A DNA stretch of 64,000 bases. Origin: Fibrobacterota bacterium (GTDB taxonomy: Bacteria > Fibrobacterota > Fibrobacteria > UBA11236). The translations under genes were made by a program, and so were the position numbers. The notes beneath the pieces are model-generated. The model was given only the letters and a program-made list of their open reading frames with translations, was not told the DNA's origin and made no database searches. The stretch lies in NCBI GenBank assembly GCA_947466585.1, contig CANIEU010000002.1, positions 124,001-188,000 on the forward strand, given 5' to 3'. Shown one piece after another: positions 1-64,000 of the stretch. The stretch's first letter is position 1, and the number at the start of each line of letters is the position of its first letter.

Positions 1-301
1 TTTCGAGGTGCACGGCGTCGTACTCGCGGTTGGTCGTGATGGCGCCGAGGCGCTTGCCGCTCTCTTCGAGCGAGGCCGATTCGGTGACCACCGCATCCTG
101 GCTTTCGCGGATTTGGGTCTCGGCGCGGGTGATGTCGGCGTGCAGCTTGTCGGCGGCGGAGCGTTCCTTGCCGATGGCGTCACGGAGCGACTGGATGCGC
201 TGGGGCAGGTCGCGGCGGGTCTGCTTAAGCTCAAAAACCTTTTTTTCCACGCGCCAAAGGGCGAGCAGGTTCTTCAGATCTTCTTCGATAGTGAGCAGCA
301 T
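1..301 (-). CDS. Zinc-ribbon/coiled-coil protein (C4-type zinc ribbon, CdsZ/DUF164-like), C-terminus truncated by window edge
   Basis: Manual minus-strand translation from ATG at 299-301: MLLTIEEDLKNLLALWRVEKKVFELKQTRRDLPQRIQSLRDAIGKERSAADKLHADITRAETQIRESQDAVVTESASLEESGKRLGAITTNREYDAVHLE. Coiled coil plus the NxxEYxA motif typical of the family. Absent from ORF track because it runs off the edge. Confidence 0.7.
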   Translation of the reverse strand, partial: MLLTIEEDLKNLLALWRVEKKVFELKQTRRDLPQRIQSLRDAIGKERSAADKLHADITRAETQIRESQDAVVTESASLEESGKRLGAITTNREYDAVHLE

Positions 302-484
302 TTTGGCACCCGGTGTTTTTGGCTCCCATAGGCCGGGCGCCATTCCTCCCGGCACGGAATAGTGGGGGGGCGCGGTCCGAATTCAGGATGCCATGAAAAA
401 AAACGTCCCGATCCCCCTGAAGGAGAGCCGGAACCACCGGGGTAAACTAGCTAGAAAGGCGGGGTCTTTCAACGCACCGGGGTT

Positions 485-1066
485 TTACCCGGGAGCGCGG
501 CGATTGAAGCGCGAGGCGGCCGTTTCCCACCCTTTTGTGAGCCCGGTCTCCAAAAGCTTGGTAAAATCCTCAAATACGGGGTTCAGGCTTTCGCGCTCGA
601 CCGTATTCATGCGGGCCAATACGAACCCCGCTAAATCCCGTCCAGGGGGGCAGAGGCCGACGCCGATGCGGATGCGCGGAAACCCCTCGCCGATATGCTC
701 GATGATGTTGCGCAGCCCGTTGTGGCCTCCATGGCCGCCCTCGGTGCGAATGCGCAACGAACCGATCGGAAGGGTCACGTCGTCGGTGACCACCACCACT
801 TCGGCGGGTGGAATCTTGAAAAAGGTAATGAGCGACTGAACGGCTTCGCCGCTGAGGTTCATGAAGGTCTGGGGTTTTGCGATCAGGAGCGGATGAGAAC
901 CCAGGGCGGCCTTGCACAGAAGCGCCTTGCCCCGGGTTCTCCACGCATCCGACGCATCGTTTCCGATGAGAGCGCGGGCCATCGAGTCCGCCAAGGCGAA
1001 CCCGATGTTGTGCCGCGTCGCATCGTATTGGGGGCCGGGATTGCCCAGCCCCACCAGAAGCGCCAT
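485..1066 (-). CDS. pth: Peptidyl-tRNA hydrolase
   Basis: MALLVGLGNPGPQYDATRHNIGFALAD... signature of Pth; downstream of rplY. Confidence 0.96.
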   Translation of the reverse strand: MALLVGLGNPGPQYDATRHNIGFALADSMARALIGNDASDAWRTRGKALLCKAALGSHPLLIAKPQTFMNLSGEAVQSLITFFKIPPAEVVVVTDDVTLPIGSLRIRTEGGHGGHNGLRNIIEHIGEGFPRIRIGVGLCPPGRDLAGFVLARMNTVERESLNPVFEDFTKLLETGLTKGWETAASRFNRRAPG

Positions 1067-1075
1067 CTTGAAGGA

Positions 1076-1741
1076 CTATTTCTTCTTGGCTGCCGGCTTG
1101 GCTGCCGCTGCTGCCGGAGCTGCTTTGCCCGCCGCTGCCGGAGGCGCCTTGGCTGCCGCCGGTGCGCCCGGAGCGCCAGTCGCCGATTCGTCCTGCTTGC
1201 GGCCTTCGCCCACGCCGAACAGCGCGGTGCGCGGCGGCGTCACGAACGTGCCCTTGTCGAAGTTCAGGTCCTTCACGTAGAACGTGGTGCCCGAGTTCAG
1301 GTTCGACACGTCGAGGTGGAAGGCGTCCGGAATGTCCTGCACCTTGGCGCGGAGCTTCACGAACTTCTTCGCTACGGAGAACACGCCGCCCTGGGTCTTC
1401 ACACCCACGGGGACGCCTTCGGTGGTCACCGGCACGGTCACCGTGACGGGGTGTTCGTTGTCGACGCGCACGAAGTCGACGTGCAGGAAGTCGCCGCGGA
1501 TCGGATCGCGATCGAGCTGCTTCATCATGGACTTCTGGATGACGCCGTCGATGTTCAGTTCAATGATGGCGTTGCGGTGCGCGAGCACGGGACGCAGGTC
1601 GGTTCCCGTGATTTCGATGGGTTCAGGCTCGCCCTTGAGGCCGTACAGAACGCCCGGAACCTTGCCTTCGCGACGAAGCGTGGCCAGAGTACCCTTGGTG
1701 CTGAGGACGCGCTTGTGCGCGGTGATATTGACGGTTTGCAT
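1076..1741 (-). CDS. rplY: 50S ribosomal protein L25/general stress protein Ctc with Ala/Lys/Pro-rich C-terminal tail
   Basis: MQTVNITAHKRVLSTKGTLATLRREGKVPGVLYG... L25/TL5 motif; listed ORF trimmed to internal ATG at 1739-1741. Confidence 0.92.
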   Translation of the reverse strand: MQTVNITAHKRVLSTKGTLATLRREGKVPGVLYGLKGEPEPIEITGTDLRPVLAHRNAIIELNIDGVIQKSMMKQLDRDPIRGDFLHVDFVRVDNEHPVTVTVPVTTEGVPVGVKTQGGVFSVAKKFVKLRAKVQDIPDAFHLDVSNLNSGTTFYVKDLNFDKGTFVTPPRTALFGVGEGRKQDESATGAPGAPAAAKAPPAAAGKAAPAAAAAKPAAKKK

Positions 1742-1839
1742 GTGATCTCCTCGTGCGGTACATCGCGCCGGCGCGCGCCTTCCCGCTGTGTTTAAAGTGT
1801 GGCCCGGGTAAATTTCCCGGACCGCCGGATTCTCGAAGC

Positions 1840-1911
1840 TTGGGGCGGCAGGATTCGAACCTGCGAATGAGGGAACCAAAAACCCTTGTCTTACCGCTTG
1901 ACGACGCCCCA
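1840..1911 (-). tRNA. tRNA-Gln (anticodon TTG), CCA not encoded
   Basis: Minus strand TGGGGCGTCGTCAAGCGGTAAGACAAGGGTTTTTGGTTCCCTCATTCGCAGGTTCGAATCCTGCCGCCCCA folds as cloverleaf; anticodon loop TTTTGGT. Confidence 0.93.
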
Positions 1912-1932
1912 GCGTAACCGAGGGGGGCAAAC

Positions 1933-2850
1933 TTAGAAAAAACCTTCGATTTCGGAGCCTTGTCCCCAAAACCGGGTCACCACCGCAAATCGGCAGCGCG
2001 GAGCGGCTGCGGCCTGGGCCGCGAGAGCGCTTTTTTCGTCTGAAAACAGGGCGAAAACACTGGCACCGGACCCGCTCAGCATGGCTTTGACCGGGGAGTA
2101 CTCGATCAAAATCTTCCGAATTTCGCCGATTTCGGGATAGGCTTCCAGCACCGGCGCCTCAAAATCGTTGTGCAGGTTCCGGTAAAATTCAGCGTTCTCG
2201 GCATGCCCCGGGTATTCCCGCCGAAAGGCTTCCCATCGGGAACCGAAAATGCCTCCGTCCACCCGGGTGCGGTATTCCGCCAAAAGACGATAGGCCCCGG
2301 CCGTATCCACATGGCAGTGCGGGGTGGCGATCAAAACATGAAAAGGTCGAGGGGGAGGTGCCGCGGCCAACGCTTCGCCTCGGGACTCTCCGTAGGCCGT
2401 CGGGGTGGAGAGAAAAAACGGCACGTCGGAGCCGAGTTCCGCGCCCAAGATCCGCAGTTCCGCAGGGGTGAGATCCAGACGCCAGATCGTATTGGTGAGG
2501 CGCAGCGCAGTGGCCGCATCCGAGCTGCCGCCCCCAAGGCCGGCACCCGAGGGCAGGCGTTTCTCGAGTGTGAAACGGATGCCGAAACCCTGTGGAATGC
2601 GATCCGCATAACGGTTCTGCAACAAGCGTGCGGCCCGCACGATCAGGTTGTCTTCGGGGTTCGCGGTGAGGCCTTCGGCCCCGTCAAGCACCACGTCCCG
2701 ATCGGGCGATTCAAGGGGTGCGGCATGCAGTGTATCGCCCGTTTCCACGGCCTGAAACAACGTTCCGAGTTCGTGAAACCCGTCGGGCCGCTTGCCGCGC
2801 ACTTCGAGAAACAGATTGATCTTGGCGGGGCAGGGGAGGGAGAGGGGCAT
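1933..2850 (-). CDS. ispE: 4-diphosphocytidyl-2-C-methyl-D-erythritol kinase
   Basis: CPAKINLFLEVRGKRPDGFHELGTLFQAV and LPSGAGLGGGSSDAATAL GHMP-kinase motifs. Confidence 0.95.
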   Translation of the reverse strand: MPLSLPCPAKINLFLEVRGKRPDGFHELGTLFQAVETGDTLHAAPLESPDRDVVLDGAEGLTANPEDNLIVRAARLLQNRYADRIPQGFGIRFTLEKRLPSGAGLGGGSSDAATALRLTNTIWRLDLTPAELRILGAELGSDVPFFLSTPTAYGESRGEALAAAPPPRPFHVLIATPHCHVDTAGAYRLLAEYRTRVDGGIFGSRWEAFRREYPGHAENAEFYRNLHNDFEAPVLEAYPEIGEIRKILIEYSPVKAMLSGSGASVFALFSDEKSALAAQAAAAPRCRFAVVTRFWGQGSEIEGFF

Positions 2851-2997
2851 GGCAGTAGGATGTAGACGGTAGATGGTAGACGGTAGAAAACGGCAGTTGG
2901 CTTTTTAGGATCGAAGCCCCGCAGAGGTCCACTAAAAGTACCCGGAGTTCGTCCCCGGTACCGTCCACCTACTTCCTACAACCGTCCACCGTCTTAT
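2851..2997. repeat. Heptamer tandem-repeat inverted pair (locus A)
   Basis: Left arm 2851-2892 in 7-mers: ggcagta ggatgta gacggta gatggta gacggta gaaaacg; right arm 2961-2995: ccgtcca cctactt cctacaa ccgtcca ccgtctt; lies between ispE ATG (2850) and argF ATG (3008). Confidence 0.8.
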
Positions 2998-3007
2998 CTT
3001 TTCCCCC

Positions 3008-3940
3008 ATGTCCAAACCGCTCCGCCATCTGCTCAACCTCGTCGATCAACCCTCCGCACTCGTGGAAGAACTCGTGCGCGACGCGGCGCGTCTGCGCGCC
3101 GATTTTCGCGCCGCCGGGCCCAGCGAAACACTGCACGGCCGCACCGCCGCGCTCTTTTTCGAAAAGCCCAGCCTGCGTACGCGCGTGACCTTCGAGGTCG
3201 CGATGATTCAGACCGGCGGATCCACGGTGATTCTGGATCCCGCCTCGGTGTCGATCGGCAAACGCGAGTCGGTTCACGACGCCGCCAAAAGTCTTTCGCG
3301 CTGGGTCGACTGCATCGTCGCGCGCACCTTCACGCAGGCGCTGGTCGACGATCTCGCGCGCCATGCTTCCGTGCCCGTGATCAACGCGCTTACCGATGAA
3401 GAACATCCGTGCCAGGCGCTGGCGTTCGGCCAGATGATGCTGGAGCGCCGCGGCTCGCTGCGCGGCGCGCGCGTCGCGTTCGTGGGCGACGGCAACAACG
3501 TTGCCAACAGTCTCGCCGCGCTCGCCGGTCACTGCGGAATGCATTTCACCCTCGCCTGCCCCAAGGGCTACGAACAACCGCCGGCGCTTTTGAAAAAAGT
3601 CGAAGCCCTGTGCGCGATTACCGGTGGCAGTTACAAGCAGACCTACGACCCCATCGAAGCCGTGCGCGACGCCGACGTGATCTACACCGACGTCTGGGTG
3701 AGCATGGGTGAGGAAGATCAGGCGGCGGAGAAGACGAAGAACTTCCACCCGTACCAGGTGAATGCCGCGTTGCTCGCGGCGGCGCCCGAGACCTGCGTGG
3801 TCACGCATTGCCTGCCCGCGCATCCGGGCGAAGAGATCACCCAAGAGGTGATGGACTCTGCGCGTTACGTCGCTTTCGACGAAGCCGAGAACCGCCTACA
3901 CGCGCAGAAGGCCGTGTTACTCCATTTGATTCGCGGCTGA
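3008..3940 (+). CDS. argF: Ornithine carbamoyltransferase
   Basis: FFEKPSLRTRVTFEVAM (STRT-like carbamoyl-P site), DEEHPCQALAFGQMM, HCLPAHPGEEI. Confidence 0.95.
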   Translation: MSKPLRHLLNLVDQPSALVEELVRDAARLRADFRAAGPSETLHGRTAALFFEKPSLRTRVTFEVAMIQTGGSTVILDPASVSIGKRESVHDAAKSLSRWVDCIVARTFTQALVDDLARHASVPVINALTDEEHPCQALAFGQMMLERRGSLRGARVAFVGDGNNVANSLAALAGHCGMHFTLACPKGYEQPPALLKKVEALCAITGGSYKQTYDPIEAVRDADVIYTDVWVSMGEEDQAAEKTKNFHPYQVNAALLAAAPETCVVTHCLPAHPGEEITQEVMDSARYVAFDEAENRLHAQKAVLLHLIRG

Positions 3941-3951
3941 ATCCTTAAGGA

Positions 3952-4596
3952 TTACCAGACCGACGCGGAAGCGGCCTCGGTGCCCGAAGCCTCGAGTTCC
4001 CTCACCGCTTCCTGATAGGCTGCATTGCAAGGCGTCTTGCCCTTGAAGTGGACGAGAATGATGTCGAGCTTGCCTTCCGAAAAGGTCAGCTTCATCTGCT
4101 TGGTGATTTTGCCTTTGTAGCCCCACTCCTGCATCAACGCCTCGGTCAACTCGTAGCAGTCTTCCAACGCGTAGAAATTCATCTCGGAGGATTGGAAGGC
4201 GTAGCACGCATCCATCTCCATGCATTCGGGCGGCGCAGAATCGCTTTGCTCCATCCATTTGTGCGAATGACGCTTGCGCACCTCGAGGGATTTTTCGAGA
4301 CGCATGTAACCGATCACGAAAAAGCGGCCGCGGAATTCTTCGCGCGTGCCGTGGTAGCGCGTGCCGAAGAGAAAGTACCGGCGGCGCGCCTTGAACGCGG
4401 CCGCGCGGGTACGCGCCTCCTGGCACTGGATGACGCCGTAGGTTCCGCTCTCGTAGTTCGGCTCCTGCACCGTCTGGCCGTTGGCATCCACGAGTGAACG
4501 CACGGGCAACGCATGGTGGCGCGAGCTCCCTGTATGGATGAGCACGCCTTCCGCCTTGCCGCGGTAATCCTGCCAGCCGGTTTGTGCGTTTGTCAT
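3952..4596 (-). CDS. Hypothetical protein
   Basis: ORF 3952..4665 trimmed to MTNAQTGWQDYRGKAEGVL...; no competing sense ORF; no family recognised. Confidence 0.65.
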   Translation of the reverse strand: MTNAQTGWQDYRGKAEGVLIHTGSSRHHALPVRSLVDANGQTVQEPNYESGTYGVIQCQEARTRAAAFKARRRYFLFGTRYHGTREEFRGRFFVIGYMRLEKSLEVRKRHSHKWMEQSDSAPPECMEMDACYAFQSSEMNFYALEDCYELTEALMQEWGYKGKITKQMKLTFSEGKLDIILVHFKGKTPCNAAYQEAVRELEASGTEAASASVW

Positions 4597-4861
4597 GAGA
4601 CGTTCCTTTCGACCGAATCGCAGGCGCGTGATGCGGCGGGTTCGAGCAGGTTGAGGGCGTTGCACCGGAAGGGTACCGGTTCTCCGCGCCGCTGAATGTG
4701 TAAGGGGCTTAGGAGAAAAACCGGAGCGGAAAAATCCGAACCAGAGCCGACTGGGTCGGCAGGGCCATGGTGGTGGTGGTATTCATATGCAAATTTGCCA
4801 GTATTTTCCGGTTTCCTGCACCAATATACACCGGGTCCCCCGAAAAGTCAGGAGGAATATG

Positions 4862-5016
4862 AGTGAACAGTAGACGGTTTTCGGTTCACAGTAGCGCCAA
4901 AAAATCGGGAATCAGATCGAGTAGACCTCCGGGCAATTCTCCCGTCTGGTACCCTTCAGCGTGTCGATCGGATTCGGATGGGGTTCACTTTAAACTGTGA
5001 ACCGGTAACTGTCGAG
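4862..5016. repeat. Heptamer tandem-repeat inverted pair (locus B)
   Basis: 4862-4896: agtgaac agtagac ggttttc ggttcac agtagcg; 4982-5016: ggttcac tttaaac tgtgaac cggtaac tgtcgag; right arm ends exactly at murI stop codon (5017). Confidence 0.65.
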
Positions 5017-5832
5017 TCAAAGTTCCACCTGCTCCGCGACGATATTGCGGCCCAGGAAAAGCGACGCCAGTTTCGCGAAGCTTTCGGTTTGATCTGTGGT
5101 GAGAAAGCGTTCGCTCTCCCCGCGCGTTAGGCGTTTGTCGAAGTCGGCGTGCCGCGTGAGATAGTCGGTCAAGGCGGGCGCGACGAGGTCGGCCTGCACC
5201 AGGATTTTCGTGGACGCAGGCACGAGCCGCCGTATCGCGGGGTAGAGCAAGGGATAGTGCGTACATGCCAACAGCAGGGCATCGGGAACGCCGCCCGCGC
5301 GCTCCAGGGTTTCACGCCAGTATTGTTCCAAAAAGTATTCAAGGCCCGCGCCTGCGAGTTCGCCGTTCTCGACCAGAGGCACCAGCAGCGGGCAGGCCAC
5401 CTGCGTGAGACGGATGTGGGGCGCCAGCTTCTCCAGTTCCAGCGCATAGCTTTCGGAGCGTACCGTTCCTTCGGTGGCCCACAGGGCGACGCGACTCTCG
5501 GGCGCTTCCTGTGCCAACGCCTCTGCAGAGGGACGAATGATGCCGAGCACCCGGCGGTCGAGATATTTTACCGGTAACAGTTTCTGTTGAATGGTGCGCA
5601 GCGCCTTGGCCGATGCGGTGTTGCAGGCGATGACTACCAGCGGGCACCCTTGCGCGAACAGATGCTCCACACCTTCGGTGGTGAAGCGCAGAATCGCTTC
5701 GAAGGAGCGGTTGCCGTAAGGCGTGCGGGCCGTATCGCCCAGATAGAGCATGTCGTAGGCGGGCAGTTGTTCGCGCACCTTGCGGTATACGGTCAGACCG
5801 CCGAAACCAGAGTCGAAAAGTCCTAGGGGCAT
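5017..5832 (-). CDS. murI: Glutamate racemase
   Basis: MPLGLFDSGFGGLTVYRKV..., VVIACNTASAKALR, LLACTHYPLLYP; ORF trimmed to ATG at 5830-5832. Confidence 0.95.
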   Translation of the reverse strand: MPLGLFDSGFGGLTVYRKVREQLPAYDMLYLGDTARTPYGNRSFEAILRFTTEGVEHLFAQGCPLVVIACNTASAKALRTIQQKLLPVKYLDRRVLGIIRPSAEALAQEAPESRVALWATEGTVRSESYALELEKLAPHIRLTQVACPLLVPLVENGELAGAGLEYFLEQYWRETLERAGGVPDALLLACTHYPLLYPAIRRLVPASTKILVQADLVAPALTDYLTRHADFDKRLTRGESERFLTTDQTESFAKLASLFLGRNIVAEQVEL

Positions 5833-6052
5833 TTTGGGAAAATGCAAAATGATGAATGATGAATGATGAATGGGTAATGATCGTAAGGAGAGAGCGGCTC
5901 GCTGCGGATCCGGAGTCATCTTGATCGGGGGGCGAGGTGGCCTAGTGAGAGCTCATCTGCCGTTTTTCCGGAATTTTGGCGGTTTAGTATGCCTTTTTGG
6001 GCTCCATTCCTCATTCCTCATTCCTCATTCATCATTTCTCACTTCCTCCCTT
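5833..6052. repeat. Heptamer tandem-repeat inverted pair (locus C)
   Basis: 5833-5881: tttggga aaatgca aaatgat gaatgat gaatgat gaatggg taatgat; 6004-6052: ccattcc tcattcc tcattcc tcattca tcatttc tcacttc ctccctt; between murI and rpsT starts. Confidence 0.8.
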
Positions 6053-6109
6053 GAGGTCTCCGCCTCCATTACTTATCCTTTGTCCCCAAATTTTAACAGG
6101 GAGGGCGCT

Positions 6110-6379
6110 TTGCCTACCCATAAGTCCGCAGAAAAACGCATTCTCACCTCCGAAAAGGCTCGCCTGGTCAACCGCGCGATCCGTTCGTCCATCCGCACGA
6201 GCCTCAAAAAGGTTCGTGGTGCGACCTCGCACGCCGAAGCTTCGAAGGAATTGCCGAACCTCTTTTCGATGCTCGACAAGGCCGCACGACGCAATCAAGG
6301 CGGTGTGACCAAGAATTCGGCGTCGAATTACAAGAGCAAGGCCCAAAAGGCCGTCGCGGCTCTCGCCGAAAAGAAATAG
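6110..6379 (+). CDS. rpsT: 30S ribosomal protein S20, TTG start
   Basis: (L)PTHKSAEKRILTSEKARLVNRAIRSSIRTSLKKV... S20; TTG at 6110-6112 preceded by AGGGAGGG Shine-Dalgarno. Confidence 0.93.
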   Translation: MPTHKSAEKRILTSEKARLVNRAIRSSIRTSLKKVRGATSHAEASKELPNLFSMLDKAARRNQGGVTKNSASNYKSKAQKAVAALAEKK

Positions 6380-6434
6380 GGCAGACCCCCCGGGGCGCCC
6401 GTCAGGGTACCCGGAACGACTTCCAAGATTGAAG

Positions 6435-6459
6435 GCCGTCCTCCGGGGCGGCTTTTTTT
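6435..6459 (+). terminator. Rho-independent terminator of rpsT
   Basis: GCCGTCC-TCCG-GGGCGGC stem (one G-U) followed by TTTTTTT. Confidence 0.85.
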
Positions 6460-6509
6460 GTTTCCAGTTATTTTTCGTTATCGTGAGTTTCGTTAGGAAA
6501 GGATCGACC

Positions 6510-7697
6510 ATGTCAGACGCACTGCTCGGAGTCTACGGCGCACGGGATCTCACCTTGGTACGGGGCGAAGGCTCCCACGTGTGGGACGATGCCGGACGCC
6601 GCTATCTCGATTGCGTCTCGGGCGTGGCAGTGAATGCGGTCGGGCACGGGAATCCCTCGGTGCTCCTTGCCATCGCCGAACAGGCGGGCAAGTTCCTGCA
6701 TGCGAGCAACCTGTTCGTGCTGCCGTCGCAGCGCGATCTGGCGTCTCGGCTGGCGGAGATCTCCGGATTCGACGCGGTGTTCTTTTCGAACAGCGGCACC
6801 GAGGCCAACGAAGGCGCGATCAAGTTCGCACGGCGCTTCTTCGATCTTGCGGGACAACCCGAAAAAAATGAAATCGTCAGTTTCACGGGCTCGTTCCACG
6901 GGCGCACCTATGCGGCCATGGCCGCCACGGGCCAAGAAAAGATTTACCAGGGCTTCGGCCCGATGCCGCGCGGCTTCGTGCACGTGTTGGCGAACGACGT
7001 CGCGGCGCTGAAGGCCGCCGTGGGTCCGAACACCGCGGCCGTGTTATTCGAACCGGTGCAGGCCGAGGGCGGCGTGGTCAACATGGAGCCGGCGATGGCC
7101 GAGGCCTTGCGCGAGGTACAGGCGCGGGGTGTGCTGCTGATCGCCGATGAAATCCAGACGGGTCTGTGGCGCACCGGTACCTTACTCGGCAGTGATGCGC
7201 TGTGCATCCGGCCCGATCTTGTGACGCTTGCCAAACCGCTCGGCGGCGGACTTCCGCTCGGCGCGGTGCTGGTGCGCAAGCCCATCGCGGAGGCCTTGCA
7301 TGTGGGCGATCACGGTTCCACCTTCGGCGGCAACCCCGTGGCCTGCGCGGCCGGGCTTGCGGTGCTCGGCATCCTTTCAGACGAAGCATTCCAAAAGGGT
7401 TATCAGGAGCGGATCGCGTTGTTGCGCGGGGAACTGGAAAAGTTGATCGAACGCAAATCCAAAGCGGGAGTTCCCGTCGGTACGCTGCGTGGGCGCGGGT
7501 TCCTCATTGGCATGCGGTGGACCGGCGCGGCCGATTCGGTGCACGGTGACCTTGGAGCCTTGCAGAAGCGGTTGCGGGAAGCTGGCGTGTTGGTGCATCG
7601 CGCTGGTGCGGATGTGCTGCGGCTTTTGCCGCCGCTGACGTTCTCGCGCCAGGATATCGCTGATTTGATGGGTGCGATGGAAGAAGCGGTGAAGTAG
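6510..7697 (+). CDS. argD: Acetylornithine aminotransferase family (class III aminotransferase)
   Basis: MSDALLGVYGARDLTLVRGEGSHVWDDAGRRYLDCVSGVAVNAVGH..., FFSNSGTEANEGAIKFAR, LIADEIQTGLWRTG; SD aggaaagga. Confidence 0.92.
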   Translation: MSDALLGVYGARDLTLVRGEGSHVWDDAGRRYLDCVSGVAVNAVGHGNPSVLLAIAEQAGKFLHASNLFVLPSQRDLASRLAEISGFDAVFFSNSGTEANEGAIKFARRFFDLAGQPEKNEIVSFTGSFHGRTYAAMAATGQEKIYQGFGPMPRGFVHVLANDVAALKAAVGPNTAAVLFEPVQAEGGVVNMEPAMAEALREVQARGVLLIADEIQTGLWRTGTLLGSDALCIRPDLVTLAKPLGGGLPLGAVLVRKPIAEALHVGDHGSTFGGNPVACAAGLAVLGILSDEAFQKGYQERIALLRGELEKLIERKSKAGVPVGTLRGRGFLIGMRWTGAADSVHGDLGALQKRLREAGVLVHRAGADVLRLLPPLTFSRQDIADLMGAMEEAVK

Positions 7698-7793
7698 GAA
7701 GAGTGGATAGTGGATTGTGAATAGTAAACGCGGGGAATATTGTTGTCCCCCTAACTACTGCTTTATTATCCACAATCCACTATCCACTCTTCG
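7698..7793. repeat. Heptamer tandem-repeat inverted pair (locus D)
   Basis: gaagagtggatagtggattgtg (7698-7719) is a perfect 22-bp inverted repeat of cacaatccactatccactcttc (7771-7792); fills gap between argD stop (7697) and yicC stop (7794). Confidence 0.9.
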
Positions 7794-8693
7794 TCACTCT
7801 ACGTTCGCGATTTGTTCGCGGATGATTTCCAGATCTTCCTTCCAGCCGATGCAGATCTGCTGGATGTCGTAATACTGGCTTTTGTTCGACAGCGTGTTCA
7901 CCTCGCGCAGCATCTCCTGCTGCAGGAAGCCCAGCTTTTTGCCGGGCGCGGGATGGTCGGCGAGAATCTCCAGAAAATGATCGAGGTGCGCGCGCAGGCG
8001 CGTCATTTCTTCGGCGACGTCGAGCTTTTCGGCCATGATGCCCAGCTCGGTGGCCAAGCGATCTTCGGCAACGGGGTGGCCGTCGAGCAATTCCTTCACG
8101 CGCTGGCGGATGCGCGCCACGTAATCGGTTTGGCGCTGCGGCAACAACGTCGCCACACGATCAAGCCCGGGATAGATGGCGCGTATGCGGGCTTCGAAAT
8201 CCTTGGCGAGATCCTTGCCCTCGCGCTCGCGCATGCTCACGAGATCGGCGCAGGCGCGGTGAAACACGGGCAGAATTTGTGCGTCGAGTTCGGCCGCATC
8301 GACAGAGCTTGTGGATTTTTCGGTCAGCACCATGTCGGGGATCCGCAACAGGTCGGCGGGGCCGACCGGGTCGCCGCCGAGTGCGGTGCCCATTCTCTTC
8401 GCCAAGGCGACGTACTCCGCGAACAGCGGTTCGTTCAATGCGATGGTCGAGTTCCCGCCGGCGGCACCTGCCGCGCCTGCATGGGTTTCCACGTTGACAT
8501 GGCAGGTCACCGAGCCGCGCGTCACGAAGGCGCCCAATTCTTTGCGGAGCACGTTGTCGAGATTGAGCAGTTCGCGGGGGCCGCGGCACTGGAAGTCGAG
8601 ATAGCGGTTGTTGACGGACTTGATTTCGACCGAAATGGTGCGGACGTCGTCGGACGCTTCCGCCCGGCCGTAGCCGGTCATGGATTTGAGCAT
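7794..8693 (-). CDS. YicC family protein (endoribonuclease-like stress-induced protein)
   Basis: MLKSMTGYGRAEASDDVRTISVEIKSVNNRYLDFQCRGPREL...; C-term QQEMLREVNTLSNKSQYYDIQQICIGWKEDLEIIREQIANVE. Confidence 0.94.
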   Translation of the reverse strand: MLKSMTGYGRAEASDDVRTISVEIKSVNNRYLDFQCRGPRELLNLDNVLRKELGAFVTRGSVTCHVNVETHAGAAGAAGGNSTIALNEPLFAEYVALAKRMGTALGGDPVGPADLLRIPDMVLTEKSTSSVDAAELDAQILPVFHRACADLVSMREREGKDLAKDFEARIRAIYPGLDRVATLLPQRQTDYVARIRQRVKELLDGHPVAEDRLATELGIMAEKLDVAEEMTRLRAHLDHFLEILADHPAPGKKLGFLQQEMLREVNTLSNKSQYYDIQQICIGWKEDLEIIREQIANVE

Positions 8694-8700
8694 GGGGAAA

Positions 8701-8819
8701 AGGTAGTAGGTGGACGGTAGCCGGTAGACGGTTGCGGAACGCAGAGGAGAATGCAGGTGGGCTAGAAGGGTGTTTTCTTGTGTTTTCTACCGTCTACCCA
8801 CTACCGTCTACCGTCCAAA
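8701..8819. repeat. Heptamer tandem-repeat inverted pair (locus E)
   Basis: 8701-8735: aggtagt aggtgga cggtagc cggtaga cggttgc; 8785-8819: ttctacc gtctacc cactacc gtctacc gtccaaa; between yicC ATG (8693) and xer ATG (8823). Confidence 0.85.
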
Positions 8820-8822
8820 ATT

Positions 8823-9767
8823 ATGACCTCACAGGCTTCCAATCTTTTCCCCCACGCCGACGCGTATCGCGCGCATTTGCTGCTGGAACGGCGCTTGGCG
8901 ACGAATACGGCCGACGGGTATCTCTCCGATTTGCGGGTTTGCTGGGCCGCGCTCGGCGGGCGGGAGAATTCCGCGCCCGAGTCCCTGCTGACCCGCGAAA
9001 ACCTGAACGCGCTCTTCGCAGACTTCGCCGCACTCGGGCTCACGCCTGCGACTTTGGCCCGATACCTCGCGGCTTTGCGCGGCTATGCGGAGTTTCTCGG
9101 CGATAGTCTCCGACAACCCGGGGTGGAGGATAATCCGCTGCAAGGCGTGCGTTTGCCCAAAGCGCAGCGCTATAAACCCCGCGCCTTGAGCGCGAAGGAA
9201 ATGCGCGATCTGTACGCTTCGGTGGAGGCCCGGGTGGCGACCGGGGAGAAGGGCGCGCGGCGGGATGCGGTTCTGTTGGAACTGCTCTACGGCCTCGGCT
9301 TGCGTGTTTCCGAGGCCATCACGCTTCCGCTCGACGCGCTGCACTTCGAGGATGATGTGGCCCTCATTCAGGGCAAGGGCAACAAGCAGCGTCTCGTCCC
9401 GTTGGGTGCCAAGGTGCAAGCGACCTTGCGGGATTGGATATTCGAGGAACGGGGATCGATTGCGAAACCCTCTATCGCGACGTTGCTGGTGAGTGCCCGG
9501 GGCGGGTCCCTGTCGCGCATGAGCGCGTGGAACCGGGTCCGCAAGATCTGTCTGGATGCGGGCCTCGATGCGGAAACGGCGGAGACGATTTCGCCGCATA
9601 CCTTTCGTCACACCTTCGCGACGCATCTCATCGAAGCCGGCGCCGATCTGCGTGCGGTGCAGGAGTTGCTGGGCCACGCCGACATTTCGACCACGCAAAT
9701 TTACACGCATTTGGATCAGGATTATCTGCGCGAGGTCCACCAGTCGTTTCATCCGCGGAACAAATGA
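8823..9767 (+). CDS. xerD: Tyrosine recombinase XerC/XerD family
   Basis: LLYGLGLRVSEAITLPLD, ISPHTFRHTFATHLIEAGADLRAVQELLGHADISTTQIYTHLDQDYLREV: R-H-R-H-Y catalytic set. Confidence 0.88.
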   Translation: MTSQASNLFPHADAYRAHLLLERRLATNTADGYLSDLRVCWAALGGRENSAPESLLTRENLNALFADFAALGLTPATLARYLAALRGYAEFLGDSLRQPGVEDNPLQGVRLPKAQRYKPRALSAKEMRDLYASVEARVATGEKGARRDAVLLELLYGLGLRVSEAITLPLDALHFEDDVALIQGKGNKQRLVPLGAKVQATLRDWIFEERGSIAKPSIATLLVSARGGSLSRMSAWNRVRKICLDAGLDAETAETISPHTFRHTFATHLIEAGADLRAVQELLGHADISTTQIYTHLDQDYLREVHQSFHPRNK

Positions 9768-9917
9768 TTGCAGAGATTCCCGGAATTCGTGCCACCCGGG
9801 AGAAAATCGACCAAAATCCCCTGAAAATCTCCCGAAATTGAGCGATTCCGGAGGCCCCATCCCTGTGCATTTCTGCTAAATTTGGGGGCTCAAAAACCGT
9901 TCGCAGAAAGGTTCTTC

Positions 9918-11183
9918 ATGTCCTCCTCCGCCGCCTCCAAACTGCTCACCGCCCCCCTTTCTTCCGTCGATCCCGAGATCGCGGGTTTGATCGACCGCGA
10001 GGCGGCTCGTCAGGAGCACGAGATCGAATTGATCGCGTCGGAGAACACGGTCAGCAAGGCCGTGCTGGAGGCGATGGGCTCGGTGTTCACGAACAAGTAT
10101 TCCGAAGGCTATGCGGGCAAGCGTTACTACGGCGGCAACGAAGTGGTGGACGTGATGGAGCAGCTCGCGATCAACCGTGCGAAAGAGTTGTTCGGCGCCG
10201 AGCACGTGAACGTGCAGCCTCTGTCGGGTTCGCCGGCGAACCTTGCGGTGTACATGGCCGTGTGCAAGCCCGGCGACAAGGTGCTCGGCCTCAAGCTCGA
10301 CCACGGCGGACATCTGTCGCACGGTCATCCGGTTAACTTCTCGGGCCTGAACTACAACTTCGCGCAGTACGAGGTGGATGAAAAGACCTGCCGCATCGAC
10401 ATGGACAAGGTGCGCGAGATCGCGCTGCGCGAGCGCCCCCGCATGATCATCGCGGGTTTCTCGGCCTATTCGCGCGACATTGACTGGAAGGCTTTCAAGA
10501 GTATCGCCGACGAAGTCGGCGCTGTGACCTTCGGCGACATCGCGCACATCGCGGGTCTGATCGCTGGTAAGCAACTTGAGAACCCGGTGCCGATTTTCGA
10601 TATCGTGACGACCACCACGCACAAAACCTTGCGCGGTCCGCGCGGCGCGATCATCATGACCAAGGGAGCCTTCAAGAAGGACATCGATCGCACCGTGTTC
10701 CCGGGCATCCAGGGCGGCCCGCACGATCACATCAACGCCGCCAAGGCGGTGTGCTTCAAGGAAGCGCTCACCACCGATTTTCAGGACTATGCCAAGCAGG
10801 TCATTCTCAACGCGAAGACGCTGGCCGGCGAACTGATGAGCCGCGGCTACCGCATCCTGACTGACGGCACGGACAACCACCTGATGGTGGTCGATCTGCG
10901 CTCCAAGGATCTTGCGGGCAAGGCTTCGGAGATCGCGCTGGAGAAGGTGGGCATTTCCTGCTCGCGTTCCACCGTACCGTTCGATACCAAGAAGGCCCTC
11001 GACCCCTCGGGCATCCGCTTGGGCACGCCTTCGCTGACGACGCGCGGCATGGGCGAAGCCGAGACCAAGGCCGTCGCGGGCTTCATCGACGCGGCGCTCA
11101 TGAACGCCAGCGACGATGCGAAGCTGGCGTCGATCCGCGGCCAGGTGGCGGAATTGTGCAACAAGTTCCCGATCTACGTTTGA
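9918..11183 (+). CDS. glyA: Serine hydroxymethyltransferase
   Basis: HEIELIASENTVSKAVLEAMGSVFTNKYSEGYAGKRYYGGNEVVD, VTTTTHKTLRGPRGAII. Confidence 0.97.
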   Translation: MSSSAASKLLTAPLSSVDPEIAGLIDREAARQEHEIELIASENTVSKAVLEAMGSVFTNKYSEGYAGKRYYGGNEVVDVMEQLAINRAKELFGAEHVNVQPLSGSPANLAVYMAVCKPGDKVLGLKLDHGGHLSHGHPVNFSGLNYNFAQYEVDEKTCRIDMDKVREIALRERPRMIIAGFSAYSRDIDWKAFKSIADEVGAVTFGDIAHIAGLIAGKQLENPVPIFDIVTTTTHKTLRGPRGAIIMTKGAFKKDIDRTVFPGIQGGPHDHINAAKAVCFKEALTTDFQDYAKQVILNAKTLAGELMSRGYRILTDGTDNHLMVVDLRSKDLAGKASEIALEKVGISCSRSTVPFDTKKALDPSGIRLGTPSLTTRGMGEAETKAVAGFIDAALMNASDDAKLASIRGQVAELCNKFPIYV

Positions 11184-12337
11184 CGCCATCATCATCGGTC
11201 ACTTCGACAGGCTCAGTGACCGGTGATCTGATCGCCCGCGCGTTGAAGGTGAAACAGTCCTTCGATCTCGCGGGGCGGCGCATCTGGCCCAACGCATACC
11301 TCGCACCCATGTCGGGCGTCACGGATATCTGCTTCCGTCGTCTCGTCTCGCGCCTTGCGGGTGGGCGCACGGGCCTGCTGGTATCGGAATTCGTTTCGGT
11401 GCAGGTTCTGACCCAACCCGGCGGCCGTGAGAATGCAAAGTCCGCGCGTGAGATGGCTTTCGCTGAGGAAGAGCGCCCGTTCTCCATTCAGATTTTCGGT
11501 GCTGATGCCGCCAAAATGGGTGAGGGGGCCAGTATCGCCGCCGCCACGGGCTGCGACTTCATCGAGATCAACTGCGGATGCCCGGCCCCCAAGGTGGTCG
11601 GCAAAGGCGGCGGTTCGGGGCTTCTGCGTGACCTGCCCAACCTCGCGAACATTTTGCGTACCGTTAAAGCATCGGTCGACATTCCCGTCACCATCAAGGT
11701 ACGCGTGGGCTGGAACGACGATCTCATCACCTTGTTCGAGACGCTGAAGATCGCCGAAGCCGAAGGCGCGGCAGCCTTCGTGATCCACGGCCGCACGCGC
11801 GCGCAGGGCTACAAAGGCTTGGCAAACTGGGACCTGATCGCGGAGGCCAAGCGACGCGCCCCCGCGCACTTGCCGGTGATCGGCAACGGCGATGTCGTGC
11901 GCGCGGCGGATGTGATCCATCGTTTGGAAACCTACGGCGTGGACGGCGTGGCCGTGGGTCGGGGCGCCATGCACAACCCATGGATCTTCGCCCAAGTCGC
12001 CGACCTGTACGAAGGGAAGACACCGAAGGAACCCGGGAAATTGGATTACCTGTGGGTATTCTCCGAATACGAAACGTTGTTGCGTGAACAGATGGACCTC
12101 GACCTGCGCGTGCTCGGCAAGCTCAAGCAGATGGCGGCGCGCATTCTCAAGGGGCTCCCTGGCGGGTCTTTGGCGCGGCTGTCTCTGTTGCGCTCGCAGA
12201 GCGTGGAAGAGTTCCGGGGTCACCTGCACGATTACTTCGCCGGCATGGGCGAAGTCACGCGCGACTACGGCGTGCTGACTGAGTTGAACGGGAGTGATCA
12301 GACCGAAGTCGTGACCGGGAACACTTACATGAACTAG
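11156..12337 (+). CDS. dus: tRNA-dihydrouridine synthase (start uncertain, possibly GTG near 11217)
   Basis: NAYLAPMSGVTDICFRRL, FIEINCGCPAPKVVGKGGGSGLL, VIHGRTRAQGYKG, VIGNGDV; ORF overlaps glyA unless a downstream start is used. Confidence 0.9.
   Translation: MQQVPDLRLTPSSSVTSTGSVTGDLIARALKVKQSFDLAGRRIWPNAYLAPMSGVTDICFRRLVSRLAGGRTGLLVSEFVSVQVLTQPGGRENAKSAREMAFAEEERPFSIQIFGADAAKMGEGASIAAATGCDFIEINCGCPAPKVVGKGGGSGLLRDLPNLANILRTVKASVDIPVTIKVRVGWNDDLITLFETLKIAEAEGAAAFVIHGRTRAQGYKGLANWDLIAEAKRRAPAHLPVIGNGDVVRAADVIHRLETYGVDGVAVGRGAMHNPWIFAQVADLYEGKTPKEPGKLDYLWVFSEYETLLREQMDLDLRVLGKLKQMAARILKGLPGGSLARLSLLRSQSVEEFRGHLHDYFAGMGEVTRDYGVLTELNGSDQTEVVTGNTYMN
11196..11222. repeat. REP-like palindrome at glyA/dus junction
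   Basis: CGGTCACT-TCGACAGGCTC-AGTGACCG, perfect 8-bp inverted repeat around the TTCGACAGGCTCAG core. Confidence 0.75.
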
Positions 12338-12384
12338 CCGGCGCCTGCGCCCGTCGCGGGAATTAGATTCCGTGTGGAGGTTCC

Positions 12385-13398
12385 ATGGCCGAGTCCGATA
12401 AAAATGGTGTCGTATCCCCGGCCTCCGACGGTTCCGTCGCCTCCATCGCCTTTGAAACCGCCGCGAGCCATGCTTCGCGGAGCGTGCCGGTGGCCGCACC
12501 CCAAGACACTGCTGGCGCGGTGCGCGCCTCGCTGATCGGCGCGAACTTCGAATGCGTCTCGCACATCGCGGTGTTAGAGAACGCGCGCTTTACGGGGCTG
12601 TTGCGCGTCGAAACCTTGATGAACGCGCCGGCGGACGCGGTCGTGTCGGCCTTGATGGATCGCGATCCGCCTGTGGTCTCTCCGGGCGTCGATCAGGAAT
12701 TGGCATCATGGAAGGCGCTCAAACACGGCGAGGCCGCCTTGGCGGTGGTCGGTGTCGACGGCGCATTCCATGGCGTCATTCCTCCGCAGAAACTGCTCGC
12801 GGTGCTGCTTGCCGAGCACGAGGAGGATCTGTCGCACCTCGGCGGCTTTCTGCAGTCGTCCGCGGTGGCTCGGCAGAACAGCATCGAAAGCGTGGCGCGC
12901 CGATTCAAGCATCGTTTGCCCTGGCTACTGGTCGGTCTCGGGGGCGCATTCTTTACGGCGGGTATCGTCGGCGGTTTCGAGGAGAAGCTGAAGGCGCATG
13001 TGATGCTGGCCTTCTTCATTCCCGCGGTGGTGTATCTCGCCGATGCGGTAGGGACGCAAACCGAGACGGTGGTGATTCGCGGGTTGTCGCTGGGCGTGCG
13101 CCTGCGCTCGATCCTGCTGCGCGAAATCCTCACCGGACTCGCGATCGGGGCGGTGCTGGCCCTGCTTTCGTGGCCGTTGCTCTACCTGATCTGGGGCGCG
13201 GCCGACGTGGCCTTAGGTGTTTCTCTCTCGTTGTTCGCGGCCTGCTCCACGGCGACCTTGGCCGCCATCAGTGTGCCGTGGGCGCTTACCAAATTCGGCG
13301 TCGATCCCGCGTTCGGCAGCGGACCTCTCGCAACCGTGATTCAGGATATTCTGTCCATCGCGATTTACTTGGCGGTGGTTACGGTTGTCGTGAATTAG
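12385..13398 (+). CDS. MgtE-type magnesium transporter (CBS region + MgtE membrane domain)
   Basis: RRFKHRLPWLLVGLGGAFFTAGIVGGFEEKL...FFIPAVVYLADAVGTQTETVVIRGLSLG matches MgtE core; N-terminal CBS-like region. Confidence 0.85.
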   Translation: MAESDKNGVVSPASDGSVASIAFETAASHASRSVPVAAPQDTAGAVRASLIGANFECVSHIAVLENARFTGLLRVETLMNAPADAVVSALMDRDPPVVSPGVDQELASWKALKHGEAALAVVGVDGAFHGVIPPQKLLAVLLAEHEEDLSHLGGFLQSSAVARQNSIESVARRFKHRLPWLLVGLGGAFFTAGIVGGFEEKLKAHVMLAFFIPAVVYLADAVGTQTETVVIRGLSLGVRLRSILLREILTGLAIGAVLALLSWPLLYLIWGAADVALGVSLSLFAACSTATLAAISVPWALTKFGVDPAFGSGPLATVIQDILSIAIYLAVVTVVVN

Positions 13399-13447
13399 GG
13401 GCGAGTCACTGCGCGGTTCGGCCCGTGACGGTGCGCCGCGTGGGCGA

Positions 13448-14050
13448 TCATCCCGCGGCGGGCCTTTCGCCCACGCGCAGCAGCCGCCGCAAATAATTGC
13501 GGATATCCTCCGGCCAAGTCCGGATCCACGCATCGAAACGCGCCGGGTCGCCCGCATACAGCGCGCGCGAGGCTTCCTCGAAGTTGGGAAGGTCTCCGGC
13601 CATCGCCCACATGAACGCGCCCACGGCATCGCGACGCTGAACCGCTTGGTCTTTTTCCGGCTCTTTGCCCCGCGCTTCTTCGACGAGGCGGCGGATGGCG
13701 GCGGAAGCGCCCTGCGGTTGGCGTTCGAGCCATTCCCAGTGGCGGGGGAAGAGCGAGATCTCGCGACTCACCACACCGAGGCGCGGGCGTCCTGGACCGG
13801 TGCGCCTCGGCATGAGGTCGTCGAGAGATCGGAACAGCGGATGCCAGGCGAGACGCTCGAGCACTTCTTCCGGAGTTCCTTCCAAATCGAAATCGACCTG
13901 CTTACCGGTGCCGTCTTCGAATACGAGAACGGGCGGGGTGTTGGTGAGCTGGTCGAAGACCTTCTTCACGGCCTGCACGACAGGCTCCACCGCCCCCGTT
14001 GCGAGGACTTGGTGGCCGATAAAGGCGGTGAACGTGCGAATGGTGGCCAT
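13448..14050 (-). CDS. DUF2239 family protein
   Basis: MATIRTFTAFIGHQVLATG...LVFEDGTGKQVDFDLEG...GPGRPRLGVVSREISLFPRHWEWLERQPQGASAAIRRLVEEAR. Confidence 0.85.
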   Translation of the reverse strand: MATIRTFTAFIGHQVLATGAVEPVVQAVKKVFDQLTNTPPVLVFEDGTGKQVDFDLEGTPEEVLERLAWHPLFRSLDDLMPRRTGPGRPRLGVVSREISLFPRHWEWLERQPQGASAAIRRLVEEARGKEPEKDQAVQRRDAVGAFMWAMAGDLPNFEEASRALYAGDPARFDAWIRTWPEDIRNYLRRLLRVGERPAAG

Positions 14051-14099
14051 GGGAACCCCTCTTTTTCGGTCTTTTGGGCCAATTTTTTGGCCCGAAAGC

Positions 14100-14138
14100 A
14101 TTTATACCCGGATAATATAATATGACCCGGGTATAAAT
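14100..14138 (-). promoter_or_regulatory. Perfect 12-bp inverted repeat upstream of DUF2239 gene (candidate operator)
   Basis: ATTTATACCCGG-N15-CCGGGTATAAAT; spacer is AT-rich (ataatataatatgac) with -10-like sequence. Confidence 0.7.
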
Positions 14139-14193
14139 AAAGGGGAGCTAGATCATGTGGATCACGGGTTTTTCAGGAATTTGTTCAGGAAGG

Positions 14194-14228
14194 GCAAAAA
14201 AACCGGATTTTATCCGACCCTTTTTTTC
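14194..14228 (-). terminator. Putative terminator downstream of phosphomannomutase gene
   Basis: aaaaaaaccGGATtttATCCgaccctttttttt: short GC stem flanked by A and T tracts. Confidence 0.5.
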
Positions 14229-14248
14229 TTCATGCGTTCGCGTTTCTT

Positions 14249-15619
14249 CTAGTGACTCATCCCGATCTGGATGTGGCCGAACTCTTGGAGCTTGTTCAAC
14301 ACCTCGTTCTTGATCTCCTCCAACCGCTCCGGCGTACGCGCCTCGAAGCGCGTTACAAGAGAGGGCTGCGTGTTGGAAGCACGCATGAGACCCCAACCAT
14401 CCCCGAACAGGATGCGGACCCCATCGATGTCGATCACATCATACTTCGCTGAGAAGTAGGCGGCGGCTTCTTTCGCAATGCGGAACTTTTCGTCGTCGTT
14501 GTCGCAACCGCAACGAATCTCCGGTGTGTTGTAATAACGCGGCACGCCATCGAGCAACTGCGTCGGCTTCTTGCCCGTCTTGTCCATGATCTCGAGCAAA
14601 CGGCAGGCCGCGTAGATCGCGTCGTCGTAGCCGAAGTAGCGGTCCGCGAAAAACACGTGACCGCTGAGCTCGCCGGCGAGGGGAGCCTTCTCCTCCGACA
14701 TCTTTTTCTTCAGCAGCGAATGGCCGACCTTCCACAGAATGGGAATGCCGCCGGCCTTGGTGATCTCTTCCTCCAACGCCATCGAGGACTTCACCTCGTA
14801 GATGATCTTGCTTCCGGGGAGGTCGAGGAGAAGGTCCTTCGCATAGATCAGCGTCAGCAAATCGCCCGGGATGAGGACGCCCTTTTCGTCGATGATGCCC
14901 ACGCGATCGGAGTCGCCGTCGAGCCCGATACCCACTTCAAAGCCTAGTTCGACCACCTTCTTGCCCAGTTCCACCACGTTCTCTGCCACAGTCGGATCGG
15001 GATGGTGATTCGGGAAGTTTCCGTCCACGGTGTCATAGATGCTCACGACTTCGGCGCCGATGCACTCGAAGATGCGCTTTCCGAACAGGGCGCCCGTCGC
15101 GTTCGCCGGATCGAATACCATCTTGATTTTGCGGCTCAGCTTGAACTTGGAAGCGATGTAGTCGATATAGTCCTCGGTGATATCCTGCTTCACCGTTTCG
15201 CCCGTGCCGTCCACAAACTCGCCTGCGAGTGCGATGTCACGGATATGGGTGATCTCTGCACCGAACATGGTGGTCTTACCCACGCCCAACTTGATGCCGT
15301 TGTATTCCTTGGGATTGTGACTCGCCGTGATCATCGCAATACCGTCGACCGGCAAATGATACGCGGCGAAGTAACACAGAGGAGAGGTCACCGTGCCGAT
15401 GTCGATCACGTTGATGCCCGTGGAGTTGATCGCCGCAATGAAGGAGTCCATGAGTTCGCGGGTGTGCGTGCGCACGTCGCCGCCCACGGCGACGCGCTTG
15501 AGCCCTAGGCTGTGGAGATGCGTGCCGAAGGCCTTCGCGATCAGCGCGATGGTGTCGACGTTGAGTTCCTTAGGAACGAGACCGCGAATGTCGTATTCAC
15601 GAAAGATGGAGGGGGTCAT
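14249..15619 (-). CDS. Phosphomannomutase/phosphoglucomutase
   Basis: MTPSIFREYDIRGLVPKELN, ITASHNPKEYNGIKLG, GLDGDSDRVGIID, SNTQPSLVTRFEA. Confidence 0.93.
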   Translation of the reverse strand: MTPSIFREYDIRGLVPKELNVDTIALIAKAFGTHLHSLGLKRVAVGGDVRTHTRELMDSFIAAINSTGINVIDIGTVTSPLCYFAAYHLPVDGIAMITASHNPKEYNGIKLGVGKTTMFGAEITHIRDIALAGEFVDGTGETVKQDITEDYIDYIASKFKLSRKIKMVFDPANATGALFGKRIFECIGAEVVSIYDTVDGNFPNHHPDPTVAENVVELGKKVVELGFEVGIGLDGDSDRVGIIDEKGVLIPGDLLTLIYAKDLLLDLPGSKIIYEVKSSMALEEEITKAGGIPILWKVGHSLLKKKMSEEKAPLAGELSGHVFFADRYFGYDDAIYAACRLLEIMDKTGKKPTQLLDGVPRYYNTPEIRCGCDNDDEKFRIAKEAAAYFSAKYDVIDIDGVRILFGDGWGLMRASNTQPSLVTRFEARTPERLEEIKNEVLNKLQEFGHIQIGMSH

Positions 15620-15643
15620 GGGAGTCCTGCGTGGGCGAAGATG

Positions 15644-15685
15644 TTTTCAATGAACAATGCGGAATGAACGATGAAGAATAAAAAA
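15644..15685. repeat. Heptamer tandem repeat, single arm (locus F)
   Basis: ttttcaa tgaacaa tgcggaa tgaacga tgaagaa taaaaaa, between phosphomannomutase start and glgC stop. Confidence 0.6.
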
Positions 15686-15723
15686 CCGGAAAAGCGTTTC
15701 TGCGCCGATCCGGCTCGATCTAT

Positions 15724-16980
15724 TTACGAAATCCCGCCTTTAACGTCGGGGACGATCACGGTTTCCTTGGCCACCACCACGATGCCCGTGTCGGTGACGT
15801 GGAAGCGCTTGCGGTCCTCTTCGAGATCAACGCCGATCTGGAAACCGGGAGGGATATGCACTCCCTTTTCGATGATCGCACGGTGTACGATGGCACCGCC
15901 GCCGATATTTACCTGCGGAAAAAGGATGCTGTCAGATACCTTGGCGTGGCTGTGGATCGTGCACCCCGGCGACAAAACCGTGCGCACTGCGCGGCCACCG
16001 GAGAGGATGCAACCTTCCGAAACGATCGAGTCTTCCGAAATGCCGCGGCGGCCTTCCTGGTCGCCCTTGCCGAACACGAATTTGGCGGGCGGAAGGTTCC
16101 AGTTCACGGTGCGTAGCGGCCACTTCGAGTTATACAAGTTGAATTTAGGCGTCACCGCACAGATATCCATGTTCGCTTCGTAGAAGGCTTCGAGGGTACC
16201 GATGTCGCGCCAATACCCCGCCGCGCCCTCCGCTTCGCCGCGGATGCGGTTGGTCTGGAAGTCGTACACGTACACCGGATGGTGGTTGTAAATCGAGGGC
16301 AGAATGTCGCGGCCGAAATCGTGCTGCGAATGTTCGAGCTTGCTGTCGGCGAGCAGCTCACGCACCAGATACTTGCTGTTGAAGATGTAGTTGCCCATGG
16401 AGGCCAGGGCCCAACCCGGGCGGCCCGGCATGGCCTTGGGACGCGCGGGCTTTTCTTCGAAGCCGATCATGCGGCCTTCTTCATCGACCTCAACCACGCC
16501 GAACTGCGTGGCTTCGTCGATGGGCACGGGAATCGCCGAGATGGTGGCCACCGCACTCTTCTGCATGTGGTAGGTCAGCATCTGCTTGATGTCCATCTTG
16601 TAGATGTGATCTCCGCCGAACACGGCCACGTAATCGGGGCGCACGTCACGGATGAGGTTCACATTCTGATAGATCGCATCGGCGGTCCCCTCGTACCAGT
16701 TCATTCCCATGCGCATTTGCGCCGGCACGAGATCGACGTATTGGTCGAGATTGCGGTTGAGCTGCCATGCCGTGGCGATGTGGCGGTTCAGTGAATCCGA
16801 CTTGAACTGGGTGAGCACCTTGATGCGGTGGCAACCCGAGTTCACGAAGTTGTTGAGCACGAAGTCGATCACGCGGTACTTGCCGGCGAAGTGCACGGCG
16901 GGTTTGGCGCGATCCTGGGTGAGCGGTTGCAGGCGGGATCCTTGTCCGCCTGCCAAAATCATCGCGAGGAGGTTATCCAT
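15724..16980 (-). CDS. glgC: Glucose-1-phosphate adenylyltransferase
   Basis: [61 protein letters not shown]. Confidence 0.96.
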
Positions 16981-17234
16981 GGGGCCTTCCGGGTGGGCAC
17001 GAAATCAGATGAAGTCTGTTGAAAAACGGACGCAAAAACCGCGAGAAAACCGTGCGAAACGGCAGAAACGGGCTCGTTTCGGTAATATAGGGCATCACTC
17101 TTTGAATTGCGCTGGATTCGCTGAATTTTTGCCGAAATTTGACGCGGCGGCGTCGTTTTCCCCCGGTTGGAAACGAACCGGAACCAGAATCGAAGTACGC
17201 GCAGTACCCGAAGTGGACGGAGAACGGAGAAGAT

Positions 17235-17309
17235 TGGTAGAGCGTAGGGGAGTTGAACCCCTGCTACCGCCGTGAGAGGGCAGTGTCCTAACCACTAGAC
17301 GAACGCTCC
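17235..17309 (-). tRNA. tRNA-Glu (anticodon CTC), CCA encoded
   Basis: Minus strand GGAGCGTTCGTCTAGTGGTTAGGACACTGCCCTCTCACGGCGGTAGCAGGGGTTCAACTCCCCTACGCTCTACCA; cloverleaf with anticodon loop CTCTCAC. Confidence 0.92.
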
Positions 17310-17329
17310 AAGGGACGGGAAAGATAAAC

Positions 17330-17357
17330 AAAAAGGCGAGGTTGCCCCCGCCTTTTT
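17330..17357. terminator. Bidirectional Rho-independent terminator
   Basis: AAAAAGGCGAGG..CCCCGCCTTTTT between isomerase stop and tRNA-Glu. Confidence 0.8.
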
Positions 17358-17384
17358 GTGTTCCGAAAAGCCGAATGCGGATCG

Positions 17385-19220
17385 TTAGTTGCGGTAGACT
17401 TGGTCCAGCTTGTTTTTAACCCGCACCGACTTGGGCAGATCCTGCGCCCATTGTTGATAGAGATTGGAGGTCTGGAACATGTCTGACTCGGCACGAGCGG
17501 ATTGAATGCGAGCGGCCTTTTCAGGCGCCGTCAGCGGATGCACTTCCACCACCTGTGCCACGATCGCACCTTCGGAGGTGGCGATCGCCGGTCCCCATTC
17601 GCCGGCCTTTTGATGCATGGCCTGGAACAAGGCTGCGCCGCCGCTGCCGAAGCCCGCTACATAGGTGTCGGACGACACCAACGGCGAGGTCTCTAGCACT
17701 GCCTTGCCCACGGTTGCGGGGGCTTCGGTCGCGGAAGCGACCTGGGCACGGATGCTGTTCGCTTCGGCGAACGCTGCTGCGGCGCGCTTGGCGCGAGCGT
17801 AGTCGGCAGCCACCGAATTGCGAGCGCGCTCGAAATCGCGACCCTTCGGGAAGAAGGCGTCCTGTTCGAGCACGTACACGCCGTCATCGCTCTGCAGAGC
17901 ATCGGAGATCTTTTGCTTGCGCTCGGAAGCACCGAAGGCAAACGAGGTCACGCCCTGCACATAGTGGCCCAGCGGCGCAATAGTGCGGCGAGCGAAGAGC
18001 GGTGTCTTTTGCACCGGAAGTCCGAGAGCCTTGGCTGCTTCCGCCAAACCGGATTTGTCGGCCTTCTCGCGGAGCCTTTCGGCAGCGGCCAGCACGCTGT
18101 CGCTGGCTTCAGTGCCGGTGGTGATGTTCAGCAGGATATGGCTAACCGAGGCTTTTTCAACACCATCCACCTTGGTGATGGAATGCATCTGGATGATGTG
18201 GTAGCCGAAAGGCGTGAGCACGGGCTTGGAAATTTCGCCCGGTGCGAGCACGAAAGCCGCCGCTGCGAATTCGGGAACCCACTCGGTGCGCGCTGCCGGA
18301 GGCAGCTTGCCGCCGTTTTGCGCGCTGCCCGCGTCGGACGAGTAGCTGCGGGCGAGTTCTTCGAAGTTTTCGCCGCCGGCGGCGCGCTCGCGCAGTTCGC
18401 CCGCGAAGTTGCGCATGAGCGCGGAGTCAGCAGGCGAGGGCAACAGCGGCAGGCGCAAGTAGGCCAGGCGCGCCGCATCGTCGGGCAGCCAGAAGCTATC
18501 GGGCAGGGATTCGAAATGGGCCTTGAGCTCGGCTTCGCTCGGGTTGGCGCCGGCGTCGGCGAATGCTTCCGCGGGCACACGGTAGTAGCGGAGTACGGCT
18601 TTGTTCTCGCGTGTCTCGAGCAGGAAGGCCTCTTCGAGATCGGTGCGGTGCACCTGAGAGCGGAACACCGACTGCAGTTGCATTTGCGGAATCAGCGTGG
18701 TCTTGAGCTGCGCTTCGATCGCGCGCATGCCCGGACGGTCGTACACCGAATCCTGGCTCAGCCAGTTGCGGTAGGCCATGATATTGATGGTGGAGTCGCG
18801 CAGAAAGTACGGCACCGATTCCACGCCCTGGTATTGGGCGAGGGAGTATCCGACGTCGCGCGGGTTCTTGGCGACCCAATCTTGCATCTCTTCCACCGTG
18901 GCCCGCAGCTCGTAGGCCTTGGTCAGCTTGTCGACCAGCAGGTTTTGAACGCGGTACTGGAAAACGTTGGCACGGAGCTGGGCGTAATCGGCGCCTTCGG
19001 GCTGGCGGCCGGTGCGCGCCTCCTCGTTGCGCATAAAGGTCTGCAGATCCTGCTGGAACGAAACCGTGGAGATTTCCACGCCGTCGACTTCGCCCACGGT
19101 GGTGTTGCTGCTCATCCCCTTCGAGGAAGGAAGATCCATCATGATCAGGCTTCCGCCGATCAGTAACGCGGCCACAACGATGGCCCACTTCGACTGCTTT
19201 TTGACCCACATCATGCTCAT
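17385..19220 (-). CDS. Membrane-anchored PpiC-type peptidylprolyl isomerase (PpiD/SurA-like)
   Basis: MSMMWVKKQSKWAIVVAALLIGGSLIMM TM segment; SurA_N-like region; parvulin-type LRERAAGGENFEELARSYSSDAGSAQNGGKL...PVLTPFGYHIIQMHSI. Confidence 0.88.
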   Translation of the reverse strand: MSMMWVKKQSKWAIVVAALLIGGSLIMMDLPSSKGMSSNTTVGEVDGVEISTVSFQQDLQTFMRNEEARTGRQPEGADYAQLRANVFQYRVQNLLVDKLTKAYELRATVEEMQDWVAKNPRDVGYSLAQYQGVESVPYFLRDSTINIMAYRNWLSQDSVYDRPGMRAIEAQLKTTLIPQMQLQSVFRSQVHRTDLEEAFLLETRENKAVLRYYRVPAEAFADAGANPSEAELKAHFESLPDSFWLPDDAARLAYLRLPLLPSPADSALMRNFAGELRERAAGGENFEELARSYSSDAGSAQNGGKLPPAARTEWVPEFAAAAFVLAPGEISKPVLTPFGYHIIQMHSITKVDGVEKASVSHILLNITTGTEASDSVLAAAERLREKADKSGLAEAAKALGLPVQKTPLFARRTIAPLGHYVQGVTSFAFGASERKQKISDALQSDDGVYVLEQDAFFPKGRDFERARNSVAADYARAKRAAAAFAEANSIRAQVASATEAPATVGKAVLETSPLVSSDTYVAGFGSGGAALFQAMHQKAGEWGPAIATSEGAIVAQVVEVHPLTAPEKAARIQSARAESDMFQTSNLYQQWAQDLPKSVRVKNKLDQVYRN

Positions 19221-19275
19221 AATGATTCTCCAGAAAGAATGCACTGGCCAGCCGCCACAGGGCGGGGCGCGCCTG

Positions 19276-19293
19276 CCCCGACGGAAGTCGGGG
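19276..19293. repeat. REP-like GC-rich hairpin
   Basis: CCCCGAC-GGAA-GTCGGGG. Confidence 0.6.
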
Positions 19294-19387
19294 AGGGGGG
19301 AAAACTACCTACACCGCAGGGTGGTCACAAGGTTTTTTGACGTCCTCAGGGCCGGGAAGGGGGCGCCCGTGGCGGCTCCGGGGGCCT

Positions 19388-19407
19388 GCCCCCGCGAAGG
19401 CGGGGGC
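19388..19407. repeat. REP-like GC-rich hairpin
   Basis: GCCCCCGC-GAAG-GCGGGGGC. Confidence 0.65.
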
Positions 19408-19523
19408 GGATTTCCGGCGCCACCCGATCTGGGCACGGCGCAACCGCATCGCCGCGGCCCCATCCATTTACCTTTTCTGCACAATCCGCCCCTTTTCGGG
19501 GCGGGCACACGGGGCGGATTTCT

Positions 19524-21173
19524 TTGGGCGCAACATCCTCCGCATATGATTTCGTCGTCGTCGGATCGGGAATCGCAGGGTTGTCCTTCGCTCTCCGTGC
19601 CGCGCAGCACGGCAAGGTTCTCGTCGTCACCAAGCGGCTGAGCGGATCCGGGTCCACCAATCTGGCGCAAGGCGGCATCGCCTCCGTGCTCGATCCGGCC
19701 GACTCCCTCGACCGCCATGTTGAAGACACCCTGATCGCGGGGGCCGGGCTTTGCCGTCGCGACCGCGTGGAAATCCTGGTGTCGAACGGGCCCGATGCCG
19801 TGCGGCGTCTGGTCGATTGGGGCGCACGGTTCACACGCGCCTCCGCCTCCAGCCGCGCGCGCGGAGTGCCCTTCGATCTCGCGCGCGAGGGCGGCCACAC
19901 CGGCTCGCGCATCGTGCACGCCGCCGACGGCACCGGCCGCGAAATCCAGCGCGCGCTCATCGACGCCGTGCGCCACAATGCGAACATCACCGTGCGTGAA
20001 AACATGCTCGCGATCGATCTGGTCACGCACAAACACCTCAAGTCCGAGCGCCCACCCCGCGGCAGCGAGGGCGGCGGCGGCGCCGTACACGGCGTGTACG
20101 CCTTGGACGCCGAGGCGAACCGCGTCGAAATGTTTTTAGGTGCTTCCACTCTGCTCTGCACCGGCGGCGTGGGTCAGGTGTATGCGCACACCACCAACGA
20201 TTCCGTGTCCACCGGTGACGGTATCGCCATGGCCTATCGCGCCGGTGCAGCCGTGGAGGATATGGAGTTCATGCAATTCCATCCCACGGCGTTTTACAAC
20301 CCCGGCAAGCCGATTTACCTGATCTCCGAAGCCCTGCGCGGCCACGGGGGCGTGCTCCGCAACAAGTCGGGCAAGCCGTTCATGGAAGGCGCGCATCCGC
20401 AGAAATCCCTCGCCCCGCGCGATATCGTGGCGCGCGCCATCGATGCGGAAATGAAGCGCACGGGCGACCCGTGCGTATATCTCGACATGACGAAACTGGG
20501 CGGGCGCGCTGATTTGCGCAAGCACTTCCCCAACATCTTCGACCATTGTCTCGCCGCCGGCATCGACATGTCGAAACAATGGATTCCGGTGGTGCCCGCA
20601 GCTCATTTTATGTGCGGCGGCATCCAGGTGGATTCCCATTCCGCCACGCGCCTCGAAAACCTCTACGCGGTGGGCGAGACCGCCTGCACCGGCGTGCACG
20701 GCGCCAACCGTCTCGCGAGCAACTCGTTGCTTGAAGGCGTCGTCTTTTCGGAACGCGCTCTCGCCCGCATTCTCGAATTCTCGCCTGCGCGCCCCAATCC
20801 GCGCCAGTTCCGCGCCTGGGACAGCTTCCGGTTACGCCCTGCGCCCGAGACCGTCATCTATGCACATTCGCTGGAAACCATCCGTTCCACCATGTGGCAT
20901 TACGTCGGCATCGTCCGCAGCGACTTCCGCCTCGCCCGTGCGGCAGAATTTCTGCACGTGATCGGACGGCAGATCCAGTCCGATTATTGGTCGTTCTCCA
21001 TGGAGCCCAATCTGATCGAACTCCGCAATCTGACCTTGTGCGCCGAACTGATCGTGCGCAGTGCGCGTCGCCGTCACGAGTCGCGCGGATTGCATTACAA
21101 CGTCGATCATCCGGCCCGCCTTCCCGTCGCGCGGCATACCGTATTGCGTCCGCCGCGCAACGCGAGTACCTAA
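19524..21173 (+). CDS. nadB: L-aspartate oxidase
   Basis: YDFVVVGSGIAGLSFALRAAQHGKVLVVTK, SGSTNLAQGGIASVL, MCGGIQVDSHSATRLENLYAVGETACTGVHGANRLASNSLLEG; start codon uncertain (TTG/GTG region). Confidence 0.94.
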   Translation: MGATSSAYDFVVVGSGIAGLSFALRAAQHGKVLVVTKRLSGSGSTNLAQGGIASVLDPADSLDRHVEDTLIAGAGLCRRDRVEILVSNGPDAVRRLVDWGARFTRASASSRARGVPFDLAREGGHTGSRIVHAADGTGREIQRALIDAVRHNANITVRENMLAIDLVTHKHLKSERPPRGSEGGGGAVHGVYALDAEANRVEMFLGASTLLCTGGVGQVYAHTTNDSVSTGDGIAMAYRAGAAVEDMEFMQFHPTAFYNPGKPIYLISEALRGHGGVLRNKSGKPFMEGAHPQKSLAPRDIVARAIDAEMKRTGDPCVYLDMTKLGGRADLRKHFPNIFDHCLAAGIDMSKQWIPVVPAAHFMCGGIQVDSHSATRLENLYAVGETACTGVHGANRLASNSLLEGVVFSERALARILEFSPARPNPRQFRAWDSFRLRPAPETVIYAHSLETIRSTMWHYVGIVRSDFRLARAAEFLHVIGRQIQSDYWSFSMEPNLIELRNLTLCAELIVRSARRRHESRGLHYNVDHPARLPVARHTVLRPPRNAST

Positions 21174-21191
21174 ACCGGGAAGCGGACTTTC

Positions 21192-22970
21192 GTGGAATTC
21201 GACTCCCCTCGGTGGTTGTGGCTATTGCCGCTCTTCGCGGCACCCGGCTTGTGGTTGACGGTGCGTCTCTACGGGCGTCCGCGTCGTCTCGGGCTTGCCT
21301 TTGCCTATGCGCTTGCCTGGATTTTGATCGGTGTGCTGGCGGTGTCACCTCGGTGGCGGTTCCGTTCCGAGACCTGGCATGCTCCGCTCGTGGTGCTCGC
21401 CGTCGATCAAAGCGGAAGCTACGCTGCGCTGGGGTCACAGGCCATTGCGCGCGCATCGGTGCGTGCCGCCCGTGCGCATTACGAAGCCTTGGGATTCACG
21501 GTGCGGGAAACCGCCTACCCGCTTGGTCGAGACGTGGCTTCCTTCCCGAACTTGCAGGCCGTTCTCGCATGGACGGACGGGCGTGACTCTTCCGAGCGGA
21601 GGGAGCTTCCCGCCCCGACGCCGTTGTTTCCCGTGGTGGTGGTACCGACGCAATCGGAAGTGCAGGGCGAACTTGTGGTGGCGGATTCGACAATGCTAAC
21701 GGTGGAATGGCGTGTGCTTGGAGGAAGGGGAAAAACGGGCGCACTTTCGCCGTCTGCCGAGCTCGTGCTGGTCGAAGGCGGAGCGATTCTGTGGAGAACA
21801 ACGCTCGTGCCACCCGCAGAAGCGCCTATCGGCGAGCGCGTCACCCTGCAGCTCACATTGCCTGCGACCCTGCGCGCGCGCGCGGCACAGGCCGATCCCG
21901 CAAGTTGGCGCGCATTGGTGCGTCCCGAACAGGGAAATCGCTTCACAGAGAACGACACGCTTGCTCTCATGGTGCGCGGGCGCAACAACCCGCGCCGTAT
22001 CCTCATCCGCCCGTTGGCGACCTTGGAAGAGCGCGGGTTGGCCGACGCTTTGCGGTCTTCCATTGTGACCGAGATTTCTTCGGGCGCAGCCGAGGAAGCG
22101 CTTCCTGCAGGAGATCCTGTGGTGACGGCGCTCGAAGTGTCTGCGCTTTCCGGTTGGCTGGCGACAGCATCGGAGGCGCGGGGTGCCGGCGCATGGCGCA
22201 CGGTGATCTGGGTTCGCGCCGGTTCGTCCACTCTCGCTGCGGTGTGGGCGGCCGCCAAGCCTGCCGGCGTGCCGGTGATCGTCTACGTTCCTTCCGATCT
22301 CGCGAACGCATCGAATGCTGCAAATGCCCAGCGAGGGGGATTCAGTGCGGATGCACGTGTCGTGTGGCGCACCGAGGGCGCGCCGTTTTTACCTGCGGGA
22401 GTGTTGCGTCTGGGCGACCTTGGGTTTGGTGATGCACGGTTCGCGCAGAACTTGCATGCGCCCGATCCCTTGCTTGAAGCGCTCGCCTACGCTGAAGAAG
22501 ACGGACGCCGCGGTTTGTTGTTTTGGCGGGAGAAGGATAACGGGGTCTTCGGATGCGCGCTGCCTCCGCTTTGGAACACGACGTTTTCATCCAATTTTTC
22601 CAAGGGTTCGGGGCAGGCGACGCCGTGGTTGCAAGGGATCTCGGAGTGGGCGCGTCGGGCTTCTGAAGGCACCGGTGCGGCACAACCTTCCGCGGCGCAC
22701 GCTGCGGTCGTGACGGAATTCGACGAACTCGCTCGACTGGGAAACGACCTCGAAGTATTGAGGCGCCTTGCCGTGCGCGGCAAAGGTGAAACCATAAATA
22801 TTGTTAGTAATGATATCGATGAAAAAATCTGGCCGGCTCTTCCGGGAGGTCAGATCCGAGCCCGATCGACGCGCATGATTCCCTTGGCGCCGCCGCTTCT
22901 TACGGCACTTGCGATCGCATCGTTGTTGGCGATCGTGTGGGCGTTGCGCAAGCGCCTGCGCCTCGATTAA
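21192..22970 (+). CDS. BatA-like membrane protein with VWA/MIDAS-like DxSxS motif
   Basis: N-terminal double TM as in aerotolerance-regulator-type proteins; PLVVLAVDQSGSY; C-terminal TM PLAPPLLTALAIASLLAIVWAL. Confidence 0.65.
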   Translation: MEFDSPRWLWLLPLFAAPGLWLTVRLYGRPRRLGLAFAYALAWILIGVLAVSPRWRFRSETWHAPLVVLAVDQSGSYAALGSQAIARASVRAARAHYEALGFTVRETAYPLGRDVASFPNLQAVLAWTDGRDSSERRELPAPTPLFPVVVVPTQSEVQGELVVADSTMLTVEWRVLGGRGKTGALSPSAELVLVEGGAILWRTTLVPPAEAPIGERVTLQLTLPATLRARAAQADPASWRALVRPEQGNRFTENDTLALMVRGRNNPRRILIRPLATLEERGLADALRSSIVTEISSGAAEEALPAGDPVVTALEVSALSGWLATASEARGAGAWRTVIWVRAGSSTLAAVWAAAKPAGVPVIVYVPSDLANASNAANAQRGGFSADARVVWRTEGAPFLPAGVLRLGDLGFGDARFAQNLHAPDPLLEALAYAEEDGRRGLLFWREKDNGVFGCALPPLWNTTFSSNFSKGSGQATPWLQGISEWARRASEGTGAAQPSAAHAAVVTEFDELARLGNDLEVLRRLAVRGKGETINIVSNDIDEKIWPALPGGQIRARSTRMIPLAPPLLTALAIASLLAIVWALRKRLRLD

Positions 22971-23002
22971 AACCGCAAAACCCTAAAAGTCACTGCCCCT
23001 TT

Positions 23003-23026
23003 GTGCAGGTGAAATTTCACCTGCAC
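23003..23026. promoter_or_regulatory. Perfect 24-bp palindrome plus extra half-site upstream of mraZ
   Basis: GTGCAGGTGAAATTTCACCTGCAC; ACCTGCACG recurs at 23032-23040, 13 bp downstream of 23019-23027. Confidence 0.75.
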
Positions 23027-23070
23027 GAAGTACCTGCACGCCCCTTCACGGCTAACCGATTGTAAAGAAA

Positions 23071-23107
23071 CGGATTATGCGAAATTTCAAAAATTTCGCG
23101 AAATCCG
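23071..23107. promoter_or_regulatory. Long hairpin upstream of mraZ
   Basis: CGGATT-at-GCGAAATTT-caa-AAATTTCGC-ga-AATCCG. Confidence 0.7.
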
Positions 23108-23118
23108 TTGCAATCACT

Positions 23119-23153
23119 TGGGTAACGGTGGTAGATTTTGGGTAATAACGGGG
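23119..23153 (+). promoter_or_regulatory. Candidate MraZ-binding repeats (10-bp phased TGGGN-like boxes)
   Basis: TGGGT at 23119, TGGTA at 23129, TGGGT at 23139, CGGGG at 23149; matches TGGGN-N5 direct-repeat architecture known for E. coli MraZ. Confidence 0.75.
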
Positions 23154-23168
23154 GAAAAGCGGGACTCC

Positions 23169-23609
23169 ATGCGGCTCGAATCATTCATCGGTAAAGCGAC
23201 TCTCGCGGTAGACTCCGCGGGCCGCACGAATTTTCCCAAAGAGTTCCGTAAGGTTCTCTCTGAGGAAAACGAAGGCCAGGTCGTGGTGACGATCGCCGGC
23301 GGCAATACGCTGGCGCTTTATCCGCTTTCGGAATGGAATCGTTACGTGCAGTATTTGGATGGACTCGGCCGCGGTGCCGATGTCAACAAATTTCGTACGC
23401 GCGTCACGTCGATGGCGAAGCTTTCCACACTCGACGCGCAGAACCGTATCGTGATCACCGCGGAACAACTCGCCTATGCGGGCATTCGCGGTGAAGTGAC
23501 CTTCGTGGGCGCCGGCAACTGTGTGCGTCTCTGGTCGCCCGAGCGCTTCACTGCCGAGGTCGCCACCACCACTCCGGACGAAGAAGTCCAGTTCTCCAAC
23601 TGGTACTGA
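23169..23609 (+). CDS. mraZ: Transcriptional regulator MraZ
   Basis: Two SpoVT/AbrB-like halves, ...DSAGRTNFPKEFRK..., ...LDAQNRIVITAEQLAYAGI...; first gene of dcw cluster. Confidence 0.92.
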   Translation: MRLESFIGKATLAVDSAGRTNFPKEFRKVLSEENEGQVVVTIAGGNTLALYPLSEWNRYVQYLDGLGRGADVNKFRTRVTSMAKLSTLDAQNRIVITAEQLAYAGIRGEVTFVGAGNCVRLWSPERFTAEVATTTPDEEVQFSNWY

Positions 23610-23620
23610 GGGGCGCCTCC

Positions 23621-24544
23621 ATGACGGACTACCACCGCCCCGTGCTGGAACAGGAGGTGGCCGACTATCTGGTCCGCGACCCTTCCGCCTCCTATCTCGA
23701 CGCGACCTTGGGCGGTGGCGGCCACACCCGTGCGCTGCTTGCGCGCCTCGCTCCCGACGGATCGCTCACCGCGCTCGACCGCGATCCGGAAGCGATCGCG
23801 CACTCGGCGACGCTTGCGGCGCAGGATATGCGTCTTCATGTTCACCAGGCTCCCTTCTCGCGGATCGCGGAATTCTGCGCGCCGGACTCGCTCGCAGGCG
23901 CCCTGTTCGATCTCGGTGTCAGTTCGCACCAACTCGACGAACGCGCGCGCGGATTCTCCTTCGAGTCCGGCGCCCCGCTCGACATGCGCATGGGCCCCGA
24001 CGCGGAGTCCTCGGCCCTCGAATGGCTCAAGAGTTGCACCGAAGAAGAACTGGCCGGAGCCTTTCATTTCAATTCGGATCTCGACCGTTCACGACCGCTT
24101 GCGCGCCGCATCAAAATCATGCTCGGCGAAGAGGCACTGCCCACCAGCGACTTGCTCCGCCGCGCCGTCGACGGCATTTATCGTCCGCGTGACAATGAGC
24201 GCGCCGGTTTGCTGGCCCGCGTGTTTCAAGCCATCCGCATGGAAGTCAATCGCGAGCGCGACGAAATCCGTTTGGGACTAACCGCCGCGGTAGGGGCGCT
24301 CGCAAAGGGAGGTCGCGTCTGCGTGCTGAGTTACCACTCGGTCGAAGATCGCGCCGTGAAGGAAACCTTTGCCGACTTCGAAAAAGACTGCGTGTGCCCG
24401 CCGGCCTTGCCGGTCTGCGTCTGCGGCGGGAAAAACCGCCAACTGCGCAAGGTGATCCGCAAGCCGCAGGAGGCTTCGGCCGAAGAGATCGCGATGAACC
24501 CGCGTGCCCGCAGCGCCAAGCTGCGCGTGATGGAGAAGGTATGA
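23621..24544 (+). CDS. rsmH: 16S rRNA (cytosine(1402)-N(4))-methyltransferase
   Basis: YHRPVLEQEVADYL, DATLGGGGHTRALLARL, ALFDLGVSSHQLDERARGFSF, VLSYHSVEDRAVK. Confidence 0.97.
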   Translation: MTDYHRPVLEQEVADYLVRDPSASYLDATLGGGGHTRALLARLAPDGSLTALDRDPEAIAHSATLAAQDMRLHVHQAPFSRIAEFCAPDSLAGALFDLGVSSHQLDERARGFSFESGAPLDMRMGPDAESSALEWLKSCTEEELAGAFHFNSDLDRSRPLARRIKIMLGEEALPTSDLLRRAVDGIYRPRDNERAGLLARVFQAIRMEVNRERDEIRLGLTAAVGALAKGGRVCVLSYHSVEDRAVKETFADFEKDCVCPPALPVCVCGGKNRQLRKVIRKPQEASAEEIAMNPRARSAKLRVMEKV

Positions 24545-24900
24545 GCTCCGGGGTCAAACTCCGCAATGTGCTCGGGTGGATGGGCGTGACGTTCTGCGTC
24601 GCCCTCGTCGCCGTGCTGCATCTTTCTAAACAACACTTGCACTCCCGCCTTTCGCGCGAGGTGTTGACTTCTTCGCGCGAGCGTGATGCACTGGCCACAG
24701 AGGTGTTGCTCCTCGAAACGGAAACGCGCGGCCTGCGATTGTACCCGCGCCTCGAAGCCATGGCACGCGAACGCCTCGGTCTGGTGAATCCGACCGAAAC
24801 GCCGATCGTCATCGAGCCCGCCGACCAGGTGGTCGCCGAGCGCACGGTCAAACCGGAAGACGGCATCCGCAGCGCGCGTTGGAAGGGGTTCTTCCGTTGA
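24541..24900 (+). CDS. ftsL: Cell division protein FtsL-like
   Basis: Small bitopic protein with TM then coiled coil, between rsmH and ftsI; ATGA overlap with rsmH. Confidence 0.8.
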   Translation: MSSGVKLRNVLGWMGVTFCVALVAVLHLSKQHLHSRLSREVLTSSRERDALATEVLLLETETRGLRLYPRLEAMARERLGLVNPTETPIVIEPADQVVAERTVKPEDGIRSARWKGFFR

Positions 24901-26846
24901 ACAACCGCCTGACGATGCTCGGGGCGGTGTTCGCCCTCTTGTGGTGCATCCTTGCGGTGCGGGTTGCGTACATCCAGTTGGTGCGCGCCTCCTATTACCG
25001 GGGCATCGCCGAAGGTCAGAGCGTCACCCGCGATGTGCTCCCGCCTTCCCGGGGAGAAGTGACGGATCGCATGGGTGTGCGGCTCGCCGTCAACGTGCAG
25101 GGCAAGCAAGCCGGTGGCGGCGCGGTCGGACGGCTTTGCCCCAACGGTCCGTTGGCCGGTCAAGTGATCGGTATGGTGGGACGCGACGGCTACGGTCAGT
25201 CGGGGCTTGAGTTGCACCTCGACCGCGATTTGCGCGGCACCGATGGTTGGCGGTACACGCGCCGCGATGCGAAACGTCGTTATGCGCCCGGGGCCTCCGA
25301 TCAGATCCAACCGCCTGTGAACGGCTTGGGCGTGCGGCTCACGCTGGATGCGCGGGCCCAATCGATCGCCGAGCTCGCCCTTGAGCGGGGCGTGCAGCGA
25401 ACCGGCGCGAAGGCCGGTGTGGCCATCATTCTCGATCCCCGTACCGGTGACATTCTCGCGCTCGCCAATTACCCATTCTTCGATCCGAACGCGCCCCGCG
25501 TCCCAGGCGCGGAGAACTGGCGCAACAACGCGGTGGCCATGGTGTACGAGCCGGGCTCAACGTTCAAGATCGTCACCGCCGCCGCGCTGCTCGAAGAAGG
25601 CCGCATTCATCCGAACGACACCATCTTCGGAGAAAACGGCCGGTGGCAGATCGGCGGTCAGTGGATCCGCGATACCCACCCGATGGGCCGGGTATCCTTC
25701 GCCGATGCGATCGCCCATTCCTCGAACATCATCTTCGCCAAGGTTTCCACGCGCATCTCCGCAGTGGCCGCTTACAAATACATCCGCTCCTTCGGGATCG
25801 GGATGAAGACCGGTATCAGTTTGCCTGCCGAAGAAAGTGGCGTACTCAAGCCCGTGGCGAACTGGAGCGGACGCACGCAACAGACGATCGCCTTCGGACA
25901 CGAAGTATCGGTTACCCCGTTGCAATTGGCCATGGCATTCGGAGCGGTCGCCAACGGCGGCGTGTTGATGCGTCCGCGTCTGGTGCAGAATTGGGTCGAC
26001 GAATCCGGGCAGCCAGTGCGCGCCGAACCGCCGCGTGCCGTGCGGCGCGTCATGTCGGCCACCGCCGCCGCCACCTTGCGCCGCATGATGGTGGGTGTGG
26101 TCGATCATGGAACCGCCGCCGAGATCCGTCATCCGTATATCGAGATCGCGGGTAAAACCGGTTCGGCCCAGAAAATCAATCCGGAGACGGGTCGCTACAT
26201 GGAAGGCAGTTATAACGCCTCCTTCGCCGGTATGGCCCCTGCAGACAATCCGGCGTTCGTTTGCCTCGTGGTGGTGGACGATCCCAAGCAATTCAAGTTC
26301 GGCGGTCAGGCGGCCGCTCCGATCTTCCGCGAGATTCTGGACCGCATGGCCGAACGTGGTATCGGCGGCAATTGGGGCGCACCCCCGGCCACGGTGACGG
26401 CCGGCACGGAGTCTCGCAATGAAGACGCGTCGGCAGGGCACCTCGATCCGAAATCCAGGGATGCATCCTTGAGATCCGCTCGGGCTGAGACTGATAAGAA
26501 AACCGAAAAGAAAACGGAAAAGGGTGGGGCAGGTGCGCATCCCGATGTGCAGATGGCCTCCTTCCATATGCCGGGTCGTTCTCCCTCTGAAACGGAAAAG
26601 TTCAGCCAGACCGGTTCCGCCACCGCCACCGCATCCGTGGGGACCGCTTCGGGTAGGCGCGCCGCGCGCGGCGAAATGCCCGACCTGCGGAATTCCGCCT
26701 TGCGCGATGCGCTGATGCGCCTGCGCGCGCTGGGTGTCGAAGTGGAATACTCCGGCGAAGGGCGCGTGCAGGAACAATTCCCGGAGCCCGGAGCGCCCTT
26801 GCGTCGCGGCGATCATGCGCGATTGAAACTCGGATGGGCCGGATGA
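24897..26846 (+). CDS. ftsI: Peptidoglycan transpeptidase FtsI/PBP with C-terminal PASTA domain (probable TTG start)
   Basis: PGSTFKIVTAA (SxxK), SSN, AGKTGSAQK (KTG); C-term GEMPDLRNSALRDALMRLRALGVEVEYSGEGRVQEQFPEPGAPLRRGDHARLKL PASTA. Confidence 0.93.
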   Translation: MNNRLTMLGAVFALLWCILAVRVAYIQLVRASYYRGIAEGQSVTRDVLPPSRGEVTDRMGVRLAVNVQGKQAGGGAVGRLCPNGPLAGQVIGMVGRDGYGQSGLELHLDRDLRGTDGWRYTRRDAKRRYAPGASDQIQPPVNGLGVRLTLDARAQSIAELALERGVQRTGAKAGVAIILDPRTGDILALANYPFFDPNAPRVPGAENWRNNAVAMVYEPGSTFKIVTAAALLEEGRIHPNDTIFGENGRWQIGGQWIRDTHPMGRVSFADAIAHSSNIIFAKVSTRISAVAAYKYIRSFGIGMKTGISLPAEESGVLKPVANWSGRTQQTIAFGHEVSVTPLQLAMAFGAVANGGVLMRPRLVQNWVDESGQPVRAEPPRAVRRVMSATAAATLRRMMVGVVDHGTAAEIRHPYIEIAGKTGSAQKINPETGRYMEGSYNASFAGMAPADNPAFVCLVVVDDPKQFKFGGQAAAPIFREILDRMAERGIGGNWGAPPATVTAGTESRNEDASAGHLDPKSRDASLRSARAETDKKTEKKTEKGGAGAHPDVQMASFHMPGRSPSETEKFSQTGSATATASVGTASGRRAARGEMPDLRNSALRDALMRLRALGVEVEYSGEGRVQEQFPEPGAPLRRGDHARLKLGWAG

Positions 26847-28405
26847 GCGCGCAATCCCTGAAGGCCTTATTTAACGCCGCCGGAATTCCAGTCGATTCCG
26901 ACTTTACGGACATTTCCGTGACGGGATTGAAAACGGATTCCCGTGAGGTGATGCCGGGTGACGCCTTTCTCGCGTTGCAAGGTGCAAAGCTTGATGGCGC
27001 GGCTTATGCCGCCGAAGCCGCGCGCCGCGGCGCCGCCGTGGTTCTGCTCGAGTCCACCGAAGCCACGAATTCCTCAGCATCGCAGCACAATGTGCCCGTG
27101 TTGCGGATTTCCAGCCTGCGTGCCTATACCGGGCCGTTGTACGACGCCTGGAACGGTTTTCCTTCGCGCGCCCTTCAATTTTACGGAATCACAGGCACCA
27201 ACGGAAAATCGACCACTGTGCTCCTGATGTCGGCGATTCTGCGCGCTGCGGGGCGCGGAGTGATTTCACTCGGGACCATCCGCTATCAGATCGGGGATGA
27301 AATCCTCGACTCGACCTTGACCACGCCTTCGACCGAGTCTTTCTACGGATTGTTGGCCCGCGGCGTCGCGGCCGGCTGCGACTCGGTGGCGATGGAAGTT
27401 TCCTCGCACGCTCTCAGCCAGGATCGCATACGCGGCGTGAAGTTCCGGCGCGCGCTGTTTTCCAACCTTACGCAGGACCACCTCGATTTTCACGCGGACT
27501 TCGAAGATTATTTCGCCGCCAAGAAAAAGTTGTTCACGGAATACCTGCTCGAAGACGGCGTGGGCATTGTCAATCTGGATAGCCCTTACGGTGTCCGACT
27601 CTTGTCGGAATGGACCGGCGCACGCTTTACTTTCTCGCGCGGAGAAACGCCCGAGGGCGCCGAAGCGGACCTGGTGTTGCGTGAGGCGAAGCTCGCCCTC
27701 GGCGGAACCGAACTCACGTTGGCCTACCGCGGGACCGAGTTCACCTTGCGTTCTCGCTTGGTGGGCAACTTGAATGTTGAAAACCTGCTCGCCGCCGCGG
27801 CGTTTGGACTTTCGCTGGGTATGCGTCCCGAGTTGATCGCCCGCGGCATCGCGGAGATTTCGGTTCCCGGGCGTAATGAAGTCTTTCGTCTGCCGTCCCT
27901 TTCAGGAGGCAAGAGCGCCTTCGCCGTGGTGGATTACGCCCACACTCCCGATGCGTTGGAGCGCGTGCTCGCAAGCCTGCGCCCATTGACGCCGGGCAAA
28001 CTGCAGGTGGTGTTCGGATGCGGCGGCGATCGCGATCGCGGCAAGCGCGCGATCATGGGCGAAATCGCCGAGCGCCTCGCCGACAGAGTGATCCTCACCA
28101 GCGATAATCCGCGGAGCGAAGATCCTGGCGCTATTCTGGCCGCCATTCAGGCAGGCATGCGCGATCCGTCCGCCGCACGCGTGGTTGCCGATCGGCGCGC
28201 GGCCATCCGCGACGGACTCGCACAACTGACGGACGGAGACTGCATCCTCATCGCGGGCAAGGGACACGAAGACTATCAGATCCTCTCCACCGGTAAAATC
28301 CATTTCCGCGATCAGGAAGAGATTGCGGCCTATATGGCGACACGGACGGGGACGAGCGCGGAGACGGCTGCAAAGACAGGTTGGGAGGCGCCGGCATGGA
28401 GCTGA
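26834..28405 (+). CDS. murE: UDP-N-acetylmuramoyl-tripeptide synthetase MurE
   Basis: YGITGTNGKSTTVLLMSAILR, LTTPSTESFYGLL, DNPRSEDPGAI (DNPR motif of meso-DAP-type MurE). Confidence 0.95.
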   Translation: MGRMSAQSLKALFNAAGIPVDSDFTDISVTGLKTDSREVMPGDAFLALQGAKLDGAAYAAEAARRGAAVVLLESTEATNSSASQHNVPVLRISSLRAYTGPLYDAWNGFPSRALQFYGITGTNGKSTTVLLMSAILRAAGRGVISLGTIRYQIGDEILDSTLTTPSTESFYGLLARGVAAGCDSVAMEVSSHALSQDRIRGVKFRRALFSNLTQDHLDFHADFEDYFAAKKKLFTEYLLEDGVGIVNLDSPYGVRLLSEWTGARFTFSRGETPEGAEADLVLREAKLALGGTELTLAYRGTEFTLRSRLVGNLNVENLLAAAAFGLSLGMRPELIARGIAEISVPGRNEVFRLPSLSGGKSAFAVVDYAHTPDALERVLASLRPLTPGKLQVVFGCGGDRDRGKRAIMGEIAERLADRVILTSDNPRSEDPGAILAAIQAGMRDPSAARVVADRRAAIRDGLAQLTDGDCILIAGKGHEDYQILSTGKIHFRDQEEIAAYMATRTGTSAETAAKTGWEAPAWS

Positions 28406-29835
28406 ACCTGCGACAGATGGCGGCCTTGATCGGTGCGCCGGTCGTTGGCGTCGCCAAGGGCGAACGCCTGCCGCGCCGCCGGGTGGAAATTTGCACAGAC
28501 ACGCGCGCGATGAAGCCCGGCGGCGTGTTCTGGGCTCTCCGCGGAGAGCAATTCGATGGGCATGCGTATGTGGAGCAAGCGTTTCAAAAGGGGGGGGAAG
28601 CCGCCGTGGTGGAAAAAGAATGGTTGGATCAAAACGGGCGGCCCGCACGCGTTTACGTGCCCGTGGGGGACACCCAGGCAGCCCTGACCGCCCTCGCGAA
28701 ATCCTATGCGGAGCGTTTCCGTATTCCCAAGGTCGCGATCACGGGAAGCAACGGTAAGACCACCACCAAGGACATGATCGCCGCAGTTTTACGCCGCGCC
28801 GGTAAGGTGTTGGCGACGGAAGGCAATTTCAACAACCACGTCGGTCTCCCACTGACATTGTTCGGTCTTCGTTCGGCCCATCGCTATGCGGTGCTGGAAA
28901 TGGGCATGAGCAACCCCGGTGAAATCCGCTCTCTCAGTGAGACTGCGCAACCCGGACTTGCCGTGGTGACCAACATCGGCTTGGCGCACCTCGAAGGCAT
29001 GGGCACCCGCGAGGCGATTCGCGACGAGAAACTCTCCATCATCGGCGGCTTTCCGGGCGGGCGCGGAACCTTGTTCCTGAACGTCGACGACCCCATGCTG
29101 TGCGACTTCCGGCCGCCCTCCAAGGTGCGACTGGTCACCTTCGGCATTCAGCGCGGGCAAATCCGTCCCGACGATCTGCGTCTGGGTCCCGACGGCTGCG
29201 CTTCGTTCCGCATCGGCCGTACGGCCTTTCACCTTCCCATGCCGGGCCTGCACAACGTGTACAACGCTCTTGCGGCGGTGGCCGTGGGCTTGCACCTGCG
29301 CATTCCCAAGTCGTCCATCGCGGCCGCCCTGTCTTCTTTCACGCCGCCCAAGTTCCGCATGCAAGTGCGCCGCGTACATGGTGTCACGGTTCTCGACGAC
29401 TGCTACAACGCGAATCCTTCCTCGATGCGGTCGGGCCTCGCCACCTTGGCCGCGCTCGAAACGGGGCATGGGATCCATACCCACGGCCGTCGCATTGCGG
29501 TGCTGGGGGATATGCTGGAACTCGGTCCCGAAGCAGCGCGCCTCCACACCGAAATCGGTCATTACCTCGCCGAAATGGGTGTAGATGAATTGTTCACCTT
29601 CGGCACTCTCAGCCGGCACCTCAATCAGGCAGCCCGTGCCAAGGGCCTGCCGCGTCGTTCGGCGCATCACTATGCCGATTTCGATCTGATGATGGCCGAC
29701 CTTTCCGGTACGGTCGCTCAAGGGGATGTCGTTCTCGTAAAGGGATCGCGCGGCATGCATCTCGAGCGCGTTTGTGAAAAACTCCGCGAATCGCTGCGCT
29801 CGGGCGCACGCATCGGAACGGAACAGGATTCCTAG
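28396..29835 (+). CDS. murF: UDP-N-acetylmuramoyl-tripeptide-D-alanyl-D-alanine ligase
   Basis: KVAITGSNGKTTTKDMIAAVLR, NFNNHVGLPLTLF, LDDCYNANPSSMRSGLATLA. Confidence 0.95.
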   Translation: MELNLRQMAALIGAPVVGVAKGERLPRRRVEICTDTRAMKPGGVFWALRGEQFDGHAYVEQAFQKGGEAAVVEKEWLDQNGRPARVYVPVGDTQAALTALAKSYAERFRIPKVAITGSNGKTTTKDMIAAVLRRAGKVLATEGNFNNHVGLPLTLFGLRSAHRYAVLEMGMSNPGEIRSLSETAQPGLAVVTNIGLAHLEGMGTREAIRDEKLSIIGGFPGGRGTLFLNVDDPMLCDFRPPSKVRLVTFGIQRGQIRPDDLRLGPDGCASFRIGRTAFHLPMPGLHNVYNALAAVAVGLHLRIPKSSIAAALSSFTPPKFRMQVRRVHGVTVLDDCYNANPSSMRSGLATLAALETGHGIHTHGRRIAVLGDMLELGPEAARLHTEIGHYLAEMGVDELFTFGTLSRHLNQAARAKGLPRRSAHHYADFDLMMADLSGTVAQGDVVLVKGSRGMHLERVCEKLRESLRSGARIGTEQDS

Positions 29836-31004
29836 TGGCACGCAAGGGACTCAAATTCGACGTGGCGCTCTGCATGGGCGTGCTCGCCCTTGTGGGCCTC
29901 GGCCTGGTGCTGATCTACAGCTCCTCGGCGGCGCTTGCGGTCGGAAAAGGGCTGCCCGAGTCCTTCTACCTGCAGCAGCATTTCAAGAAGCTCGTGGTCG
30001 GCATGATCGCCTTGCTGGTCGGCATGAGCGTGCCGTACAAGTTCTGGGAGCGGATGGCGTGGCCATTGTTGGCGGTCATTTTGTGCATGTTGCTCTACAT
30101 CGTTGTGACGGGTGTCGGTCGTATCAATGGAGCGAGCCGGTGGGTTTTCGGAATCCAACCTTCCGAATTCGGAAAGCTGTTCCTCATCATCTTTCTTGCA
30201 CGGCGCCTTACCGAGAAGGCCGCCAATATGCCCTACCTCGGAAAAGGGCTCATTCCTTCGCTGATCGTTCCGGGCGTTATGATGGCGCTCATCGTTTTGC
30301 AGCCCAATTACAGCATGGTGCTCATGCTCTGCGGCATCACCGTGGCAATGGTATTCGCCGCCGGCTCACGTGTGAAACATTTACTCCTCGTATCGGCCGC
30401 AATTCTGCCCCTGATCCTGCTTTTGCTGATGACGAGTTCACATAGTCAGAAACGTATCGCCGCCTTTTTCGATCCCTCCGCGAACACCGGAGGCTCGCAT
30501 CAAAGCCAACACGCCCTCATCAGCTTGGGCAGCGGCGGTTTGATCGGCACGGGTCTTGGAGAAGGAACACAAAAGCTCGGCTATTTGCCGATGCCGTTTA
30601 CGGACACGGTATTCGCGATTCTCGGAGAAGAGTTGGGATTTATCGGAACTCTGGGAGTCCTCTGCCTCTTCGGTCTCGTGGTATGGCGCGGTTTGCGCGT
30701 GGCGCGCTCCTGCCCCGACGGCTTCGGGTCGTTGTTGGCGGCGGGCATCTCGGTTTCCATCGCGATCAGCGTGATGGTGCATGTGGGAGTGTGCGTCAAA
30801 TTCTTTCCGACTACCGGTCAACCCTTGCCCTTCGTTTCGTACGGCGGCACTTCGTTGATCGTCAATCTGTTGGCCATGGGCATCTTGCTGAACATCAGCG
30901 AAACCTCCGCGGTGCCCGTGGAACCGCCCCCGCCGCTGGTCTGGCGCGCGGCACGTCGCACATCACCGCTGCGTCCCTTCCGGCCGGAGAGGGGGCGCGC
31001 ATGA
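29835..31004 (+). CDS. ftsW: Peptidoglycan glycosyltransferase FtsW (SEDS)
   Basis: GASRWVFGIQPSEFGKL, HQSQHALISLGSGGLIGTGLGEGTQKLGYLP, GQPLPFVSYGGTSL. Confidence 0.95.
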   Translation: MARKGLKFDVALCMGVLALVGLGLVLIYSSSAALAVGKGLPESFYLQQHFKKLVVGMIALLVGMSVPYKFWERMAWPLLAVILCMLLYIVVTGVGRINGASRWVFGIQPSEFGKLFLIIFLARRLTEKAANMPYLGKGLIPSLIVPGVMMALIVLQPNYSMVLMLCGITVAMVFAAGSRVKHLLLVSAAILPLILLLLMTSSHSQKRIAAFFDPSANTGGSHQSQHALISLGSGGLIGTGLGEGTQKLGYLPMPFTDTVFAILGEELGFIGTLGVLCLFGLVVWRGLRVARSCPDGFGSLLAAGISVSIAISVMVHVGVCVKFFPTTGQPLPFVSYGGTSLIVNLLAMGILLNISETSAVPVEPPPPLVWRAARRTSPLRPFRPERGRA

Positions 31005-32395
31005 AGCCCTCCGCACGCTTGCGTCATTTGCATTTCACCGGCATCGGCGGCTCGGGCATGAGCGCCTTGGCGATGGTGTTGCACGGGAACGGATTTGCCG
31101 TCCGCGGTTCCGATCGCGCCGAAGGTCCGACGCAAGACGCGCTCCGTGCGCAAGGCATCCCCGTGCTCCAAGGGCACGCGGCGGAAAATGTCGCCGCCGA
31201 TTGCGACGCCCTGGTTTTTACCGCTGCTGTCGGTGGAGAGAATCCCGAATTGTTGGCCGCGCGCGAACGCAACATTCCCGTGGTGCGTCGGGCCGAACTG
31301 CTCGGAAAGGTTCTTGCCCGCCACCATGGACTGGCTGTTGCCGGAACACACGGCAAAAGCACCACCACGGGAATGCTGATCCATATTCTCCAAGCCGCCA
31401 AGACCGATCCCGGATGGGCCGTGGGAGCAGCGTGGAAAGGTGGAGAGCCCGGGCATGCCGGGAAAGGCGAATTTTTCGCGGTGGAAGCGGACGAATACGA
31501 TCGCGCCTTTCACGCGCTGCGTCCCGTGTCGGCGGTTGTGACCAACGTCGATGCCGACCATCTGGAGTATTACGGTTCCATGGCGGCCATCGAAGACGCC
31601 TTCATGGAATTTCTGAACTGTCTGCCGTTTCATGGTACTGCATTGTTGAACGCCGATGACGCGGGTTTGCGTCGCATCGCCGACCGCCTCACCTGCCGGA
31701 TCCGTACCTTCGGTCTGACTGCCGGCGACTACCAGGCACGCGACCTTGCGACCGGTCCGGAGGGCGCCTCGTTTACGTTGTGGGTCCGCGGCGAAAATCT
31801 CGGTGTCGTTACGCTGGGCGTCTTTGGCGAACATAATGTATCCAACGCGCTCGCTGCCGCAGCCTTGGCGCTGGAGGAAGGGGTGGCCTTTTCGGCCGTC
31901 GCCACGGGACTTGCGCGGTTTCCCGGCATGCGCCGTCGCCTCGAGACCATCGGCCGTCGTCACGGGATCACCGTGATCGACGACTACGCCCATCATCCTG
32001 CGGAATCGGCCGCCGCGATTCGTGCGGCACGCCCCCTCGCCGCCGCACACGCCGGACGGCTCGTCGTCGTGTTCCAGCCCCATCTGTATTCGCGCACCCG
32101 CCAACTCGCCTCCGAATTCGCATGTGCCTTTTTGGGATGCGATCTCCTGTTCGTACTCCCCGTCTATGCAGCGCGTGAAACGCCGCTGCCGGGAGTCGAA
32201 GGCTCCCTGATTACCGACGAGGCCGCACGTCTCGGACACATGGAAGCACGTTTTTTGTCGAATGATTCGGTTCGAGCCGGCATGACCGTCGCCGAAACCA
32301 TTGCCGCAACCTTGCGCGATGGGGATGTATGCCTGACCATGGGCGCGGGAGATGTGGGCGCACTCGCGCCCGCCATTCTGGAGGCCATCGCATGA
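31001..32395 (+). CDS. murC: UDP-N-acetylmuramate-L-alanine ligase
   Basis: HFTGIGGSGMSALAMVLH, GTHGKSTTTGML, VIDDYAHHPAESAAAI; ATGA overlap with ftsW. Confidence 0.96.
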   Translation: MKPSARLRHLHFTGIGGSGMSALAMVLHGNGFAVRGSDRAEGPTQDALRAQGIPVLQGHAAENVAADCDALVFTAAVGGENPELLAARERNIPVVRRAELLGKVLARHHGLAVAGTHGKSTTTGMLIHILQAAKTDPGWAVGAAWKGGEPGHAGKGEFFAVEADEYDRAFHALRPVSAVVTNVDADHLEYYGSMAAIEDAFMEFLNCLPFHGTALLNADDAGLRRIADRLTCRIRTFGLTAGDYQARDLATGPEGASFTLWVRGENLGVVTLGVFGEHNVSNALAAAALALEEGVAFSAVATGLARFPGMRRRLETIGRRHGITVIDDYAHHPAESAAAIRAARPLAAAHAGRLVVVFQPHLYSRTRQLASEFACAFLGCDLLFVLPVYAARETPLPGVEGSLITDEAARLGHMEARFLSNDSVRAGMTVAETIAATLRDGDVCLTMGAGDVGALAPAILEAIA

Positions 32396-33198
32396 AGTTT
32401 TTCAGCGCGAAAAAACAGAACCGTCGTCGCCGCACCACGCTGAAACCCGGCGCAGCGCTCCTTCGAAACATTCCCCGGCTTTTGCCGCGGCCCCGCATGC
32501 CACGCGGACGCAAGGCGGTGCTGGCTTCCATCCTGTTCGCTGCGGGCCTGCTGGCGCTGGTGCCGGTTACGCGCGCCTGCCTCAACGGCGACCTGCTCAC
32601 CGTGTCGCGCCTCGAAGTGACCGGCAACCATCATTGGCCGGCCGACGTACTGCTGAAAAAAGCCGGCCTCGAGGTCGGTCAACGTGCCTTTGAAATCCCC
32701 TTTCGCGCGGCGCGTAAAAACCTGCTGCACCTGCCCGGCGTGGAGTCGGCCAGCGTCCGGTATTTGCCCGGCGGCCGTCTGCGGGTGAGCGTGCGCGAGT
32801 CGGATGTGGTGGCCATGCGCAATACCGCCCATGGATGGCGCGGCCTGACGCCGACGGGCGACTGGATGCCGCTTTCTTCACGCAGTCCCGAAGACGTGCC
32901 GGTGCTCGAAGGGGGCGCCTTGGCTCCACGCGTCGAACGTTCCGCCGCCTCTTGGCTGGCCGGCGTGCGGGCGCGGCATCCTGATCTCTTCGCGGGATTC
33001 TCGCAGCTCTCGCCGCGCGGCAACGGCGAAGCGGATGTTTACTGGCGCGACGGCCGCGTGCGGTTGCGCGTGGATTGCATGGCGAACGGCGACGGCTCGC
33101 TCGCGTATCTGGGTGAATTGCTTCGGCGCGAGCAGGGCAACTGGGCCGGAGGCGCCACTGTGGATTTGCGGGTCGAGGGTTACGCCTATGTGCGTTGA
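32392..33198 (+). CDS. ftsQ: Cell division protein FtsQ (POTRA)
   Basis: TM then POTRA: LEVTGNHHWPADVLLKKAGLEVGQRAFEIPFRAARKNLLHLPGVESASVRYLPGGRLRVSVRE; ATGA overlap with murC; upstream of ftsA. Confidence 0.88.
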   Translation: MKFFSAKKQNRRRRTTLKPGAALLRNIPRLLPRPRMPRGRKAVLASILFAAGLLALVPVTRACLNGDLLTVSRLEVTGNHHWPADVLLKKAGLEVGQRAFEIPFRAARKNLLHLPGVESASVRYLPGGRLRVSVRESDVVAMRNTAHGWRGLTPTGDWMPLSSRSPEDVPVLEGGALAPRVERSAASWLAGVRARHPDLFAGFSQLSPRGNGEADVYWRDGRVRLRVDCMANGDGSLAYLGELLRREQGNWAGGATVDLRVEGYAYVR

Positions 33199-33245
33199 CC
33201 GTGCGGGTGTTGGGCATCAAACGATTTCGGAGCGGAGGTTAGGTC

Positions 33246-34478
33246 ATGGGTAGTCCCATCGTGGGTTTGGACATCGGTACCACCAAGATCGGCGTCATCA
33301 TAGGCGAAGTCGCTGCAGACGGCAGTCTCAAGATCGTCGGCGTCGGCTCGAGCCCGAGCGACGGCTTGCGCAAGGGCGTGGTGATCAACATCGACAAAAC
33401 CGTGAAGTCCATCCAGAAGGCGGTGGAGGAGGCGGAACTCATGGCGGGCGTCGACGTGGGCTCCGTCTACGTCGGTATCGCAGGCGATCACATCAAGTCG
33501 ATCAACAGCCGCGGTGTGATCGCGGTGTCGCGTTCCGACAATGAAATCACCCGGCCCGACGTGGAACGCGTGATCGAAGCCGCCCGCGCTGTGGCTATCC
33601 CGCTCGACCGGGAGATGCTGCATGTGATTCCGCAAGACTTCGTGGTCGATGAACAGCCCGGCATCAAAGATCCGGTGGGTATGTCGGGCGTGCGCCTCGA
33701 AGGCGACGTGCACATCGTCACCGGAGCCATCACCTCGGTACAGAACCTCCAGAAGAGCGTTGAAAAAGCCGGACTGCGCGTGGCCGACATTGTGCTCGAA
33801 CCGCTCGCCTCTTCGTACGCGGTGCTGGAAGACGACGAGCGCGAGCTCGGCTGTGCCGTGATCGACATCGGTGGCGGCACCACCGACATCATTGTGTTCG
33901 TTGAAGACAGCGTGCGTCACACGGCCAGCATCGGCCTCGGCGGCCGCAACGTAACCAACGACCTCGCCATCGGCATCCGCACCCCGCTGGAGCGCGCCGA
34001 AGAGATCAAGCGCGCGTTCGGAACCTGCCTGCGCGGCGGGCCCGCCGACGGCGAATACATTCCCGTCCCGGGTGTGGGTGGGCGCGAAAACCGCGAGGTG
34101 AGCCGCGCCGTGTTGGCCTCCATCATCGAACCGCGCATGCGTGAGATTTTTACGCTGGCGCTCCGCGAACTGCAGAAGAACCACTACCTCGACACCCTCG
34201 GTGCGGGCATCATTCTCACCGGCGGCTGCTCGCAGTTGCACGGCGCGGCTGAGTTGGCCGAGCAGGTGTTCGGCATGCCCGTCAAGGTGGCCTCGCCCAA
34301 GGGCTTCACCGGCCTGGTGGACGCCGCCTCTTCGCCCGCGCATGCAACCGGCGTGGGTCTGATCCAGTACGGCCTGCTGCGGCGCGCCGAAGGCAAGGAC
34401 GATTCCGCAAGCCCCGCCAAGGGCCGTCTCGGAGACCTTTGGAACAAGGCCTTCGAATGGTTCAAAAGGTACGTTTGA
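33246..34478 (+). CDS. ftsA: Cell division protein FtsA
   Basis: VGLDIGTTKIGVIIGEV, AVIDIGGGTTDIIVF, GAGIILTGGCSQLHG. Confidence 0.97.
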   Translation: MGSPIVGLDIGTTKIGVIIGEVAADGSLKIVGVGSSPSDGLRKGVVINIDKTVKSIQKAVEEAELMAGVDVGSVYVGIAGDHIKSINSRGVIAVSRSDNEITRPDVERVIEAARAVAIPLDREMLHVIPQDFVVDEQPGIKDPVGMSGVRLEGDVHIVTGAITSVQNLQKSVEKAGLRVADIVLEPLASSYAVLEDDERELGCAVIDIGGGTTDIIVFVEDSVRHTASIGLGGRNVTNDLAIGIRTPLERAEEIKRAFGTCLRGGPADGEYIPVPGVGGRENREVSRAVLASIIEPRMREIFTLALRELQKNHYLDTLGAGIILTGGCSQLHGAAELAEQVFGMPVKVASPKGFTGLVDAASSPAHATGVGLIQYGLLRRAEGKDDSASPAKGRLGDLWNKAFEWFKRYV

Positions 34479-34568
34479 TGAAGATCCTCACGACTGTGTG
34501 CACCCCCTGATTCAATCTGTCCAACCCTTCCTACCCTCTCAACTCAACTTCCTCACAAGGAGCGACTC

Positions 34569-35987
34569 ATGATGTTTGAACTCGATCACAAGGAAAAATC
34601 CGTCGCCCGCCTCAAGGTGATCGGCGTCGGCGGCGCGGGCGGCAACGCTGTGAACCGCATGATTGAAAGCGGCCTGCAGGGCGTTGAGTTCATCGCGCTG
34701 AATACCGATGCGGTGGCGCTGCAGCGCAACCTTTCCGAGCTCAAGATTCAGATCGGCGCCAAGCTGACCAAGGGTCTGGGTGCGGGTGCGAACCCGCAAA
34801 CGGGCATGCTGTCGATGGAGGAGGACACCGAGCGTCTGCGCGAGCATCTCGAGGGCGCCGACATGGTGTTCATCGCCGCCGGCATGGGCGGGGGAACCGG
34901 CACGGGCGCCGCGCCCGTGGTGGCCGAACTCGCACGCTCCATGGGCATCCTCACGGTGGCCGTGGTCACCAAGCCCTTCCAGTGGGAAGGCTTCAAGCGC
35001 GACAGCAACGCCCAGACAGGCCTTGAGGCCTTGCGCCGCGCCGCCGATACGGTGATCGTGGTTCCCAACCAGAAGCTGCTTTCGGTGGTGGAGAAGAACA
35101 CGCCGATGAAGCAGGCCTTTAAGATGGCCGACGAAGTGCTCAGCTCCGCCACGCGCGGCATCTCGGAGATCATCCTCGGCCATGGCGAGGTCAACGCCGA
35201 CTTCGCCGACGTGCGCACCATCATGGCCCAGGGCGGCGACGCTCTAATGGGCACGGGACGCGCCTCGGGTGAGAACAAGGCACGCATCGCCGCCGACCGC
35301 GCGATCCACTCGCCGCTGCTGGACAATATCAGCATCGCGGGCGCGACCGGCGTGCTGGTCAACGTCATCGGCAGCGAAGACATGACCATGGCCGAAGTCG
35401 ACGAGGCGATGAACTACCTCATGGAAGAGCTCGGCAAGGAAACGCAGGCGAACATCATCACGGGCTTCGTATTCAGCCCCGACATGAAGGACGAGATCGC
35501 CGTCACGGTGATCGCGACCGGCTTCGGCGGCAGCTCAGTCGCCAAGTCGCGCCAGGCGCACGAACCTTACCGCCGCGCGCCCATGTATCCCCAGCCCGAA
35601 ATGCGTCCGGCACCGATCATCGCACCGATGGCACCCCTCGCTCCTCTTGCTCCGATGCCCACCGCCGCTCCTCTGGCCACCGACTCGGAAACCGGTTCCT
35701 CGGAGATCTCCGAAAAATCGTTCTTACCGCTGGTGCCCGAAAGCCGCTCGCGGCTTGAGGATGGTCCCATCGCGCAGCCCGGCAAGGTGCCCTTCGGCGC
35801 CCGTCCGACGGCGCGCCCGGCCTTCGTGCCCGCCCCGCGTGTGCCCGAAGAGCGTCCGGCGCTCCAGGAGGCCGCTACAGCCCGTCCGAACACCTTGTTC
35901 TCGGGCCTGTTCGGCAATCCCAAATCGGATGCGGAACCGGACATCGATTACGAAACGCCGGCCTTCTTGCGCAACCAGGCCGACTAA
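34569..35987 (+). CDS. ftsZ: Cell division protein FtsZ
   Basis: VIGVGGAGGNAVNRMIESGLQGVEFIALNTDA, AGMGGGTGTGAAPVVAELAR; C-terminal peptide DYETPAFLRNQ. Confidence 0.98.
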   Translation: MMFELDHKEKSVARLKVIGVGGAGGNAVNRMIESGLQGVEFIALNTDAVALQRNLSELKIQIGAKLTKGLGAGANPQTGMLSMEEDTERLREHLEGADMVFIAAGMGGGTGTGAAPVVAELARSMGILTVAVVTKPFQWEGFKRDSNAQTGLEALRRAADTVIVVPNQKLLSVVEKNTPMKQAFKMADEVLSSATRGISEIILGHGEVNADFADVRTIMAQGGDALMGTGRASGENKARIAADRAIHSPLLDNISIAGATGVLVNVIGSEDMTMAEVDEAMNYLMEELGKETQANIITGFVFSPDMKDEIAVTVIATGFGGSSVAKSRQAHEPYRRAPMYPQPEMRPAPIIAPMAPLAPLAPMPTAAPLATDSETGSSEISEKSFLPLVPESRSRLEDGPIAQPGKVPFGARPTARPAFVPAPRVPEERPALQEAATARPNTLFSGLFGNPKSDAEPDIDYETPAFLRNQAD

Positions 35988-36062
35988 CATGACAACGCCG
36001 ACGCGCAACGTTTTAAACATTGCGATTCGTTTGATCATGTCCAGTTTGCTGGTGTCGAAAGT

Positions 36063-36114
36063 GTTGTAAGAGTTGATGAGTTGTAAGAGTTATAAGAGTT
36101 GTATGAGTTGAAAA
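36063..36114. repeat. Short tandem repeat, period about 9 bp
   Basis: gttgtaaga gttgatga gttgtaaga gttataaga gttgtatga gttgaaaa downstream of ftsZ. Confidence 0.75.
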
Positions 36115-36167
36115 GGGGGGCGGGGGCGGAGCGATCCGTCCCCGCTTTTATTTTGCACTTTCCGGCC

Positions 36168-36590
36168 ATGCCAACCTGGATTCTGGATGCACTGCTTTCC
36201 GCCTTCTTTGCGGGGGTGACGGCAGTCATCGCCAAAAAGGGGCTCGCCGGAATCCCGGCCGATCTCGGCATGGTCGTCCGCACGCTGTTCGTGGCTTTGG
36301 TGGCCTTGGCCTTCGCATTCTTCATGGTGCCCGCAAAATCCCTCAAGGATCTGAACGGTTTCAACACGCTGTGGCTGGCGCTGTCCGCAGGGACGACCTT
36401 CCTTTCCTGGATATTCTACTACCGGGCGCTGAAGTTGGGACAGGTTTCCACCGTCGCGTTGATCGATAAGGGAAGTCTCGTGGTTTCGATTCTGCTCGCT
36501 GCCTTGATCCTCCGGGAATCCCTCACGCTGCGTACCGGATTCGGCGGTATTCTCATTCTTGCGGGCATCTACGTATTGGCGCGTAAATAG
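36168..36590 (+). CDS. EamA/DMT-family membrane protein (single repeat)
   Basis: MPTWILDALLSAFFAGVTAVIAKKGLAGIPADLGMVVRTLF...ILRESLTLRTGFGGILILAGIYVL. Confidence 0.85.
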   Translation: MPTWILDALLSAFFAGVTAVIAKKGLAGIPADLGMVVRTLFVALVALAFAFFMVPAKSLKDLNGFNTLWLALSAGTTFLSWIFYYRALKLGQVSTVALIDKGSLVVSILLAALILRESLTLRTGFGGILILAGIYVLARK

Positions 36591-36618
36591 ATCCTCGCGC
36601 GGCAGCTATCTTTACTCC

Positions 36619-37815
36619 GTGCGCCCCCTCCAGCTTTACATCCACGTCCCCTTTTGCGAAAAAAAGTGCCATTACTGCGACTTCGCTAGCTGGGAATCGC
36701 CCGCCGTCACGCAAAAAAAATGGCTGGATGTCGCGCTACGGGAAATAGAACACGCAGGGTTCGCTGGACGGGGCCCGTTCGCCGGCGCGAAGGTCTCCAC
36801 GATCTTTTTTGGTGGCGGCACGCCCTCGGTGGTGCCCACACGGTATCTCGAACAATTACTCGACAAGCTGCGCGAACATTTCGATCTCTCCTCAGTCGAC
36901 GAGATGACGCTCGAGGCTAATCCCAGCAGCCTCACGCACGACAAGCTCCAGACCTGGCGTAAACTCGGATTTCATCGCGTCAGCGTGGGCGTGCAGAGCT
37001 TCCATCAAGACGAGCTCACCTTGCTGGGCCGCGTGCACACGCCCGAAACCGCCGAGGCCGCGCTCGAACTGCTTTCCTCCGAAGCCTCCTCCAGCGGTCT
37101 CCGTTATAGTGCTGATCTCATTTTCGGCCTACCGGGCCAAACGCCCGAGCGCTTCTTCTCCAATCTCGAACGTTTGCTGCGTTACAACCCCGATCACATT
37201 TCCTTTTACGGCCTCACCATCGAAGAAGGCACCAAATTCGATGAACTCCACAAGGCCGGGCGACTCGTGTTGCCTGAGGGCGATCTCTACCAGGAGATGT
37301 ATGAGGGCGGTGTCGCGCTGTTGGCGCAGCAGGGTTTGAGGCGCTACGAGGTCTCCAACTTCGCGCGCGCCGGGCAGGAATGCCGCCACAACCAAGGGTA
37401 TTGGAACGGTGCGGCATGGCTGGCCTTCGGCCCCGGCGCGCACGGCTTCGACGGCAACCGCCGCTGGATGAACCCGCGTCAGCTGGAAGAATATCTCGCA
37501 TGGGGTGACGCGGGATTTCCCGACGCCGCGCGCGAATGGGACGATCTGGATGAGACCGCCCGCCTCACCGAGGCGGTATCATTGGGGCTGCGTCAGGCGC
37601 GCGGCTTTTCCCTCGTAGAGGTGGAACGCGCTTTCGGTGCGACCTGGGACGATGCGGTGTTCGCGCGCTTCGAATCGGCGGACTATCTGAAGCGGGAGGA
37701 CGGGTGCGTGCGTCTGCTCGACAAAGGCTGGCCGCTACTCGATGAAATCGCCGCGGATTTGTTGGCGCGCGCCACGGTAGCGACCGTCACACCTCGGCAA
37801 TCAACTTCGGCTTGA
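36619..37815 (+). CDS. hemW: Radical SAM HemW (coproporphyrinogen III oxidase-like), GTG start
   Basis: LYIHVPFCEKKCHYCDFASW radical-SAM CxxxCxxC; TIFFGGGTPSVVP. Confidence 0.92.
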   Translation: MRPLQLYIHVPFCEKKCHYCDFASWESPAVTQKKWLDVALREIEHAGFAGRGPFAGAKVSTIFFGGGTPSVVPTRYLEQLLDKLREHFDLSSVDEMTLEANPSSLTHDKLQTWRKLGFHRVSVGVQSFHQDELTLLGRVHTPETAEAALELLSSEASSSGLRYSADLIFGLPGQTPERFFSNLERLLRYNPDHISFYGLTIEEGTKFDELHKAGRLVLPEGDLYQEMYEGGVALLAQQGLRRYEVSNFARAGQECRHNQGYWNGAAWLAFGPGAHGFDGNRRWMNPRQLEEYLAWGDAGFPDAAREWDDLDETARLTEAVSLGLRQARGFSLVEVERAFGATWDDAVFARFESADYLKREDGCVRLLDKGWPLLDEIAADLLARATVATVTPRQSTSA

Positions 37816-38552
37816 AGTCGAGATAGTCGCACGAGGTGAGGTGGTACTCCACTTCGTTTAACTTCCCGAACGCTTTTCCATTCCACTCCGCTTTCAACGA
37901 ATGCAGGTGGCCGAAAAGTACGTGCGCCGCGCCTGCCGTTTCCATGATGCCGGATACTCGCGAAGGCGTGAGTAAATGGTCGAGCGGGGGATAGTGCGTC
38001 AACCCGATACGCAGACCCTCGGGTAGACCCGCCGCACTCATCTTCAGGCGATGCAGCTCGTGGTCGTAAATCTCTTCCTGCTTTTTCGTGTCGGTCCCCG
38101 GCATCGCACCGTTCATACCGGGAATCGGCCCCTTGTTCGGGTCCCAGGCAATCAGGTCGAAGAGGGAATACTCCGTTGTGTCCCAGAGGCGCGCACCGAA
38201 GAAAACATAGGGACCGACCTTCACATGATTGTTGTGCACGAAGCGCAATGAAATCGGCAGTTCGCGTTCCAGCACGGCATTGGTCGGCCACCAGAAATCG
38301 TGGTTGCCGCGCAAAATCACCTTGATGCCCGGGAGTGCGTGCAGCCATTCGAGGTCGGGCATCACGTCGGGAAGTTTTTTCCCCCAACTGATGTCACCCG
38401 GCACGGCCACCACATCGCGCGGGCCCACGACAGCGCGCCAGGCGGCTTCGATCTTTTCGGGATGGCGGATCCATTCAGTGCCGAAGCGGTCCATGGATTT
38501 GTTCGGAACGCCGAACGAGAGATGCGGATCGGAAAGGGCGAAGAGTTTCATT
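37787..38552 (-). CDS. Metallophosphoesterase
   Basis: MKLFALSDPHLSF, VAVPGDISWG, ILRGNHDFWW, VLFGHLHSL. Confidence 0.92.
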
Positions 38553-38602
38553 CGAGAGAGAAAATTACGCATTACAAAGGAAGACCGTTCCTCGATCGCG
38601 TT

Positions 38603-39691
38603 TCAAATTCCCGTCGTGTCTTCGGGATCGCGATTGTGTTCGAGTTCTTTGGAGAACATCTCCTCGAAAATCGACCAGGCGCTAAGGAACAATGCGGCGA
38701 GAATCGGGCCGATGATGAATCCAGAAAACCCAAACACCATAAGCCCTCCGAGTGTGGAGACCAGCACCATGATGTCGTGCATCTGAATGCTTTTGCCCAC
38801 CACCAGAGGGCGGAGCAGGTTGTCGATGGTCGAGATTACGAACGTGCCCACGAGCACCACGATGATGCCGGCCGTAGTGTGGCCGCTGAATAGCAGAAAA
38901 AGCGCAGCCGGAGCCCATACGAGGCCCGCGCCGAATGCCGGAATGACTGAGGCTAACATGGTGATCACGCCGAGAAAGGTCGGGGAGGGAACGCCAGTGG
39001 ACCAGAAAAGCAATCCGGTGAGAAAACCCTGGATCGCGCCCACCACGAAGATGCCCATGAACGCTCCCCGGCCCACCGTGAGAAAGCGTTGGAAGAGCGC
39101 CTTTTCGTAGGCGTCTGGAAGGGGAGAAAGGCGGACGATGCGCTCCAGCATGCGCGGGCCGTCGAGATAGAAGTAAAACATGAACAGGAACATCAGCGTC
39201 AGCTTGGCGAGCATGCCCGCCACGGCGGCGGCGCTCTCGGCAGCATGGCTTCCCAGCCAGGCGAGGGTGCGCTCACCGTACCCGGCGACCTTTTCGGGTC
39301 CGGGATAAAGGTGATTCAGGCCCGGGGGGAGAATGCGTTTAATGTTGCGACTGAATTCATCGGCATAGGCGAACACGCGCAAGTGTCCGCCGGTGGAGAT
39401 GAAGTCCGCCGCCTGTTGATATGCGGCCGTAATGATGGCGGCGAGCGGCAACACCAGTACGATTAGGATGAGCAGGATGGTCGCCGCGGCCGCGACGGTA
39501 CGGTACCGGAATTTGCGGGTTAACCAGACGAAGAGCGGATTGGAAAGGCCCGCGAATACCGCCGCAAGAAAAAGGATGAGCACGAAATCGCGTATGACGT
39601 ACAAAAAGCCCACCGTGATGACGGTGAGGGCGATTAGGAAGGTCTTGCGCTGAAACGCACTGTGATGCGGGTGCAGGGGAGACCTGTCCAT
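38603..39691 (-). CDS. AI-2E family transporter
   Basis: Multi-TM; LFLAAVFAGLSNPLFVWLTRKFRYR; VISTIDNLLRPLVVGKSIQMHDIMVLVSTLGGLMVFGFSGFIIGPILAALFLS. Confidence 0.9.
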   Translation of the reverse strand: MDRSPLHPHHSAFQRKTFLIALTVITVGFLYVIRDFVLILFLAAVFAGLSNPLFVWLTRKFRYRTVAAAATILLILIVLVLPLAAIITAAYQQAADFISTGGHLRVFAYADEFSRNIKRILPPGLNHLYPGPEKVAGYGERTLAWLGSHAAESAAAVAGMLAKLTLMFLFMFYFYLDGPRMLERIVRLSPLPDAYEKALFQRFLTVGRGAFMGIFVVGAIQGFLTGLLFWSTGVPSPTFLGVITMLASVIPAFGAGLVWAPAALFLLFSGHTTAGIIVVLVGTFVISTIDNLLRPLVVGKSIQMHDIMVLVSTLGGLMVFGFSGFIIGPILAALFLSAWSIFEEMFSKELEHNRDPEDTTGI

Positions 39692-39744
39692 GGCGCGGCT
39701 CCGAAAGGGGGGATCCCTTTTCTATTAGTTTTAAGTTACATCCC

Positions 39745-40857
39745 ATGACGACCTCAGATCCCCTGATTCCCGCACCTTCCGTGGTTTCCACGGGTTCCGC
39801 CGTTCCTTCCGTCGCGGAACCTGCCGTACGTGTTGCAAATTTCGTTCGGAAAGTGGGCAAGGGTCGCACCTTGCTCAAGTCGATGGACCGGGTCGAAGCC
39901 GCCGATGCCTTTTCGCTTCTCCTGACCGGCGCTTTCGCCGATTCGCAGGCCGGGGCGTTCTTGCAGGCTTTGCGGATCAAGGAATTGAGTGTCGATGAGC
40001 TCGACGGCCTGATGGACACCTTTCTGGCTCGCCAACCTGCGGCCGTCCCCAAACTGCCCTCCGGCGGGTTTACGTTAAATCTCGCTTCGGATACCCCCCG
40101 CAAGGGAGGGTATGGCTCCCTGTTGGCGGCGGCGTTGTTGGCTGCGGATGGCCTTCCCGTGGGAGTGGTGCGCAGCGAGCCGGTGCTTTCGCACAATCGG
40201 GCCTCTTGGGACGCCACCTGGGCGCTGCTTGCGGTGTTGCACAAAGCGGGTTGCTGCGATGCACCGCATGCACCGGCCGCGCTGTGCGTGGTGGAATCGA
40301 ACGATCTGGTTCCCGATCTCCGGAACCTTCGGAAGACCCGGGGTGAGCTCGGGTTTCGGTCCTGTTTGCATACCGCCGAAAAACTTTTGAACCCGTGGGC
40401 CGACAAGCCGATCGTTTTGGGTATTTCGCATCGGCATTACGCCGAACGGATGGCCGATCATTTCGCGCGGCGGGGCAGAACGGCCAAGATTATTCTGGGA
40501 AATCACGGCACGCCCGATCTGGTCTTGCACAAAGAGACCGAGGTGTGGGAAGTGCTGCCCGGCGGGACGATCCGCACGGTATACTTTCACCCGGCTCAGT
40601 TGGGATTGGCTCCTGATGCGGCAGTGTACTCTCTAGGTGCGTTTGCCGAGTGGCCGGCGGAGTTGGCAAAACCGGATCACGGTGCTCTGGGACCGGTGCT
40701 CGCCTATCATCTGGCATTTTTACGGTATGTCGCCGGCGGGGAGACGCACGCCGCTTCCGACCCGCTGCTTAGTGCGATGCAGCTTACACCGCAACTTGCA
40801 CCGCAACCGGCCTTCCATTCGGAGACGGGCGTAAACGGGGGTTCCGCAAATGGTTAA
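39745..40857 (+). CDS. Anthranilate phosphoribosyltransferase-like (TrpD2/YbiB-type) protein
   Basis: N-terminal helical region SLLLTGAFADSQAGAFLQALRIKELSVDELDGLMDTF and HPAQLGL region resemble TrpD fold; canonical substrate motif degenerate. Confidence 0.65.
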   Translation: MTTSDPLIPAPSVVSTGSAVPSVAEPAVRVANFVRKVGKGRTLLKSMDRVEAADAFSLLLTGAFADSQAGAFLQALRIKELSVDELDGLMDTFLARQPAAVPKLPSGGFTLNLASDTPRKGGYGSLLAAALLAADGLPVGVVRSEPVLSHNRASWDATWALLAVLHKAGCCDAPHAPAALCVVESNDLVPDLRNLRKTRGELGFRSCLHTAEKLLNPWADKPIVLGISHRHYAERMADHFARRGRTAKIILGNHGTPDLVLHKETEVWEVLPGGTIRTVYFHPAQLGLAPDAAVYSLGAFAEWPAELAKPDHGALGPVLAYHLAFLRYVAGGETHAASDPLLSAMQLTPQLAPQPAFHSETGVNGGSANG

Positions 40858-42256
40858 AAATTCGGGAAAAAAATCTGTGAAAAAAACAGCAAAGGCCAAG
40901 GCCCCGATTGCGGTTGATAAAACCCCGATGCATTCGAGCACTCGGCCCGAAGGTTCGATCCAAGCCATCCGCGAGGTGTTCGGGTATTTGCGGAGGTATC
41001 ACGACCAGGTGTTCGTGATCAAGATCGACGACGCCCTCATGAACCGGCCGTTGTTTCCGCTTTTGGTGCGCGACATCGTGCTGCTGCACGAAACCGGCAT
41101 TCGCGTTATCCTTGTACCGGGCGCGAAGACCTCGATCGACGCAGTGCTCGCAAAGTACGGCGAGAAGACGCGCGCCGTCGGCGGTGTGCGGGTGACTTCA
41201 TCCGAAGCGATGCCGCTGGTCAAGTTGGGCGCTTCGAACATCGCGAACGCCTTGCTTTCACTGTTGTCCGAAAACGCCGCGCACGGCGTCGTGGGCAACT
41301 GGGTGCGGGCGCGTGCCGTGGGCGTGGTGGGCGGCGTTGATTATCAGCATACGGGACGAGTCGAAAAGATCAACACCGACCTGATGCGCGGCATGCTCGA
41401 CGACGGGCTGATTCCCATCGTCTCGAACATCGGTTGGAACAGCGTGGGTCAGGACTACAACCTGAACAGCAGCGAGCTCGCTGTGGCCGTGGCTCGGGCG
41501 ATGCAGGCGACCAAACTGTTTTTCGTAGGCGAGCAGGCGGGCATTCCGGTGGTCCCGGGCTGTCGTTTCGCCGAACCGGAGGAGATGCGTTCGGGGCAGT
41601 TCTCGAACCTCGACCGCAAAGAGGGTGAAGCTCTCCTCAAGGAGTTCCCCAAAGCGCTGAAGCCTGAGGCACGGGAATTGATCGCGCTCGCGATGCAGGC
41701 GCTGGAAGGCGGCGTAGAGCGCGTGCACGTGGTGGGCGGCGCGCGGGACGGTATCTTGCTGCAGGAAGTGTTCAGCAGCGCGGGGCAGGGGACGATGTTC
41801 TACCTCGACGCATACGATCATGTCCATCCTGCCGAGGTTTCCGACATTCCCGAAATTCTGCGCATCATGCAGCCTTATGTGGACGACGGCGTTTTAATCC
41901 AGCGCACCGCCGAGGATCTCGCAGGCGATCTGGATCATTATACGGTCTACAAGGTGGACGACGTGCTGCACGGATGCGGAGCGTTGAAACCCATCGGTCC
42001 CGGCGCTGCAGAGTTGCTGGCACTCGTGGTTGATCCGGCTTATGCGGGGCGGGGTACGGGCGGTAAAATCGTGAACTACCTGGTTCAGCGCGCGCGCAAG
42101 GCGGGCGTGAAGCAGGTGTTCCTGTTGACCACGCAGACCAGCGATTTCTTTATGCGCATGGGGTTCAAGGAAGCGCCGGTGACGGCCTTGCCGGCAGCGC
42201 GGCGGAAGACCTGGAACCCGACGCGCAATTCGCGCGTGTTTGTCAAAACCATTTGA
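40850..42256 (+). CDS. argA: Amino-acid N-acetyltransferase (N-acetylglutamate synthase; AAK + GNAT)
   Basis: FVIKIDDALM..., IRVILVPGAKTSIDAVLAKYG, KTRAVGGVRVTS, GNAT part LLALVVDPAYAGRGTGGKIVNYLVQRARKAGVKQVFLLTTQTSDFFMRMGF. Confidence 0.9.
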   Translation: MVKNSGKKSVKKTAKAKAPIAVDKTPMHSSTRPEGSIQAIREVFGYLRRYHDQVFVIKIDDALMNRPLFPLLVRDIVLLHETGIRVILVPGAKTSIDAVLAKYGEKTRAVGGVRVTSSEAMPLVKLGASNIANALLSLLSENAAHGVVGNWVRARAVGVVGGVDYQHTGRVEKINTDLMRGMLDDGLIPIVSNIGWNSVGQDYNLNSSELAVAVARAMQATKLFFVGEQAGIPVVPGCRFAEPEEMRSGQFSNLDRKEGEALLKEFPKALKPEARELIALAMQALEGGVERVHVVGGARDGILLQEVFSSAGQGTMFYLDAYDHVHPAEVSDIPEILRIMQPYVDDGVLIQRTAEDLAGDLDHYTVYKVDDVLHGCGALKPIGPGAAELLALVVDPAYAGRGTGGKIVNYLVQRARKAGVKQVFLLTTQTSDFFMRMGFKEAPVTALPAARRKTWNPTRNSRVFVKTI

Positions 42257-42314
42257 TCACGGCTCAGACGGCGCCTTAAAAAAAGTGGAATCCCTTTCGG
42301 GAATCAAAAATAAA

Positions 42315-42340
42315 AGCGGATTCCCTCTCGGGAATCCGCT
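42315..42340. terminator. Strong hairpin in convergent intergenic region
   Basis: AGCGGATTCCC-TCTC-GGGAATCCGCT; preceded by related hairpin ggaatccctttcgggaatc (about 42288-42305). Confidence 0.65.
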
Positions 42341-42436
42341 GGGCCTCGGCTTGCGCCGAAGGGCCTCTCTCTGCCCAAATGTTGGTTTCGTTGGCAGCTA
42401 TTCTAGCTGCGAATAATTTAAAATGCGTTCTCGACC

Positions 42437-44752
42437 TCAGGGATCCACGGTGAGAATCAAGGAAGGTTTAATGCTATCCGCTCCGGGATATTCCCTGGCG
42501 TAAAAATAGGGGTAGTCTTCCACAAGCTGGTCCGTGGGGGCGATATCCCCTTCCATAATCACCCCGAAATTCTGGGAGGGAGAATCCGCCCAGAACTTGG
42601 CAAGGTCGGTCAGGTCAATTCCCCAGTATCCCAGGTATCCGCGCGCACGCGTGGCCGAGCCTGCAGGGGCCGAACTCGCATCGACATCGTCAAGACCCAC
42701 AAGCTTCTGATTCCAGTCTTCGCTTCCATCCTGAACACCCCAAAAGCGTTCGAGCGCCGTGACGCCATCGATCGCTGCAGTTGTCGGTGTTCCGCCCTTG
42801 CCGTTGCCTTCCTTCCAAGCGCGCAATACTTTGTGGGTGCGAATTTTTACGGAGTCGGGCTGCACATTTTTAGAGACCCAAGCCTCACTTTGAAGTCGAA
42901 GGACGGCCTTGGAAATTTTCCCCGAGGTCACCCCGGTCGGGATCTGAAATTGGATCAGGGTGCGCACCACCGTGTTCCGGTCGTAAACGCCTACCGGCAT
43001 GGTTTGGTTTTTTCCATAATTCTCGTTGGCATTGGCGATATAGCTGGTGATGCCGGGCGCAGAACCCACGATGTAGGCATCCTGGCTGGCGATCAGGGTG
43101 GTGTCGCCGGTCAGGGCAATCGGTTTGAAAGCTTGATACAGAGAATCGATTTGGATCGTGGTCAGTGGCCCGTTGTAAATGCGGATCTCGTCGAGCGTTC
43201 CCTGAAAATGCGCTCCGTCGGTGAACGCTGAGGCTCCAAGTCGCAACGGTTCCGTGCTCGTTGTATCCGGAAGAATTCCGGGGATGCTTGTTTGTTCCAA
43301 GACGCCATCGACATAAAGCTCCAAAACCGTGTCGCGCAGTACGCCCGTTAATTGGTGCCATTCCCCGTCCGCGAGAAAACTCGTACCAATGGACGATGCG
43401 TTCGCTGGGTTGTAGTCGATCAGTCCATGGGCGGCTGGTACCACCGAAGAACCGTAGGTCGCGGCCTCAGTGGTCACAAGGCGATAGTTCCACGGCAGTG
43501 CACCCCCGCTCGAAGTCTGGCGGGTTACCAACGCTTGTCCGTTTGTACGTGTGGTTTTGAACCAAGCCGAAATCGTGAACTGACGTAGGTTCAGGTCGGA
43601 TTTGAACGGGACCAGAACCTGACTCGAGGTACCGTCGAAGGAAAGGCCACTGCCCTTGATTCCTGTGGTCCATGTGCCGTTCGTGATGGCTCCGGTGTGT
43701 GCCTCGGAGGTCCGGTCATTCAAGGTCGTGCCCGAGCCCTCTTCGAAATCCCAATGGGCGACGAGCTTCGCAGTCACGTTTGGTGCCGTCCCCACTGTCG
43801 TGAACTTCCTACGGTTCGACCACGGTCCGAATCCGACCGTGTTTCGGGCCCGAACGCGCCAGTAATACGGCGCGCCTCCAGCCAGCGGCCCGTAAGCCTT
43901 GGTCGTATCGGTCAACAGGGAATCGTGCAGAATAATCGTCGTGAAGTTGGCGTCCGTCGCAAGTTGAACCTGGTACAGCATCGCGGAAGCGACCTTGCGC
44001 CATTTGAGTTGTCCGCTAACGGGCGTCGTGGTCGATACCAATAAGGGCGAGACCTGGTTGGGAGCGGAGGCCGGGGGATTTCCCATGCCGATGAGATTCA
44101 GCAGCCCGCCTTGGGTCAGGATACCTGAAAGTACCTGAAGATCACCCATCACGCCGATCCGATATCCCGCACGGGTCAGGACGATATCGAACCTACCCGG
44201 CGGAAGTTGGGTCAGGGTGCAGAGACCGTCCGCGTTGCTGACCCCTGCGAAAGGGCTCCCCGGGATGAAGCACACTGCGCCTATGAGCGGAGCGCCCATC
44301 GCTCGCACGTCGATGGTTACAGTTCCGCTCACCCGCAGCGTATCGGTTCCCAGATCGAGCCGATTGGTGAACACCACGCCCTGCAGAAAGTAGGAGAGGG
44401 TGGTATCACCGCGCACCGTAGTGGACACGATGTCGTAACTGCCGCTGGCCAGGTTCGGGATCAGGAACGAACCGTTTGCGCTGGTTTGTACGGATTCGAC
44501 CACGGCAGAGGCCGCCAGCCCTTCCGCCGATTCGGCGGCGCCCTTCGCAAGCGTTGGCGTGGAATCGTTCGCAGAATACACCTTCACCCAAGCGCCCGCA
44601 ACCGGTGTTCCGTTCGCCGACACCAAGGTGCCTGACAACCCGTCCACACCTGTACCGCCCCCGGTGGGGGTTCCCAGGTTGCAGCCGATCCAGATCAGCA
44701 GGAATGCCGACAAGGCAACCAGGCGTTTGGCGGGGCTCAAGGGGTGCTCCAA
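42437..44752 (-). CDS. LamG-domain lipoprotein with carboxypeptidase-regulatory-like, FN3-like and DNRLRE-type modules
   Basis: Signal ...SAFLLIWIGC lipobox; LVAHWDFEEGSGTTLNDRTSEAHTG... LamG/concanavalin; C-term SQDAYI...NENYGKNQTMPVGVYDRNTVVRTLIQFQIP DNRLRE-like. Confidence 0.85.
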   Translation of the reverse strand: MEHPLSPAKRLVALSAFLLIWIGCNLGTPTGGGTGVDGLSGTLVSANGTPVAGAWVKVYSANDSTPTLAKGAAESAEGLAASAVVESVQTSANGSFLIPNLASGSYDIVSTTVRGDTTLSYFLQGVVFTNRLDLGTDTLRVSGTVTIDVRAMGAPLIGAVCFIPGSPFAGVSNADGLCTLTQLPPGRFDIVLTRAGYRIGVMGDLQVLSGILTQGGLLNLIGMGNPPASAPNQVSPLLVSTTTPVSGQLKWRKVASAMLYQVQLATDANFTTIILHDSLLTDTTKAYGPLAGGAPYYWRVRARNTVGFGPWSNRRKFTTVGTAPNVTAKLVAHWDFEEGSGTTLNDRTSEAHTGAITNGTWTTGIKGSGLSFDGTSSQVLVPFKSDLNLRQFTISAWFKTTRTNGQALVTRQTSSGGALPWNYRLVTTEAATYGSSVVPAAHGLIDYNPANASSIGTSFLADGEWHQLTGVLRDTVLELYVDGVLEQTSIPGILPDTTSTEPLRLGASAFTDGAHFQGTLDEIRIYNGPLTTIQIDSLYQAFKPIALTGDTTLIASQDAYIVGSAPGITSYIANANENYGKNQTMPVGVYDRNTVVRTLIQFQIPTGVTSGKISKAVLRLQSEAWVSKNVQPDSVKIRTHKVLRAWKEGNGKGGTPTTAAIDGVTALERFWGVQDGSEDWNQKLVGLDDVDASSAPAGSATRARGYLGYWGIDLTDLAKFWADSPSQNFGVIMEGDIAPTDQLVEDYPYFYAREYPGADSIKPSLILTVDP

Positions 44753-45669
44753 TCTTTTTGGGAATTACCGGCCAGTCGCTTTCCCGCATTTGCCTTTCTG
44801 GCTTCGGGAACGTGTGGCGGGTACAATCCTGAAATTTTAGAAATCGGAAAAAGCTGCATGTTCAATTGGTAGAGACGGTCGACATTTTCGTCGCGGCTGA
44901 CATGCTCGAGGATCTCTCGCCGCACTTCGCGGAGCTTTTCGCGGATGAAATGCAGGGAATCGCGGGACACGCTCACGGTAAGGTAGGAGAAGGGGCGCGT
45001 TTCCACGGGATGCTCGTGCAGTGCGCGCCGTGCGAGATCCAAATTCGCGAGAATGCCCCCGCGTGTTTTGGCTGGATCGCTTTTGGGGCCGGTGACCACC
45101 ACCTTGGCCACTTTTTCATAGCGGCCATGCGGAGTCTTGCGGATCAGTTTCAGACGCAACAACAACTCCAAGGCGTCGCGTGCCTCCGCAGAGGTGATGG
45201 GTGGGTCGAGGTGCTGCGCCAGCGCATCCAGGTCGCCCCGAAAATCCGTGACGGCAAGCAATTCGCGTACTGCGGCATAGTACCATTTTTGCAGGTATTC
45301 GTGTTGCGACGCCTCGAGTACCGCCTGTTCGCCGGCGCCTTTGCCCCGCGTGAGCAATTTAAGCAGGCGCTCCTTCTCTTCAGGCGTGCCCGCTTGGGTG
45401 TACGACACGAGTCTCTCGAAGTATTCCGCATCACGGTCGGGCATGCAGAACAGCCGGGCAAAGCGCGACGCACGAGCGGGGTTCAAACTCGTGCGACCCT
45501 TGAGCACGTCCTTGAAAAAGCTGGAAGAGCCGGCGCCCATCGCCTTGGCGATGTATCGGTGGGAGAACCCCTTGTTCACGCGCTTCTGCGCGTCATACGC
45601 CTGACGGAGAAATTCCCGCGCGTCCAGAAACTGGAACACGGAGACGGCGGGTGTTTGTGAACTGACCAT
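44737..45669 (-). CDS. TIGR02147 family protein (Fibrobacter-type putative regulator)
   Basis: VFQFLDAREFLRQAYDAQKRVNKGFSHRYIAKAMGAGSSSFFKDVLKGRTSLNPARASRFARLF...ALELLLRLKLIRKTPHGRYEKV. Confidence 0.88.
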   Translation of the reverse strand: MVSSQTPAVSVFQFLDAREFLRQAYDAQKRVNKGFSHRYIAKAMGAGSSSFFKDVLKGRTSLNPARASRFARLFCMPDRDAEYFERLVSYTQAGTPEEKERLLKLLTRGKGAGEQAVLEASQHEYLQKWYYAAVRELLAVTDFRGDLDALAQHLDPPITSAEARDALELLLRLKLIRKTPHGRYEKVAKVVVTGPKSDPAKTRGGILANLDLARRALHEHPVETRPFSYLTVSVSRDSLHFIREKLREVRREILEHVSRDENVDRLYQLNMQLFPISKISGLYPPHVPEARKANAGKRLAGNSQKDWSTP

Positions 45670-45738
45670 GGAATCCCTCTTGTCTCGGTAGATAGTACCC
45701 AAGGAGAGAAGAAAATCGATCGAAAGTGTGTGAATAAT

Positions 45739-45762
45739 CGTTTGAAAATATCAAACGTTTGA
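45739..45762 (-). promoter_or_regulatory. Triple half-site operator-like element upstream of TIGR02147 gene
   Basis: CGTTTGA-AAATA-TCAAACGTTTGA: three CGTTTGA/TCAAACG half-sites. Confidence 0.65.
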
Positions 45763-45865
45763 GCTTTGTCCCCAGGTAGCCCCTAAAAAACGCCCTAATT
45801 TTGATATATGAACAATATTTGACCATTGTGGGAAGAGCTCGTGGCGTCCTGTAAACTTCCCTTCA

Positions 45866-46345
45866 GTGGGTCTCGATCTGGTTGTCTGTCGTGCTTGGAA
45901 TCCTTCCACCGTTCTTGATTCCGCCAGGCAGGCACTGCTGGCGGAGTGGAATTTCGTGTATAAAGGCGAGGAAGCCTGGATCTGCGAAAAAATTCTTGCC
46001 TTCTCGTACCCCAGACTCTGGATCTCAGCGCTGCGCTATGCGGAATACGCGCTGCGCGACCCGGACGAAGGCATCAGCTTCGAATCCGTGGGCAAAGATT
46101 CCCTGCGTATTGTGCGCGAAGTTGAAACCGTTGGCTTGCGATTCAAGCCGTTCCAGTTTTTTCGCGCACACTCCTCTCTGGAGGAGCGGGCTTCCATCAA
46201 TGTGGATCTGACGGATTCTTGCGCCACCGCGGGCAAGGTCTTCCACACCACTTGGGTAAAAAACTTCGTTTGGGCTACCACAGGAAAGTCTGCCCTATCT
46301 GAAAAATTCGCTGGCCTACCGAAATTCTCGTTCAAGCACCGATAA
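45866..46345 (+). CDS. Hypothetical protein
   Basis: 159-aa ORF in otherwise empty region; no family recognised. Confidence 0.45.
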   Translation: MGLDLVVCRAWNPSTVLDSARQALLAEWNFVYKGEEAWICEKILAFSYPRLWISALRYAEYALRDPDEGISFESVGKDSLRIVREVETVGLRFKPFQFFRAHSSLEERASINVDLTDSCATAGKVFHTTWVKNFVWATTGKSALSEKFAGLPKFSFKHR

Positions 46346-46888
46346 GATGAACTTCTCGAGACTCACCGGGTAGAACCGCGGCTCGGGACACCAGATCACC
46401 GCGCGGTTGATGGTCTCGCTGCGATCCAGATCATCGAGCACGCGCTCCAACACCAGAGCAGCCGAGTCTGCGAAGGATTCGATCATCAGGTGTTCGTTGC
46501 GCACGCGCAGGTTACGTCCTTTGCCCACCGCGAAAGAGAAGATCCGGCCGACCATGGCCGGATCCATGAAAGGCTCTTCTTCGGGAAAGGCCTCTCCGAA
46601 GCTTTCTCCGTCGGCCGAGACCGGCATGACCAAACGCTGGCTCACCGAAATCACTCCGGTCAAAAGCACGCTGCCGCCCGCACCGTCCGAATGCGTGGAG
46701 ACCTTTTCTTCGGGGCTCTCGGCGACATGCCCTTCGTGCCCATCGTCGGGACCGACAAGGGAGTAGGGCAAGGTGTGATAGCCCCGCACGATGCCGGTGA
46801 GCGGAGCTCGCCGAATTTCGGTGCGCTCGAAGACGCGGCGCAATCGGCCCGGGTTGGCTCCGGGAAACAGTTCGAATGGGTCATGCAT
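46316..46888 (-). CDS. Hypothetical protein
   Basis: 190-aa ORF MHDPFELFPGANPGRLRRVFERTEIRRAPLTGIVRGYHTLPYSLVG..., same direction as comEC, 15 nt downstream. Confidence 0.6.
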   Translation of the reverse strand: MHDPFELFPGANPGRLRRVFERTEIRRAPLTGIVRGYHTLPYSLVGPDDGHEGHVAESPEEKVSTHSDGAGGSVLLTGVISVSQRLVMPVSADGESFGEAFPEEEPFMDPAMVGRIFSFAVGKGRNLRVRNEHLMIESFADSAALVLERVLDDLDRSETINRAVIWCPEPRFYPVSLEKFILSVLEREFR

Positions 46889-46903
46889 GGCGGGGCCTCA
46901 AAT

Positions 46904-49417
46904 TTAGTTCGGCTTGTCCGCCGGCGCGTCTGAGGTTTGGTCCGGGGGCGGGCGATGGTGGCGGTTTTCCCGAGCATCGTGATTGCCGAACCTCCAGGTT
47001 ATCGCACCGGCGTATTTGGTGATGGCGATGTGGGAGCCGGATTCGGTCAAGGTTGCCACAGTGTGCGCACCGGGAAATCCACGTCGGCTCCCGCACGAAA
47101 TGACCGTGCGCGGTGGTGAAACGTCGCGCAGAAAGCACGGATCCGTGGTGCGGTCGCTGCCATGGTGGGGTGCCTTGAGCCAGGCGCCGCGCCACAGGGG
47201 CCATGATGCAGCCAAGGCCTGCTGGCCGGGTTGTTCGATATCTCCCGTGAATAGCACGCTACCGCCGGGCGTTTGCAACAACGCCACCAGCGAGCGGTCG
47301 TTTTTATCCGCACCATCGAGGGTAGAGTCGGGACCGAGCATTTGCAGGGAGACCCGCCTTCCGGTGTAGACCCGTTCGCCCGCTCGACCTTCATGCCACG
47401 AAACTTCCTGAGCACGGGCCGTGGCCCTCAGGCAGTTCCAGGTGGGGGAGGACTCCGCCGTTTGGGGAGGACCGATCAGGGCGCCTACGGGGATGCGCTC
47501 GAGCAACGCAGCCGCACCGCCGTAATGGTCGCGATCGGGGTGGGTGATAAGCAGCAGATCGAGATGCGCGATGCCGCGCGCCTGTAAAAATGGGATGATC
47601 ACATTTCGGGCGATGCGCGGCGAATCACCGGCGTCGATGCCGATCACCGCACCCGGAAGTTCGAGTATGGCCGCATCTCCATGGCCCACTGCGAGGAAGG
47701 TGATCCGGGCGCCGTCGGGTCCGGTGTCGACCAGACGGGCGAAGGCGGGCCGCGATGCTTCGGCTGCGATGAGGACGGCGACGCACAGGCAGGCCAGCAA
47801 GGGGCGGTCGCCGCGCAGCATTAAAAGCGCAACGGCGCAGGTGGCGCAGAGTGCCGCGATCCACGCCGGCGAAGGATCGGCGATGGGAAGAAGCGCACCG
47901 GGCAGACTGGCCAGAAAAAAGACGCAGCCTTCCAGCGCCAGCGCACAGGCTCCGGTTGCCGCGCCAGTCGCATCAGAAAGTGCAGACAGGGAGAGGAAAG
48001 AAAGAGGGGAGAACCCATGGTGCGGGAGGACCGAGAGCAATATGCCAAACGCCCTTCCGATGAAATCGAGACTCCAGGTACAAAGTCCGCCCACGAGCAT
48101 GGCCGCGCCGATCGGCACGGTGAATGCGTTTCCAACGACACCCCATGGCGTGGTGGCGTGGGTGGAGGCCGCCAGCACGGGATAGGTGCACAGCGACACG
48201 CACCCGCTGAGCAGAAACATCTGCACCACACCCTGCCACCATCCCGACGGAATCTGGAGAATACGCACGGCAAGTTTTTGGCTTGGGCGCGCGCACAGAA
48301 TCAACGCCAGCGTCGCGGCATAAGAGAGCTGAAAGCCGAGATTGAGAATGTTGTGCGGATCAAGCAGCAGATCGATGGAAGCGGTGAGGCAAAAGGCGTG
48401 CAGACCGCCGGAGGGGCGTTCCAGCAAAAGCGCGGGGAGCAGACAGGCCAACATAATGCCGGAACGCACCACGCTCACCGGCGACCCGACCAACGGAATG
48501 TATGCGGCCGTAAGCAAGGCCGCCAGCACGAAGGCCGCCTTGCGCGGCAGACGCACAGCGAGCCCTGCGAACAGCAGAAAGGCGAGTAGCAATCCGATAT
48601 GCTGTCCGCTGATCGCGAGAATGTGTTGCATGCCGCTGCGCAGAAAGGCGTTGCGCGTATCATCCGGCACGTTTGCGGTGATGTTGAGCAGGGATGCTTC
48701 GAGCAACGGCAATGCGGGACCTGCCACGTGCCGTCCCAGGCTCGCGTCCAGCGCCGCACGCGTTCGCATCAACCATGATTTCCATTTCGATGGCGGGTGC
48801 AGCGTTTCCCAATCATCCGCCTCGAGGATCGCCGCCGCACCCTGCGCGCGCAGCACGCGACGCATGTCGAGCTGTCCCGGGTTGAGTGCCGGGCTTGCGG
48901 GTTCCGCGATTCCCCGCAGGCGGATCAGTGCACCCCAAGGCGGAGGATCCCCACGTGTGATCAGGTTCACCCGATAGCGCGGGTTATCGGAGGGAATCGC
49001 TTTGTCGGGCTTAACTGGCAAGGGCCGAAACAGAAAGTTGAAGCCGCGTGCAGAAGGAGTGGGGACGTCTTCGACGATGCCTAAGAAGGCCTCCGGCGGG
49101 GCTTCCCTCGTCATTCCAGGGAACTCACGATGGAACGGGATGTCGGGAAGAGTGGCAAATGGCTCGCGTACCGCGAACCAAAGTGCCAGCGAGGGATATG
49201 CGACCAGCAGCAATAAGATCGCATGCCCGCGCCGCGGCAATGTCAGGGTCGCGTGAATGGTGAATCCGACGCAACCCCACAATGGATCCACAAAGATGGA
49301 GAACGCGGACCAAAATACCGGGGCCGCAATCCGGACTCCGCGGTGAAGCGCCGCACCCGCCCGCAGCTTCTCCCAACCCTGTAATCCTGCCCGGATGTCG
49401 ATGTCTCGAAATTCCAT
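46904..49417 (-). CDS. comEC: ComEC/Rec2 family DNA internalization protein with metallo-beta-lactamase domain
   Basis: AFLRSGMQHILAISGQHIGLLLAFLLFAGL; C-term DLLLITHPDRDHYGGAAALLERIP, VLFTGDIEQPGQQ, LKAPHHGSDRT. Confidence 0.93.
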   Translation of the reverse strand: MEFRDIDIRAGLQGWEKLRAGAALHRGVRIAAPVFWSAFSIFVDPLWGCVGFTIHATLTLPRRGHAILLLLVAYPSLALWFAVREPFATLPDIPFHREFPGMTREAPPEAFLGIVEDVPTPSARGFNFLFRPLPVKPDKAIPSDNPRYRVNLITRGDPPPWGALIRLRGIAEPASPALNPGQLDMRRVLRAQGAAAILEADDWETLHPPSKWKSWLMRTRAALDASLGRHVAGPALPLLEASLLNITANVPDDTRNAFLRSGMQHILAISGQHIGLLLAFLLFAGLAVRLPRKAAFVLAALLTAAYIPLVGSPVSVVRSGIMLACLLPALLLERPSGGLHAFCLTASIDLLLDPHNILNLGFQLSYAATLALILCARPSQKLAVRILQIPSGWWQGVVQMFLLSGCVSLCTYPVLAASTHATTPWGVVGNAFTVPIGAAMLVGGLCTWSLDFIGRAFGILLSVLPHHGFSPLSFLSLSALSDATGAATGACALALEGCVFFLASLPGALLPIADPSPAWIAALCATCAVALLMLRGDRPLLACLCVAVLIAAEASRPAFARLVDTGPDGARITFLAVGHGDAAILELPGAVIGIDAGDSPRIARNVIIPFLQARGIAHLDLLLITHPDRDHYGGAAALLERIPVGALIGPPQTAESSPTWNCLRATARAQEVSWHEGRAGERVYTGRRVSLQMLGPDSTLDGADKNDRSLVALLQTPGGSVLFTGDIEQPGQQALAASWPLWRGAWLKAPHHGSDRTTDPCFLRDVSPPRTVISCGSRRGFPGAHTVATLTESGSHIAITKYAGAITWRFGNHDARENRHHRPPPDQTSDAPADKPN

Positions 49418-49572
49418 TCCGGCATGATACGCGCGTGGGTCGCATTTGCGTTGCGGAAACTGTGACCGCAATCACACATTCCGAAATAAATCTTCGCCGA
49501 TCGATGCGAGGATAAATCCGGGCATAAAAAAAGACGAACCCGAAGGTCCGCCCGCCTTAAAAATGGGGGGAT

Positions 49573-49607
49573 AAAAAAAGGCGAACCCAAAGGTCCGCCT
49601 TTTTTTT
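49573..49607. terminator. Bidirectional terminator (downstream of HU gene); diverged second copy at about 49525-49558
   Basis: aaaaaaaGGCGaACCcaaaGGTcCGCCttttttt. Confidence 0.8.
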
Positions 49608-49654
49608 GAAATCACATGGAAGGCGTTCCGGAGAACGCCCGCAGGTGATTCGAA

Positions 49655-49951
49655 TTACTTCTTCTTGGCGCCTGCGATCGCGTCCTTGGCGGCCTTGGCC
49701 ACGCGGAACTTCACGACCTTCTTCGCCGGGATCTTGATCGTCGCGCCCGTTGCGGGGTTGCGGCCGACGCGAGCTTTGCGGTTCACGAGCACGAGCTTGC
49801 CCAGGCCGGGGATGGTGAAGCCGTTCTTGGCGTTCTTGTACGCGAGCTTGGAAAGGGTTTCGAAGAAACCGCGAACCTGGACCTTGGTCAGATCGGTAGC
49901 GGCGGCAACCTGGGTGACGATCTCGCTCTGGGTAAGGCTTTTGTCTGCCAT
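49655..49951 (-). CDS. HU family DNA-binding protein
   Basis: MADKSLTQSEIVTQVAAATDLTKVQVRGFFETLSKLAYKNAKNGFTIPGLGKLVLVNRKARVGRNPATGATIKIPAKKVVKFRVAKAAKDAI. Confidence 0.95.
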   Translation of the reverse strand: MADKSLTQSEIVTQVAAATDLTKVQVRGFFETLSKLAYKNAKNGFTIPGLGKLVLVNRKARVGRNPATGATIKIPAKKVVKFRVAKAAKDAIAGAKKK

Positions 49952-50300
49952 TATGAATCCTTTGTTGTGTGTGGCGGGAACGAGTCCCGGCCTTTCGGCT
50001 GGCTTAATGTACGTCATCCTCCACTTTGATGCGAGGGGTTTTTGGAAGATCGACAGCGTTTTCACCCGCATGAACAGGGCCTTTCCGCAATATGCTTGCA
50101 ACGCCGCTTCGGCGGTTATGGCGCAAGATGCTGTCATCGTTAGAGTTAAGGTGGCGTTTGCGCCGAAGAAAGGCGCGAGGTCGAGGGGCTTCCACAGGCC
50201 CGCAGGGCTTGGTCCGGAGCGCGCCGGAACGCGTTGAAACGAAAATTACCCTGCAAATACTACCCTTTTCCCCTCTACTCCGGCGCGACACCCCCTTTCT

Positions 50301-50882
50301 ATGAATATCCAAACACCCGAGTTGCTACCTGCACCGGAGCCCGAGCGCGACGCGCCGCCCGCATGCAAATGCCTATTGGCATTGCTTACGGCGACTCCCG
50401 AGTGGGATCCCGAACTGGTAGGGGCCCTTGAAGCGGCATTCGGTTCCATCGATTATCGCAGTCCTTTCGTCGCATTCAGCACATCCGCAGACGAAGGCTA
50501 CTACTCTGCGGAAATGGGCGGCCCGCTGTGGCGTGGGTGGGTGTCCTTTCGGGGGTTTGCGAACCCGCGTGATCTGCCGGCATGGAAACACCGTACGCGC
50601 GCGCTGGAAGAGAGTCGCCGCCGTGACGCACGCCGAACGTGCAACCTCGACATCGGCTACATGGACAGCGACAAGTTGGTGCTTGCGTCCTTCAAACGCG
50701 GGCCTCTCAAGTTGTACCTTGATGCGGGTGTTTGGGGAGACGTGATTTTGGGATATTATCAAGGTGCGTTCCTTCCGGTTCGCCGAACCTTTCCTGACTT
50801 CCAGGACGGGCGCTACGACGGATTTTTGCGCGTCATTCGGGAAAAAATGAAGGCGGCCATGAGAGCAGAGGGGCGAGGATGA
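50301..50882 (+). CDS. DUF4416 family protein
   Basis: RDARRTCNLDIGYMDSDKLVLASFKRGPLKLYLDAGVWGDVILGYYQGAFLPVRRTFPDFQDGRYDGFL matches DUF4416 pattern. Confidence 0.82.
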   Translation: MNIQTPELLPAPEPERDAPPACKCLLALLTATPEWDPELVGALEAAFGSIDYRSPFVAFSTSADEGYYSAEMGGPLWRGWVSFRGFANPRDLPAWKHRTRALEESRRRDARRTCNLDIGYMDSDKLVLASFKRGPLKLYLDAGVWGDVILGYYQGAFLPVRRTFPDFQDGRYDGFLRVIREKMKAAMRAEGRG

Positions 50883-52054
50883 ACGGGATGTTGAAATTTG
50901 GGGCGACCGCCGCGATTGGTGCAGCCTGCTTGTTGCTCACTGCGTGCGGTTCGCTGGTGGACATGGGCAAAAACAAAACCGTCGCCCCCCGGCGGATCTT
51001 TCTAAACGACGTCGCCGCGAACGATTCGCTTCCTTCGACCATGCTCGACAACGGCTTGGTGTTTGTCATGCAACCGGGTGAAAACTACCGTTTGCGTCTG
51101 AAGACCACTGCGCTGACCGACTCGATCGTGTTTTATGCGCGCAATTCGAGCGGAGATTTTACCCCGGTCCGAAACATTGGAGGTGTTGCCGCGGGTGGGA
51201 ACATTCGTTCCTTCACCCTCACGCCGACCAAGACTTCTGCGGAATATTATCTGGCTTTTTTACGGGCGGCGAACGGCGGCACGGCAAGCCTGCCCGACAG
51301 CGTGCGCCTCGTTGCCGCCGATACGACCAGTGCGCCGAGCGTGAAGGTGCGCCTGTTGATGGTGCGCGGATTGTACGGCCTTTCGAACAATACGGCCAAA
51401 GCCGCGTTTGCACGGGCATTTCATACCGAACTGCGTTCGATTTACGCAGCGTATGGCATTACAGTGGACACCTCGACCGTAATCGTCGACACCACCGGTA
51501 AAGCCTTGACCTTGGTTTTCAACGGGGACTTCGTGTCGCTTCCGGGAGAGCGGAAATCCGACGGTATCAACATGTATTTGGTCGACAGCATCCGCAGTGA
51601 AGGCGCCGCAGGCATGGTCGTGGGTTATGCACCCCGTGAGGCCTTTGATCTCGCCCTGAACCCCGAGAGCCGGTTGGTACTTAACGTACGGGGTGGCACC
51701 GCCGCGCAAATGGCCGTAACTGCTGCGCACGAGATGGGGCATTTTATCGGCTTGCGTCACACCAGCGCGACCGAGACCGACCGAAGCTTCGACGACGATG
51801 AAAGCAATCGCGACGACGGATTCTCATCAACACCCTATTGTTCGATTCTGACCAAAAGGGCGGTTCATGAGGAAGTTTTTCAGGCTCCGCGCGGACGGGC
51901 CTATTGTTTGCGTGTGACGGGTACCGCCGCTACGTGCGGCTGCTCGGATGTGACGAACCTGATGTATCCCTATGCCTGCAACCAGGCCGGCCAAAAAACC
52001 CTGGGTGCGGACCAGCAGAAATTCGTCCGCAATAATTTGAGGGTGTTGCAGTAA
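50879..52054 (+). CDS. Lipoprotein with metzincin-type zinc protease motif
   Basis: Lipobox ACLLLTACGS; AHEMGHFIGLRHTS = HExxHxxGxxH; downstream NLMYPYA Met-turn-like. Confidence 0.8.
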   Translation: MNGMLKFGATAAIGAACLLLTACGSLVDMGKNKTVAPRRIFLNDVAANDSLPSTMLDNGLVFVMQPGENYRLRLKTTALTDSIVFYARNSSGDFTPVRNIGGVAAGGNIRSFTLTPTKTSAEYYLAFLRAANGGTASLPDSVRLVAADTTSAPSVKVRLLMVRGLYGLSNNTAKAAFARAFHTELRSIYAAYGITVDTSTVIVDTTGKALTLVFNGDFVSLPGERKSDGINMYLVDSIRSEGAAGMVVGYAPREAFDLALNPESRLVLNVRGGTAAQMAVTAAHEMGHFIGLRHTSATETDRSFDDDESNRDDGFSSTPYCSILTKRAVHEEVFQAPRGRAYCLRVTGTAATCGCSDVTNLMYPYACNQAGQKTLGADQQKFVRNNLRVLQ

Positions 52055-52172
52055 AGGAACAGCTTACAGCGGACAGCTTACAGCGGACAGAAACACGAAG
52101 TTACGGGATCGCCCTTTTTTTCAAGCGTTTTTCGGTTTGGTGCTGTTCGCTGTAAGCTGTCCGCTGTTCGCA
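52055..52172. repeat. Heptamer tandem-repeat inverted pair (locus H)
   Basis: 52061-52088: agcttac agcggac agcttac agcggac; 52143-52170: ctgttcg ctgtaag ctgtccg ctgttcg; fills gap between stop codons 52054 and 52173. Confidence 0.88.
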
Positions 52173-52610
52173 TTATTCAACCACCAACGGCTGCAGAGAG
52201 CCGACGAGGTCGTAAAACGCGCGGATGCGTTCCGGAGTGGATCGCTCCCGCCGCCCCCGGTATTTTACAAACGCGCAGTAGTTGCTCCACCAGGCATGGC
52301 AGACGATGTGCTCGCGTTCATCCAACCCAAGCCCGCGCGTCACGTATGCTGCGATGCGGTGGGGGTTTTCCGCAAGAGCCGTCTTCATCGGTTGGATGCC
52401 TTCATCCTTCAGGTAGCGTTCATGGATGCCGGCGATTTCGTCCTCGTCGGCCTTGCCGGTGCCCGGCGAGCGGCGGGCCGCGGCGACTTCAATGGCGCAG
52501 CTTCCGTCAGATGCGGTCAGCAGGGTGTGATCGTCCCGCTCCTCGACACGCCAAGCCTGCTCTTCGCCAACCTCGAAGCAATACCAGGCGCAAGGAGAAA
52601 CGCGCATCAT
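52173..52610 (-). CDS. Hypothetical protein
   Basis: 145-aa ORF overlapping ruvX by 4 nt (operon-like). Confidence 0.6.
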   Translation of the reverse strand: MMRVSPCAWYCFEVGEEQAWRVEERDDHTLLTASDGSCAIEVAAARRSPGTGKADEDEIAGIHERYLKDEGIQPMKTALAENPHRIAAYVTRGLGLDEREHIVCHAWWSNYCAFVKYRGRRERSTPERIRAFYDLVGSLQPLVVE

Positions 52611-53101
52611 GGCGTGGCGCCTCCGCCGTTCGCGCGAGGAGAGGGGGCCGCCCCCGCATGATCAAGCCAATCCTGTAGAATGAAACAGGCTGCTACGCGG
52701 TCGATCTCCGCCTTGTCGCGGGCCCAATCCTTGGGGGTTTTGGGGCGGCGTGGTTGTTTGCGGCTCTTCAGGGTTTCGGCGGCCATTGAACTGGTAAAGG
52801 CTTCGTCTTCGAGATGCACGGGAAGGTCGAATCGCACTTTGAGCTCTTCCACAAATGCATCGACGGCTTCGGTTTTAGCGCCGGCTTTTTTCACCCCATC
52901 GGTGCGCAGCGGATAACCGATCACGATGGCCGTGACCTTCTTCTTGGCAATGATGTCGCCAAGCGCGGCGAGGGCATCCGGCGTTTTTTTACGGTCGATC
53001 GTGAGCAGCCCGGTTGCGATCATGCGTTCGGCATCGGAGAGTGCGACTCCGATGCGGCGTTCACCGAAGTCTAGTCCCAACACGGGTCCTGGAATAGCCA
53101 T
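52607..53101 (-). CDS. ruvX: Putative Holliday junction resolvase YqgF/RuvX
   Basis: GLDFGERRIGVALSD, VIGYPLRTDG, DEAFTSSMAAETL, KAEIDRVAACFILQDWLD. Confidence 0.94.
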   Translation of the reverse strand: MAIPGPVLGLDFGERRIGVALSDAERMIATGLLTIDRKKTPDALAALGDIIAKKKVTAIVIGYPLRTDGVKKAGAKTEAVDAFVEELKVRFDLPVHLEDEAFTSSMAAETLKSRKQPRRPKTPKDWARDKAEIDRVAACFILQDWLDHAGAAPSPRANGGGATP

Positions 53102-53182
53102 GCGTGAATGATAAAATTCAGAAGATGCAGGAACAGGATTATCGCCGCTCTGTGGCAGGTAGGTCTAAAATCGTACCAAAGA

Positions 53183-53212
53183 AAAAGGGCGGCCCCCGAA
53201 GGAAACCGCCCT
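53183..53212 (-). terminator. Terminator downstream of typA
   Basis: GGGCGG...CCGCCC followed on minus strand by T-rich tract. Confidence 0.75.
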
Positions 53213-53249
53213 AATCCAAAAACCCTTGCGAGTCAATTACGAACGGCCT

Positions 53250-55049
53250 TTAGGAACGACGACGGGCGTTTTCGTCGAGGATGATCTTGCGCAGACGCAT
53301 GTTCTTGGGCGTGCACTCCACAGCCTCGTCGTCGTTGATGAACTCGAGGCATTCCTCGAGCGACATCTGGCGGTGCGGGGTCAGCGTGGTGGCTTCGTCC
53401 GCGGAGGTGGTGCGCATGTTGGTGAGCTGCTTGCCCTTGATCACGTTGATGACGAGATCTTCGGCGCGGTTGTTTTCGCCCACGATCATGCCGGGGTAAA
53501 CCTCGGTGCCGTGACCGATGAACATCACGCCGCGATCCTCGAGCTTCCAGAGCGCGTAGGCCGCAGCCGAACCGCGATCCTTCGAAACGAGGGCGCCGGT
53601 GGGACGCTGTTCGATGTTGCCCTTCATCGGCTCATAGCCCTTGAACAACTGCTGGAACACCGCGTAGCCCTTGCTGAGCGAGAGCAGGCGGGTGCGCAAG
53701 CCGATGATGCCGCGAGCGGGAATATCGAACACCACGCGCGTCATCACACCTTCGAGCGTCATGTCGAGCATTTCGCCGCGGCGCTTATTGATTTCGTCGA
53801 TCACCATGCCGGCAAACTCTTGCGGGGCGTGGATGGTGATGGTTTCGACCGGTTCTTGTTCGACGCCGTCGATCTGTTGGGTGAGCACGCGGGGGCGACC
53901 CACGGTAAACTCGTAGCCTTCGCGACGCATCTTTTCGATGATCACCGAGAGGTGGAGCACACCGCGGCCCGCGACGCGGTAACCGCCGTCTTCGAGCTTT
54001 TCGACATGCAGGGCCACGTCCGACACGGCTTCGCGCTCAAGGCGCTCGGCGATGTGGTTGGCGGTGAGGAAGCGGCCGCCGTCGATGCCGCAGAAGGGCG
54101 AATCGTTCACCCAGAAACGCATCGCGATCGTCGGGGGATCCACGTGGATGCGCTCGATCGTGACCGGGTTCTCTTCGCCCGAAATGGTGTCGCCGAGCGT
54201 GAAGTCGGGAATGCCGCACAAGCAGACGATCTGCCCCGCGATGCCTTCGGAGATTTCCTTGAGCTTGACGCCGTCTGGATACAGGATCTTGCTGACGCGC
54301 ACCTTCTTGTGCACGCCTTGGGCGTTGATGTGAGTGACGGTCTGATTGGTTTTAAGCGTACCCTGACGGATGCGGCCCACGGCCATGCGGCCCAGGAATT
54401 CCTGGAAGTCGAGGCTGGTGATCTGGAGCACCGGAAGGTCTCCCGTGCCCACCTGCGGCGCGGGGATGGTGTCGACGATCAGATCGAAGATCGGCTTGAA
54501 GTTGGAATCTTCGTCTTCCATGCGGCGGCGGCTGGTGCCATTGCGGCCGGCGGCGAAGACGTATTTGAAATCGAGCTGTTCGTCGTTGGCGCCAAGGTCG
54601 ACGAAGAGGTCGAACACCTTGTCGAGTGCCTTCGCGGGCTCGCAACCCGGACGGTCGATCTTGTTGATCACCACGGCGATGGTGAGACCGAGCTCGAGAG
54701 CCTTCTTGGTCACGAAGCGGGTCTGCGCCATGGGGCCTTCGAAGGCGTCCACGATGAGGAGCGCGCCGTCAACGGTGCCGAGCACGCGCTCGACCTGGCC
54801 GCCGAAGTCGGCGTGCCCGGGGGTGTCGACGATGTTGATCAGGGTGTCCAAGTAGACGACCGAGGCATTCTTCGAGAAGATGGTAATGCCGCGCTCGCGC
54901 TCCTGATCGTTGGAGTCCATGACGCGCTCGCTGATCACCTGATTTTCGCGGAAGGCGCCGCTCTGCTTGAGGAGGCCGTCGACGAGGGTGGTTTTGCCGT
55001 GGTCAACGTGCGCGATGATGGCAACGTTGCGGATTTTGGAGCTGTCCAT
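53250..55049 (-). CDS. typA: Ribosome-associated translational GTPase TypA/BipA
   Basis: [53 protein letters not shown]. Confidence 0.97.
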
Positions 55050-55219
55050 GAGATTCCTTGGAACGTTAAAAACGACCGAAAAGAGACGGTCGGGGGAGGG
55101 TCAATAGGAGCAGAAAAGACCGCGTCTGTCAACCGGAATCGCCTTTAAAACCCTGCTTTTCGGGCGCACTGGGCGCGGGGAAGCCCTATATTCAGTTCCA
55201 AACCGGACAAGGGGAGGCC

Positions 55220-56443
55220 ATGAAGGTTTTTACGGTCGGAATGCTGTGTGTGCAAGTGCTGGTTTCGGTGCCGTTTCAAGGCTGGTCCCAGCCGCGTGCC
55301 CCGCTGACGGGGGCGAATGCGGCCTGCAACTCCGGGCCGGTTTTGGCGGGCGGACTGCCCGACACCCTTTCGGGTCCCGAGTTCGTTCCCGATGATTCGG
55401 GGTTCGTGACGATCTTTAACGGAAAAAACCTCAAAGGCTGGTGGGAAGGGTGCGGCAGCACCCACTCCGACCTCGACAAAACGAACGGCGGTATTTGGCT
55501 GGTCGACAGCGCGAACGGGCTCCTGTTCGCGAACCAGAATACGAACGGGGCGGGTAGCGTACTCATGACCAACAAGTCGTACGGAAACTACGAGTTGGTG
55601 TTCGATCTCTGGCCTTCGTTCGGCAACGATGCCGGTGTCTTCAACCGCGTCACGGCCGCAGGAAACTGCTACCAGACGGGTATCGATTACCTCTCCGGCA
55701 GCAGCGTGGGTGGCGTGTACTTCGAGGGCGGATATACGGGCGGCGGCCGCAACGTGGACCCCTACGTGTTCGGCTCCACGCGCACGACCATCACCATAGG
55801 CACGAATTCCAATTCCACAAACCGTCTCGATACCATCACGAAATTGTACGGAACGCCGCTGGATTATGGATGCCCCGCGACCGGGTGCGGCCCGGCCAAC
55901 TGGACCGCCATGTGGGATACGGGCGGCTGGAACCAGATGCGCGTGCAATTTTTCGGCACCGGTGCCTCGGCGTTGAACAAGGTTCACAACTTCGCATGGA
56001 TCCGCAAGCTCGGCGCCTCGAAATGGATTCCCACCGTGCGAGATTCCGTGCAGTTCAACACGCCCGCCAACCCTGTCGGAATTCAAATCCATGGAACCAC
56101 AGCTCAATGGGGAAACCGCAACGGCAATTGGTACCGCAACATCAAGATCCGGCCGCTGACCGACCAAGGCGTCCCCATTCTCGCAACCACCTCGGTGAGA
56201 CGCACGGGCGGTGTTTCACAGCAGGGCACGCTTCGGTTTGCGGCAGGTGTCCTTTCTGGCACGCTGGAACGGCCCTCTGAAATCACCCTGCGCGATGTCG
56301 GAGGTGAGCTGCTAGATCGGATCTCCAGGCCATCGGGGAACTTTCGATATCCCTTGAACTCGATGGCACCCGGAATTCTGTTGATTCAAGTTAAAACGGA
56401 CCAGCGGATCGAGTCCTTCCGGGTTGCTCGAGTATTCGAGTAG
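55220..56443 (+). CDS. Secreted DUF1080 (3-keto-disaccharide hydrolase-like) protein with T9SS-CTD-like C-terminus
   Basis: FVTIFNGKNLKGWW...GGIWLVDSANGLLF...YELVFDLWPSFGNDAGVFNRV; C-term SMAPGILLIQVKTDQRIESFRVARVFE. Confidence 0.82.
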   Translation: MKVFTVGMLCVQVLVSVPFQGWSQPRAPLTGANAACNSGPVLAGGLPDTLSGPEFVPDDSGFVTIFNGKNLKGWWEGCGSTHSDLDKTNGGIWLVDSANGLLFANQNTNGAGSVLMTNKSYGNYELVFDLWPSFGNDAGVFNRVTAAGNCYQTGIDYLSGSSVGGVYFEGGYTGGGRNVDPYVFGSTRTTITIGTNSNSTNRLDTITKLYGTPLDYGCPATGCGPANWTAMWDTGGWNQMRVQFFGTGASALNKVHNFAWIRKLGASKWIPTVRDSVQFNTPANPVGIQIHGTTAQWGNRNGNWYRNIKIRPLTDQGVPILATTSVRRTGGVSQQGTLRFAAGVLSGTLERPSEITLRDVGGELLDRISRPSGNFRYPLNSMAPGILLIQVKTDQRIESFRVARVFE

Positions 56444-56675
56444 GGAATCGAGGCTATTGCGGGGGTGGGCCGGCCTCCGTTCCGAGCGAAATGGGCTATG
56501 TTCCCTTAAAAAATGAATTTCAAGCAGAAAACGATTGATTTTTGAGGACTTCGGCCTAGATTAGCAAGGCTCGAACATCATCGGTCGGACTCGATCGTTC
56601 CGTTGTGGCTTTCGACCCGATTTTATGGCCCAGTTAGAGGCCAATTTTGCGATTACTGTGAAAAAAGGATGAATT

Positions 56676-58034
56676 ATGCAGAAGCAAGTACGCGTCAGCC
56701 CCTCCTTCATCGCCCTGGCGGGCATGGCCCTTTTCGCCGCTGTCGCGTTCGCCCAGCCCACGCTTGCACCCACGCAGACGACCCCCGAAAAGCTCTGTTC
56801 GGTGGATACCGCCGTTTCTTTCCGCACCGACACAGTGGTCACCACCTCGGATGAGAATGGTTTTTACTCGATCTTCAATGGCAAGGATTTCACCGGTTGG
56901 TGGCAGAATTGCATCAGCAGCCATTCCACCGACAAATCCAACGGGGCCATTTGGCGCGTGGACTCGGTTCGAAAGGCGATCTACGCCATGTCGCGCAGCG
57001 GTTCGGGCGGCTTGCTTTCGACCCACAAACGTTATGCACATTACGAACTGATGTTCGAGTGGTGGCCTCAGTACGGCAACGACGGCGGCGTCTTTAACCG
57101 TTACGCGATCACATCATCCTCCAACGTCGCCTCCAACCAGATGGTGCTCGATTACCTCGGCGCTTCTGGTATTTTGAGCTACTACAGCGAGGCCAACTTT
57201 CCGGGCGGCCGCAATGGCCGACCCTGGAGCTATAACTCGGTTTCCACGGGCAGCATTCCGGGTTCCGGCGGTGGCGCGGGAACGGGCGGCACCGCCGACA
57301 TCAACAACTGGACCACATCAAGCAGCCGTCGCAACCTGGTCACGGGATACGGTCCGACCGATATCGGCTGTGCCTCCACGGGTTGCGTAATGGCGGATTA
57401 CAATCGTTTGTGGAATCAGAATGGCTGGATGCAGGTCCGTCAGATCTACTACGGGGGGCTCAGCACGACCCAGCCGACTTCTGTGGCGACGCCCGGCGAC
57501 AAAATTCACGAGTTCACGTTTTTCCGTAAGCATTATCCGCTGGATGACACCTTGCTCACCACGCCGAACCTGGTAGGAGATACCGCGAAATGGGTCACCG
57601 TGGTGCAAGATTCCATGGTGCTGACGGCCACCCAAGTCAATACCTACCAGAAGATCTCGCCCTTCGCTTTTCAGGTGCATGGCGGCAGCCGATATGTTTA
57701 CGCCTCCAACGGAGGAAAAGGATCCTGGTACCGCGACATCAAGGTGCGTGAACTCGACTCGCTTGGTCGCCCCACCTACATCACTACCTCTGTACGTGGC
57801 AATCAAAAGACCCATTACGATATGAAGGTCGTCTCCGGATTTTTGGTGGGTTCGATGAAACTCGACCACATCGTGACCGTCACGAATCTCAAGGGCAGCG
57901 TCTTGCAGGAATACGTCGGCTTTGCCGGATCGGATCTGAAGCGTGAGTTGCCCCGCCGCAACGAAGTCATGGTCGTCCGCATCAAAACGAGCCAAGGCAC
58001 GTACACGCTGCGCGCCAACCCCCTCGCTCAGTAA
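56676..58034 (+). CDS. Secreted DUF1080 paralog
   Basis: FYSIFNGKDFTGWWQNC...GAIWRVDSVRKAIYA...YELMFEWWPQYGNDGGVFNRY; C-term NEVMVVRIKTSQGTYTLRANPLAQ. Confidence 0.82.
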   Translation: MQKQVRVSPSFIALAGMALFAAVAFAQPTLAPTQTTPEKLCSVDTAVSFRTDTVVTTSDENGFYSIFNGKDFTGWWQNCISSHSTDKSNGAIWRVDSVRKAIYAMSRSGSGGLLSTHKRYAHYELMFEWWPQYGNDGGVFNRYAITSSSNVASNQMVLDYLGASGILSYYSEANFPGGRNGRPWSYNSVSTGSIPGSGGGAGTGGTADINNWTTSSSRRNLVTGYGPTDIGCASTGCVMADYNRLWNQNGWMQVRQIYYGGLSTTQPTSVATPGDKIHEFTFFRKHYPLDDTLLTTPNLVGDTAKWVTVVQDSMVLTATQVNTYQKISPFAFQVHGGSRYVYASNGGKGSWYRDIKVRELDSLGRPTYITTSVRGNQKTHYDMKVVSGFLVGSMKLDHIVTVTNLKGSVLQEYVGFAGSDLKRELPRRNEVMVVRIKTSQGTYTLRANPLAQ

Positions 58035-58047
58035 TTCCGTGCGTCAA

Positions 58048-59439
58048 ATGCATCTTCATCTGCCGATGACTGCAGGCGCCACGATAGGCGCCTTGTTGCT
58101 CCTCGCGTCCGCAGTAGCCGGCGAGCCTGTGAAATATCGGCTTCAAGGTCAGGGCTGGACCCAGGCGGGGCGCATCATGCGTGCCACCGATTCCCTCAGC
58201 GGAAATGATGTGAACAAGGTGGGGGGGACCTCTGTGCAAAGCCTCGGTGGACAGATCGTGGTGTCGGCTGATCTGGATGACCATTGGGATGCGAATTTCG
58301 GAGTGGGCGTCTACCAGTTGTCCACGTCGCTTGGAACCCAGAATCAATCGACCTACGAGCCCAACTTCCTGAACGCCACGATGTTTCGCGCCTACATCGC
58401 CCAAGCGAACCTCACTTATTCGCTGGGTGCGAAATCAAATCCGTGGTTCAGTGTGACGGCGGGCAATTTCGCCTACGATTACAACCCAGACGTGAAAAAT
58501 CTTGGGCTCTATATGTTGCGGGGGCCCGTTTACCCCGGCTTGCTGATGTCCGGTTTCGAAGAATTCGATACGGATAGCACAAAAGGGATCCAAACCGGCT
58601 TCAAGGTCCACCTCTCAATGGGTAACTTCACCCAGGACGTGCTGCTGCTGAACGAGCGTATTTTGCCGCCGCTATTCGACTGGAGCCTGGCCTATGCGGC
58701 CAAGTACCGATCCTTCGGTGCCCTCGATGTCGGCGGAGGTGTGAATTTTTACCGTATTGTTCCCAACAGCAAGCCACTCGAAACGCCGGGCCACCTGAAT
58801 GCGAATAGTCTTACCGCGACCAATTATTACGAGGTCGGTTCAGGTGGCGACACCACCTTCTTCACGCATCAAGGCGTGAAACTCATGGCAATGTTCAGCT
58901 TCGATCCCAAGCGCTGGATTGCATTCTCCGACATACTCGGCGCCGAAGATCTGAAAATCTATGGAGAGGTCGCGGTATTGGGCCTTAAAAATTACGGCAC
59001 CTATTACGACGACGTCAAAGAACGCATTCCGGTGATGGTTGGGTTCAATGTGCCCACCTTTGGAATCCTTGACGTATTCTCTCTCGAAGTGGAATACTAC
59101 GCCTCTCCCTTTAAAAACGATCTTGGCAACATTGGCAACCCCAACGCAATTGTTGCGCCGTGGATGTGGCAGAATGCGTTGACGCCGATCGCCTCTCCGG
59201 GTCCAGTCTCACCCGGCGCTTACGCCGATTCCACGGCTGACAACTGGAAATGGTCGGTATTTGCTCGCAAAACCGTTGCTAAGCATATTCAGTTTACAGC
59301 CCAGATCGCCAACGACCATACCCGTCCCGCTCCGCTGGTCAACTCCGCGGCGGGCATCGGCACCACCGGCGGCACTTCCGCCGTGTTGACCTCACCCAAA
59401 GACTGGTACTTCATGGGCCGGGTAGGATTCCTCTTCTGA
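58048..59439 (+). CDS. Outer-membrane beta-barrel (porin-like) protein, paralog 1
   Basis: Signal peptide; YRLQGQGWTQAGRI; FAYDYNPDVKNLGLYMLRGPVYPGLLMSGFE; ends WYFMGRVGFLF (terminal Phe). Confidence 0.75.
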   Translation: MHLHLPMTAGATIGALLLLASAVAGEPVKYRLQGQGWTQAGRIMRATDSLSGNDVNKVGGTSVQSLGGQIVVSADLDDHWDANFGVGVYQLSTSLGTQNQSTYEPNFLNATMFRAYIAQANLTYSLGAKSNPWFSVTAGNFAYDYNPDVKNLGLYMLRGPVYPGLLMSGFEEFDTDSTKGIQTGFKVHLSMGNFTQDVLLLNERILPPLFDWSLAYAAKYRSFGALDVGGGVNFYRIVPNSKPLETPGHLNANSLTATNYYEVGSGGDTTFFTHQGVKLMAMFSFDPKRWIAFSDILGAEDLKIYGEVAVLGLKNYGTYYDDVKERIPVMVGFNVPTFGILDVFSLEVEYYASPFKNDLGNIGNPNAIVAPWMWQNALTPIASPGPVSPGAYADSTADNWKWSVFARKTVAKHIQFTAQIANDHTRPAPLVNSAAGIGTTGGTSAVLTSPKDWYFMGRVGFLF

Positions 59440-60731
59440 TGCGCCGCCTTACCTACATCCCGACCTTATTGATCGTGTTCGCAACGTTGTCTTCCACGGC
59501 CTCGGCCCAAGAATCCGAACTGCGCCTCAGCGGTGCCGGATGGACCCAGATCGGTCGCATCGAACAAAGCTTCGTCGGCACCGATCAGAGCAACAATTAC
59601 AACGACAACTGGATGCAAAATGCTGGTGGGCAACTTACCCTGAACGCCACCTTCGATCCCGCCTGGGATGGCGCCCTTGCATTGGGTGTGGTGGGCACGC
59701 ATCTCGCCCGTGGAGCCGTCAGTGAAATCGATCACTGGTACCCGTTCTGGGTGGCCTACGTCGGTGAAGCGCGCGTTTCCTATCACAACAAGGTCTCGGA
59801 ATCCGGGACCTTCCGAATGTCGCTCGGCCTGTTTCCATATAATTATAGTCCGGATGCAAAGAACCTCGGCGTTTACCTGACCCGCGGTTACGTCTATCCC
59901 GGAACACTCGAATCCGGATTCGGAAACGTGTTCGGCGGACAGGCACGTTATGAACAAGGCGGATTCAGCAATGATTTCGTGGTGAAATCCGAAGATCAGA
60001 AACCGATTTATGATCTGTCGGTTCTAGACGTGGTCAACTATCAGGTAGTTCCGGGATTCGAGGTCGGTGCGGGCGTGAATTTTTACCGTGTCGTCGCCCA
60101 GAATTCGGGCTTGACCACACCGGGCCAGGTTTGTGGCGGGAATTACGGACAGTGTTCCTATGTCGATACCACGGGTGGTAAATCCGACACCGTGACCGGC
60201 TCGCTTTCCGGAACCAAACTGATGGCACGATTCCATTTCGACCCCAAGGTGGTGTTCGGGATCGAGAAGGTCGGATCCCTGACGCTGGGCAAACAGGATC
60301 TGGTTCTCTACGGCGAAGGCGCTCTGATCGGCGTCAAGAACTACCCAATTTATCTCGACGAGCCGCTGCGCCGCATGCCGGTCATGCTCGGTCTCAATCT
60401 TCCGGCCTTCAATCAGCTCGATTTCCTATCAATCGAAGTAGAATACTATGCCTCCAAGAATTCGAGCAACAATGTCGGAGCCGCCTTCGGTGGTGCTTGG
60501 GTGCCCGATTTCAAGGATGATGCCGATGTGGCGAATTATGCCGGTCGCGATGATTGGAAATGGTCATTGAACCTGGCCAAGACCTTCTTCGGTCACGCCC
60601 AGATTTCGGGACAGGTTGCGAACGACCACTTGCGACCCGGTGGCTCGCATGATATCCCCTGGGTTGGCAAAGAAGCCCTGCGCCGCCCGAGCGACTGGTA
60701 CTGGACATGCAAGCTCGCTTACTTCTTTTAG
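59439..60731 (+). CDS. Outer-membrane beta-barrel (porin-like) protein, paralog 2
   Basis: LRLSGAGWTQIGRI; FPYNYSPDAKNLGVYLTRGYVYPGTLESGFG; ends WYWTCKLAYFF; 1-nt overlap with upstream gene. Confidence 0.75.
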   Translation: MRRLTYIPTLLIVFATLSSTASAQESELRLSGAGWTQIGRIEQSFVGTDQSNNYNDNWMQNAGGQLTLNATFDPAWDGALALGVVGTHLARGAVSEIDHWYPFWVAYVGEARVSYHNKVSESGTFRMSLGLFPYNYSPDAKNLGVYLTRGYVYPGTLESGFGNVFGGQARYEQGGFSNDFVVKSEDQKPIYDLSVLDVVNYQVVPGFEVGAGVNFYRVVAQNSGLTTPGQVCGGNYGQCSYVDTTGGKSDTVTGSLSGTKLMARFHFDPKVVFGIEKVGSLTLGKQDLVLYGEGALIGVKNYPIYLDEPLRRMPVMLGLNLPAFNQLDFLSIEVEYYASKNSSNNVGAAFGGAWVPDFKDDADVANYAGRDDWKWSLNLAKTFFGHAQISGQVANDHLRPGGSHDIPWVGKEALRRPSDWYWTCKLAYFF

Positions 60732-60745
60732 GAATCCGGGAAGTC

Positions 60746-62167
60746 ATGAAATCCTTCACTAACTCCCGCCTTTCTTCAGCGTTCCCCCTCCTGAGCGTTG
60801 TCGCGGGTTTGCTTTGCTGCACGGCATCGTCGGTATTCGCCCAGCAACTGCCCGAAGGGATCTCGTTGCACGCTGCCGGTTGGATTCAACTCAGCCGCAT
60901 CGGCAACAGTTCCGATACCGTGATATATACGGGCTTCCATAAAGGGGCCTTCGACGGGCAGACCGTTCTTTCTCCTGGCGCGCAAATCGAACTCGATGCA
61001 CGCCTGTCGGAACGTTTGAACATCGCCACTGGAATCGGAGTTGTGGCCGGCAATAGTCTCGCCGTGGGCCCCCTCGGTACGAATGGCGGTTATGCCTTGC
61101 CGGGAGCTTATTCGTACGTCTCCAATGCACATTTCACTTACATCTTCGCAAACGCTGCAACCTCCAACCTGGCGCTCTCAGGCGGCCTGTTTCCCTACAG
61201 CTACAATCCGGATGTCAAGAACCTGGGCTTGTACTTGCTGCGCGGGCCGGTTTACCCGGGAATTCTGATCTCGGGCTTCGAAACCAAGCATACCCTGACG
61301 GTGGCGAACATGCTCGGGTTGCAGCTGCATCATCGGGTAGGCAACTTTCAGCAGGATTTTTTACTCTCCAGCGAAATGGAGTACTATCCGTTCTTTGATC
61401 TGTCGCCCGCCTACGTGGCGAGTTACCTGGCGCACCCGTCGCTGCGCCTCGGCGCGGGCGTAAACTTTTATCATCTGATTCCCGCCGATGGCAAACTTAC
61501 TGGCGGGCGGCGTTCCGACAACCAGACCAACTGGTTCTACAGGGATACGACGGGCGTTGGAGCGGGGGGGCAACCTGATACCACCAATCTTGGTTACAAC
61601 GGCACCAAGTTGATGGCCAACGCCTCGTTCGATCCAAAGCTTTTTTTCGGTAGCGCAAGCTGGCTCGGTCCCGAAGATTTGAAGCTCTATGGTGAGGTCG
61701 CCCTGATCGGCCTCGACCGCAGCAAGGCCTATCGCAAGGTTTACGGTGATTACAGCAAACGCATGCCGGTGATGGTCGGATTCAACGTGCCGACCTTTAA
61801 GGTGCTTGACGAATTGTCGGTCGAAATGGAGTGGTACGGTTCCGAGGCTGAGGACAATCTCGACAACTACACCATTCAGGGTTCCTCTCATCCTGCGTCA
61901 CCCTATCCCACCAACTGGGATCAAAATACCTCCTCGTCGACCTTCAACCAGCTGACGCACAAAGACACCCGGGATAATTGGAAGTGGTCGTTGCATGCTT
62001 CCCTCAAGCTCGATACCCATGTTCAATTCAGCTTCCAAGTTGCGAACGATCATTACCGCCCGGGCGTTTATCACGGTTACGGTGACTCGAACCCGCCGTA
62101 TCAGGGCTCAGTGATGGTTACCCCCAAGGATTGGTACCTCACCACCAAGCTTGCGTATTTCTTTTAG
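60746..62167 (+). CDS. Outer-membrane beta-barrel (porin-like) protein, paralog 3
   Basis: ISLHAAGWIQLSRI; FPYSYNPDVKNLGLYLLRGPVYPGILISGFE; ends WYLTTKLAYFF. Confidence 0.75.
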   Translation: MKSFTNSRLSSAFPLLSVVAGLLCCTASSVFAQQLPEGISLHAAGWIQLSRIGNSSDTVIYTGFHKGAFDGQTVLSPGAQIELDARLSERLNIATGIGVVAGNSLAVGPLGTNGGYALPGAYSYVSNAHFTYIFANAATSNLALSGGLFPYSYNPDVKNLGLYLLRGPVYPGILISGFETKHTLTVANMLGLQLHHRVGNFQQDFLLSSEMEYYPFFDLSPAYVASYLAHPSLRLGAGVNFYHLIPADGKLTGGRRSDNQTNWFYRDTTGVGAGGQPDTTNLGYNGTKLMANASFDPKLFFGSASWLGPEDLKLYGEVALIGLDRSKAYRKVYGDYSKRMPVMVGFNVPTFKVLDELSVEMEWYGSEAEDNLDNYTIQGSSHPASPYPTNWDQNTSSSTFNQLTHKDTRDNWKWSLHASLKLDTHVQFSFQVANDHYRPGVYHGYGDSNPPYQGSVMVTPKDWYLTTKLAYFF

Positions 62168-62176
62168 TCGGCCAAC

Positions 62177-62251
62177 ATGAAAATCTGGATACTGCTCGTT
62201 GCCCTGATCGTCCTGCTGGCACTGGCCGTTTGGCTCCCGAACTTTCTCTGA
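62177..62251 (+). CDS. Candidate 24-aa single-TM microprotein MKIWILLVALIVLLALAVWLPNFL
   Basis: ATG..TGA ORF between last barrel gene and terminator; too short for the ORF track; strongly hydrophobic. Confidence 0.45.
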   Translation: MKIWILLVALIVLLALAVWLPNFL

Positions 62252-62269
62252 TACTGGAGACCGAAAAAA

Positions 62270-62299
62270 AGCCCCGCCCGAAGTTCTTCGGGCGGGGCT
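62270..62299. terminator. Strong Rho-independent terminator of the DUF1080/OMP locus
   Basis: AGCCCCGCCCGAAG-TT-CTTCGGGCGGGGCT, A-tract upstream and TTTTT downstream. Confidence 0.92.
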
Positions 62300-62438
62300 T
62301 TTTTGTTTGAACCAGATCATGATAGTGAAATCGACGAAGCAACTCGCCGCAGCCTAGACTGCGAGAGAAACTCGATCTGTCGCGGAATTTTTCAGGAGGG
62401 GCGCGTTTTGCGCCCGTGTTTCTAGGGCGGAGACCGGG

Positions 62439-63245
62439 TTACTTGCGCGGGCCGATGCGGACGAGTTCGGCCTTGACCGAGCCGACCGGGATTTTGCTCT
62501 GCATCTTCACCGGCATGCGACGGGCGTCGCGGGTGATCCAGATCCAGAGTTGCCCCTTCGCCTTGAACAGGCCGTCGTCCTTGAGCACGGGCTCGATGAC
62601 CCAGGTTTTGAACGTGCCGGCGGGTACGGTTACGGTTTCTTCGCGATGACAAATCACCTTGAGTTTGTAGGCTTTTTTACCCGAAACCGCCGAAAGTTCG
62701 AAGCTTTTACCCACGGCCAAGGGCTGGCTGCGGATGAAGTAAAAGGCCGAGAGCACATCGTGCGTGAACGGGTCGACGGCGAAAGCCGTGTCCTTGGTGC
62801 GCACGCGGCCGTTCCGCTGGTCGTATTCGGTAGTCTGCCGATCGTGATAGCTGCCCTCGCTCAGAATTTTGTGGAAGGCGAGCGGGTAGATGCCCTTGGC
62901 GTTGACGTACGAGACCGCGGTGTCGCGCACCGGGTAGAAGGATTGGAAAAAACTGTTACCCCAGGCCAGGCTGCGGATTTGCCAGACCTTCGGGTTCGTG
63001 GTAGGAAGCAGATCGAGGGTCGCGCTTCCGGCCTTGACCCAGTTGAAGCTCCATCCTCCCCAGATCACGTCGAAAAGCAGTTGTTCCGGAGCCGCCAGCG
63101 CGGTTTGGTCGATATCCCTGAGGTCTGTCGTGTCTTTGGGAACCGCTGGAATCGCCCATGCCGTTGGAGCAAACGTGGCCGAGGTGGCCAAGGCGATGAG
63201 GAATACCAGAAGGACCTTAGTCCAACGGGGAGAGGAAAGGATCAT
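62439..63245 (-). CDS. DUF3108 domain-containing secreted protein
   Basis: Signal peptide; LLFDVIWGGWSFNWVKAGSATLDL...FKTWVIEPVLKDDGLFKAKGQLWIWITRDARRMPVKMQSKIPVGSVKAEL. Confidence 0.85.
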   Translation of the reverse strand: MILSSPRWTKVLLVFLIALATSATFAPTAWAIPAVPKDTTDLRDIDQTALAAPEQLLFDVIWGGWSFNWVKAGSATLDLLPTTNPKVWQIRSLAWGNSFFQSFYPVRDTAVSYVNAKGIYPLAFHKILSEGSYHDRQTTEYDQRNGRVRTKDTAFAVDPFTHDVLSAFYFIRSQPLAVGKSFELSAVSGKKAYKLKVICHREETVTVPAGTFKTWVIEPVLKDDGLFKAKGQLWIWITRDARRMPVKMQSKIPVGSVKAELVRIGPRK

Positions 63246-64000
63246 GCCCGCGTTCCAGCCCGCGTTCCAGCATGAAGGCCTTTTTGTCCGATGTCGCGAC
63301 GATAGTGCATGCCTTCGAAGCGGATGCATGCAACACCCGCGTAGGCGGCATCGAGCGCCTGCTTCAAGGTGTCGCCCCGGCCGGATACGCCCAGTACGCG
63401 GCCTCCGGCGGTAACGGGGCCGCCGTCCTGCAAGCGGGTGCCGGCATGCAGCACCTGCGCGTTCGGATGGGCCGCTGCCGCCTCGATTCCCTGGATCGGG
63501 AAACCGTTCTTGTAGCTTCCCGGATATCCACCCGAGGCAAGCACGATGATCGCTGCGTGACCGGATTCTGCGGAGGGTGCGGGCGGTGTATAGGTATCAA
63601 GCCGTCCCTGCGCAGCCTTCAGGAGCAGGTCGGCGAGGTCGCCGTTCCACACCGGAAGTACGGCCTGGGTCTCGGGATCGCCGAGCCGACAGTTGAACTC
63701 GACCACGCGGGGTCCGGTGCGGGTGAGCATCAGGCCCACGAAGAGCACGCCTTCGTAGGGGCAGCCTTCCTTGCGCATGCCTTCGAGCGTCGGGTCAATG
63801 ACTTCGCGGCGGGTGCGTTCCAGCAGCTCGGGGGTCATGACGGGTGCGGGCGAGTACGCTCCCATCCCACCCGTGTTCGGTCCGGCATCCTGGTCGAAGA
63901 CCCGCTTGTGGTCTTGGGCGGTGGGGAGGAGTACATACCGGGTGCCATCGCAAACGGCGAACACCGATGCCTCTTCGCCTTCCATGAACTCCTCGATCAC
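63242..64000 (-). CDS. purD: Phosphoribosylamine-glycine ligase, N-terminus beyond window
   Basis: IEEFMEGEEASVFAVCDG, DQDAGPNTGGMGAYSPAP, YEGVLFVGLMLT, VVEFNCRLGDPETQAVLP; ATGA overlap with DUF3108 gene. Confidence 0.95.
   Translation of the reverse strand: MIEEFMEGEEASVFAVCDGTRYVLLPTAQDHKRVFDQDAGPNTGGMGAYSPAPVMTPELLERTRREVIDPTLEGMRKEGCPYEGVLFVGLMLTRTGPRVVEFNCRLGDPETQAVLPVWNGDLADLLLKAAQGRLDTYTPPAPSAESGHAAIIVLASGGYPGSYKNGFPIQGIEAAAAHPNAQVLHAGTRLQDGGPVTAGGRVLGVSGRGDTLKQALDAAYAGVACIRFEGMHYRRDIGQKGLHAGTRAGTRA

Follow-up and report, generated by a model that had tools for sequence, protein, structure and literature searches.

The locus studied here, part of a 64,000-nt stretch of Fibrobacterota DNA (the window), raises the question of whether two secreted DUF1080 proteins and the three outer-membrane barrels encoded behind them form a glycan-handling system, and what kind of barrel is involved. 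An earlier note, made from the sequence of the window, had proposed a surface capture or uptake system with a barrel family that it did not recognise. Its description of the genes holds. All five are present in the order given (Table 1), and both DUF1080 proteins are members of PF06439, with 55.7 and 33.1 bits against a curated cut-off of 26.8. Profile searches of the five genes confirm that the locus has no SusC, SusD or TonB receptor. The short junctions ascribed to the set are found among the last four genes (4 nt, a 1-nt overlap of the form TGATG, and 14 nt), but not at DUF1080-1, which is separated from DUF1080-2 by 232 nt. These distances refer to the starts given in Table 1; the mechanical open reading frames begin at 57943 for barrel 1 and at 60707 for barrel 3.

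Table 1. Features of the locus, in positions of the window.
Feature	Position	Strand	Evidence
DUF1080-1, secreted, PF06439, C-terminal beta domain	55220..56443	+	Pfam E 8.3e-15, residues 61-311
DUF1080-2, secreted	56676..58034	+	Pfam E 7.5e-8; identities in alignment A7; AF2 model
Barrel 1 of the trio, GTG start	58039..59439	+	orthologs at equal position in relatives
Barrel 2 of the trio	59439..60731	+	model with 16 long strands, pLDDT 92.6, pTM 0.89
Conserved motif of barrel 2, residues ~135-162	59841..59924	+	strand list and conserved columns
Barrel 3 of the trio, ATG start	60746..62167	+	motif, terminal F, barrel tree
Rho-independent terminator, end of the set	~62265..62304	+	fold -34 kcal/mol, z -5.7

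The strong terminator claimed for the end of the set is also there, none of 200 shuffled sequences folding as well. It was missed by a simple terminator scan, probably because its A/T runs pair mutually. Between barrel 3 and the terminator there is a possible hydrophobic ORF of 24 aa at 62177-62251 (+) (MKIWILLVALIVLLALAVWLPNFL), which is not conserved and has no counterpart after the trios of relatives. Upstream of the locus, at 50879-52054 (+), a secreted lipoprotein-like protein shows weak matches to M12/M43 metallopeptidases and carries the zinc motif HEMGHFIGLRH.

The three barrels are 38-41% identical to each other, and all of them contain the motif Y[NS]PD[VA]KNLG[LV]Y..RG.VYPG.L.SGF and the terminal phenylalanine that had been pointed out before. 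A known family was sought for them and rejected: none of 96 members has a convincing match in Pfam, where only weak, chance-level matches were obtained, and NCBIfam and the PDB sequences gave no convincing match either. The genome from which the window comes (2.24 Mb in 28 contigs) encodes 12 such barrels at seven loci. When the genomes of 84,980 species were scanned with two barrel peptide patterns, 74 loci were found, all of them in sequences titled as Fibrobacterota lineages except for four contigs of one bacterium (AM_1606), which falls among the Fibrobacterota in the tree. The barrels occur in several families of the phylum, frequently in many copies. Fibrobacteraceae have only remote relatives of ca 340 residues; those at L138, L139 and L142 match the second half of the family weakly and are perhaps its counterpart in rumen Fibrobacter.

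The AlphaFold model of barrel 2 has no plug domain and, like a porin, connects most of its strands by alternating short turns and long loops. With 16 strands, a C-terminal aromatic residue and an N-terminal signal, the protein as modelled has the features of a 16-strand porin. The best PDB matches found by Foldseek are OmpM1, the OmpF/OmpC group, AlgE and OprB, with query-normalised TM-scores up to 0.49 at ca 11% identity. On the basis of this model, the fold class can be considered fairly safe, but not the pore size or the function. The resemblance to these general and sugar porins extends to the tight periplasmic turns, the long loop between strands 5 and 6 and the terminal Phe, whereas the low identity, the lack of a convincing match to any Pfam porin and, relative to OmpF, an additional 90-150 residues set the family apart. 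A further difference is that the barrels sit in enzyme-linked loci as sets of unlike subunits. In classical porins, loop L3 folds into the pore and constricts it. The conserved motif of barrel 2 occupies this position, between strands 5 and 6, and by analogy it may fold into the pore in the same way. Since the barrel as modelled is a 16-strand porin lacking a plug, the capture suggested in the earlier note is more likely to be the task of the enzymes.

The neighbours of the barrels provide the link to sugars. In the genome of the window, all seven barrel loci adjoin a secreted DUF1080 or ThuA protein: DUF1080 at the window locus (C2), C16 and C20, and ThuA at C4, C5, C10 and C19, each ThuA having a C-terminal domain that resembles a type IX tail. 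The ThuA assignment at C10 lies below the Pfam cut-off (E 1.5e-5), and the ThuA gene at C19 is in divergent orientation. Six further DUF1080 or ThuA genes of this genome lie apart from barrels. In four genomes (G000, G001, G002 and G004), 34 of the 42 barrel clusters have a DUF1080 or ThuA gene within 3.5 kb, where 5.5-7.1% per cluster is expected under uniform placement (binomial P ~5e-32, shared ancestry being ignored). About one fifth of the clusters have neither nearby, some of these being located at contig ends. In the wider set, DUF1080 and ThuA proteins make up 37 of 107 adjacent genes on the same strand, compared to 10 of 316 distal ones (Fisher P 2.5e-16). The co-occurrence of barrels with DUF1080 that the earlier note had put forward as a check is therefore strong, and the glycan link is supported far beyond one locus; neither a known porin family nor a lack of co-occurrence, the findings named as speaking against that link, was obtained.

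DUF1080 is one partner class of several, beside ThuA and many glycoside hydrolases. Of the remaining 70 adjacent genes, at least 16 match glycoside hydrolases among the 25 families listed, as does at least one of 70 distal control genes, namely the GH2 enzyme at L107:2688-4955; the other 69 distal genes gave no glycoside hydrolase among the 25 families listed for them. In deeper Fibrobacterota lineages the partners are different but still related to carbohydrates and include GH2, GH27, GH30, GH31, GH39, GH43 with CBM6, a GH59-like protein and malectin, according to 20 hand-picked proteins. Many of the genes beside barrels in Chitinispirillia lack a functional assignment. In that class, a protein of ca 275 aa without a Pfam match, a beta-propeller protein of ca 630 aa with a cytochrome c-like C-terminal end and one barrel recur together (L125:4409-7125, L106, L099, L136 and L084), and this set is possibly a separate oxidative uptake unit. 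At L120:7810-9486, a gingipain-like C25 peptidase, a member of a type IX-linked family, precedes a barrel trio in place of a sugar enzyme.

The type of partner is followed by the barrels themselves. Over the barrel tree, the partner class (DUF1080, ThuA or other) changes 11 times, compared to 73.7 times with shuffled labels, a difference that is inflated by neighbouring copies, and in the tree of 77 rows all ThuA-linked barrels form one clade. The labels were assigned with profiles lacking the last 90 residues; the full-length ThuA profile matched type IX tails.

The two DUF1080 proteins of the window are 33% identical. DUF1080-1 resembles the protein that precedes the second barrel trio in relatives (for example L064:14283-15497, alignment A7), while DUF1080-2 is the ortholog of the one upstream of the first trio, with 71% identity to L064:8537-9889. 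As the relatives frequently have the order DUF1080, trio, DUF1080, trio, the window locus seems to have retained both DUF1080 genes but one trio. Searched by profile against solved structures, the window proteins match 4jqt (BT3469; E 1.8e-36) and, both of them, the 3-keto-glycoside eliminase/hydratase 9fbe (E 1.1e-26). The AF2 model of DUF1080-2 (pLDDT 81) leads to the same structures in Foldseek, with BT3469 closest (E 6.7e-11) and 9fbe at rank 4, both at low TM-scores. Among the family members are BT2157, a 3-ketotrehalose hydrolase, and CCNA_01705, for which 3'-ketolactose hydrolase activity has been proposed (PMC9007349). Two barrel clusters of G001 have Gfo/Idh/MocA oxidoreductases at distances of 122 and 411 bp, and another such gene adjoins a DUF1080 gene in G000. 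Oxidoreductases of this type are able to make 3-keto sugars, and ThuA is also tied to 3-keto disaccharides. The loci are thus similar to the 3-keto-glycoside pathway in their PF06439 members and in the co-occurrence of ThuA and oxidoreductases with the barrels. They differ from it in that the trio-linked DUF1080 proteins have an extra C-terminal beta domain and the sequence LQ[VI]HG, or a close variant, instead of the LQDHG of other members. BT3469 has one domain of each kind, the first being LQVH. From this substitution, the trio-linked proteins might bind their ligand instead of cleaving it.

Regarding export, SprA, a protein of the type IX translocon, is present. Among 60 aligned partner tails, 23 have a match to Por_Secre_tail (E<=0.1), while the tails of the window DUF1080 proteins, taken individually, do not match it. 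Some glycoside-hydrolase partners in other Fibrobacterota carry type IX secretion tails as well. We infer that the window DUF1080 proteins are exported by this route.

Taken together, we consider it probable that the barrels are passive 16-strand sugar porins of the outer membrane, specific to Fibrobacterota, and that each locus pairs a carbohydrate-active protein with one or more porins that admit its products to the periplasm. In such a scheme, the carbohydrate-active protein would be exported to the surface or secreted by the type IX system, the sugar would be cleaved at the cell surface, and the products would then pass through the neighbouring pore. In the window, two DUF1080 proteins that would either cleave or bind 3-keto-glycosides would be served by three porins. 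The barrels probably bring the sugars released by the enzymes into the cell.

Another option is that the barrels hold the enzyme rather than pass the sugar and serve type IX cargo as docking or shuttle proteins, similar to PorV or to a surface anchor. The type IX-like tails on many partners, the agreement between barrel clades and partner class and the presence of one barrel set per exported protein could all be explained in this way. However, the best 50 fold matches contain 16-strand diffusion porins and no protein of the FadL/PorV type, conservation is highest where porins have the pore-constriction loop, and the partners are largely related to carbohydrates and not a cross-section of exported proteins, all of which makes docking unlikely. 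One could also imagine that the barrels are general porins whose place beside sugar genes is incidental, with the trio as a redundant gene amplification. This would fit the general-porin fold and the many copies per genome, but it is hard to reconcile with a barrel tree that tracks partner class or with the trios, which are old and conserved in position and go back to three independent triplications (see below), and we regard it as quite improbable. Least probable, by a little, is that the barrels belong to the PopA superfamily of lipid-trapping radial oligomers, that is, plugged 16-strand barrels forming tetramers to hexamers and not open pores: 16-strand porin-like members are known from Fibrobacter, where FSU_2404 and FSU_0230 of F. 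succinogenes are highly expressed in vesicle formation and cellulose degradation (PMC12228718), but no PDB sequence matches the barrels, no PopA entry is among the best 50 fold matches, the conservation is concentrated in loop 3 whereas the hallmark of the PopA oligomer is loop 8, and the tandem runs end at three genes.

The number of barrels at a locus follows a pattern. Complete tandem runs consist of one gene in 34 cases, of two in 18 and of three in 23, and never of four or more; longer arrays have the form trio, DUF1080, trio. The best match of a trio member lies at the equal position of a different locus in 73 of 75 cases, and within its own locus in only one. The trios fall into three clades (SH-aLRT 100, 100 and 99), one with the DUF1080-linked trios of Fibrobacteria, one with the Chitinispirillaceae trios, which are mostly linked to GH31, and one with the Chitinivibrionales trios; inside each clade, positions 1, 2 and 3 separate. 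In the AU test, descent of all trios from one ancient triplication is rejected (p 7e-72). The two results together indicate at least three independent triplications; as judged from the tree, three-gene sets arose at least three times and were retained as three distinct genes.

Such multi-gene sets look like subunits. Porins of the 16-strand fold are typically trimers, and for this reason the three porin genes at one locus probably, by analogy, encode one heterotrimer, which would most simply explain why three distinct genes were retained. A more far-reaching and still tentative proposal, which we hold to be somewhat less probable than its opposite, is that the barrels as a whole are dedicated hetero-oligomeric sugar porins. 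One to three different 16-strand subunits would then form homo- or heterotrimers adapted to the surface enzyme encoded beside them, obligate heterotrimers would have evolved at least three times, and the family would represent a counterpart of SusC/D that is independent of TonB and has a separate origin.

The comparison with the SusC/SusD loci of Bacteroidota is instructive in this respect. Both systems have many paralogous outer-membrane proteins per genome beside secreted glycan-active proteins, and type IX secretion in the same cell. In contrast to the C/D pair, the loci described here have one to three paralogous 16-strand barrels of 430-500 aa and neither a TonB plug nor SusD. In the genome of the window there are only two TonB-receptor plugs compared to the 12 barrels, and neither is near a barrel. 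The best reading is that the arrangement works like a polysaccharide utilisation locus without being a SusC/D system, of which it would be a passive analogue. No account of these barrel-enzyme loci was found in the literature, most subscription journals lying outside the search; the porin-enzyme arrangement is real, recurrent and, within the literature searched, undescribed.

In proteomics of F. succinogenes, the mechanism of cellodextrin transport was called unknown, and no MalA-like barrel was found (PMC6851124). The present barrel family provides concrete candidates for oligosaccharide uptake in much of Fibrobacterota, Fibrobacter itself being excluded, as it has only the remote and shorter relative. 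As a genomic marker, the barrel would also allow unknown polysaccharide loci to be found. If the proposal of an obligate porin built from three different subunits is true, this would be unusual in outer-membrane biology.
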